Positions 1 through 33,016 of a stretch of 33,016 nt of DNA are shown here, in pieces. The position numbers were made by a program, and so were the translations under genes. Location of the stretch: positions 1 to 33,016 of the IMG/VR virus record IMGVR_UViG_3300030518_000025; one strand, written 5' to 3'. The notes under the pieces are model-generated. The model saw only the letters and a program-made list of their open reading frames with translations, was not told where the DNA came from and made no database searches. Position 1 is the stretch's first letter. Each line of letters starts with the position of its first letter. This DNA is from a virus.

Positions 1-300
1 GAAGCTGTACCTACTGCCCCCGTACCGGCCACACCTGTCAGTGTCGAGGAGATAGACGGAGCCGCTACCCCTACCCCGCCCGTTCCCGCTACGCCGGTCA
101 GCCCGACAGCAAGGGAAGAAACTGCTGTACCTACTGCCCCCGTACCGGCCACACCTGTCAGTGTCGAGGAGATAGACGGAGCCGCTACCCCTACCCCGCC
201 CGTTCCCGCTACGCCGGTCAGCCCGACAGCAAGGGAAGAAACTGCTGCACCTGACGCCCCCGTACCGGCCACACCGCTCACAGCTTGCGAGTACGCTAAC
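1..300. repeat. 120-bp tandem repeat inside the tail-type gene
   Basis: Bases 3-120 recur at 123-240 without a difference that I could see, and a diverged third unit starts at 241. The period of 120 keeps the reading frame, so each unit adds 40 residues. The array is cut by the left edge and may be longer. Confidence 0.9.
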
Positions 301-527
301 AATCCCGACGCGCCCGTACCGGCAACGCCTGAAATCGTCGGAGCAGTCGTGTGTGTTACGCCACCAGCCCCGCCCGTACCGGCCAGCCCCGCGAGACCCA
401 TCGCCAGCGCGAAGAGAACCGAGCCGACCACGCCGGACATGGAAACACCCGTCAACCCAACGGTGACGTTTCTGTTTCCTGTCTGCCCCGCGAAAGGGGC
501 GCTTGCGACCGGCGAAAAGCCAAGCAT
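1..527 (-). CDS. Repeat-rich virion (tail-type) protein, C-terminus beyond the window
   Basis: The leftward frame opens at an ATG at 527 (MLGFSPVASAPFAGQ) and stays open to the left edge, so only about 175 residues are visible. After a short leader come repeats of the form LTGVAGTGAVGTA and LTGVAGTGGVGVA, a beta-rich low-complexity pattern common in phage tail-associated proteins. A 120 bp (40 aa) unit is present at least twice (near 1-240). The rightward frame is also open (PVPATP repeats) but is Pro-rich and runs against the operon, so I read it as a shadow. Role inferred: structural protein of the tail or a fibre. The lack of a visible end and the repeats limit certainty. Confidence 0.7.
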   Translation of the reverse strand, partial: MLGFSPVASAPFAGQTGNRNVTVGLTGVSMSGVVGSVLFALAMGLAGLAGTGGAGGVTHTTAPTISGVAGTGASGLLAYSQAVSGVAGTGASGAAVSSLAVGLTGVAGTGGVGVAAPSISSTLTGVAGTGAVGTAVSSLAVGLTGVAGTGGVGVAAPSISSTLTGVAGTGAVGTA

Positions 528-552
528 GGCGAGCTACCCCTGACGACGTGGT

Positions 553-1023
553 TTAGTTGATTTGAACGAGCGCGTTGCCAGTGGTGTTCGCTGGCATGGT
601 CAACGTGAATGTGCCAGCAGTCACCGTCTGCGCACCGAACGTGTACACGCCTATCGCCAGCGAGCCGGTCGAAGACGCGTTGTACAGCAGCACCGTGTCG
701 AACGCGGTAGTCAGAGTCACGGTCGGGTACACAATGGAAGCCGATGGCGTCCACAGCGCACCTGTGCCGGACACTGATGGCGCAGTCGCATTTGTTACCG
801 TTACGCCGCCTGCGGTGTACCCAGTGCCGGTCACTTCGCCTGTCGTCGAGTACGCCGTAGTAGCCGCGCCCATCGAATTGTTCGTCACAAACAGCGCGGC
901 TTTCACCACGTCTGCGGTCGTGACAGTACGCACGCTGTTCGCGGACTGGGTACCGAGAGCGTGGGTGCCTTTCAGAAGCTCAGACTTAAAACTGGAGGGC
1001 ATTGCTTGTACGTTGGCCGACAT
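553..1023 (-). CDS. Conserved phage virion protein, 156 aa
   Basis: Leftward gene starting MSANVQAMPSSFKSELLKGT with AGAGAGG just upstream of the ATG. The rest is rich in Ala, Thr, Gly, Val and Ser with many short alternating hydrophobic stretches, as expected for a beta-sheet structural protein. It lies between the repeat-rich tail gene and a 69 aa gene in the structural operon. There is no signal peptide, membrane segment or catalytic motif. I take it to be a minor virion or decoration-type component. This is inferred from position and composition, not from a recognised domain. Confidence 0.7.
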   Translation of the reverse strand: MSANVQAMPSSFKSELLKGTHALGTQSANSVRTVTTADVVKAALFVTNNSMGAATTAYSTTGEVTGTGYTAGGVTVTNATAPSVSGTGALWTPSASIVYPTVTLTTAFDTVLLYNASSTGSLAIGVYTFGAQTVTAGTFTLTMPANTTGNALVQIN

Positions 1024-1047
1024 GATGAAACCTCTCTATAAAATTAA

Positions 1048-1257
1048 TTAGCCAATGGCGGCTGTGGAACCTTCTGCCCAGACCAAGGGCTTCTTCAAAG
1101 TCATGTGAACGTCGTTCTGCACCACCGCGCCGAACAGCTTGTAGCCCGTGATGGTCGTGGTTTCGGTTTCGTTGTCGAGCACGACCTGAAACGGCTCAAG
1201 CGCCATGTCGTCGATTTCGCAATTCGTTCCATTGATGCTGCAAGTGATCTTTGCCAT
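1048..1257 (-). CDS. Small hypothetical structural-operon protein, 69 aa
   Basis: Leftward ORF starting MAKITCSINGTNCEIDD, with AGGAAC upstream as a Shine-Dalgarno site. It has two cysteines near the start and reads like a small beta-rich protein. The gaps to its neighbours are 24 bp and 8 bp, as in one transcription unit. No family recognised. The tight operon position, good start and lack of a competing frame make it a likely real gene, probably a small virion component. Confidence 0.6.
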   Translation of the reverse strand: MAKITCSINGTNCEIDDMALEPFQVVLDNETETTTITGYKLFGAVVQNDVHMTLKKPLVWAEGSTAAIG

Positions 1258-1265
1258 GTCAGTTC

Positions 1266-1853
1266 CTAGTTGATAGTGATGGTGCCCGCAGCCACTTGCG
1301 TCGTGACACCTGACGCGAGGGTGATCTGCAGGGAGAAGTAGCCGGTCGTCCAGGTGAGGCCGACCGTCGAGAAAGAGGGGGTGATCGTCATGCCGACAGG
1401 ATCGACGGTGATGCCTGAGCCATTCGTCAGACTCAGCAGCACGTTCCCGACCTCCGGGTTCGGGTTGTCGAGGATATTCATCACCGCCGTCGCGCCGGTC
1501 AAAACAACCGGCGTGGAGTAGACCAAGAACCCGCCTGACGTGTAGGGCTGGTAGCCCGCGCTGTTGACATCGTTCAGCGCCACCGTGTTCGATGACAGCA
1601 CGCTGACTGCCTCCCAGTCGCGCTCGCGCGGTGGGTAGTTGTTCGTGTTGATCTGGTTCATGCCGCCTGCGGATACGACTGATGCGCGCCAGCCAGTGAC
1701 CATGCCGTGACCGTCCGCCGTAATGACAGCGGGCGCGGCGTTCGTGATGCCTGTGACCGGCACGCTCGTCAGCACGTCAGTACCCCAGCGGAGCACGACC
1801 ACGAACGTCTCCCCAAGGGCGACATTCAGGCAGAGGTTGTCCAGGTAGCCCAT
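1266..1853 (-). CDS. Virion protein with an FCCH-like beta segment, 195 aa
   Basis: Leftward gene starting MGYLDNLCLNVALGE. Residues about 30-110 (ITADGHGMVTG, then NDVNSAGYQPYTSGGFLVY) resemble the E1 FCCH-like beta repeat often annotated in phage tail and fibre proteins. The C-terminal half is a beta-rich stretch resembling an Ig-like or adhesin fold (LTNGSGITVDPVGMTITPS). The start lies two bases beyond the stop of the preceding gene, so translation is probably coupled. Inferred role: tail, fibre or head-surface component. The family call is from memory of the motif and is moderate. Confidence 0.65.
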   Translation of the reverse strand: MGYLDNLCLNVALGETFVVVLRWGTDVLTSVPVTGITNAAPAVITADGHGMVTGWRASVVSAGGMNQINTNNYPPRERDWEAVSVLSSNTVALNDVNSAGYQPYTSGGFLVYSTPVVLTGATAVMNILDNPNPEVGNVLLSLTNGSGITVDPVGMTITPSFSTVGLTWTTGYFSLQITLASGVTTQVAAGTITIN

Positions 1854-1855
1854 GA

Positions 1856-2308
1856 TTAATCCGGCATGTAGCCGACGGCGAGCTGCACGTCGTTGACGGT
1901 CGCGTAGGTTGGCGTACCGATGACCTCAAGCACTGCATAGAACGCTGGGCTGGCACCGGAGAACGCCTTCGCGCAGTCCGCTGTGGTTTGCGCAACGGTC
2001 AGACCGCCGACAGTCGTCACGTCGGTCAGGTGCAGAATGCCGATGACCTTGCCGAAATCTGCGGAGTTGATCGTGATCGCTGCGCGATCCGTGAACGTCG
2101 AACTGGCCGGCAGCGCGTTAAACAGGATCAGGTTGTAAGTGCATGTCTGCGTACCAGCGCAGTTCACCTGGGCGTCGAGTATGCGCCCTGATGTGGACTG
2201 GACGGGCGATACCGGGATCGTGATCAGGCCCCCGACGCAGTACGCGCTTGTATAAGCGGCAGCGGTGACGGTCAGGGCTATCGGGGCGAGCTTGGTGTTC
2301 TTCGACAT
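1856..2308 (-). CDS. Virion-associated protein, 150 aa
   Basis: I place the start at 2308 (MSKNTKLAPIALTVTAAAYT) because AAGG lies at the right spacing and the upstream extension is Arg/His-rich and out of character. The body resembles small phage proteins starting 'I..a.TVTAAAY.agd.vGG.i', with beta-rich hydrophobic repeats and a C-terminal AVLEVIGTPTYATVNDVQL. Such proteins are found in head-tail regions of phages. The function is unknown. The position directly after the adaptor-like gene supports a virion role. Confidence 0.65.
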   Translation of the reverse strand: MSKNTKLAPIALTVTAAAYTSAYCVGGLITIPVSPVQSTSGRILDAQVNCAGTQTCTYNLILFNALPASSTFTDRAAITINSADFGKVIGILHLTDVTTVGGLTVAQTTADCAKAFSGASPAFYAVLEVIGTPTYATVNDVQLAVGYMPD

Positions 2309-2316
2309 GTTCAGCC

Positions 2317-3012
2317 TTAATAAACGCGTGGTCTGTAGTGAGAGCCTCCACCGTGCATCGGGATGCCGCCGTAAGCCGTGATGCGTGTCTTGTGCATGGC
2401 GCGGGCTTTTTCCTTCAGTGCCTCGCCGCAATATTCTTTGAACTTCATCTCGAAGTCCGCAGCCCTGCCCTTGTCGAATGTTTCCGCGTCCTGCTTGCTG
2501 TAGCCGCGATACTTCATCCAGTACATCAGGCCATCTTTATGCTGCTCGTCGACCTCAAGCTCTTGGTCGCCTTCGTCGGTAATCCTGTGCAGCGGCAGGC
2601 GATCTACCAGCAGCTGCACGGTGTCAACAGTGGCCGGCGCTGGGTAAAACCGCGCATACTCCGGCTCCATGCCGATAATCAAATACTCTGGCATGCCCGT
2701 TCGCCCGTCGAATCGGATACGTCGGGTACGCATATCCTCGAAGTTGATGACCTCGATCAGCCTGCCGTCCGAGACCCGGTACGCATCACGTATCTTCAGA
2801 ATCCGCTTGTCGATCTTCACCCTGTCCGTGGTGAGCGTCATCGGCAGCATCGTGAAGGGCGACGTGGTATCTGCCAGCCCCCCTATCAACTTGACGAACT
2901 TGTTCTGTGCGCTATCGACGAACCCGTACACTTCTTCATCGGACCAAAGATACGGCTCTACCGTATCGTTCATCTCGGTGCGGAACATCTCGTACAGGTC
3001 GTCGGAGTTCAT
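2317..3012 (-). CDS. Head-tail adaptor/connector-like protein, 231 aa
   Basis: Starts MNSDDLYEMFRTEMNDTVEPYLWSDEEVYGFVD, with its ATGA overlapping the stop of the upstream 125 aa gene, which decides this start over a longer Arg-rich extension. The N-terminal helical segment (sDDLY..FR.e..D...p.LWsDeEv..y.d.Aq..f) and the middle (EPEYARFYPAPATVDT) are typical of phage adaptor proteins that lie between portal and tail. The C-terminus has a Gly/His tail (PMHGGGSHYRP). Role inferred: gatekeeper or connector ring at the head-tail interface. Similarity is judged by eye. Confidence 0.7.
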   Translation of the reverse strand: MNSDDLYEMFRTEMNDTVEPYLWSDEEVYGFVDSAQNKFVKLIGGLADTTSPFTMLPMTLTTDRVKIDKRILKIRDAYRVSDGRLIEVINFEDMRTRRIRFDGRTGMPEYLIIGMEPEYARFYPAPATVDTVQLLVDRLPLHRITDEGDQELEVDEQHKDGLMYWMKYRGYSKQDAETFDKGRAADFEMKFKEYCGEALKEKARAMHKTRITAYGGIPMHGGGSHYRPRVY

Positions 3013-3386
3013 GCTTCGCTGCCGCCCTTGCCTTCTTTGAACTCCTGCCACAGCTTGTCGCGCTCTTTGCTGTCGAGTACGAAGCCCAGCTGCGCGGTCA
3101 GCGCCTTGATATGCGGTACGCCGGTACCCATGAAGCTGTCGCGCTTGGCGCCGTTCACCATCTGCTCGAACGCTTCCATAATCGTGGCTCTGCGGGCGAC
3201 TGGGTCTGACGGCTCCCTCGACTCGAACGTCTTTGGCTCGGGTAGTTCTTCCTCCGGCTGCGCGCCGAGGGCAAGTACCTCTGGCCACATACCAGGCGGC
3301 ACATGGGTGCTGACGCCCTTCTTGAACTCGACGGAGCGCCCTGAGAGGGATCGCACCGTCTTGTCTCTATTCAGTGTGAAATTCAT
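3009..3386 (-). CDS. Hypothetical structural-operon protein, 125 aa
   Basis: Leftward gene starting MNFTLNRDKTVRSLSGRSVEFKKG with AGGA upstream. The N-terminal 45 residues look like a small beta domain (sG.sveF.kg..t.VPp.m...v...GA). The C-terminal half is charged and helical (RRATIMEAFEQMVNGAKRD, KERDKLWQEFKEGKGG). It follows the terminator at 3413-3430 and is translationally coupled to the adaptor gene by an ATGA overlap. I recall similar small proteins near phage head-tail genes, but no function is established. Possibly a head-completion or tail accessory protein. Confidence 0.65.
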   Translation of the reverse strand: MNFTLNRDKTVRSLSGRSVEFKKGVSTHVPPGMWPEVLALGAQPEEELPEPKTFESREPSDPVARRATIMEAFEQMVNGAKRDSFMGTGVPHIKALTAQLGFVLDSKERDKLWQEFKEGKGGSEA

Positions 3387-3402
3387 GTCGATGGTCCTAA
3401 GT

Positions 3403-3430
3403 AATTAGAAAACAGGGGCCGAAGCCCCTG
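3403..3430 (-). terminator. Intrinsic terminator with a UUCG tetraloop, leftward
   Basis: Read leftward, CAGGGGC is followed by TTCG and GCCCCTG, a 7 bp stem closed by C(UUCG)G, and then by TTTTC. It lies between the 166 aa virion gene and the 125 aa gene, so it would end or attenuate the capsid transcript. Confidence 0.85.
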
Positions 3431-3449
3431 GCTATTCACCCAGTGAAAC

Positions 3450-3950
3450 TTAGGTGATCTGCACTTCCTGAGCGCGTCCGTCGATGGTGTACATCACGCG
3501 AATTCGGAACTTGCCTGCTGTGGCGTTAGCCACGGTGTAGGCGAGCGTCATGCGCAGGTTCGAGCCTGTATTCGGGTCTTCCGTGACCAGAGACGTCAGG
3601 GTCAACGCTGTACGGCCAGTTGCCATCAGATTGACTGCGGATAGTAAATCCGTAGTCGAACCGGCGATACCAAGTGAGAGCGTGGCGGCGGTACAGCCGG
3701 CATAGGCGGTGTCGACGATCAGCTCACCACCCGTAATCACCGCGCCTGTTGGCATCGGGATACAGTCGAATGTGATGGTGTTCGCTACTGGGCCGGTCAA
3801 GCCGGCTTGCGTAGGGTCAGTAGCCAGGGCCACCGTGGACCCCAGCGTTTCAGCAACCAAGCTAACCGAGTCATAGACCCAATTGTTATAGTTGCCGATG
3901 AACTGAGCGACCAGCGGGTACTGGGCAGAACGGGATGCGATGAGATTCAT
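3450..3950 (-). CDS. Accessory virion protein next to the capsid gene, 166 aa
   Basis: Starts MNLIASRSAQYPLVAQFIGN with AAGGAT upstream, 12 bp after the major capsid stop. The body is beta-rich and Ala/Thr-rich with long hydrophobic alternations (FDCIPMPTGAVITGGELIVDTAY) and ends MYTIDGRAQEVQIT. Composition and position next to the major capsid gene fit a head decoration or cementing protein. It is bounded downstream by a strong terminator, so it is co-expressed with the capsid protein. No family is named with confidence. Confidence 0.7.
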   Translation of the reverse strand: MNLIASRSAQYPLVAQFIGNYNNWVYDSVSLVAETLGSTVALATDPTQAGLTGPVANTITFDCIPMPTGAVITGGELIVDTAYAGCTAATLSLGIAGSTTDLLSAVNLMATGRTALTLTSLVTEDPNTGSNLRMTLAYTVANATAGKFRIRVMYTIDGRAQEVQIT

Positions 3951-3962
3951 GGCTGGTTATCC

Positions 3963-5075
3963 TTATTTCTGAGCGACGTAGCACGACAACACACCGAAAT
4001 CCTGCACGGTGTTGTTGTTGTAGATGTTGCCGAAGCGTGGTTTCAGGAAGCCCAGGATTTTGCCGACGGCGATAGCCTGTTGGTTCTCGAAGTCGAATCC
4101 TTTTTCTTCCCACTCTGGGGCACCGATGTCTGCCATGCCGAGCGCTTGAGCGCCACAGAACAAAATCTGAGCACCTTCGACGGTACCGGACGCGCCGTAC
4201 TTGGAGCCGGAAGCAGCGCCAGTGGTACACGGTACGTGTCGGAACTCGTGCAGGTAGATACCATCGATCTTGACCGAGGAACCGGAGAACAGCTTGTCGT
4301 TCACGTCCTTGTTCTGCGAGTGCCGCAAGTTCAACAGGTAGGTCGGATCGAGCTTCAGGTTCGCCATCGCGGAAGGCGTCAGGAACGCGTGGAAAGTTTC
4401 TTCGCCGCTTTCCATTACGCCACGGATGTAGTTGTTCTTGGCGGCTGCTTTAAGGCCGACGAACATTTCCCATGACACTGTATCAACTGCAGTAACAGTG
4501 CTCGACGCACCACCGGCAACCAGCACCTTGTTGGTGTTGTCCCAGCGGAATACGCGTAGATTGGTCGGCGCAGTAACATCGGCAGCGAATTCGAGGTACG
4601 GCAGATCGGAGCCAACGCGCAGTGCGCCGTTGGTCTGGTAGGCGTAAGAGATGCCGCCCAGCGTCAGGAACGCCATCTGGTCGATACGATCCGAGAGCCA
4701 GTACGCCAGCACGTTGCGGGCATTGCCACGGAATTCGACAATAGACTTCTGATCGGCGATGCGACCTTCGTGGCGGTTAGCGTGACGCAGCTGATCGACG
4801 CGAATGACCTGATCAAAGGTCTGCATCGCTTCTTCGTTGCCTTCCAGTGTGCGGTCGCCTGCGATACCGTCACCGACCAAGTCGGCGAGCAGTGTAATTA
4901 CGGCGCGTGCGCCCTTTTCGGATTTCTTCAGCTCAGTGATGTGCTGAACCATCGCACCGGGGCCGTTGCCCAGGAATTTGCCGATGAATGATTGGTTACG
5001 GGCATTCTTCCAGAGATCACGACTCCACATCGTTTTCTGGTTGTTGGTCAAAAGCCCAAAATTGGTCAATGCCAT
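3963..5075 (-). CDS. Major capsid protein, N4-gp56 / DUF4043 type, 370 aa
   Basis: Starts MALTNFGLLTNNQKTMWSRD with a strong GGAGGT site upstream. Diagnostic N-terminal features of the N4-gp56 family are visible: W.RDLWK.AR..SFIGKFLG.G.gamVQ (about residues 18-45), a LADLVGDGI.GD..LEGNEE segment (about 64-84) and RIADQKSIVEFRGNARNVLAYWLSDRIDQ (about 104-132). The length is usual for the family. It would form the icosahedral shell around the scaffold encoded upstream. Strong terminators on both sides of the MCP and 166 aa gene pair suggest a separately tuned high-level transcript. Confidence 0.92.
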   Translation of the reverse strand: MALTNFGLLTNNQKTMWSRDLWKNARNQSFIGKFLGNGPGAMVQHITELKKSEKGARAVITLLADLVGDGIAGDRTLEGNEEAMQTFDQVIRVDQLRHANRHEGRIADQKSIVEFRGNARNVLAYWLSDRIDQMAFLTLGGISYAYQTNGALRVGSDLPYLEFAADVTAPTNLRVFRWDNTNKVLVAGGASSTVTAVDTVSWEMFVGLKAAAKNNYIRGVMESGEETFHAFLTPSAMANLKLDPTYLLNLRHSQNKDVNDKLFSGSSVKIDGIYLHEFRHVPCTTGAASGSKYGASGTVEGAQILFCGAQALGMADIGAPEWEEKGFDFENQQAIAVGKILGFLKPRFGNIYNNNTVQDFGVLSCYVAQK

Positions 5076-5199
5076 TTGGCACCTCCGTAAGTTGATTGAA
5101 ATTAGTCACAACTGCTGCTGTGTCGAATTTCGTCTCGACCTACGAGGTGGCCCGTATCGGGAGCCAAGCGGGGTACTACATGTTCGTGATTCTAAAACA

Positions 5200-5233
5200 A
5201 AAATAGATAGACTGCAAGCAGTCTATCTATTTT
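5200..5233. terminator. Strong symmetrical terminator upstream of the capsid gene
   Basis: A perfect 15 bp stem (AAAATAGATAGACTG and its complement) closes a 4-base loop, with A-rich sequence on one side and T-rich on the other, so it could stop transcription in both directions. Leftward transcription from the portal/scaffold genes meets it before the capsid gene. The 124 bp from here to the capsid start hold no gene, and I found no convincing promoter there. Confidence 0.85.
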
Positions 5234-5254
5234 ATTAGACTCGTAAAGCTGGGT

Positions 5255-5662
5255 TTAGGCGCTTAGTAGTGCGTGCCACACAGCCGGTGCGTCGGACACG
5301 CAGAAGAACGTGACCGTCTTCCCAGCCGCCAACGCATAGGCGGCATTCACAGCCAGCGCGTTGATAGCATCGCCGACACCGGGGAAGACATTCAGGCTGT
5401 TCGCTGCAGCTGCATTAGCGACGGTAATCGAATTACCGGCAACCGCAAGGGGAAGCAGAACCGAATCGCCTGCTGAGGCCACTGTAGTGACACGGGCGAT
5501 CTGGGTGGTGATAGGATACCCGGTGGTCTGTCCGCCGCCAGCATGAGCTGTTACGGCATCCATGTAGGTCTCCACGAAGAACCCTGGGGTGGACATGTTG
5601 CCCCCGGCGTTTCGTGGGCTGTTCATGGCTTGTTCTGCTGCGTCTCTTGATCCGATGCTCAT
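5255..5662 (-). CDS. Small virion protein between scaffold and capsid genes, 135 aa
   Basis: Starts MSIGSRDAAEQAMNSPRNAGG with a weak AGAAAA site. An alternative ATG at about 5596 (MSTPGFFVETYMDAVTAHAGG) would also give a good beta-rich protein. The second half (VALNSLNV-like FPGVGDAINALAVNAAYALAAGKTVTFFCV) matches the pattern of small phage capsid-surface proteins with a repeat of hydrophobic beta strands and a final Trp-His-Ala segment. The position between scaffold and major capsid genes suggests a head decoration or fibre-base protein. The function is inferred. Confidence 0.7.
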   Translation of the reverse strand: MSIGSRDAAEQAMNSPRNAGGNMSTPGFFVETYMDAVTAHAGGGQTTGYPITTQIARVTTVASAGDSVLLPLAVAGNSITVANAAAANSLNVFPGVGDAINALAVNAAYALAAGKTVTFFCVSDAPAVWHALLSA

Positions 5663-5704
5663 AATTTTCTTTCAAGTGGTTGGTACGGTTAAGTATGGGG
5701 CCGG

Positions 5705-6688
5705 TTACAGCTCGTCGCCCCGCAGTTTAGCTAACGTCTTCTCGTCAATAGCCGCGAAGTCCTTCTGGCTCATAGCCATAGCGCGTTCAGCGGTCAACGC
5801 GCCGCCCTGCTCGTCGCTATTCACCCCGACTTTCGTCAGCGAGGCTGGGGTCTTGTTCACTGCGTCGATCCCTGCCTTCAGGGCGGCTTCCCTGCGGGCG
5901 GCAGCAACGTCTTCTTTTTTGACGTTCGGCGTCACTTCAGTCGCGATCTCCTGCTTCTTCGTGCCGGCACCGAGCATCTTGGTTACGGCTTTCTGCAGCG
6001 CCGCCGAGGGAGCCAGCCCTTTGCGCTCGTAGGTGGCCTTCAGGTCCAGGATATCTTCGACCTGCTCGCTGTCATATGCCTCGTCGTTAGGGTTCAGCAC
6101 CGGGTACGCCGACTCCAGCCGTTCCACGACGGTGTCGTAGCGCACACGCTCGACTGCGCGCACTTCCGCCTGCTGCACCTTCATATCTGACTGGTACTCG
6201 CGCACATCCCGCTCCAGACGGCGAATTTCGCTCATCTTGGCAGTGGCCTTTTCGATCTCGCCGTCAGCCAGGAGCTTGTTGTACTCCGCCTCCAGGCCGA
6301 CGATCTTCGTCTCGGCGGCATTCAAGTCCTGGTTGACCTTGACGACTTGCTCGCCCTGCTTGTACTTAGCCAATTCAGCGACGAGCGCGGCGCGCTCTGC
6401 GCGCTCTTTCTTGAGGATCGCGTCGTGACGCTCGAAAGGAACGGGTTTTTGCTTCGCTTTCAGCGCTTCGGCGGCTTTCTCTTCGTCCGTCTGGTCTAAC
6501 TTCGTCTCGTCGACGACCTTGTCATCTTTGAGCGGATCAACAATCGTGGCAGGATCGACTTTGTCTGCCGGAGCACCGTCGCCGAGGGTGACTTCGTTGC
6601 CCCAGTCTTCAGCGCCGCCGCCTTCGTCGCCTGCGGCGTACATGAAGAAGGGGGCGAGGAGGAATTTTAGGAGTTTGGAGTATTTCAT
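5705..6688 (-). CDS. Scaffolding protein, 327 aa
   Basis: Starts MKYSKLLKFLLAPFFMYAAGDEGG with AGGA upstream and an ATGA overlap with the portal stop. After a short hydrophobic leader the protein is acidic (residues 20-75), then has long Lys/Glu-rich coiled-coil helices (about 85-195: ILKKERAERAALVAELAKYK, KIVGLEAEYNKLLADGE). It ends with helical segments rich in Ala and Lys. This composition and the position between portal and major capsid genes are typical of phage scaffold proteins that direct procapsid assembly and then leave. No protease domain is visible. Confidence 0.8.
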   Translation of the reverse strand: MKYSKLLKFLLAPFFMYAAGDEGGGAEDWGNEVTLGDGAPADKVDPATIVDPLKDDKVVDETKLDQTDEEKAAEALKAKQKPVPFERHDAILKKERAERAALVAELAKYKQGEQVVKVNQDLNAAETKIVGLEAEYNKLLADGEIEKATAKMSEIRRLERDVREYQSDMKVQQAEVRAVERVRYDTVVERLESAYPVLNPNDEAYDSEQVEDILDLKATYERKGLAPSAALQKAVTKMLGAGTKKQEIATEVTPNVKKEDVAAARREAALKAGIDAVNKTPASLTKVGVNSDEQGGALTAERAMAMSQKDFAAIDEKTLAKLRGDEL

Positions 6689-8850
6689 GTCTTTGTTCCT
6701 GGTTGTGGTTTAGGTTGGCTTCTCGCGGCGATTCTGTCGGAGACCGCCTTCTCCGCTGCTGCTTTTTGATCCAGCTGCGCTTTCATGTTCATCTCTTCCC
6801 GCTTCATCTGCAGCTCTGCGTGCAGCTTCTCCTGCTCCAGCTGGAATTTCTGCTGGGCCATCTGCTGCTCGTGCTGGAACTTCCGCTCGTTCAGGGCGAT
6901 CTCCGCCTGCACTTTCGCCTGCTCTGCCTGGGACTCTGCTTCCGGCCCTTCAATCGGGGTCATGGCCTCTTTCTGGGTAGCGACGCCCTCTTTCCTCGCC
7001 TTGGCATCCTTCAGCACAGCGTCCGCGTCTTTCTGCTTCGTTTCAGCCTCAGTCTTCGTGACCTCCGCTGTCTGCTGGCGCAGGGCCAGCTTCTGCTGCT
7101 CCTGGGCTTCCGGCGACTGGGAAGCTGCCTGCATCTGCTTGATGAGATCGTTCTTGTTGAGCAGCCGGGACGTGTTGATGATGAACGCGTCAGGTATGTT
7201 GATGCCGAGGTCTTTCTTCATGGAGACCGCCTGATCGAACTGGCTGTCTTCCAGCGTCTCGCGCTGCGGCACCGAACTGATCGTCACGTCGAACTCGCCC
7301 AGCATCAAGTCGTTCACGACAGTGCCGTCGGGCTGCACCTGATTGATCGTGACATTTTCTGTGCCGCCCCCAGGCGTGTCATGGGTGATGGTGAGGATGC
7401 GTTCTTCTGTGTAGAAGGTCTGTACGAGGTCCAGCACGTTCCGGGCGATCATGAAGTCCGTCCGCACCAGACTGTCCAGCGGCTTGGCGAGGTTCGTGTT
7501 GGCGGCTTTCTTCTTTTCCTGAATCGCCTTAGCCGCAACATCCTCCCTGTCCTGCCCCTGCTGGCTGTCGGTGATGCCAGAAATCGTTTTGATGCTCTCC
7601 TCGGCCTTGTAACTGATCCGGTCGAGACCCTGCGGCGTGGCGTTAGGCTGCAGCTTCTCAATATCGTCCAGTGAATTGGCCATCTCGATCACCAGCCCTG
7701 TCTCGGCCCCGCGCTGCTCCAGCTCCTCTATCGACATCGTGGCAAGCGCCCCGCTCTTGACCTTGTAGCCGCCGTTCGCGCTGCTGTTGACGACGTGCAG
7801 CTCCTGCGATGTGACCTTGTTCAGCAGCTCCTGCGGGCCGACCAGATTCTCGACCAATCCGATAGTGGTGCCGCGCCGGAAGTACGGGAAATAAGGGATG
7901 ACTGTGAAGTGCTTGTATGGCGACCAGTCATCGTGCAGCACGACGTTGTCACAGATCACCGTCCAGCGGATACGTTTGACGAGCCGAGGGATGACCTGAT
8001 AACCGAACTGCTGGACGACTGCGGCGATGCGGTCACGATCCCAACCCTCTGGAACCGGGCGCATATTCCCCGTTTTTGGGTCGATGAAGTGTTTCTGGCG
8101 GTCCATAATGCGGTGCTGGCGCTCAATCACGCGCAGACTGCGCACAACCGGCGACTCGTCGTATGCCTGAGCCTGCCCGCCGTAGTTGGCGTTGAATGGC
8201 AGGCCGAACCTGTCACGGATGTTGTCAATGGAGTCGTAGCCGTAGGGGTAGTAGCTGTCGTCGCGGTTGCGCAGATACTCCGCATCTTCCTTACTGTACA
8301 GGATGGCGATATCGTCGGCAGTCATCCACTTCGTGACAAACACCTCGTTCCAGCTGTCCGGGTCGTGCTCCTCGGCGTCGTTGTCGACGATCACGTTCTT
8401 CGGGTTGATCGTCTCGATCCGCACTTCGCCCTGCATGGAGGCATTAAAGTCCAGCCTGACATCAAGATACCCACGGCTGGTGATAATCCCGTCTGCGAAC
8501 ATGTCGCTACGCCGCCAGTCAAGCTGATTATTGTCAGATATCTGTTTGAACACCTTCGTCAGCACGTCGGCGGTGGCAGGGTCAGCGCCGGACTTAGGCC
8601 GGAAACTGATCTCTGAGCGGTTATATATCTGCTCCCCCATTACGTTGCCGATGGTGGAGATGATTTTATTGATCGTCAGCGCGGGGCGGCGCGCGGCGCG
8701 AAGGGCTGCTCGATCTGCCTCAGTCCACTGGTTGCCCTGGAAAAATTGCTCGCAGGTATCGGCTTTCAGGACGTACTGGGCATGCCCGTTGTCCCTACAG
8801 TAGGCATAGCGATACCAGACCTTTGAAGCCGACTCGGTGTTAAGGGGCAT
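6685..8850 (-). CDS. Portal protein, P22 type, 721 aa
   Basis: Starts MPLNTESASKVWYRYAYCRD. Hallmarks of the P22-type portal family are seen: an N-terminal helical arm (EQFFQGNQWTEADRAALRAA), RPALTINKIISTIGNVMGEQ at about 55-74, ETINPKNVIVDNDAEEHDPDSWNEVFV at about 140-166, and a basic patch around KRIRWTVICDNVVLHDDWSPY. The last 150 residues form a long Gln/Glu/Lys-rich coiled coil, perhaps a barrel. It would form the dodecameric ring through which DNA is packaged. It lies 12 bp after the large terminase gene and is coupled to the scaffold gene by ATGA. The weak site AGAGAG precedes the ATG. Confidence 0.92.
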   Translation of the reverse strand: MPLNTESASKVWYRYAYCRDNGHAQYVLKADTCEQFFQGNQWTEADRAALRAARRPALTINKIISTIGNVMGEQIYNRSEISFRPKSGADPATADVLTKVFKQISDNNQLDWRRSDMFADGIITSRGYLDVRLDFNASMQGEVRIETINPKNVIVDNDAEEHDPDSWNEVFVTKWMTADDIAILYSKEDAEYLRNRDDSYYPYGYDSIDNIRDRFGLPFNANYGGQAQAYDESPVVRSLRVIERQHRIMDRQKHFIDPKTGNMRPVPEGWDRDRIAAVVQQFGYQVIPRLVKRIRWTVICDNVVLHDDWSPYKHFTVIPYFPYFRRGTTIGLVENLVGPQELLNKVTSQELHVVNSSANGGYKVKSGALATMSIEELEQRGAETGLVIEMANSLDDIEKLQPNATPQGLDRISYKAEESIKTISGITDSQQGQDREDVAAKAIQEKKKAANTNLAKPLDSLVRTDFMIARNVLDLVQTFYTEERILTITHDTPGGGTENVTINQVQPDGTVVNDLMLGEFDVTISSVPQRETLEDSQFDQAVSMKKDLGINIPDAFIINTSRLLNKNDLIKQMQAASQSPEAQEQQKLALRQQTAEVTKTEAETKQKDADAVLKDAKARKEGVATQKEAMTPIEGPEAESQAEQAKVQAEIALNERKFQHEQQMAQQKFQLEQEKLHAELQMKREEMNMKAQLDQKAAAEKAVSDRIAARSQPKPQPGTKT

Positions 8851-8862
8851 ATTTTCTCTCTG

Positions 8863-10413
8863 CTACGCCGACATGTGCGACGCGTTCGCGCGGGTACCGC
8901 GTAATCTGTCTTTCCAGGACTTCTTGCCCTTCGCCTTCGGCATCTGCGGCGGCTCACTACCCACTGCCATCTGCGCCATCCACGCCATACTGTCAACACA
9001 ATCATCGTGTACGCCAGCCGGGAAGCGCAGCATCTCATTTCTGACCGTGTCGTACCACTCGCCTGTGTGGTTGAAGCTCACCATGCCCTGCTGCATCCGG
9101 CCCTGAAGCGCCCTGCCTCGCGCCAGCTTGTCCGTAATCGGTCTGAGGACAACGATGGAGGGGTAGAAATTCGTCTCCCGCATGCGCTTTTTCAGCAGGG
9201 CCTCAATCGAGCGGTAAATCTGCCCATCCTCGACGCCAATCGTTAGACTCGCATGGTACCACTTCTTAGATAGATTTAAAATAGATTCGACGATAAAAAA
9301 AGCGTCAGCAGACTTGAACCGCACCACCTCCGCTACGTGCAGCACATCGTCGTAATCCTGCAGACCTACCGTACCGACCGTGTAATCGTTGTGAGCTTTC
9401 TCACTGATGGCGAAATCCCACGCGATGTAGACCCGGCTCTGGAGTAGCAACGGGATCGGCCCACGTTTGAACTGATCCTTGGTGAAGTAGCTGCCGTCGT
9501 CGGGTACCGGGTTCTGCTGGTACAACGCAGCCCAGAAGCGGTTGGCGATGGTCGCCTTGATCCGGCGAAGTTTAACGATATCGTAGCGGGCTTCGTGGAG
9601 GCAGTCGCCTTTCTGCCGCAGCAGCCGACCGTTCGCCGGGGCGGTGTCGTAGACGATTAAGTCAGTGTCGGTATCCAGATACTCGTCGTGCTCCGCAATC
9701 GCCGGGTATTTGACGATCTCGAACTGGTCAGCCTCCGGGTCGGCGATCATGGCCTGCTGCAGCTTGCCAGCCAGATCGTCATCGTGCCACCATGTCTGAA
9801 TGACAAGTACGCCGGCACCTGGGGCCAAGCGCGTGTAAGCCGTCGAGCCGTACCAGTCCCACAGGGACTCGCGCGTGGTGGCGCTGTCCGCCTCTTCCGC
9901 GTTCTTGATCGGGTCATCAATGACCAGGATGTGCGCGCCCTTGCCTGTGATCCCACCGCCGACACCGGCTGCGACGTAGCCGCCTGTGTCCCCGGCGATA
10001 GCCCACTCTTCCGTGGAGCGGTTGTCGGGGTTCAATCGGGCGTCGAACACAGTCTGAAACGCAGGGTCGTCGAACAGGGCCTTGATCTTCTTGGAGAACC
10101 CCATCGCCAGGGAGATGTTGTACGAGCAGGCGATGAATTCGTGATCCGGGTGTCGTCCAAGGTGCCACGCCGGGAACATCTTGGAGGCCAACTCACTCTT
10201 ACCATGACGCGGCGGCATCAAGAGCATCAACCGTGGGCTTAAGCCAGCCGCTACGTCGTCGCTGAACCTCTCCAACCGCCTGCAGATATCCTCATGCACC
10301 CAGCCAGCCATGTACTTCGGGTTCATGCGCCGCACGAACGACAGCAGCTTTCTGCGCGCCATGATCCGGCTCGCCATCTCCTGCTTGGCGGCGAGCGCGG
10401 GCTTAGTCGTCAC
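8863..10413 (-). CDS. terL: Terminase large subunit, 516 aa
   Basis: The packaging motor ATPase and nuclease. Walker A is MPPRHGKS at 66-73 and Walker B with its following acids is HILVIDDP at 161-168. The RNase H-like nuclease domain shows AWDFAISEKAHNDYTV with Asp at 333 and 343 and VHDDCVDSM at 468-476. The length is usual for this family. It overlaps the small terminase gene by 11 bp, so translation is probably coupled, and it is followed by the portal gene. The PPRHGKS and DWYGSTAYTRLAPGAGVLVIQTWWH segments are typical of large terminases from many podoviruses and siphoviruses. Packaging type (cos or headful) cannot be told from the sequence. Confidence 0.95.
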   Translation of the reverse strand: MTTKPALAAKQEMASRIMARRKLLSFVRRMNPKYMAGWVHEDICRRLERFSDDVAAGLSPRLMLLMPPRHGKSELASKMFPAWHLGRHPDHEFIACSYNISLAMGFSKKIKALFDDPAFQTVFDARLNPDNRSTEEWAIAGDTGGYVAAGVGGGITGKGAHILVIDDPIKNAEEADSATTRESLWDWYGSTAYTRLAPGAGVLVIQTWWHDDDLAGKLQQAMIADPEADQFEIVKYPAIAEHDEYLDTDTDLIVYDTAPANGRLLRQKGDCLHEARYDIVKLRRIKATIANRFWAALYQQNPVPDDGSYFTKDQFKRGPIPLLLQSRVYIAWDFAISEKAHNDYTVGTVGLQDYDDVLHVAEVVRFKSADAFFIVESILNLSKKWYHASLTIGVEDGQIYRSIEALLKKRMRETNFYPSIVVLRPITDKLARGRALQGRMQQGMVSFNHTGEWYDTVRNEMLRFPAGVHDDCVDSMAWMAQMAVGSEPPQMPKAKGKKSWKDRLRGTRANASHMSA

Positions 10414-11035
10414 GCATCACCTCATCGAACGCCACATCCTCGATCTCACCCTTGATCAGCTTCAGCAGATCGGCGTCGGAGGCTCGTTCGAGGCGCTTCA
10501 TAGTGAGGTCGCCCGTGATGTTTATGTCAATTTTTTTGGTGTTTTCTTGATAATATCCGCACATTCTTCCGATTTCCCGCCATGCGCCTGTCAAAGCGGT
10601 CGGGTCGGCCAGTGTGCGAGCCATGTCAGCAGCCTCCAGGAAGCCGTCCATGACCTTTTTACGGGTCATCTGTGCCGCAGCCACGTACAGGGCTTTTTCG
10701 GCGTCGTATATCCTTAAAATCGCCGGGTCTTTTGCCAGCCGGTAACACATTGCTCCACTATCGGCATAACCCGCGCGGTAACTGGCGCTCAGGATCGTCT
10801 CGCCAGCAGCCCACTCTTTGACGAAAATTTTCTGTTTTTCGGTGAGCGGTCGATTAGGGTTTTGGGTTTCGATGATGGCGATCTTGCCGCCGTTGGTCGG
10901 TGTCTTGCGGAGCGCAGCGATGCGCTTAGCCTGCCCTTCCGGGGAGGCATTTTGTTTTGACCTTAGTCGGGGTTTCGGGGTGAGGTCGTCCCTGGCCCTG
11001 ATTTTCAGGTCGGCGGGGTCTTTGCGTTTGGTCAT
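10403..11035 (-). CDS. terS: Terminase small subunit, 210 aa
   Basis: I choose the ATG at 11035 (MTKRKDPADLKIRARDDLTP); a GTG one codon earlier (11038) is possible. A helix-turn-helix-like region NRPLTEKQKIFVKEWAAGET to YRAGY at about 61-90 is typical of small terminases, followed by a helical domain and a short acidic C-terminus (EIEDVAFDEVMRDD). It lies directly upstream of terL, as expected. No Shine-Dalgarno site is evident; instead a TCTAACTTAGA palindrome sits 9-19 bases before the ATG, where regulation could act. Role: DNA recognition for packaging. Confidence 0.8.
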   Translation of the reverse strand: MTKRKDPADLKIRARDDLTPKPRLRSKQNASPEGQAKRIAALRKTPTNGGKIAIIETQNPNRPLTEKQKIFVKEWAAGETILSASYRAGYADSGAMCYRLAKDPAILRIYDAEKALYVAAAQMTRKKVMDGFLEAADMARTLADPTALTGAWREIGRMCGYYQENTKKIDINITGDLTMKRLERASDADLLKLIKGEIEDVAFDEVMRDD

Positions 11036-11043
11036 CACGCGAG

Positions 11044-11054
11044 TCTAACTTAGA
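11044..11054. promoter_or_regulatory. Palindrome TCTAACTTAGA upstream of the terminase gene
   Basis: Identical to the core of the palindrome at 18779-18799, located 9-19 bases before the terminase small subunit start. Confidence 0.6.
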
Positions 11055-11267
11055 TCGTAAATCTTTTCAGAAAAATTTTTATGAAAATTTCTGGGTTACG
11101 TCGGTCTGGGTCCCTCACCTACCCCTCGTCATCAGCCGCCCCCACTTCGGTTTCCGCACCCAGCGCCCGGATAAGGAGTCTCTTTTACCCCGGCCACGCA
11201 GCAAGGAACTCCAAGCATTCCGAACCCCGCTCCGAGTTCTTGGCGCTCGCCACCACACATCCAACCA

Positions 11268-11294
11268 CAAGGACACGGTGAGGCTGTGTCCTTG
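11268..11294 (+). terminator. Hairpin, terminator-like copy 1 (no T-tract)
   Basis: CAAGGACAC pairs with GTGTCCTTG around a 9-base loop. It is a variant of the two hairpins at 11591 and 11819, with a compensating base-pair change (A-T for G-C), but the T-rich tail is missing. It precedes the first early gene. Confidence 0.7.
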
Positions 11295-11340
11295 GTCTGT
11301 CTGCCTTGGTGTTGTCTATACATTAACCAAGGAGATAGTC

Positions 11341-11586
11341 ATGGCATCAGCACTCACCAAGGCGCAGCTGGAAGCGGAGAACGCAGCACTACGCGCAGAG
11401 ATCGCGACATTGAAGGAGCAGGCGCTCAATGCTGCGTCAGTAGCAAGCTCCGTCAACCGGATGCACAAGCAGGCATCGGGTGCGCCGCAATACGTCAAAC
11501 CCCAGTGGCAGATAGATCGTGCTGCCGCCATGGAAGCAGCGCGCGCGTTGGCGATGACCAAGCACGTCATTGCCAAGGTTGGGTAA
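11341..11586 (+). CDS. Early small coiled-coil protein, 81 aa
   Basis: First rightward gene. The start MASALTKAQLEAENAALRAE is set by AAGGAG 6 bases upstream. Residues 6-30 form a heptad-like helix (LEAENAALRAEIATLKEQAL) that looks like a short leucine-zipper dimer motif. The rest is Ala-rich and polar. It is bracketed by the hairpins at 11268 and 11591, so it may be a separate short transcript. No family recognised. A regulatory or host-takeover role is possible but not shown. Confidence 0.7.
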   Translation: MASALTKAQLEAENAALRAEIATLKEQALNAASVASSVNRMHKQASGAPQYVKPQWQIDRAAAMEAARALAMTKHVIAKVG

Positions 11587-11590
11587 TTCT

Positions 11591-11632
11591 GCAAGGACGC
11601 GGTAAGGCTGCGTCCTTGCTCTTTTTGCTTTT
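11591..11632 (+). terminator. Intrinsic terminator, copy 2
   Basis: GCAAGGACGC and GCGTCCTTGC form a 10 bp stem with loop GGTAAGGCT, followed by TCTTTTTGCTTTT. It begins 4 bases after the stop of the 81 aa gene. Confidence 0.85.
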
Positions 11633-11657
11633 GTGTTCATTACCTAGGAGAACGAAC

Positions 11658-11813
11658 ATGGAATACATCAACGTGTGGGCAGACGGGTCGTGGTGCTTCG
11701 ACTCAGAACTATCAGAAATGAAACACAGGAGCGATGACGTTACGCGCGTAGCAATCCCAGATGGTGCGTGCGACGAACAGATGGACGAGTTGGCGATGAG
11801 CGCTGTTTCTTAA
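11658..11813 (+). CDS. Early small hypothetical protein, 51 aa
   Basis: MEYINVWADGSWCFDSELSE, start set by AGGAG upstream of the ATG at 11658. Acidic, with two Trp and two Cys; reads WADGSW..D.el.....SDDvt.v.iPd, a pattern I have seen in small phage proteins without known role. It lies between two near-identical terminators (11591 and 11819), so each hairpin-gene unit looks like a cassette. Length and clean start support a real gene; function unknown. Confidence 0.65.
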   Translation: MEYINVWADGSWCFDSELSEMKHRSDDVTRVAIPDGACDEQMDELAMSAVS

Positions 11814-11818
11814 ACCCT

Positions 11819-11860
11819 GCAAGGACGCGGTAAGGCTGCGTCCTTGCTCTTTTTGCTTTT
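11819..11860 (+). terminator. Intrinsic terminator, copy 3
   Basis: The same hairpin and T-tract as at 11591; 47 bases from the first stem base (11819-11865) are identical to 11591-11637. It follows the 51 aa gene. Confidence 0.85.
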
Positions 11861-11899
11861 GTGTTGTTCCCTATCATTCAATCACTCAGGAGAATCATC

Positions 11900-12364
11900 A
11901 TGGCCACAGCTGTACAAACTAAAGTAATCGAAGCAATGCGCAACGCAAAGAAACAACCGATTGATCTCGGCGCAAATCTCAATCAACCAAAACCAGTTGC
12001 TGCTACCGAAGCAGAGTTGGCCGAACCAAGCATGGCGCAGATCGTTTGGGATTTGACGCGCAACATGATGCCGAGCACACGCAGCATCATCGCATACGTC
12101 GCGCACATTTCGATCCTCACCGTCGGCACCATCGGCGCGTGGAGTTTGGTCAACTCGATGTTGGTCGGGGCGGTTGCGTTGAGCGGCGGGATGTTCTTGG
12201 CCTTCGTGGTTGGCTTGCTCGCGATGTGCATCGCGGTGTGGGCCGCGTCGAAGCTCGGTCACGTCGCGGCTGGATATATTTCCTCCGGTGCGATTGATCG
12301 CCATCTGTCGAACGCTAAAGAATCGGTGCTCGGAATATTTCGCGCAGCACCTAAGACAGCGTAA
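11900..12364 (+). CDS. Small inner-membrane protein, 154 aa
   Basis: Starts MATAVQTKVIEAMRNAKKQP with AGGAG upstream. The N-terminal 60 residues are polar; residues about 65-125 hold two hydrophobic helices (IIAYVAHISILTVGTIGAWS and LVGAVALSGGMFLAFVVGLL AMCIAVWAA) separated by a very short turn, so it is probably an integral membrane hairpin. The C-terminus is polar. It sits in the early small-gene region, downstream of terminator copy 3. Function unknown; membrane proteins in this position may act on host functions, but nothing here proves that. Confidence 0.75.
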   Translation: MATAVQTKVIEAMRNAKKQPIDLGANLNQPKPVAATEAELAEPSMAQIVWDLTRNMMPSTRSIIAYVAHISILTVGTIGAWSLVNSMLVGAVALSGGMFLAFVVGLLAMCIAVWAASKLGHVAAGYISSGAIDRHLSNAKESVLGIFRAAPKTA

Positions 12365-12368
12365 CTAA

Positions 12369-12398
12369 AACTCAGGCCGCAGAACATCGCGGCCAGTT
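12369..12398 (+). other. Hairpin before the 96 aa membrane gene
   Basis: GGCCGC and GCGGCC form a 6 bp stem (loop 8) extended after a 2-base bulge by AACT and AGTT. It lies just before the AAGGAG of the next gene and lacks a T-tract, so it is more likely a leader or processing structure than a terminator. Confidence 0.55.
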
Positions 12399-12410
12399 AA
12401 GGAGAGCATC

Positions 12411-12701
12411 ATGATTATAGAAAGTGGTTTGATCGTAGCACTCGGACTCACGTTCATGTGGTTCAAGTGCCCATGGAAAAAAAGAATGTGGATGCTATCG
12501 AATCCTTTGCTAATGGATGTCATAGTTTTCATAATGTTGAACATTTTACATTGGGGCTCATTTTCTGGTGTGATGGTCGCAGCGACTGGTTCTCTGATTT
12601 GTTCTGGACTCATAACTGTCGGACGTAAATGTCTCGGGCACATTGATGCACGGATTTATTATCCGGGGATTTGGCAAGTGGATGCAGAGGAGTTGAGATG
12701 A
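12411..12701 (+). CDS. Small phage membrane protein, 96 aa
   Basis: MIIESGLIVALGLTFMWFKC, start set by AAGGAG. Hydrophobic segments at about 4-18, 33-46 and 51-71 (PLLMDVIVFIMLN, FSGVMVAATGSLICSGLITV) predict two or three membrane spans. The arrangement 'MWFKcPW..r...l.nPl..Di.vf..l..lH.GsFsGvmvAt.a.l..s' recalls a widespread small membrane protein of phages with no assigned function. It overlaps the next gene by ATGA. Confidence 0.75.
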   Translation: MIIESGLIVALGLTFMWFKCPWKKRMWMLSNPLLMDVIVFIMLNILHWGSFSGVMVAATGSLICSGLITVGRKCLGHIDARIYYPGIWQVDAEELR

Positions 12702-12868
12702 CCAACGACACAGCGGAGATAGGCAGACTACGGATCGAAACCATATATGCGCGGCTGGTCGTTGTGAAGAACACCATCACCGACAAGCAGTACGCATTGA
12801 AACAGCTTCGACTCGCGATGGAAGAAATCAAAATCATGTTTGGCGAAAAACCGAATGAACAATTCTGA
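12698..12868 (+). CDS. Small helical protein, 56 aa
   Basis: MTNDTAEIGRLRIETIYARL, ATGA overlap with the preceding membrane gene decides the start. Predicted entirely helical with regular Leu/Ile/Val spacing and mixed charge. The C-terminus overlaps the start of the next small gene at 12855. No family recognised. Confidence 0.6.
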   Translation: MTNDTAEIGRLRIETIYARLVVVKNTITDKQYALKQLRLAMEEIKIMFGEKPNEQF

Positions 12869-13073
12869 ATACTACTACGACGCACCTCAAGACGACGAAG
12901 ACGTGCTTGAGGTGAATTGCATCGACCCGGAACGTCAGTACAGCGGCGACCCATTCGACATCATCGCAGCGATGGAAGAGGAAACAGGATGCCCACTTAC
13001 CACATCATGTGTACGCACCACGGAAGGCCAGCACTCGTGCAAATTACAGCGCGTTACAGCAAGGATGCATTAA
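12855..13073 (+). CDS. Small acidic protein, 72 aa
   Basis: MNNSEYYYDAPQDDEDVLEV, starting inside the end of the 56 aa gene. The first 47 residues are acidic and protein-like (YSGDPFDIIAAMEEETG). The last 25 residues become basic and Cys/Thr-rich where they overlap another ORF starting at 12989, so the true C-terminus is doubtful: either the two genes overlap by 85 bases or a stop was lost. Function unknown. Confidence 0.5.
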   Translation: MNNSEYYYDAPQDDEDVLEVNCIDPERQYSGDPFDIIAAMEEETGCPLTTSCVRTTEGQHSCKLQRVTARMH

Positions 13074-13147
13074 CCCTCGCGTCACGCACCGCCACCAACC
13101 TGCAAATACTGTTCGCCACCAAGCCAAAGGAGAAACAGCCAATGTAG
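12989..13147 (+). CDS. Small hypothetical protein, 52 aa, overlapping its neighbour
   Basis: MPTYHIMCTHHGRPALVQIT, preceded by GAGGAAA at good spacing. It overlaps the 3' part of the 72 aa gene in another frame. Its composition (ALTLASRTATNLQILFATKP) looks more natural than the overlapping tail of the other gene, so I believe this is the real reading of 12989-13147. Function unknown. Confidence 0.5.
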   Translation: MPTYHIMCTHHGRPALVQITARYSKDALTLASRTATNLQILFATKPKEKQPM

Positions 13148-13356
13148 CGACGATCAATCAAGCGGATCACAGGATATGGTTCGTTATCCTTGTGGTGATA
13201 CGCAGAACACGAACCAGACCGGCAAATTGGCGCAGAGAGCGACCGGACTCGCAGCCAACCATCAGAACGTAAGCATCAAGGATAGCAGTGCTCAAAGCCA
13301 AAGCACGCCGGACGCTGTAACCGGCAAACCACACATACACAACCAAGGAAATAACC

Positions 13357-14496
13357 ATGAACGTCATCACACCTGAAATCGCAGCCAGCATCATCACAAC
13401 CAAGAAAACTCACGCCGCCAAGAAAATCACCGGCATCAAGAAAGACGCGATCAATGCAATCGCAGCCAAACAGATAGCTGCATCCGTCACAGCAATCATC
13501 AGCAACGTGCAAGAGTATCTGGACGAACTGCACACGCTCGCAGCCAGCAACGGATACTTCGCGCAAAACAGCATCGTGAACTCACTCGGATTCTACTGCT
13601 TGAATCAACTGCTGTGGAATTACCGGAAAGCAAAGGCAAAAACCAAACTCGTTGTCGCCTGCGGGATTGACCCATTCAATGACGGATCGGCTGAACAGGA
13701 CGAAGCAGTAAGCAAAGCACTGAACATGGTTGAGATCGGGTTCGACGCGCAGCTGCCAACATTTGACGCAACACCATTGATCGGCATATACAAGAAATTA
13801 TTTCGCGCACAGGCCAGCAACGTTATGTTCTGCCAGAAATCCCCACCACGTCAACCGATTGAAATACTCAGCGACATGCTGAACAACGACAACACCACCG
13901 ACACCAAAGCAGCATATGATGCGTTCACAAAGAAACAATCTGACTGCACATCGGCAATGCTCCAAGCTGAACGCGCGAAACAACAGCAGCTGAAGACTTT
14001 ACGCGAAGCTGCGAGCAACAAGATCGAAGCAGAGTACATACTGACTGAAATGCAGAAGACAATGCAAGGAGAGCTAACCGATGATCTGTGGAACACGGTA
14101 CCGCTCTGGCTGCAATATAAATGGACGGTCGGCGTCATGCAACAAGCAGTCAAAGCAATCGTGTTCATCGAGAACACCGAAGAGTTTCCAGACGCAAGCT
14201 ACGACCGTCTGAAAACATTGGTGCAGACAATGTACCTTGAATGTGATCTGGCGTCACGCGACCCCCAGGTCAAGACAGCGTTCGGTCTCGGCAAGCTCGA
14301 TGAACGCCATGAACTGATCAAGGCAGAAGTCGAAAAGAAACCAGCCGAACATGGACTGACCACCCTGCTCGCCAACAACATGAAATCAAAACTGGTTCGT
14401 CGCGTACCGCACAAGAAGGATGAACCCGACACAGGCATCGTCGGATTGGTCAGCACGCAGCCAGCAACACAGCCTGCGATCACACCACTGCACTAA
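13357..14496 (+). CDS. Hypothetical early protein, 379 aa
   Basis: MNVITPEIAASIITTKKTHA, start set by AAGGAA. Largely helical, Lys/Ala-rich at the start (THAAKKITGIKKDAINAIAA), with a coiled-coil-like stretch at about 205-245 (AMLQAERAKQQQLKTLREAA). No catalytic motif, signal or membrane segment found. The C-terminus is low-complexity (STQPATQPAITPLH). A terminator follows directly, and the 209 bases before it (13148-13356) hold no convincing gene. The unusually Ala/Thr/Lys-rich codon use of 13350-13520 is notable. Role unknown. Confidence 0.8.
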   Translation: MNVITPEIAASIITTKKTHAAKKITGIKKDAINAIAAKQIAASVTAIISNVQEYLDELHTLAASNGYFAQNSIVNSLGFYCLNQLLWNYRKAKAKTKLVVACGIDPFNDGSAEQDEAVSKALNMVEIGFDAQLPTFDATPLIGIYKKLFRAQASNVMFCQKSPPRQPIEILSDMLNNDNTTDTKAAYDAFTKKQSDCTSAMLQAERAKQQQLKTLREAASNKIEAEYILTEMQKTMQGELTDDLWNTVPLWLQYKWTVGVMQQAVKAIVFIENTEEFPDASYDRLKTLVQTMYLECDLASRDPQVKTAFGLGKLDERHELIKAEVEKKPAEHGLTTLLANNMKSKLVRRVPHKKDEPDTGIVGLVSTQPATQPAITPLH

Positions 14497-14503
14497 CCAC
14501 AAC

Positions 14504-14540
14504 GCCCACATCCCACAAGGATGTGGGCTTGTTTCTTTTT
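14504..14540 (+). terminator. Intrinsic terminator after the 379 aa gene
   Basis: GCCCACATCC and GGATGTGGGC form a perfect 10 bp stem with loop CACAA, followed by TTGTTTCTTTTT. It begins 7 bases after the stop codon at 14496. Confidence 0.9.
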
Positions 14541-14775
14541 GGAAACTTCTGTTGTTTGCCGGGCTTCTTATATATATATACTACCTACTCTTCTATTCTC
14601 TTCTTATCTTGAATCAATTAATTTAAAACGGAAGAATAGAAGGAAAGAGATAATAGCTAATAAAATCAACAACTTACAAATTCCGCTCTTCCGATTAAAA
14701 ACACGAAAAAAAGCTCTTGCCTTCGCTCCAAGTAAGATTTACGATTACCACCCTGTGCCGCACCTGGAAAACATC
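14541..14775. other. AT-rich leader before the primase-helicase gene
   Basis: 235 bases with no convincing gene. Holds an alternating TA run at 14570-14580, a 10-bp inverted repeat (CTTCTATTCT at 14590-14599 with AGAATAGAAG at 14633-14642), a purine-rich stretch and several A-tracts. In a genome that is otherwise GC-balanced this may be a promoter plus leader, or an origin of replication next to its primase gene. Confidence 0.5.
14552..14580 (+). promoter_or_regulatory. Candidate sigma70 promoter for the primase operon
   Basis: TTGTTT, 17 bases, then TATATA. The -10 lies in the TA run and several overlapping registers are possible. It comes directly after a terminator, where a new promoter is expected. 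Confidence 0.4.
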
Positions 14776-17124
14776 ATGAAACTGACATTTTTGAAAGCCC
14801 CTGTATCGCTCACAAAGTCGTTCACCAAGCAAGCTGACGGGAGCATCAAGAAGTCCAGTTATCCAAACGTGTACGAAGTCACGACGATCAATGAACCGTG
14901 TGCCGATCTGCGCAACATGGAAAAACTTTTGAAGGGGCACGCCGCACTCGGTCATTGTCTGCTCAAAGGAAATCCAATGCGCGACCTCGTATGCGAATCA
15001 CGCGCCGGTACCACGGACAGCGGTGCAGTCACGGACTGGATTGTACTTGATCTGGATGGTGTACCGAATTGTTCAAGTGTCGAAGATTTTCTTCGCGCCT
15101 TGAACCTCAGCGATATCAGCTATCTCATTCAGTGGTCAGCGAGCCACGGCATCAGTAGCAACGATCTGCGCGCCCATGTATACATGCAGCTCGCCACCCC
15201 GCTCGCCGCACCGTTGGTCAAGCAATGGTTGATCGGCATGAACCACTCCATCACCCTACTCAAAAATGCGATGACCTTGACCAAAACAGGCAACAGCATT
15301 TCATGGCCGTTGGATATCAGCGCATGCCAAAACGATAAACTGCTGTACATCGCCCCACCAATCCTGAAAGGGATTAAAGACCCGATGGCAAAGAAGCAGC
15401 GCATCGAGTACGTGCCCAAGAAATCGCACCACCTCAATATCATCACAATCAACTCTACCGCGCAAAACCGTGAACTCACCAACAAACGTATCAACGAGAT
15501 TCGGGAAGCCCAAGGATACCCATCTCGTAAAACCACTTACAAGATGCACGGCAACATAGAAGTCATGAACAAACCGGACGCCTGCGTAGTAACCGACATG
15601 CGCGCCGAACGCGGCTTCGTGTATTTCAATCTGAACGGCGGTGACAGCTGGGGGTACTACCACCCCGAAGACAATCCGGACTACATCCACAACTTCAAAG
15701 GCGAGCCAAGCTACGTCACCAAGGAATTACTACCTGAATATTGGCAATCCCTTACAAGTCAACCAATACGCACATCCAGCCAGGGAGTCACTTACCTCGC
15801 CTTCTGCGACCGTAAAAGCGGAGCCTATTGGCGTGGTACCCACGATGCACAAACCGACACACTTGACATACACATGGCGAAAACCAAAGAAATGATGAAA
15901 GATTTCGCAAAGCTGAATGGGCTAACTCTAGGCGGCACCATCCCAGAATGGGATATGGCTTTCGACCCCCAAGACAATGTACGCGTCGACATCGGCAATA
16001 AGACAATCAACACGTTCCAACCCACTGTATATATGCTGGCACCGATCAGAAAAGTATCTACCTGCCCTAAGACCATTTTGAAAGTCATCCATCACGCGCT
16101 TGGTAGCGATCAAGCAGCCACCGATCACTTCCTAAACTGGATAGCATTCATTCTTCAGTTTCGTGATCGTACAAAAACGGCATGGGTACTGCACGGCACG
16201 CAAGGCACCGGTAAGGGAATACTGATGAACAACATCCTGCGACCTATATTCGGATTCGCTCAAACCTCAGCGACCAGAGCTGAAACTCTAAGCGACAGAT
16301 ACAATGGCAGCACAGAGAAATGCTTTTTAGTGTTCGCTGATGAAGTTGACAGCGATGGAATGAAAGACGGCAAAGGCATGATGGCGAAGCTGAAAAATTT
16401 CATCACTGAAGAGTTCATTGAAATCCGCCACATGCACATGGCTCCTTACGAAGTGAAAAACCACACCAACTGGATATTCGCCAGCAACAAACCCGAACCA
16501 GTCAAGATCGACCGCGAAGACCGTCGATTCAACGTAGGTAAATACCAGCCGACCAAAATAATCATCAGCCAAAAAGAAATCGATGAACTGATTCCGAAGG
16601 AACTCCAAGGATTTCATGATTACCTCATGAGTTCGACAGTAAATAAAGTTCAAGCGTCAACACCCCTTGACTCGGAAGACAGAGATAAAATGATCCGACT
16701 GTCAGAAATATCAGCTGACAGGCTGAGTAGTGCCTTGGCTGAGGGAGACTTTGAGTTCCTTGTCTCGCAGCTACCAACAGGAACAACACCCCAAACTGAC
16801 TTCAAGGAGAGTAACAAACTACAAGCATATATCGACGTACTGAAAATACTCATTACACGCTCTGACGACAAAGGAAAATGCAACGTCTCACGAGACGAGC
16901 TAAGACCCGTATTCGAGTATGTGATAGGGGACGTACCGACGACACCCTACAAATTCACAACCTACTTAGGCCACCGCAGGATCGAAACAACAAAAGTGTG
17001 GATAGATGGAAAGTCAGTGCCAGGAATACGAGTAGACTGGACAAATATCGACGAATTCCTAGATCACGACGCGCTTACCCAACAGAAACCACCCCAACCA
17101 AAATTGAAAGTAGTGAAGGTATGA
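14776..17124 (+). CDS. Primase-helicase (AEP-like primase plus SF3-type helicase), 782 aa
   Basis: I start at the ATG at 14776 (MKLTFLKAPVSLTKSFTKQA); an upstream ATG at 14521 lies inside the terminator and its extension is not protein-like. The N-terminal part has DWIVLDLDG at 87-95 and AHVYM near 133-137, consistent with the acidic and His motifs of archaeo-eukaryotic-type primases. The C-terminal helicase has Walker A GTQGTGKG at 474-481, Walker B CFLVFADEVD at 516-525 and NWIFASNKPEPVKIDREDRR at 565-584, as in D5/DUF5906-type phage helicases. It should unwind and prime phage DNA. The stop overlaps the next gene by ATGA. The primase assignment is less sure than the helicase. Confidence 0.85.
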   Translation: MKLTFLKAPVSLTKSFTKQADGSIKKSSYPNVYEVTTINEPCADLRNMEKLLKGHAALGHCLLKGNPMRDLVCESRAGTTDSGAVTDWIVLDLDGVPNCSSVEDFLRALNLSDISYLIQWSASHGISSNDLRAHVYMQLATPLAAPLVKQWLIGMNHSITLLKNAMTLTKTGNSISWPLDISACQNDKLLYIAPPILKGIKDPMAKKQRIEYVPKKSHHLNIITINSTAQNRELTNKRINEIREAQGYPSRKTTYKMHGNIEVMNKPDACVVTDMRAERGFVYFNLNGGDSWGYYHPEDNPDYIHNFKGEPSYVTKELLPEYWQSLTSQPIRTSSQGVTYLAFCDRKSGAYWRGTHDAQTDTLDIHMAKTKEMMKDFAKLNGLTLGGTIPEWDMAFDPQDNVRVDIGNKTINTFQPTVYMLAPIRKVSTCPKTILKVIHHALGSDQAATDHFLNWIAFILQFRDRTKTAWVLHGTQGTGKGILMNNILRPIFGFAQTSATRAETLSDRYNGSTEKCFLVFADEVDSDGMKDGKGMMAKLKNFITEEFIEIRHMHMAPYEVKNHTNWIFASNKPEPVKIDREDRRFNVGKYQPTKIIISQKEIDELIPKELQGFHDYLMSSTVNKVQASTPLDSEDRDKMIRLSEISADRLSSALAEGDFEFLVSQLPTGTTPQTDFKESNKLQAYIDVLKILITRSDDKGKCNVSRDELRPVFEYVIGDVPTTPYKFTTYLGHRRIETTKVWIDGKSVPGIRVDWTNIDEFLDHDALTQQKPPQPKLKVVKV
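16969..16991 (+). repeat. 23-bp direct repeat, copy A (inside the primase-helicase gene)
   Basis: Identical to 17819-17841; encodes GHRRIETT in the C-terminal part of the primase-helicase. Confidence 0.85.
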
Positions 17125-17315
17125 ACTCCGCACAAAACAAGAAATTCGAGGCGTGGGCAATCCAACTGCCGCACATGCTGATGCTGCAGCGGAACGTCAG
17201 CCACGCCACAGGGCTTCCGCATTATAAATACGCGGCAACAAAGTACGCCTGGGCTGCGTGGCAAGCTGCCCTATCACAATCCCGATCCTCGCCAGAATTT
17301 TTACGCATGGGTTGA
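17121..17315 (+). CDS. Small conserved phage protein, 64 aa
   Basis: MNSAQNKKFEAWAIQLPHML, coupled to the primase-helicase by ATGA. The pattern FEAWA...P, then Y....YAWAAWQAAL is a motif I recognise from many small phage proteins of unknown function, in which Trp-rich helices repeat. The frame would allow a longer upstream extension inside the primase gene but the ATGA overlap decides the start. Its stop TGA overlaps a TTGACA promoter element. Confidence 0.75.
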   Translation: MNSAQNKKFEAWAIQLPHMLMLQRNVSHATGLPHYKYAATKYAWAAWQAALSQSRSSPEFLRMG

Positions 17316-17340
17316 CAGCGATCCACAAAGCAATTATTGA
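17312..17340 (+). promoter_or_regulatory. Candidate sigma70 promoter before the Gp49-family gene
   Basis: TTGACA matches the -35 consensus; 17 bases later TATTGA is a weak -10. The -35 contains the stop of the 64 aa gene. Confidence 0.35.
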
Positions 17341-17369
17341 ATTTTAACGTAGCACAACAGGAGAAACAC

Positions 17370-17735
17370 ATGTCTGACAAAGAAATTGAGCAGGAAATTC
17401 AAGCCAAAGGGCTGACAGCGCCGCGCATTACGCCGGACGATATTGAACGCACCATTTCGCATGAACACATATTCAGTGTTGGCGAAGCCTTGCGCGCCCT
17501 TGGGCATCCGACCGATGACGCATTCGACTTGCTGACAATTTGTGCATTAAAGCTTACCAATGGCTTCACTGTTACCGGCGAATCAGCGTGCGTAAGTCCT
17601 GAAAACTTCGATGCAATTATTGGCCGCAAGATCGCGCGAGAAAATGCCGTCAATAAAATATGGCCCTTAGAAGGCTATCGTTTGAAGTCGAAGCTGTCCG
17701 ATCGAGGTGGAGCGCAGGCGCCAGGTTCTATCTAA
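17370..17735 (+). CDS. Gp49/Gp66-family protein, 121 aa
   Basis: MSDKEIEQEIQAKGLTAPRI, start set by AGGAG. Closely matches the phage Gp49 family: I..EIQAKGLTAPR.TP.DIE..I..EH.F (1-40), LTICALKL.NGFTVTGESACVSPENFD (about 64-88), GRKIARENAVNKIWPLEGY (about 92-110). Family function unknown. The last residues (LSDRGGAQAPGSI) run into a region with remnants of another gene, so the C-terminus could be altered. Confidence 0.85.
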   Translation: MSDKEIEQEIQAKGLTAPRITPDDIERTISHEHIFSVGEALRALGHPTDDAFDLLTICALKLTNGFTVTGESACVSPENFDAIIGRKIARENAVNKIWPLEGYRLKSKLSDRGGAQAPGSI

Positions 17736-17742
17736 TCCTCGC

Positions 17743-17893
17743 GGCCGAACCGACCGGGTTCAATTACATCGACAAGCCACCACGCGGTGTGAAGCTAACC
17801 CTGCTCACTAAGGGCAAGGGCCACCGCAGGATCGAAACAACGAACAAATTGCCGAAGCAATCAAGCTGCTGGCAACAACCAAAGGAAATTAAA
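17743..17893 (+). pseudogene. Probable gene remnant with a 23-bp copy of primase-gene sequence
   Basis: In one frame this stretch reads FNYIDKPPRGVKLTLLTKG, which resembles the first conserved part of small phage proteins of the type 'PPpGvKl.LLTkGGv', then changes abruptly to GHRRIETT. The latter is encoded by 23 bases (17819-17841) identical to 16969-16991 in the primase-helicase gene, in the same relative frame. No good start is available. It looks like a decayed gene with a recombination scar; this is inference. Confidence 0.45.
17819..17841 (+). repeat. 23-bp direct repeat, copy B (in the gene remnant)
   Basis: Identical to 16969-16991, 850 bp away. It lies in non-genic or remnant sequence. 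Confidence 0.85.
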
Positions 17894-18124
17894 ATGCAAA
17901 ACCGCCTCGCAATCTCTCAAACACAACCCTACGTCATCGACATGATGCTCACCGACGAACAGGCTGAATCTCTCCACCACATGCTTACTCATGTACGGGT
18001 CAGCATGCTCAACTTCATGGACCGTGAAGTTCTCCACCGCGTTCGCGACGCACTAGAAGATTTCAGCCGCAGTCGTCGCCGTCGTGGGCAGGTAATAAGG
18101 ACCATAACGAGGGAATACTCATGA
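17894..18124 (+). CDS. Small hypothetical protein, 76 aa
   Basis: MQNRLAISQTQPYVIDMMLT, start set by AAGGAA. Mostly helical (LTDEQAESLHHMLTHVRVSM) with a basic C-terminus (SRSRRRRGQVIRTITREYS) that could bind nucleic acid. The frame is open upstream into the remnant but the Shine-Dalgarno site supports 17894. It is joined to the following wHTH gene by ATGA, so both may be co-regulated. No family recognised. Confidence 0.65.
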   Translation: MQNRLAISQTQPYVIDMMLTDEQAESLHHMLTHVRVSMLNFMDREVLHRVRDALEDFSRSRRRRGQVIRTITREYS

Positions 18125-18420
18125 CAGCCCGAATCAAAATCCTTGAGCTGATGACAGATTTGCCAGGAGGATTCATAACCCTCGCCACCCTCTCTAAGTC
18201 ACTTAAAATATCGCACAGGGTCATAACCGAAGCCGTGCGAGGTTTGGTGTCTGAAGGCAAGCTGCTCGAAGCCACGAACCGATTCAACACCGGCCAATTC
18301 ATCCTGGCCAACCGCAGAGTCAATCCACCACCCACACCCGTCTGGATGCGGCCAACCCTGTCCGGCTACGAAGCCCGTATGCGCAGCTTCGCAACCAACT
18401 GCGAAGCAACAAGGAGATAA
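18121..18420 (+). CDS. Winged-helix DNA-binding-like protein, 99 aa
   Basis: MTARIKILELMTDLPGGFIT, ATGA overlap with the preceding gene. Residues 5-60 have a winged-helix pattern: a first helix, then FITLATLSKSLKISHRVITE (turn and recognition helix), then AVRGLVSEGKLLEAT and a short wing (FNTGQFILA). The C-terminal part is Pro/Arg-rich. It is the best candidate in the window for a DNA-binding regulator, and a perfect palindrome with promoter lies 360 bases downstream (18779-18799). Whether the two are linked is not shown. Confidence 0.65.
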   Translation: MTARIKILELMTDLPGGFITLATLSKSLKISHRVITEAVRGLVSEGKLLEATNRFNTGQFILANRRVNPPPTPVWMRPTLSGYEARMRSFATNCEATRR

Positions 18421-18422
18421 GC

Positions 18423-18569
18423 ATGATCAGCATCCATCATGAACTACCAGACATAATGCGCGACGCCGAGCGCTACCGGAAAATCCGGGAAATGGCATCG
18501 AATGAGGAAAATATCACCTCTGAAGAATTTGATCAACGTGTCGACGACCTGGTACCAAATGAAAACTAA
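18423..18569 (+). CDS. Very small acidic protein, 48 aa
   Basis: MISIHHELPDIMRDAERYRK, preceded by AAGGAG. Predicted helical; the C-terminal half is acidic (ASNEENITSEEFDQRVDDLV). Overlaps the next gene by 11 bases in another frame. Supported by the Shine-Dalgarno site, the overlap and fair composition. The role is unknown. Confidence 0.6.
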   Translation: MISIHHELPDIMRDAERYRKIREMASNEENITSEEFDQRVDDLVPNEN

Positions 18570-18768
18570 ACTGAAATTGATCTGGCTGAACTGGCAATTG
18601 AGGTCAGCCGAGCGAAACGCCAAATTCGAAAACAAGGTATTCCGTGAGGCGCGCAGCCACGAGGCACACTTCCTGATCGCAGCGAACCGACTGCGCAGCG
18701 AGATCGGGCGCATGCACCAGGAGCAGATGATTGAAGTGTTGCCAAGCAATATCATTCGTTTCAAATAG
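18559..18768 (+). CDS. Small basic helical protein, 69 aa
   Basis: MKTKLKLIWLNWQLRSAERN, starting inside the end of the previous gene. It is rich in Arg, Lys and Glu and almost wholly helical (REARSHEAHFLIAANRLRSE), with a coiled-coil feel. It ends just before a strong promoter. No family recognised. Confidence 0.6.
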   Translation: MKTKLKLIWLNWQLRSAERNAKFENKVFREARSHEAHFLIAANRLRSEIGRMHQEQMIEVLPSNIIRFK

Positions 18769-18771
18769 CGC

Positions 18772-18800
18772 TTGACTCTAATATCTAACTTAGATATTAT
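18772..18800 (+). promoter_or_regulatory. Strong sigma70 promoter for the MoxR/VWA module
   Basis: TTGACT, 17 bases, then TATTAT. This is the best consensus pair in the window. The spacer and most of the -10 are occupied by a perfect palindrome (18779-18799), so the promoter is probably repressed or controlled by a dimeric protein. Confidence 0.8.
18779..18799. promoter_or_regulatory. Perfect 21-bp palindromic operator candidate
   Basis: Two 10-base arms, TAATATCTAA and TTAGATATTA, flank a central C. The inner TCTAACTTAGA also occurs at 11044-11054 upstream of the small terminase gene. Confidence 0.75.
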
Positions 18801-18820
18801 CGCTTTCTTCGATAGCCTAA

Positions 18821-18845
18821 CCTCCACCGGGTAAGAGTGTGGAGG
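18821..18845 (+). other. Leader hairpin
   Basis: CCTCCAC and GTGGAGG form a 7 bp stem with an 11-base loop about 15-20 bases into the predicted transcript. No T-tract follows, so it is more likely an mRNA-stabilising or regulatory leader structure. Confidence 0.55.
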
Positions 18846-18880
18846 ACCAGCAATCCTTAAACTACAGCGGAGCATCACAT

Positions 18881-19036
18881 ATGAACCTGTTTGCCATTAA
18901 ACACCGGGACGACAAATCCATCTCCCCGCCCTTCTTCAGCGACAAGATGAAAGCCAAAGCCGAGCGCACCAAGCTCGGTGACGATTACATCGTCGTCCCT
19001 GGCCCTGACCACCGGAAATTCAACAAACCTTCTTAA
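18881..19036 (+). CDS. Small phage protein, 51 aa
   Basis: MNLFAIKHRDDKSISPPFFS, with GGAG upstream; first gene after the strong promoter. The opening M.LFAIKH is common in small phage proteins, followed by a basic stretch (DKMKAKAERTKLGDDY) and a short end. It lies 36 bp upstream of the MoxR gene in the same transcript. Function unknown. Confidence 0.65.
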   Translation: MNLFAIKHRDDKSISPPFFSDKMKAKAERTKLGDDYIVVPGPDHRKFNKPS

Positions 19037-19072
19037 TCCTTGAACGCAGGATGAGTCCTGCCGGAGATTGCC

Positions 19073-20053
19073 ATGCGCCCTACCCAGCTTAAAACCGCTT
19101 TACGCCACTTGATGTCCAAACGCCGCGCTGCCTTCATCTGGGGACCCCCAGGTGTCGGCAAGAGTGACATCGTGGCATCCATCGCCAAGGAAGACAAACT
19201 CGATCTGATCGACTTCCGTATGGCCCTGCGCGACCCGACCGACATCAAGGGCTTCCCGATGCCGGACACCACCACGAAGACCATGAAGTTCTTCCGCGAC
19301 GGGGAACTGCCCACCAAAGGCAAGGGCATCCTGTTCCTGGACGAGTTGAATAGCGCAGCGCCGGCCACACAGGCAGCGGCCATGCAGCTGACCCTCACCG
19401 GCAAGATTGGCGACTACACCCTACCAGGAGGCTGGCGCATCATCGGTGCCGGCAACCGCGAGTCAGATCGTGCAGTCGTCAACCGCATGCCATCAGCGCT
19501 CGCCCTACGCTTCACCCACCTCGATCTGGATGTCAGTCTGGATGACTGGAGCACCTGGGCGCTGGAGAACAATATGCCGACGGAGTTGATCGGATTTATC
19601 CGCTTCCGGCCAAACCTGCTGCACGCGTTTGACCCGTCACAGCGCAGCTCGCCGAACCCACGCAGTTGGACGTTCGTGAGCAGCGATATCGGCTCCAGCA
19701 TGGACCGCGACACTGAGTATGAAGTGCTGAAAGGTACGGTCGGAGAAGGTGCAGCCAGTGAGTTCGTGGCGTTCCTGCAGGTGTATCGTGACCTGCCCAG
19801 CATCGACAGTATCATGCTAAACCCGGACAGCGTACCAGTACCAACTTCCCCGGCGACTCTTTACGCCCTCAGCTCTGCGCTGGGCGCGAAATCTAAGAAA
19901 GACACATTCGACCGAATGATGATCTACGTAGAGCGCATGCCTATCGAGTTCCAGGTCGTGACCGTGCGTGACGCCATCCGGCAGAACAATACGATTTCGG
20001 CGACGAAGGCGTTTGTGAAATGGGGCATCAACAACGCATCAATCGCGATGTGA
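19073..20053 (+). CDS. MoxR-like AAA+ ATPase, 326 aa
   Basis: MRPTQLKTALRHLMSKRRAA; an open AAA+ domain with Walker A GPPGVGKS at 24-31, Walker B ILFLDE at 86-91, sensor 1 IIGAGN at 123-128, and a likely arginine finger in MPSALALRF near 139-147. MoxR proteins usually act as chaperones that remodel or insert metals into partners, often with VWA proteins. Here a VWA-metallopeptidase gene follows 2.6 kb downstream in the same operon, and a DUF3150-like gene lies between. The substrate is unknown. The domain call is firm; the role is inference. Confidence 0.9.
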   Translation: MRPTQLKTALRHLMSKRRAAFIWGPPGVGKSDIVASIAKEDKLDLIDFRMALRDPTDIKGFPMPDTTTKTMKFFRDGELPTKGKGILFLDELNSAAPATQAAAMQLTLTGKIGDYTLPGGWRIIGAGNRESDRAVVNRMPSALALRFTHLDLDVSLDDWSTWALENNMPTELIGFIRFRPNLLHAFDPSQRSSPNPRSWTFVSSDIGSSMDRDTEYEVLKGTVGEGAASEFVAFLQVYRDLPSIDSIMLNPDSVPVPTSPATLYALSSALGAKSKKDTFDRMMIYVERMPIEFQVVTVRDAIRQNNTISATKAFVKWGINNASIAM

Positions 20054-20274
20054 TCAACCTAAACCGACCACTCCCCGGCCCGCAGCCCTTCGAATCCGAA
20101 GCGCAGAAGCGAGCATGGGCAGCAACTCTGCACCACTTTACAGAAGTAACGAACGCCATGAACTCGGTCGACAGGCGCAGTTTAGACCACTGCCAGAAAC
20201 TAGCCAATAAAGGCGATGCCGTCGCACTCGGAATTTTGGCCGAGTTCATGGCACAACGAATGAAAGGAAATTGA
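20050..20274 (+). CDS. Small hypothetical protein, 74 aa
   Basis: I prefer the GTG at 20050 because its GTGA overlaps the MoxR stop; an in-frame ATG at 20020 would give 10 more residues inside the MoxR gene. Reads VINLNRPLPGPQPFESEAQK with a helical body and basic end (ILAEFMAQRMKGN). It lies in the module operon. No family recognised. Confidence 0.6.
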   Translation: MINLNRPLPGPQPFESEAQKRAWAATLHHFTEVTNAMNSVDRRSLDHCQKLANKGDAVALGILAEFMAQRMKGN

Positions 20275-20275
20275 A

Positions 20276-20680
20276 ATGAGTAATCAACACGACAAAGCAT
20301 TTGAAGCCTACTTCGATAAGAAATACGGAAGGCACGGAGAGCAGTACAGCGATGAGATTATCGAAGAGGCACGTAGCGCATGGAATGCTGGGATAACCCA
20401 CACAACTGCAATCTCGAATGTCGAACCTGAAATCAAAATCGTCATACTCGACCGTGGCTTTGTCTTCGTCGGCTATGTCACTCAGACCGAGACTGAAATG
20501 TACATCGACAAAGCCCGTTGTATCCGTAAGTGGGGAACGACGAATGGACTTGGCGAACTGAAGAACGGGCCAACGAAAGAAACAGTTCTCGACGCGATCT
20601 GTACAGTTCGCCCCCTATTGCGGGCTGTGCTATTTACTGTTGATTGCAACCAGTCAAAATGGAAGCCCCACTTAGTCTGA
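20276..20680 (+). CDS. Conserved small phage protein, 134 aa
   Basis: MSNQHDKAFEAYFDKKYGRH. It has a helical N-terminus (FEAYFDKKYG.. SDEIIEEARSAWNAGI), then a beta-rich part: IKIVILDRGFVFVGYVTQTE and RCIRKWGTTNGLGELKNGPT. This combination occurs in a recurring phage protein of unknown role (I would compare with DUF6948-type proteins, uncertainly). The start is preceded by GAAA and the prior stop is one base away. Its end overlaps copy 1 of the Gly-rich element. Confidence 0.7.
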   Translation: MSNQHDKAFEAYFDKKYGRHGEQYSDEIIEEARSAWNAGITHTTAISNVEPEIKIVILDRGFVFVGYVTQTETEMYIDKARCIRKWGTTNGLGELKNGPTKETVLDAICTVRPLLRAVLFTVDCNQSKWKPHLV

Positions 20681-20970
20681 CCTTGCTAACCCGTCGTCTA
20701 TTAGGGTTAGACGACGGTCTATTAATGACGTTGGATGGCGACGGCTACGGTAGCGGCGGCAGCGGCTACGGCAACGGCTACGGCTACGGCGGCGGCGGCG
20801 ACGGCGACGGCTACGGCGGCGGCAGCGACATCGGATACGGCTACGGCAGCGGCGGCAGCGGCTACGGCAACGGCTACGGCTACGGCGGCGGCGGCGACGG
20901 CGACGGCTACGGCAGCGGCGACGGCGACGGCGACGGCGGCGGCAGCAGCGGCGACGGCTACGGCAACTAA
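20659..20970 (+). CDS. Gly-rich LTRRLLGLDDG element protein, copy 1, about 103 aa
   Basis: Starts at ATG 20659 (in-frame TTG at 20644 possible), with no good Shine-Dalgarno site, overlapping the end of the previous gene. After PLSLTLLTRRLLGLDDGLLM the rest is almost only Gly, Asp, Tyr, Ser and Asn (GDGYGSG, GYGYGGGG). A 66-bp unit occurs twice (20752-20817 and 20848-20913). Nearly every codon in the Gly-rich tract ends in C, so the DNA itself is a 6-bp-phased tract. The final TAA is followed by TAAGGAG for the next gene. Function unknown. Confidence 0.6.
   Translation: MEAPLSLTLLTRRLLGLDDGLLMTLDGDGYGSGGSGYGNGYGYGGGGDGDGYGGGSDIGYGYGSGGSGYGNGYGYGGGGDGDGYGSGDGDGDGGGSSGDGYGN
20691..20717 (+). 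repeat. Element hairpin, copy 1
   Basis: CCGTCGTCTA and TAGACGACGG, 10 bp stem, 7-base loop TTAGGGT. It is the conserved head of the Gly-rich element and is also present at 22073 and 23799. Confidence 0.9.
20752..20913 (+). repeat. 66-bp internal duplication in the Gly-rich tract
   Basis: 20752-20817 and 20848-20913 are identical as read, separated by 30 bases. The unit encodes SGGSGYGNGYGYGGGGDGDG plus a short remainder. Confidence 0.9.
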
Positions 20971-20983
20971 TAAGGAGAAAGAC

Positions 20984-21820
20984 ATGCTACAAAACCAAGC
21001 CATGATAGCAAATCTCAACATTCGCTCTTGGACAGCGCGCAAGCACGACCGCGCTGTCTCCAACGAAGTGGACGCTGCTCACAACGCACAGGAAGGTGGA
21101 CGCTACAACAAGCTGCTGATCGATAAGTCAGCACTCGACCCGCTCACCAAGCATGCAGGGCGTGTACGGGAATATCACTATTCCCTCACCTTGCCATGGG
21201 GCGACAACGGCGACCGGCTACTACCAGCCAAGGCGTACATGGACTACACCGCAACTATGAGGAAACTAAAAGATGAATATGCGTCCTATGCTCGTACATT
21301 TGAGGCTTCCTACCCCCAACTCGTTGCCGATGCTCGGCAGCGCCTGGGCACCATGTACGATGCCAACGATTATCCCCCTATCAGCGACATACGCGACCGC
21401 TTTGATATCCGCGTGGCATTTCAACCAGTCCCTGACGCTAAGGACTTTCGCGTCGATGTGGGGGACGAAGCTCTAGCTGAGATCAAAGCGAGCATCAACG
21501 AAGCCGTAGCGGAACGTCAAGCCGGCGCAGTCAAAGAGTGCTGGGTACGGCTCAACGATGTAATCGGCAAGCTGTACACCATGATGATCAAGGACAAGCC
21601 AATCTTTCGTGACAGCATCATCGACAACGTGAAGGACTTGATCAGTATGCTGCCAAAGCTGAATATCACGAACGATCCTGCATTAAACGAAGTCTGCAAA
21701 AAGGTGTCCTTAGTCGTCAACTCAACTTCGCCACATTATCTACGCAAAAGCGCACGAATGCGCAACGACGTGGCGCTGGCTGCAGAAGGGGTGCTGCGTG
21801 AAATCGCCGATCATACTTGA
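20984..21820 (+). CDS. DUF3150-like partner of the MoxR/VWA module, 278 aa
   Basis: MLQNQAMIANLNIRSWTARK, start set by AAGGAG after element copy 1. Reads LNIRSWTARKHDRAVSNEVDA, a polar helical protein with segments LDPLTKHAGRVREYHYSLTL and a long helical middle with repeated hydrophobic heptads (AEIKASINEAVAERQAGAVK). It resembles DUF3150-type proteins, which often accompany a MoxR-like ATPase and VWA protein in phages and plasmids, so I regard it as their third partner. Its function is unknown. Confidence 0.7.
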   Translation: MLQNQAMIANLNIRSWTARKHDRAVSNEVDAAHNAQEGGRYNKLLIDKSALDPLTKHAGRVREYHYSLTLPWGDNGDRLLPAKAYMDYTATMRKLKDEYASYARTFEASYPQLVADARQRLGTMYDANDYPPISDIRDRFDIRVAFQPVPDAKDFRVDVGDEALAEIKASINEAVAERQAGAVKECWVRLNDVIGKLYTMMIKDKPIFRDSIIDNVKDLISMLPKLNITNDPALNEVCKKVSLVVNSTSPHYLRKSARMRNDVALAAEGVLREIADHT

Positions 21821-22049
21821 TGAATTTACCGATATGGACCCGACAAGAGACCCAGGCTACACAGCCATGAAGAATGCCCTCCATCGAATGCGCAATGGAA
21901 CCGACCAATTTGCAACACAAGCGGCACAGATTCTGACGATGAACACCAGCCAACGGAAAGCCTTCTATCGGCGCATGAAGAACGGCATGAATACCCCATT
22001 CATCAACGAGGTGCGGATGCAGACATTGGTGATGCGGCTAGGAGGATGA
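21798..22049 (+). CDS. Small hypothetical protein, 83 aa
   Basis: GTG start at 21798 (AAGGGG 7 bases upstream) with 23 bp overlap with the previous gene; ATG at 21834 is an alternative. Reads TDMDPTRDPGYTAMKNALHR then AAQILTMNTSQRKAFYRRMK, helical and basic. The stop TGA is followed by GAGATG of element copy 2, whose GGAGG lies inside this gene's end. Function unknown. Confidence 0.6.
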   Translation: MKSPIILDEFTDMDPTRDPGYTAMKNALHRMRNGTDQFATQAAQILTMNTSQRKAFYRRMKNGMNTPFINEVRMQTLVMRLGG

Positions 22050-22050
22050 G

Positions 22051-22269
22051 ATGGATACCCTCTTTAAACTAACCCGTCGTCTATTGGGGCTAGACGACGG
22101 GATATTAATGACGTTGGATGGCGACGGCTACGGCAGCTACCACGGCAACGGCAGCGGCTACGGCGTCAGCGGCTACGGCGACGGCGGCGGCAGCGGCGGC
22201 GGCGTAGGCGGCGACGGCAACAACGGCTACGGCGACGGCGACGGCCATGGTAGAGGTTACGACAATTAA
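22051..22269 (+). CDS. Gly-rich LTRRLLGLDDG element protein, copy 2, 72 aa
   Basis: MDTLFKLTRRLLGLDDGILM. GGAGG stands 5 bases before the ATG, the best evidence that the element is translated. The conserved head LTRRLLGLDDGILMTLDGDG is followed by Gly/Asp/Tyr/Asn/Ser repeats (GYGDGGGSGGGVGGDG). Stop TAA at 22267-22269 lies in TTAAGGAG, the ribosome site of the next gene. Relative to copies 1 and 3 the differences in the head are mostly silent. Function unknown. Confidence 0.65.
   Translation: MDTLFKLTRRLLGLDDGILMTLDGDGYGSYHGNGSGYGVSGYGDGGGSGGGVGGDGNNGYGDGDGHGRGYDN
22073..22101 (+). repeat. Element hairpin, copy 2
   Basis: CCCGTCGTCTA and TAGACGACGGG, 11 bp stem, loop TTGGGGC. Confidence 0.9.
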
Positions 22270-22279
22270 GGAGCAAGAA

Positions 22280-22501
22280 ATGGCCAAAACGGAATTACCG
22301 AAGACCCACTACTACGATATGGCACTTACCCTACTCGCACTGGAAAACAAGAAATGGATATCGAACAAAAATACATATAACCACTGGGACCCCGAAACGC
22401 GGCTCTGGTGGATCAAGCGAGTAGAGGAAGAAGCCGCTAAAGGCTTGCCAATGGCAACTGAATTGGTTGCCAAGGCATTGATGATAAGGATGACGAAATG
22501 A
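22280..22501 (+). CDS. Small hypothetical protein, 73 aa
   Basis: MAKTELPKTHYYDMALTLLA, start set by AAGGAG fused to the stop of element copy 2. Aromatic and charged: HWDPETRLWWIKRVEEEAAK. No membrane segment or motif recognised. Overlaps the next gene by ATGA. Its position between element copy 2 and the metallopeptidase suggests a module accessory, but nothing more can be said. Confidence 0.65.
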   Translation: MAKTELPKTHYYDMALTLLALENKKWISNKNTYNHWDPETRLWWIKRVEEEAAKGLPMATELVAKALMIRMTK

Positions 22502-22677
22502 ATACACATTACAAAGTATATTGGGAGATCGATATTTTCGCCGACTCCCCAGAAGCTGCTGCAGAGGTAGCATTGATGGCCCAGCGCGACTCTTCCTCGA
22601 CATGCACCTATTTCACAGTGTACGATGTCCGTACCGGAACTTCGATTGACGTCGACCTAAACACAAGCGGAGAATAA
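22498..22677 (+). CDS. Small conserved phage protein, 59 aa
   Basis: MNTHYKVYWEIDIFADSPEA: ATGA overlap with the previous gene and one base before the next ATG. The pattern Y.V.WEIDI.ADSPeeAA..A..iQRD..St...F.V.D is one I know from many small phage proteins of unknown function. Good composition and tight coupling make it real despite its length. Confidence 0.75.
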   Translation: MNTHYKVYWEIDIFADSPEAAAEVALMAQRDSSSTCTYFTVYDVRTGTSIDVDLNTSGE

Positions 22678-22678
22678 G

Positions 22679-23776
22679 ATGAACGAACAAGCCAAAGCCA
22701 AAACCAAGCTCACCCGCGCCCGAGCAACGCTGATCCTCGATCAGCCGTTCTTCGGTGCGCTGGCTCTGCGCCTGCACCTCGTCGAAGACGAAAACACAAA
22801 GACCATGTCTGTGGACGGTAAGACGATCCGCTACAACCCGGACTTCGTGAACGAGTGCAGCGCTGGCCTCACCAAAGCCGTCGTCGCCCATGAGGTCATG
22901 CACTGCGTCCTTGATCATATGGGACGGCTTGCCGAACGCGACCACCGTAAATGGAATCAGGCTGCAGACTACGCCATCAATCAGATTCTGGAAGATGTCG
23001 GTTTCAGCTTCGAAGGCACCGGCCTTCTCAACCCTGCATTCAAAGGTAAATCCGCTGACGAGATTTACACACTCCTGCCGGATACCCCAGAAGGGCAGAG
23101 CGACCCACTCGACAATATGACCCCAGGCGATCCTGACCCTGCGGCCAAGGCTGAAGCTGCGCGCGACTGGAAAGTTGCCACCATCCAAGCCAAGGAAGCT
23201 GCCAAGATCATGGGCAAGCTACCACAAGAAATCGAACGCCTGATCGATGGCCTGCTGGCCGCACAGGTCGACTGGAAAGAAGTCTTGCGCCGCTTCATCA
23301 ACGAACGCAGCAAGGACGACTACTCTTGGGCACGTCCGAACCGGCACATGATCGTGCATGGCGTGTACATGCCCAGCCTGTATAGCGAGAACATGGGCGA
23401 CATCGTGATCGGCATCGATACATCGGGCAGCATCAGCAACAAGGTACTGGAAAAATTCAGCGCGGAGTGCGACGGAATCATCGCTGAAACGCGACCGGCG
23501 AACGTGCATGTCATCTATTGTGATGCCGCTGTAAACCGGGTACAGGTCTTCGCTCGCGGCGAGCCATTTAAACTGGAAGCATGCGGCGGAGGTGGCACGC
23601 GGTTCTCGCCCGTATTTGAAAAGGTCGAAGAACTGGGCATCCGTCCGGTGTGCCTCGTCTACTTGACGGACTTGTACGGGGATCATTCTTTTGATCCTCC
23701 TGATTATCCGACGCTCTGGTGCTGCACGACTTACAATGTTGGGGCATTCGGCGAGACCGTAAGAATAGAGATTTAA
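22679..23776 (+). CDS. Metallopeptidase plus VWA-like domain protein, 365 aa
   Basis: MNEQAKAKTKLTRARATLIL. The N-terminal part carries HEVMH at 71-75 within VVAHEVMHCVLDHMGRL, and WNQAADYAINQIL at 92-104, which looks like the rest of a zinc site. The C-terminal half has a VWA-like domain: IGIDTSGS at 244-251 (MIDAS Asp-Ser-Ser region), GGGGTRF near 303-309 and YLTDLYGDH near 329-336. This combination is the partner expected for the MoxR-like ATPase at 19073. Substrate unknown. The start is set by GGAG upstream. The next gene, element copy 3, starts at once after the stop. Confidence 0.88.
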   Translation: MNEQAKAKTKLTRARATLILDQPFFGALALRLHLVEDENTKTMSVDGKTIRYNPDFVNECSAGLTKAVVAHEVMHCVLDHMGRLAERDHRKWNQAADYAINQILEDVGFSFEGTGLLNPAFKGKSADEIYTLLPDTPEGQSDPLDNMTPGDPDPAAKAEAARDWKVATIQAKEAAKIMGKLPQEIERLIDGLLAAQVDWKEVLRRFINERSKDDYSWARPNRHMIVHGVYMPSLYSENMGDIVIGIDTSGSISNKVLEKFSAECDGIIAETRPANVHVIYCDAAVNRVQVFARGEPFKLEACGGGGTRFSPVFEKVEELGIRPVCLVYLTDLYGDHSFDPPDYPTLWCCTTYNVGAFGETVRIEI

Positions 23777-23878
23777 ATGTGTGCCCTCGTTAAACTAACC
23801 CGTCGTCTATTGGGGTTAGACGACGGGATATTAATGACGTTGGATGGCGACGGCGACGGCTACGGCAGCGGTAGTTAA
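23777..23878 (+). CDS. Gly-rich element protein, copy 3, 33 aa
   Basis: MCALVKLTRRLLGLDDGILM then TLDGDGDGYGSGS. The shortest copy, with only a small Gly-rich tail; it starts directly after the metallopeptidase stop and has no clear Shine-Dalgarno site. The TAA at 23876-23878 is part of TTAAGGAG for the next gene. It shows that the head can exist almost without the repeat tract. Confidence 0.55.
   Translation: MCALVKLTRRLLGLDDGILMTLDGDGDGYGSGS
23799..23827 (+). repeat. Element hairpin, copy 3
   Basis: CCCGTCGTCTA and TAGACGACGGG, 11 bp stem, loop TTGGGGT. Confidence 0.9.
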
Positions 23879-23886
23879 GGAGAAAT

Positions 23887-24063
23887 ATGATGAGAACTCA
23901 ATTCGTACCAATAACTCCAGGAGGATCAGCCTGTGTACATCTGGCCTCGAAAACGGAGGTCGAGGCGTGGAAGAAACTGCTGAAAGATGCGGCGCACATG
24001 CCATACAAAACCAAAGAGAATTTCCAGAAGCGTGGATATACCGTTGAAGAATGGCCGGAGTAG
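23887..24063 (+). CDS. Small conserved phage protein, 58 aa
   Basis: MMRTQFVPITPGGSACVHLA (a second ATG follows directly), with AAGGAG upstream fused to the stop of element copy 3. Residues such as W..LLKDAAHMPYKT and the F.KRGYTVEEW end match a small phage family of unknown role. It is well preserved, with good codon use. Confidence 0.7.
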   Translation: MMRTQFVPITPGGSACVHLASKTEVEAWKKLLKDAAHMPYKTKENFQKRGYTVEEWPE

Positions 24064-24068
24064 ATAAA

Positions 24069-24281
24069 ATGAAAGTCAAAGAACTGATCTTGCGCTTGCA
24101 AGCCTGCGATCCTGAATTGATAGTCGTCGTAGACGGCTACGAAGGGGGCGTGACCGAAGTGCAGAACATTGTAGATCGCAAGCCCCTCAAACTGAACGTC
24201 AACGAAGATTGGTGGTATGGCGAGCACGAGATCGATAGCGCCGACCATGACTGCTTTGCAGTTTATATTTCAAGGGGCTAG
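24069..24281 (+). CDS. Small conserved phage protein, 70 aa
   Basis: MKVKELILRLQACDPELIVV; the pattern L.kLq..dPe..VvvdGYEGG and an acidic C-terminal part ending AVYISRG is common in phage small proteins and is of unknown role. I start at 24069 (AATG follows AGATAA), not the frame extension at 24051. Followed 3 bases later by the MGYRSDV gene. Confidence 0.75.
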   Translation: MKVKELILRLQACDPELIVVVDGYEGGVTEVQNIVDRKPLKLNVNEDWWYGEHEIDSADHDCFAVYISRG

Positions 24282-24284
24282 ATA

Positions 24285-24693
24285 ATGGGCTACCGTTCAG
24301 ATGTCGCATACGTGATCGCCGGCAAGAAGGAAGCCATCATTGCCTTCCTGCTGGTGTGCAAAATGGATCACCCTGAGGTCAACCTCGCTATCGACGAATG
24401 TACAATCGGAAGACTGGAGAAAGGCGTGCTTTTCATCGGGTTCTGCGCCAGCGATGTGAAGTGGTGTCCTAATTACGAAGACGTTAAATGTCATGACGTT
24501 CTTTGGAGTCTCGCCCAAGACCAAGAAACCTTGGAAGGTCAAAAGTGCATTATCGGAGAAGACGACAACGACATCACCAATGATAATTTTGGGGGATGGT
24601 GAGTTTGAGCTTTGGAGCCGTTTATCGATTAGTCGTAGCCTCAACATTGATCTGAATCTTGGAAAAGAGCATGATATACGGGAGACAGCATGA
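24285..24693 (+). pseudogene. MGYRSDV-type phage protein, frame broken by an extra G
   Basis: MGYRSDVAYVIAGKKEAIIA and the middle (KWCPNYEDVKCHDVLW) fit a known family of 'MGYRSDV' phage proteins of unknown function. Reading frame zero ends at 24602 after NDITNDNFGGW. Skipping one G of the run at 24591-24595 instead gives NFGDGEFELWSRLSISRSL to a stop at 24693, which fits the family's usual acidic end. That stop has the ATGA overlap with the next gene that the operon favours. So the gene is probably 24285-24693 with a +1 frameshift; it could also be a sequencing error. Confidence 0.75.
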
Positions 24694-25397
24694 GCGGAAT
24701 TAAGGAGCAAATGGAAGTGGCGTATGCTCTATCAGATTGCATACTCGCCGAAGTCGAACAAACCGAGTTCACATTCGATGAACTTTCCGAACGCGCCAAG
24801 GAAAAGGTGCGCGGTAGGTACCGCGAAACCCAGCTCGACTATGAATGGTGGGAGTATGTATATGAGGACGCTGTAACGCTCGGCGCATTAATCGGTATTG
24901 AGGTCGGGACAAATAGATCAGCTCCGAAGAACGGAAAATCCTACACTGAACCAGACATCAGTTTCTCTGGCTTCTGCAATCAAGGTGACGGCTGCTGCTA
25001 CTCCGGCACTCTCCACATTGATCAACTGCAAGGATGCGAGGCTAAGGTCAAGGCAGAATGCAGTGACCCCCTTCTACTCAGCATAGCCAGAGATGGAGAA
25101 GCCTTGTTTCGAGACATTCTGGTCGCCCGTGTCGCTCAACGTATGCAAGGTGTGGCAAGCGAGGACGCCATGACTGAATACAGCCGTTTCAGCATCATCG
25201 GTAATAGCCGGTATTACGCCACATGCACGGATAACGACGACGAACAATTCGACCTCGATGACTACGTCTCATCATTCGCCGACTGGATTTACGGACGCCT
25301 CGAAGCCGAGCATGACTACCTAATGAGCGATGAATGTATCGACGAGTCGATCAAGCAGTATGAGACGCTTTATGACGAATTCGGCTCTGAAGTCTAA
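24690..25397 (+). CDS. Conserved phage protein, 235 aa
   Basis: MSGIKEQMEVAYALSDCILA. The N-terminal FDELSERAKEKVRGRYRETQ and LDYEWWEYVYEDAVTLGALI, followed by DISFSGFCNQGDGCCYSG, form a pattern common in phage proteins sometimes labelled 'antitoxin of a stability system', a label I do not think is proven. The C-terminal half is acidic and helical. It overlaps the preceding gene's restored frame by ATGA. No catalytic motif seen. The 173 bases after it are regulatory-like, then the HNH gene. Confidence 0.75.
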   Translation: MSGIKEQMEVAYALSDCILAEVEQTEFTFDELSERAKEKVRGRYRETQLDYEWWEYVYEDAVTLGALIGIEVGTNRSAPKNGKSYTEPDISFSGFCNQGDGCCYSGTLHIDQLQGCEAKVKAECSDPLLLSIARDGEALFRDILVARVAQRMQGVASEDAMTEYSRFSIIGNSRYYATCTDNDDEQFDLDDYVSSFADWIYGRLEAEHDYLMSDECIDESIKQYETLYDEFGSEV

Positions 25398-25399
25398 GT

Positions 25400-25428
25400 A
25401 AGACAATAGAAAGATAGAAGGGTATACT
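25400..25428 (+). promoter_or_regulatory. Candidate promoter between the 235 aa gene and the HNH gene
   Basis: AAGACA, 17 bases, then TATACT, directly after the stop at 25397. Only four of six -35 bases match. The half-palindrome CTTAGAT follows at 25427. Confidence 0.35.
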
Positions 25429-25472
25429 TAGATTCAACGCTCGACCACGGACATTGTTAGCAAGGCTTCACA

Positions 25473-25555
25473 TGCTGAATGGCGGGTGCTACCCCGTTCG
25501 ACCAACTTCTGTAAGGGAGATTCAGCAGGTGAATTTTTTTTTTTTTTTTTTTTTT
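25473..25555 (+). other. Hairpin followed by 22 T before the HNH gene
   Basis: TGCTGAAT (25473-25480) pairs with ATTCAGCA (25520-25527) around a 39-base loop, and a run of 22 T begins 6 bases later (25534-25555). It resembles an oversized terminator, or an insertion scar. The region 25398-25570 holds no gene. Confidence 0.6.
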
Positions 25556-25570
25556 GTCTGGAAATCTAAG

Positions 25571-26059
25571 ATGAGTCTAACGCAGCAGAGAGTGAGAGAG
25601 CTTTTCGATTATGACCCAGAGACCGGGGTTATGACCCGGCGCATTACGCCTTCCGCCCGCGCCAAGAAAGGCGAGATCGCCGGCTACGACGATGGTAAGG
25701 GTTATCTTCAAGTATCAATCGCCGGCAAAAAATACCGGCTCCACCGGCTCGTTTGGTTCTGGGTTCATGGTGTATGGCCAAAGAACGATGTTGACCATCG
25801 GGACCGTAACCGCTCGAACAACCGGATCAAGAATTTAATGGCTGCGACGCGTGCCGAAAACTGCCATAACGCAGGGCTTGCGGCGCATAACACCTCTGGG
25901 TTCAAAGGCGTCAGCTGGTCAAAGAACATGAACAAGTGGGAAGCCAGGATCACCCTGAATGACTGCGGAAAAGTCCTCGGGTATTTCGACACACCAGAGC
26001 AAGCTTCTGCGGCGTACCTCGCCGCCAAACCAGCATATCACCCAACGGCGCCGATATGA
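25571..26059 (+). CDS. HNH endonuclease with AP2-like DNA-binding domain, 162 aa
   Basis: MSLTQQRVRELFDYDPETGV. An HNH nuclease domain spans about 1-95: YRLHRLVWFW near 56-65 (H58), VDHRDRNRSNN near 74-84 (D75, H76) and IKNL at 86-89. An AP2-like domain follows at about 108-150 (GFKGVSWSKNMNKWEARI, then GYFDTPEQASAAYLA). This is typical of free-standing homing endonucleases of phages. It is co-transcribed with the nuclease gene at 26056 by ATGA overlap. The frame is also open upstream through the T run (Phe repeats) but that is not protein-like. Confidence 0.9.
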   Translation: MSLTQQRVRELFDYDPETGVMTRRITPSARAKKGEIAGYDDGKGYLQVSIAGKKYRLHRLVWFWVHGVWPKNDVDHRDRNRSNNRIKNLMAATRAENCHNAGLAAHNTSGFKGVSWSKNMNKWEARITLNDCGKVLGYFDTPEQASAAYLAAKPAYHPTAPI

Positions 26060-26775
26060 AAACAATCCAGATAGTCCCAATCCCTCAGTGGTCAGCCTCA
26101 AAGCTCAAGACCTTCAGTCAATGCAAGCTCCGCACTCAACTTCAGTACGGGCAAAAGATTCCTGAGCCACCACGAGAGTTGAAGCCCGGGCAAACAGAAT
26201 TTCCGAATGAACGCGGCAGCCGCATCCATTTGGAGGCCGAAAACTATGCGCAAGGGCAAGGCGAGCTTACTCCGGCACTGACAAAATTCCGCCCCGAGTT
26301 CGACTCACTGAAACAGCTCTATGCGGATGGGAAAGTAGAGATCGAGCAGGAGTGGGCGTTTGATCGTCGATGGGTTCCAGTCGAGTGGCGGTCTCCTGAT
26401 GCCTGGCTTCGCGCGAAGCTCGACGTGATCGTTTTTCTGTCTGAGTATGAGGCAGTAATTGCGGACCATAAGACGGGCAAAAAGTTTGGCAATGAAGTCA
26501 GCCATATGCAGCAGATGCAGATTTATCAGCTGATCGCATTCCTACGCTACCCGAAGCTCGAATTTATAACGGTAGAACTTTGGTACCTCGATCAGGACGA
26601 TCTGACCCAGGCATCGTTCACTCGTGCCCAGGGGCTGCGATTTAAACCAGGCATCGAACGCCAGGCGCGAGCGCTAACCGACTGTACTGAGTTCCCTGCA
26701 AATCCCAACATTTTTACCTGCAAGTGGTGCCCCTACGGACCGACCGGCACCGGCCACTGTGAAAGGGGTGTGTGA
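26056..26775 (+). CDS. Cas4/RecB-like PD-(D/E)XK nuclease with Fe-S cysteines, 239 aa
   Basis: MKTIQIVPIPQWSASKLKTF. Cys23 is followed much later by FTCKWCPYGPTGTGHC at 221-235 (Cys222, 225, 235), as in Fe-S-containing RecB/Cas4 nucleases. The nuclease motifs are RGSRIH at 53-58, RAKLDVI with D123, IADHKTGK with D137 and K139, and QMQIYQL near 153-158. It may process DNA ends for recombination or replication. It is followed by the helicase and polymerase genes. No CRISPR is seen, so its role is not spacer acquisition here. Confidence 0.85.
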   Translation: MKTIQIVPIPQWSASKLKTFSQCKLRTQLQYGQKIPEPPRELKPGQTEFPNERGSRIHLEAENYAQGQGELTPALTKFRPEFDSLKQLYADGKVEIEQEWAFDRRWVPVEWRSPDAWLRAKLDVIVFLSEYEAVIADHKTGKKFGNEVSHMQQMQIYQLIAFLRYPKLEFITVELWYLDQDDLTQASFTRAQGLRFKPGIERQARALTDCTEFPANPNIFTCKWCPYGPTGTGHCERGV

Positions 26776-26993
26776 TGGGTGCATCAGACTGGGCATCAGG
26801 CACTGGCGGCTTGGCTTCCTCCGTGCGAAACCCCGGAAAAGCTAAAGCCAAGAGGGAAGAAAAGACGGGAGCGGTCATGGCTAAGAAAATCGCCAGTCAG
26901 CTCGACTATGAATCAGCGCGCCGTGCCAGCCAGAACAAGTTCTCGCCGGAAGAGATGCAGGCGGCAATTCTGAAATTCCAGGAGGCAACATGA
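26775..26993 (+). CDS. Small hypothetical protein, about 72 aa
   Basis: ATG at 26775 (MGASDWASGTGGLASSVRNP), just at the stop of the nuclease gene; a GTG one codon earlier overlaps it (GTGA). A second possible start at 26877 (MAKKIASQLDYESARRASQN) has GGAG upstream and a more protein-like sequence, so the first 34 residues are uncertain. Ends SPEEMQAAILKFQEAT, then ATGA overlap with the helicase. Function unknown. Confidence 0.55.
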   Translation: MGASDWASGTGGLASSVRNPGKAKAKREEKTGAVMAKKIASQLDYESARRASQNKFSPEEMQAAILKFQEAT

Positions 26994-28348
26994 TCTACAA
27001 ACCAATGGCCCATCAGAAAGTCTCCCTGAAGGCGATGGAGAAGACCGACATCGTTTTCGACATGAGTGATCCGGGATCGGGCAAGACATTCGTGCAGATC
27101 ATGGCCTACGCCAAACGTCGCAAACGTGCTGGCGGCTGCGCCCTGGTCATCGCCCCGAAGTCCCTGCTACGTTCGGCATGGGAGGATGACTTTCGGAAAT
27201 TCGCCCCGCAGATCATCTGCTCAGTAGCCTATGCAGAGAACCGGGATAAAGCCTTCGCTGCCGACGCCGATGTGTACATCACTAACATCGACGCGGTAAC
27301 ATGGCTACTGAAACAGAAGCCAGCATTCTTCAAGAAGTTTGACACTCTGATCATCGACGAGGTGAGCGCGTATAAGCACCACACCAGCGCCCGGTCCAAG
27401 GCGTTGAACAAGATCAAGAAGTATTTTCGGTACCGTTCGGCCATGTCCGGCACGCCGAACAGCAACACGATCTGCGACGTGTGGAATCCAGTACAGATTC
27501 TCGACGACGGCAAACGGCTCGGCAGGCAGTTCTTCGGCTTCCGTGCAGCGGTCTGCGCGCCGGAACAAGTCGGCCCACGTCCTGAAATGCTTAAATGGAC
27601 AGACAAAGAAGGCAGCGAAGAAGTGGTGTATGGACTGATCGCCGATATCACGATCCGGCACCGCTTCGAGGACTGCATCGATATTCCGGCCACGCACAGC
27701 TACACGATGACCTACCACCTGACACCCAGGCAGAAGAAGGCATACCGCGAAATGGAGTCGACACAGATCATGTGGCTGAAGAAAGAAGCTGCGGTAACTG
27801 CGATCAACGCAGCCGCCGTCACCACAAAGCTTTTGCAAATTTCTAGCGGTGCCGTGTATGAATCGTCGGAGAAATATCACGTTGTCGATACAGGCCGATA
27901 TGAGCTGATCCTTGATCTCGTCGAAGACCGCAAACACCCGCTTGTGTTCTTCCTGTGGAAACACCAGCGCGACGAACTCGTCAAACAGGCCGAGAAGCGC
28001 GGTCTGACGTACTGCGTGCTGGATGGACAGGCCACGGATAACGAGCGCACAGCAATGGTCAAGCACTATCAGGCAGGATTTTACGACGTGATGTTCGCCC
28101 ACCCAAAGAGCGCAGCACATGGGCTGACGCTGACCCGTGGCAGCACTACGATCTGGGCCTCACCGACGTATGACCTGGAGCACTTCAGCCAGGGCAACAA
28201 GCGGCAGGCGCGCGCCGGCCAGAAGGACAAGACCGAGATCATCGTGATCTTGGCCGAAGGCACGATTGAAACGAAGGTCTACGCACGACTGATGGAGAAG
28301 AACACGAAAATGAGCAATTTACTGGACTTGTTTGGGGAGGCGGCATGA
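26990..28348 (+). CDS. SNF2/DEAD-type helicase, 452 aa
   Basis: MIYKPMAHQKVSLKAMEKTD. Walker A is SDPGSGKT at 26-33, Walker B is the variant IIDEVSAYK at 121-129, motif III is SGTPNSN at 153-159, and a C-terminal helicase motif near NKRQARAGQKDKTE matches motif VI. The length and architecture fit SNF2-like phage helicases with short accessory domains. It probably unwinds or remodels DNA in replication or recombination. It overlaps the genes at both ends by ATGA, so it is co-expressed with nuclease and polymerase. Confidence 0.9.
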   Translation: MIYKPMAHQKVSLKAMEKTDIVFDMSDPGSGKTFVQIMAYAKRRKRAGGCALVIAPKSLLRSAWEDDFRKFAPQIICSVAYAENRDKAFAADADVYITNIDAVTWLLKQKPAFFKKFDTLIIDEVSAYKHHTSARSKALNKIKKYFRYRSAMSGTPNSNTICDVWNPVQILDDGKRLGRQFFGFRAAVCAPEQVGPRPEMLKWTDKEGSEEVVYGLIADITIRHRFEDCIDIPATHSYTMTYHLTPRQKKAYREMESTQIMWLKKEAAVTAINAAAVTTKLLQISSGAVYESSEKYHVVDTGRYELILDLVEDRKHPLVFFLWKHQRDELVKQAEKRGLTYCVLDGQATDNERTAMVKHYQAGFYDVMFAHPKSAAHGLTLTRGSTTIWASPTYDLEHFSQGNKRQARAGQKDKTEIIVILAEGTIETKVYARLMEKNTKMSNLLDLFGEAA

Positions 28349-28578
28349 ATCTGAGTACGCCTGAAAATGTCGAGCTACTGCAAGCAGCAGTCGAGGCAAA
28401 AGTTGCTTACTGGGACGCAATCTGCAATCTGGAACATGCGTTAAAAGTTGATGATGATCTCTCTGATCGTGCTAGTGATGCAATCCATGAATGGATTGAG
28501 TCAGCCGCCGTAAGCGGCGGAAACGATATCACAATGGACGACCTCAAAAGCGTAATCGAATTATCGGAGGTCGAATGA
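28345..28578 (+). CDS. Small acidic protein, 77 aa
   Basis: MNLSTPENVELLQAAVEAKV with ATGA overlaps on both sides. Helical and acidic (EAKVAYWDAICNLEHALKVD, MDDLKSVIELSEVE). It lies between the helicase and DNA polymerase genes, so it may be an accessory to one of them, but no family is recognised. Confidence 0.7.
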   Translation: MNLSTPENVELLQAAVEAKVAYWDAICNLEHALKVDDDLSDRASDAIHEWIESAAVSGGNDITMDDLKSVIELSEVE

Positions 28579-30644
28579 GCTGGTCCAACGCAGTCACCCA
28601 ACCAGTGCAGGATGTCTCCGCTCGCCCAGCTATCCAGCTTGCGAAGATAGACTGGGCGCATCTCGTCGCACTTGATTTTGAATCATATTATGACGCAGAT
28701 TACACCTTGTCCAAATTATCCACATCCGAATACGTCCGTGACCCGCGCTTCAAGGCGCATATGGTCGGCATCAAGATTGGGAACCGGAAAACCAAAGTCG
28801 TGCCGACAAACAAGATCGGTGCGGTTCTTAGAGCTATTGACTGGAAACGACATGATCTCCTTTGCCACAATACTGCCTTCGACGGCTTTATCCTTAGTCA
28901 TCATTTTGGTGTTGTACCTCGTGTTTATCACGACACGTTATCAATGGCTCGCGGTCTCCACAGCAACGATATTGGTGCTTCTCTCGACGAAGTTGCTGGT
29001 TACTATGGAGTTGGGAACAAAATCGCCGACGTACTCGAACAGACCAAAGGCGTCCGAGACTTGCCCAAGCCCCTCTACAACGCCTGCGCGGAATACTGCG
29101 CTCAGGACGTTGAACTATGTCTGTCCGTCTTCAAGCGCATGCTGGAAGTCTACCCAGCCAGGGAGATTGACCTGATCGACATGACGATCCGCATGTTCTG
29201 CGATCCGGTCTTGAAAGTTGACATCCCCCGCGTCGAAAAGGAATTGGCGCGGGAGTTGAAAGAGCGGGAAGACCTGCTGCTCTCCGTCGATGTCAGTAAC
29301 GTCCCAGACAAGGAACTGAAACTCGCCGAGCGCTCGCTGCCGGATCACGACAAACGGCTACTCAAAGCCAAGAAAATCATAGGGAGCAATGAAAGATATG
29401 CTGATCTTCTCCGTGCGGAAAACATCGAGCCGCCTACGAAAATCTCACCCGCATGGATTAAAAAACCAAAGGAGGAGCGTACTGACGAGGGTAAATATGC
29501 GTATGCGTTCGCCAAAGACGACCAGGATTTTATCGAGCTACCGGGTCGGACAGAAACATGGTCTGGTGATCTGGACCTTAACAAAAAAGCGGACATTCAA
29601 AAGCTCGCTGCGCGTCAAACACGTATTCAACAACTTGTCGACGTTCGGATCGCAGTTAAATCCACCACGAATATCACGCGCGCCGAACGGTTTTTGAAGG
29701 CCGGTGCAGACGGCATGCCGCTGCCGGTTGGGTATGCCTACTACCGTGCGCATACAGGCAGATTCGGCGGCAACAACAAAATGAATATGCAGAACCTCAA
29801 GCGCGGCGGTGAGTTGCGGCTGTCGATTCTCGCGCCGCAGGGCCACCAGATAATTGTTGGTGATGCTGGGCAGATCGAGTGCCGCGTTAATGGTTGGCTC
29901 TGGGGTCAAGACGATCTGATGGAGTCCTTTCGCCAAGCAGATGCAGGTGTTGGCCGTGACGCGTACTGCAACTTCGCCGATTTCGTTTATGGCCGTGAAA
30001 TCACCAAGGCAGACAAGATGGAACGGTTCGTCGGTAAGGTCTGCATTCTTGGCCTCGGCTTCCAAATGGGCGCTCCCAAGTTCCAGATCACACTCGCCAA
30101 GGGTGCGCTCGGTGGCCCTCCGGTGTTCTTCGATCTCGACCGCTGCAAAGCCATTGTCAATACTTACCGGCGCAAGAACCACAAGATCGTCAACGGCTGG
30201 GCGTTCTGCACACGCATCATTGAAGACATGGCTGCTGGACGGACTGGCTCATATAAGTGCCTGCACTGGGAGAAAGAGCGCATCTGGCTCCCGAATGGGA
30301 TGTGCTTGAAATACCCAGACCTGAAAAAAAGCATGGGCGACATGGGCTGGGAGGAATGGTCGTACCAGTCCAAGCTCGCCCGCAAGAAGATATATGCAGG
30401 CCTGCTCGATGAGAATATTGTCCAGGCGCTTGCCCGCATCATCGTCATGGATCAAATGGTGGAGATCGGCCAGAAACGTCGTGTCGTTATGACAACCCAC
30501 GACGAGATCGCCATTATCGCCCGCACACGTTCCGCCCCAGTCGCATACCGCGAACTGGACAAGATCATGCGTACACCGCCCTGGTGGTGCGCCGATCTGC
30601 CGATGATGTCCGAGGGTGGCTTCGCCTTCAACTACAGCAAATAA
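28575..30644 (+). CDS. Family A DNA polymerase with 3'-5' exonuclease domain, 689 aa
   Basis: MSWSNAVTQPVQDVSARPAI. Exonuclease motifs are LDFESYYD (D34, E36), HNTAFDGF (98-105) and EYCAQDVE (D178). Polymerase motifs are TGRFGG at 394-399, motif A VGDAGQIECR (D430), motif B RFVGKVCILGLGFQMG at 484-499 and motif C THDEI at 641-645. Motif A reads DAGQIE rather than the usual DYSQIE, and motif B lacks the common Tyr-Gly pair, as seen in some phage Pol A subfamilies. It should replicate the phage genome with the primase-helicase. Start set by ATGA overlap. Confidence 0.93.
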   Translation: MSWSNAVTQPVQDVSARPAIQLAKIDWAHLVALDFESYYDADYTLSKLSTSEYVRDPRFKAHMVGIKIGNRKTKVVPTNKIGAVLRAIDWKRHDLLCHNTAFDGFILSHHFGVVPRVYHDTLSMARGLHSNDIGASLDEVAGYYGVGNKIADVLEQTKGVRDLPKPLYNACAEYCAQDVELCLSVFKRMLEVYPAREIDLIDMTIRMFCDPVLKVDIPRVEKELARELKEREDLLLSVDVSNVPDKELKLAERSLPDHDKRLLKAKKIIGSNERYADLLRAENIEPPTKISPAWIKKPKEERTDEGKYAYAFAKDDQDFIELPGRTETWSGDLDLNKKADIQKLAARQTRIQQLVDVRIAVKSTTNITRAERFLKAGADGMPLPVGYAYYRAHTGRFGGNNKMNMQNLKRGGELRLSILAPQGHQIIVGDAGQIECRVNGWLWGQDDLMESFRQADAGVGRDAYCNFADFVYGREITKADKMERFVGKVCILGLGFQMGAPKFQITLAKGALGGPPVFFDLDRCKAIVNTYRRKNHKIVNGWAFCTRIIEDMAAGRTGSYKCLHWEKERIWLPNGMCLKYPDLKKSMGDMGWEEWSYQSKLARKKIYAGLLDENIVQALARIIVMDQMVEIGQKRRVVMTTHDEIAIIARTRSAPVAYRELDKIMRTPPWWCADLPMMSEGGFAFNYSK

Positions 30645-30655
30645 GGAGAAAGACA

Positions 30656-31339
30656 ATGGGATACCGCTGCGCCCGACCGGGCAGAATGACCTACGCCTCT
30701 TGCGAGGCAGCACTAAAGACGGCGCGCAATCGCAGCAACGGCAAACCGATAGCAGGTAATCTGCGCATCTTCGAGCGCCATAACCATCTGGCAGTGCAAT
30801 ATTACAGCACCGACATCGTTCGATACTACTCGGATGGGTCGATTGAAATCAGTACCAGCCACACCCAGTACTGCACTCTTGACAAGATCGGCAGGCTGAC
30901 CGGCAAGTGGGTCGGCACAAGAGCTTTGCCGCTATTCAATAAGCGCAAGCCCGACCCAGAAAAGCTCCATGCTGTCGATGGTGTGGTATTCAGCGGGGTG
31001 AACGGCTATCTGCGCTTCGGCCCTGATGGTAAGGTCGATACCGCGTCTGTACGCGGGCAGAATATCGCGATCATCACGAACTCCGCAGCGATCCGCGCAG
31101 CCCGCAAGAAGGCCAAGACGATCTGCGACCAGTTGGTACTACGCAATAAGCTGGGCGTAACCGGCAGACACTCGCTCTCATTTCAATGGCTCCAGTACAA
31201 CCTGGATACCCCGCTCGACCGGATCAACTATGACGTGTATTCCGACGCTCCGCACGCCGTGTATGACAGAGCATCACCTCACTGGTTCGCCGGTCGTATC
31301 GGCGCGTCAGAAACAATTCAATTCAAGGAGTTTGCATGA
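30656..31339 (+). CDS. Hypothetical replication-region protein, 227 aa
   Basis: MGYRCARPGRMTYASCEAAL, start set by AAGGAG fused to the polymerase stop. It has a repeated beta pattern (LAVQYYSTDIVRYYSDGSIE), basic residues (NKRKPDPEKLHAV) and a helical C-terminal half (IRAARKKAKTICDQLVLRNK). No catalytic motif. I recall related phage proteins between polymerase and DUF4120 genes, without a known role. Confidence 0.7.
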   Translation: MGYRCARPGRMTYASCEAALKTARNRSNGKPIAGNLRIFERHNHLAVQYYSTDIVRYYSDGSIEISTSHTQYCTLDKIGRLTGKWVGTRALPLFNKRKPDPEKLHAVDGVVFSGVNGYLRFGPDGKVDTASVRGQNIAIITNSAAIRAARKKAKTICDQLVLRNKLGVTGRHSLSFQWLQYNLDTPLDRINYDVYSDAPHAVYDRASPHWFAGRIGASETIQFKEFA

Positions 31340-31653
31340 CCCTCAAAATCGAATGCGCCGAACACTTCGCCGCAGTAATGGATTTCGCTGTCAACCAGGG
31401 ATGTCTACTGAAGTTGGCAGAACGGCTTGACTACCTAGCTCGTTACGGGGAAGGCAACAATGTCTGCCACTTGCACAAAGACTTCGCTCCGAACAGCTTC
31501 GGGTTCGTGATGATGCGCCCAGACGGTTCGCGCTGGTTCAATGGCGGACTGATCTATTCCGGCCCAGGCCAACCGCTTGACGGCTCCGGTCCAGCGTTGA
31601 CTGTGGGGATTGGAATCGACTCGTCAAAGCACGGATGGAGCATACATACGTGA
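31336..31653 (+). CDS. DUF4120-family protein, 105 aa
   Basis: MTLKIECAEHFAAVMDFAVN; ATGA overlap with the previous gene. It matches the DUF4120 pattern: EHF.AV..FA....L..kLdyLa.Y (5-37), CHLHKDFAPNSFGFVM (48-63), WFNGGLIYSGPGQPLDGSGP and a C-terminal H.GWSIHT. The family is widespread in phages and has no known role. Confidence 0.85.
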   Translation: MTLKIECAEHFAAVMDFAVNQGCLLKLAERLDYLARYGEGNNVCHLHKDFAPNSFGFVMMRPDGSRWFNGGLIYSGPGQPLDGSGPALTVGIGIDSSKHGWSIHT

Positions 31654-31697
31654 TGTTTTTTCGCACGCCGCGTTCTATTTATTTTTATAGATCGTAA

Positions 31698-31703
31698 TAT
31701 AAT
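31698..31703 (+). promoter_or_regulatory. Perfect TATAAT -10 element
   Basis: TATAAT in an AT-rich stretch; no good -35 at usual spacing, so it may need an activator. Ten bases just upstream (TAGATCGTAA, 31688-31697) also occur at 11051-11060 in the divergent region. Confidence 0.45.
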
Positions 31704-31736
31704 CTTGCACGTATCTAATTATTGGGAGTAATATTC

Positions 31737-32150
31737 ATGAATGCCGCAACCATCACACCGATCAGCAAAGCCAAGCCAATGACACTCGGTAAAACCATCG
31801 ACACCCTATGGGAACTGCGCGAAAAGAAGCGCATGAAGGAAGCCGAGATCAAGGAAATCGAGGGGCTTATTGCCGCCTCGGAATCTAATCTGTTAGATAG
31901 ACTGGATGCCGAGGATTCGAAGAAGGCTGAAGGCAAGTGCGCTTCCGCCAGCATCACGGAGTCCGTCACTTTCAACATCGCGGATTTCGACGCTTTCGCC
32001 AAGTACGTGGCGAAAACCAAGTTTTTCCACCTGTTTCAACGCCGTGTGAGCGTCACGGCGGCTCGTGAAATTTTCGAGCAGAAAGGGCAGGTTCCCGGCC
32101 TCGTCCCGTTCACCGCCCGCAAGATCAACCTGCGTTCCCTCTCCAAATAG
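31737..32150 (+). CDS. Conserved phage protein, 137 aa
   Basis: MNAATITPISKAKPMTLGKT, start set by GGGAGT. It is coiled-coil at about 22-55 (ELREKKRMKEAEIKEIEGLI), then has KASVSI-like KCASASITESV and the segment FAKYVAKTKFFHLFQRRVSV. This pattern is common in phage replication-region proteins of unknown role. It is 10 bp upstream of the putative ssDNA-binding gene, suggesting co-transcription from the TATAAT at 31698. Confidence 0.75.
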   Translation: MNAATITPISKAKPMTLGKTIDTLWELREKKRMKEAEIKEIEGLIAASESNLLDRLDAEDSKKAEGKCASASITESVTFNIADFDAFAKYVAKTKFFHLFQRRVSVTAAREIFEQKGQVPGLVPFTARKINLRSLSK

Positions 32151-32160
32151 AAAGTAAATC

Positions 32161-32925
32161 ATGGCAACCAAAAAGCCCGCAGCACCAGCAAAAACAGGAA
32201 CCGCAGTCGCGGTCAAAAAAGCCGGCAACATCGTCGATATCCGCGCACTGCTGGCGAAAGAAATCGAAGGCCTCGCTTCCCGCGTCGGTACCCCCGGTGG
32301 TGACAGCATCAAGGTCACGCAGGACAAGAAATTCGAGTTCCCCGACGGCACCAAGTCCACAGGCCCGATCAAGCTGGTGATTGTCGATTTCGTCAGCGTC
32401 AACAAGTTCTATGAAGGCGCATACGACCCGAACGCCATCGTGCCGCCAGCCTGCTTCGCTATCGGTCAAAACCCGACTCAACTGGTACCCAGCAAGAACA
32501 GCCCGGTCGCTCAGTGCTCGTCCTGCTCGGCGTGCGCGATGAATCAGTTCGGCTCTGCTGGTGCTGGCAAGGCATGCAAGAACAGCCGCGTGCTGGCCGT
32601 GCTACCTCCTGGTGCTGTTGAAGACACCCCACTCTGGATACTGAATGTCTCACCGACTGCATTGAAGTCGTTCGACGCCTATGTCACCAGCGTGGCACGC
32701 TCGTTCCAGCTACCGCCAGTCAGTGTTGTCACTGAAGTGTCATTCGACGACAGCGTGACCTACGCGTCGCTGCGCTTCGGCAATCCTGAACCGAACGAAA
32801 ACCTCGTCGTCTGTTTCGGGCGCAAGGAAGAAGCGATGGCGCGGTTGTTGACCGAGCCGGATGTGTCCCAGTACGATGCACCTGCCCCGCCGAAGAAAGC
32901 AGTGTCCCCAGGCCGGCGCAAGTAA
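32161..32925 (+). CDS. Putative ssDNA-binding protein with a Cys cluster, 254 aa
   Basis: MATKKPAAPAKTGTAVAVKK begins with a Lys/Ala-rich flexible leader. Next come a beta segment (IKLVIVDFVSVNKFYEGAYD) and four cysteines (Cys119, 122, 125 and, further on, AGKACKN near 136-142), which probably bind a metal. The C-terminus is acidic-to-Pro/Lys (PDVSQYDAPAPPKKAV). The arrangement and position at the end of the replication operon are like phage single-strand binding proteins. It would coat ssDNA and recruit the polymerase. The family name is not certain. Confidence 0.65.
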   Translation: MATKKPAAPAKTGTAVAVKKAGNIVDIRALLAKEIEGLASRVGTPGGDSIKVTQDKKFEFPDGTKSTGPIKLVIVDFVSVNKFYEGAYDPNAIVPPACFAIGQNPTQLVPSKNSPVAQCSSCSACAMNQFGSAGAGKACKNSRVLAVLPPGAVEDTPLWILNVSPTALKSFDAYVTSVARSFQLPPVSVVTEVSFDDSVTYASLRFGNPEPNENLVVCFGRKEEAMARLLTEPDVSQYDAPAPPKKAVSPGRRK

Positions 32926-32965
32926 TTAACAATCGTTCACAGTTTCTACCATGTTTATGGGATAC

Positions 32966-32995
32966 CGCACTCTAGTCAGCCCCTGATAGAGTGCG
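32966..32995 (+). other. Hairpin with downstream A-tract at the right end
   Basis: CGCACTCTA and TAGAGTGCG form a 9 bp stem with a loop that can pair further (TCA with TGA). Ten A follow at 33003-33012. It is not a terminator on the plus strand (no T-tract); it may be a leader hairpin of the next operon. 32926-33016 has no gene. Confidence 0.5.
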
Positions 32996-33016
32996 AGCCA
33001 TAAAAAAAAAAGAAAA

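Follow-up and report, generated by a model that had tools for sequence, protein, structure and literature searches.

What are the three short elements (H1, H2 and H3) that recur at gene ends in the 33,016-nucleotide stretch of viral DNA analysed here (the window)? Their 60-bp heads begin at 20686, 22069 and 23795 and differ from a single consensus by 3, 1 and 0 mismatches; the number of such recurrences expected from 100 shuffles is 0. All three are open frames, as the initial annotation proposed, and the glycine-rich tract that follows the head is of very different length in each (Table 1). H1 starts inside the end of the preceding gene, C, which it overlaps by 22 nt. H2 starts 1 base past the stop of the gene before it, and H3 immediately abuts the preceding stop. 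A ribosome-binding site of its own is present for H2 and was not seen for H1. The initial annotation placed every stop within a TAAGGAG motif. This is true of H2 and H3; the stop of H1 lies one codon earlier.

Table 1. Genes and stem-loops of the locus, with positions in the window
Feature	Position	Strand	Remarks
MoxR-type AAA ATPase (phrog_1297)	19073..20053	+	neighbour
Gene C, 134 aa, predicted Sm/LSm-like, distant DUF6948 relative, Gly-X partner	20276..20680	+	HMM relatives, AlphaFold2, fold matches
H1, Gly-X gene, long tract	20659..20970	+	open frame, 103 aa
Stem-loop in H1 head, 10 bp	20690..20717	+	not conserved in relatives
Gene D, weak DUF3150 match below cut-off, downstream of H1	20984..21820	+	order conserved in related phages
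H2, second Gly-X gene, tract of medium length	22051..22269	+	open frame, 72 aa
Stem-loop in H2 head, 11 bp	22073..22101	+	not conserved in relatives
DUF2201 metallopeptidase-like/VWA protein (phrog_1314), upstream of H3	22679..23776	+	
H3, third Gly-X gene, tract nearly absent	23777..23878	+	open frame, 33 aa
Stem-loop in H3 head, 11 bp	23799..23827	+	not conserved in relatives

Relatives of the head were identified as 11 copies in 4 phages of Oxalobacteraceae. The peptide is kept in these copies: all 18 third codon positions of the head vary, yet only 7 first and 3 second positions do. All 11 copies are frames of their own at gene junctions, and H1-type copies occupy the same site between C and D in 4/4 related phages. 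A tblastn search with the head against named phages and plasmids gave no match. A helix is predicted at residues 2-11 of the head, with a hydrophobic moment no better than in shuffles, and residues 20-72 of H2 have pLDDT values below 50. H1-H3 are real genes for glycine-repeat proteins. The earlier description of a small dispersed coding element is apt, as the copies are coding, dispersed and at gene ends, and the head peptide is kept by selection.

H1-H3 are the local form of a wider phage gene type. The tract genes of phages are small and encode (Gly-X)n, in which X is Tyr, Asp, Ser or Asn in 95% of the units. Their heads are varied, and sets of genes with a constant head and a variable tract were found. 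Synonymous bases are nearly frozen within each tract, and the same amino-acid set recurs with differing Gly and X codons (GGC, GGT, GGA, GGG). In old tracts Gly is kept above the level of a neutral simulation and there are no stops. The encoded tails, rich in Gly, Tyr, Asp, Ser and Asn, are of low confidence or disordered in structure prediction. According to an extract of a survey of low-complexity regions, aromatic residues are under-represented in such regions (PMC6821194).

The reversed tract pattern, intended as a control for abundance, itself matched 45 stretches, many of them Ala-rich and some of them other Gly-X repeats. This, together with forward matches that are only those listed, is why tract enrichment is not claimed. 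A scan of 288 host-family genomes with the tract pattern gave 0 matches; the pattern misses some tracts, because one of these genomes (G001) carries them. Matches of tract proteins to TrAA12 (PF22807) look like composition matches and were set aside. The tract of Iodobacter phage phiPLPE is without annotation, the annotation at the tract of Chlorobiaceae phage CV-1-33 uses another frame, and the tract of ctOK67 is annotated as 'lamprin'. An anonymous repeat becomes a phage module open to testing, one that annotation is prone to overlook or mislabel.

The initial annotation set the elements in and after a MoxR/VWA module. MoxR or VWA genes are present at 6/80 tract loci and 0/45 controls. Gly-X genes as a general part of such modules looked promising in 4/10 neighbourhoods; the reverse count failed, with a tract at only 1/79 VWA loci, and the candidate was rejected.

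Gene C and the tract genes are paired in many phages. Profile (HMM) searches identified a relative of C at 73/80 tract loci, the remaining 7 being cut off upstream, at 0/45 controls and at 1/79 VWA loci. Before any retraining of the C search, relatives were identified at 39 tract loci, no controls and 1 VWA locus. When loci were picked by C alone, a tract was found at most 600 nt downstream in 68/74, as compared to 6/67 upstream and 0/75 antisense; the query for this reverse test was built from C proteins that are mostly tract neighbours, and the best 80 of 488 loci were used. By the same rule 6/74 C loci are without a tract. C lies downstream of the tract in 3/73 loci (L085, L100, L105), one locus (L173) has tracts but no C was found there, and H2 and H3 are not adjacent to C. 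Among named phages the tract immediately follows C in 3/3 records examined from the C branch. It adjoins in 5/7 records from the DUF6948 branch, the other 2/7 being without a tract. A pair of C and Gly-X genes in a laboratory phage is RcapNL_00047 and RcapNL_00046 of Rhodobacter phage RcapNL, whose host is R. capsulatus SB1003. Fusions of the two also occur. One protein (L055) consists of C and then the tract, and phrog_18306 is fused in the reverse order, with tract-like profile positions 55-137 followed by a C-type domain at 154-230.

The C protein of the window scores 13.7 bits against Pfam DUF6948 (PF22253), under the curated cut-off of 27. Two of its relatives pass (L123 with 84.7 and L055 with 80.4 bits) and a third fails (L105, 25.6). 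As judged from these profile scores, C is a distant relative of DUF6948 within a common superfamily. AlphaFold2 modelled residues 43-134 with a pLDDT of 93.6. Sm/LSm chains top the PDB list from a Foldseek search with this model (best E 3.4e-3, none below 0.001), they also head the VIA-align list, with borderline Z scores of 8.2 to 6ppq and 8.1 to 3by7, and the viral list of fold matches includes phage 'Sm-like domain' proteins. A profile search with C gave no match to PDB chains at E up to 10. From the model, C is confidently predicted to have an Sm/LSm-like beta-barrel fold. The charge of C is weakly positive (median +1; positive in 31/54), and the tract part is negatively charged in 67/68 of the reverse-test set.

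A predicted Sm-like fold by itself reveals no function. Searches of Pfam, PHROGs, NCBIfam and PADLOC assigned neither H nor C a function, and no function or partner of DUF6948 is described in the papers searched. A phage Sm-like protein is not the subject of any title among the Sm-like literature matches listed. No description of the C/tract pairing was found in the literature searched on glycine-rich and low-complexity phage proteins. Six tract strings are absent from the papers searched, where the terms of the C motif retrieved one paper with two of them, on vaccine design and unrelated.

We tentatively propose, with a probability of roughly 0.45, that H1-H3 are paralogous low-complexity partners of the Sm-like protein C and that the tail tunes the nucleic-acid binding of C. 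C and the Gly-X protein would form a two-gene module, with the start of the tract gene usually falling within C or at its end. This arrangement suggests that translation of the tract gene is probably coupled to that of C. The Gly-X protein would consist of a short head, predicted to be helical in this H family, and a tail that is disordered, acidic and rich in Tyr and Asp. The DNA of the tail may grow and reshuffle via hexamer slippage or recombination while selection holds the amino-acid set, and whole Gly-X genes would also duplicate into nearby gene junctions. The tail may bind or crowd the core of the Sm-like protein, which would most likely form a ring, and could adjust how that core binds nucleic acid in the infected cell, in the way that the acidic disordered tail of Hfq works in cis. 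Should C bind RNA, phages would supply an Hfq-like factor of their own whose tail evolves fast and is encoded apart from the core. They would also offer a natural experiment on the role of the low-complexity tails of Sm proteins, because the core remains recognisable while its tails differ in sequence, length and copy number. It is doubtful that the proposal extends further, to a widespread two-gene ribonucleoprotein-like module of tailed phages in which an Sm/LSm-like protein is joined by a dedicated, fast-diversifying, interchangeable Gly-Tyr/Asp tail in trans, with duplicated tail genes providing a single phage with several tail types that retune or re-target host or phage RNA.

The partnership of C and Gly-X could instead have no part in RNA regulation. 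For example, the tail may counter host defence or enzymes as a decoy or as a scaffold for condensates, with the Sm-like fold serving as an oligomerisation platform only. The pairing in both directions (73/80, 68/74), the fusions and the composition of the tail fit such a role, and the sets with constant heads and variable tracts suggest diversification. However, PADLOC gave no link to known defence proteins, and we consider this alternative unlikely.

It is quite improbable that the tract is no separate protein and that programmed frameshifting, close to where C ends, appends it to C as a C-terminal tail, so that C and C-with-tail are made in a fixed ratio. Relative to C, the tract lies in the -1 frame in 54/68 loci, in 62/68 that frame stays open for 6 or more codons into C, and natural in-frame fusions exist. 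However, 13/68 tracts are in the +1 frame and an ATG precedes the tract in 58/68. The start nearest the tract overlaps the stop of C in 53/68, and a start-stop overlap likewise yields the -1 frame. In addition, the H copies distant from C have conserved heads of their own, and H2 has the ribosome-binding site described above.

A role of the tract as DNA, such as a recombination or replication hotspot, or as the translational spacer that the initial annotation considered, with translation incidental, is very improbable. The near-frozen synonymous bases, the position of the copies at junctions and the ends of two contigs (L006 and L009) within the H1 tract would agree with it. However, the amino-acid set recurs with other codons and old tracts retain Gly without stops. 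A spacer also fails to account for the narrow set of residues in the tract, the strong protein-level constraint on the head and the pairing with C.

The hairpin in the heads was initially thought to be kept along with the peptide, with no head difference inside the stem. Each head does contain it. However, the GGT/GGG difference sits in the outermost pair, and copy 1 therefore has one pair fewer. With the peptide kept fixed, a perfect stem of 11 bp arose in 1/20,000 synonymous samples and the 10-bp stem of copy 1 in 4/20,000, and as stable a fold was found in 1/1351 coding 39-mers sampled from the window. H1-H3 are close duplicates (pairwise dS 0.07-0.24), so that the rarity of the stem is one observation and not three. 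Among the 11 heads from 4 phages, 2 of the 11 stem pairs are unpaired in 8/11 sequences and 2 further pairs in 7/11, with no compensatory change. Such uncompensated stem mutations in homologues were the finding that the initial annotation had named as counting against its claim, and they do so for the hairpin half of it. There was no Rfam match up to E 1 in positions 20000-24500. On the coding strand none of the three stems has a terminator-like tail; on the minus strand a T-rich tail lies behind copies 2 and 3. The hairpin was rejected as a conserved element and, as far as these heads indicate, is a peculiarity of the window's phage. That it acts as a regulatory RNA or terminator is the least probable reading, since the rare stem, the minus-strand tails and the arm substitutions that increase pairing in the window relative to its relatives (in an alignment read by eye) are set against these losses and missing signals, and a single template switch that perfected the palindrome, followed by copying to three sites, would be explanation enough.

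Among known systems, the nearest solved fold to C is the Sm-like 3by7, with about 16-20% identity, which we take to be of cyanophage origin. Neither 3by7 nor the phage Sm-like proteins are known to have a Gly-X partner. Rickettsia palindromic elements, as described in an extract of PMC10969869, resemble the H copies in being repeated, translated and equipped with a palindrome. They often lie inside unrelated genes, whereas the H copies are free-standing genes at gene ends, none of the 11 is in-frame within an unrelated gene, and the palindrome is not conserved. Eukaryotic SmD1, SmD3 and SmB combine an Sm fold with disordered GR repeats of Gly-X dipeptide type (PMC8765754, in part). These tails are basic, with Arg, rather than acidic and aromatic, reside in the same chain and serve in the eukaryotic snRNP. 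Hfq is similar to C with its Gly-X partner in having an Sm-type core, predicted in the case of C, and a low-complexity tail that is disordered and either Gly-rich or acidic. In the portions of the Hfq literature drawn on here, the disordered tail has an acidic tip in E. coli, where it acts in cis on the Sm core (PMC5606850), and GGFGGQ repeats in Acinetobacter (PMC11617691). The phage tails share the disorder and the acidity, as seen in H2 and in the tract charges. Unlike Hfq, core and tail form one chain only in the fusions of some phages and not in the window; the phage tail usually has an overlapping gene to itself, and it is a (Gly-X)n repeat that is Tyr/Asp-rich, fast-varying and duplicable.

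The small Gly-X genes of the window lead to a pairing, well supported across phages, of a predicted Sm-like protein with a fast-changing Gly-X protein; no description of such a pairing was found in the literature searched. Within the 33,016-base virus record, the initial annotation had placed copies of a repeated head of about 60 bp at 20686, 22069 and 23795, and all three are confirmed (0 expected, from 100 shuffles). Each head precedes a tail, or tract, of Gly-X units.

Coordinates and accessions of the Gly-X genes, named phage records and other repeats
Feature	Record	Position or accession	Description
H1	window	20659-20970	free-standing gene carrying head
H2	window	22051-22269	free-standing gene carrying head
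H3	window	23777-23878	free-standing gene carrying head
H1 tract	window	20741-20967	internal repeat, 96-nt offset, 117/131 bases identical
Direct repeat	window	11589-11637 and 11817-11865	perfect, 49 bp, 228 bp apart, where leftward late and rightward early genes diverge
Open frame	window	3-527, minus strand	VGLTGVAGTGG-type tandem repeats; cut at left end of window
Tandem small gene	L013	5116-6349	several diverged copies, type of window gene B, between MoxR and C
Rhodobacter phage RcapNL		AFA44886.1	C branch; tract next after C
Rheinheimera phage Barba1A		QCQ57868.1	C branch; tract next after C
ctOK67	L297, MW202613.1	UOF79295.1	C branch; tract gene next after C, named 'lamprin' in public record

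Exact head patterns matched only contigs of the same phage in IMG/VR (at least 99.9% identity over aligned length). Related phages were reached through the VWA neighbour gene, and among these L012 and L013 contain homologues of the head. A genome scan for the head led to two loci, one on a contig of Herminiimonas sp. CN, where the provirus is apparently that of L012, and one on a contig of a Janthinobacterium MAG, taken as L049. The total is 11 copies in four phages: three in the window, two in L012, four in L013 and two in L049. A profile search of viral contigs gave no additional phage with the head. VWA relatives further removed lack it: in a search of nine records five match, and the four that do not are those of L015, L017, L018 and L019. 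Head matches occurred in 7 of 294 host-family genomes searched, and the six besides G001, a genome with tracts, are weak (E 0.001-0.007), fall inside frames 455-699 aa long and seem fortuitous.

In gene-order comparison, the junction between C, the gene just 5' of H1, and D, the gene 3' of it, holds a head-gene copy in all four phages. A second site, directly 5' of gene L, is occupied in L012, L013 and L049, and the H2 and H3 sites only in the window. The two copies of L012 are identical from the start codon of the gene through the end of the head; a second shared stretch runs from their stop to where the following gene starts, at its start codon, and the flanks differ. The window copies are mutually closest (dS 0.07-0.24) though H1 shares its site with copies of other phages, which means that copies are duplicated or homogenised inside a single phage. 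Contigs L006 and L009 terminate within the H1 tract, probably an assembly effect.

Both the peptide and a hairpin of the head had been proposed to be kept. The peptide is: variable columns number 7/3/18 at codon positions 1/2/3 over 18 codons, and dN is 0-0.25 with dS often saturated. The hairpin fared otherwise, with no compensatory change in the relatives and 4 of 11 pairs broken in 7 or 8 of the 11 sequences. Its stem is a rare synonymous choice within the window phage, and the arm substitutions that distinguish the window from its relatives increase pairing, by reading of the alignment; one palindrome-perfecting template switch, copied afterwards, would explain them. The repeated head is real and the hairpin reading unsupported.

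A Gly-Asp-Gly-Tyr repeat DNA pattern found at least 120 stretches in viral contigs, of which 80 listed loci were used. No enrichment figure is given because the reversed pattern, used as a control, turned up 45 stretches of its own; many of these loci (L171-L215) carry Ala-rich AAYAAAY-type repeats, another class of low-complexity tract. Heads are very different among the 80 tract loci. Tyr, Asp, Ser and Asn together account for X in 2432 of 2555 units, and within a tract the synonymous bases are almost frozen and X is variable. Position by position along the hexamer, mean heterozygosity is 0, 0, 0.04, 0.52, 0.23 and 0.05, the first two being fixed by definition. One Gly codon alone is used in 64 of the 80 tracts and one third base of X in 40. 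The dominant Gly codon is GGC in 70, GGG in 3, GGT in 4 and GGA in 3, and the prevailing last base of the X codons is C in 66 and T in 14; because dominant codons differ among tracts, the same amino acids recur with different DNA. The 68 tracts of loci picked by C alone (the reverse set) are similar, 50 having one Gly codon, with heterozygosity of 0.09, 0.52, 0.16 and 0.08 at the last four positions. We read this pattern as the outcome of rapid hexamer turnover together with selection at the peptide level. The second half of the reading is supported by old, mutated tracts in three L013 genes, which have no stops and a Gly fraction of 0.36-0.41; a simple neutral simulation predicts 0.08-0.24.

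At least two tract frames occur in 10/80 loci, several of which hold sets of genes that keep the head and vary the tract; L058 has five such tandem copies that share a common end too. Sets of at least two adjacent same-head tract genes are also seen in L085, L090 and L173, with heads unrelated between phages. Some tract proteins bear an extra C-terminal domain, with a WHH.LTGSC..GR motif (L060, L073, L100, L110), with LHAT.IPPKW (L075, L092, L103) or of DUF7666 (L125).

C turned out to be the partner of the tract genes. A profile built from five C proteins, before any training on tract loci (E up to 0.1), found relatives in 39/80 tract loci, 0/45 control loci and 1/79 VWA loci. Iterated profiles found one in 73/80 tract loci and left both control counts unchanged; the sole positive VWA locus, L223, is also the sole one with a tract. 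All seven tract loci without C retain less than 600 nt of sequence before the tract. In three of the 73 (L085, L100, L105) the order is reversed, with C following the tract, and L173, of the control set, has tracts but yielded no C. The iterated profiles had been retrained on tract loci, so a reverse test started from C alone and took the best 80 of the 488 loci that it retrieved. Four of these belong to the four phages and one had served for training; setting these aside gives 75 loci, of which 74 are testable. A tract lies within 600 nt downstream of C in 68/74, with a query of 16 C proteins, most adjoining tracts, that may favour tract-bearing subfamilies. The upstream window gave 6/67 and the antisense control 0/75. 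Among the six loci tract-less by rule, a degenerate tract in L337 escaped detection by that rule, and L319/L336 and L363/L367 look like near-identical pairs; look-alike pairs also occur among the 68, and L357 is doubtful.

Named records matched on the C branch number 119, of which 115 are Rheinheimera phages, and the tract is the next gene in 3/3 examined. Of seven records fetched (of 16) on the DUF6948 branch, five have a tract next. Public records omit the tract gene of phiPLPE (L384, EU876853.1) and annotate that of CV-1-33 (L385, MT192033.1) in another frame. The start nearest the tract overlaps the C stop in 53/68 of the reverse set. C and tract are also found fused, C coming first in L055 and the tract preceding a C-type domain in phrog_18306. 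Several reverse-set heads have TLDG directly before the tract, like the head of the window.

Window C scores 13.7 bits to DUF6948, below the cut-off of 27, and its relatives in L123 and L055 score 84.7 and 80.4. No solved chain matches C by sequence. An AlphaFold2 model from 54 aligned C domains has pLDDT 93.6. Sm/LSm proteins, designed TIP60 particles among them, lead its Foldseek matches in the PDB (top 3by7, E 3.4e-3; none below 0.001). VIA-align Z values are borderline: an Lsm1-7 subunit scores 8.2 and 3by7 scores 8.1, and the remaining list is almost wholly Sm/LSm chains. Among viral models, the top matches come from a Rheinheimera phage and from DUF6948, one protein each (E about 3e-8). 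The predicted Sm-like fold by itself shows no function.

A live rival to two separate products is that the tract is joined to C by frameshift fusion. In the reverse set the tract frame relative to C is -1 in 54/68, as that rival would have it, but +1 in 13/68, and in frame in 1/68.

Sm proteins frequently have disordered low-complexity tails. We propose, by analogy, that the tail of the Sm-like C would be supplied by a separate gene of its own. The tract part is negatively charged in 67/68 of the reverse set and C is weakly positive (median +1; above 0 in 31/54), which fits the tail model but proves nothing. In the H family a helix is predicted, with modest confidence, at head residues 2-11, and the tail is predicted to be disordered. 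Published work describes an acidic tail of E. coli Hfq that acts as a nucleic-acid mimic and adjusts RNA binding (PMC5606850), Gly-rich GGFGGQ repeats important for function in Acinetobacter Hfq (PMC11617691), and Gly-Arg repeats in human Sm proteins (PMC8765754). Whereas Hfq and the human Sm proteins have tails of their own, the phage tail would be separately encoded.
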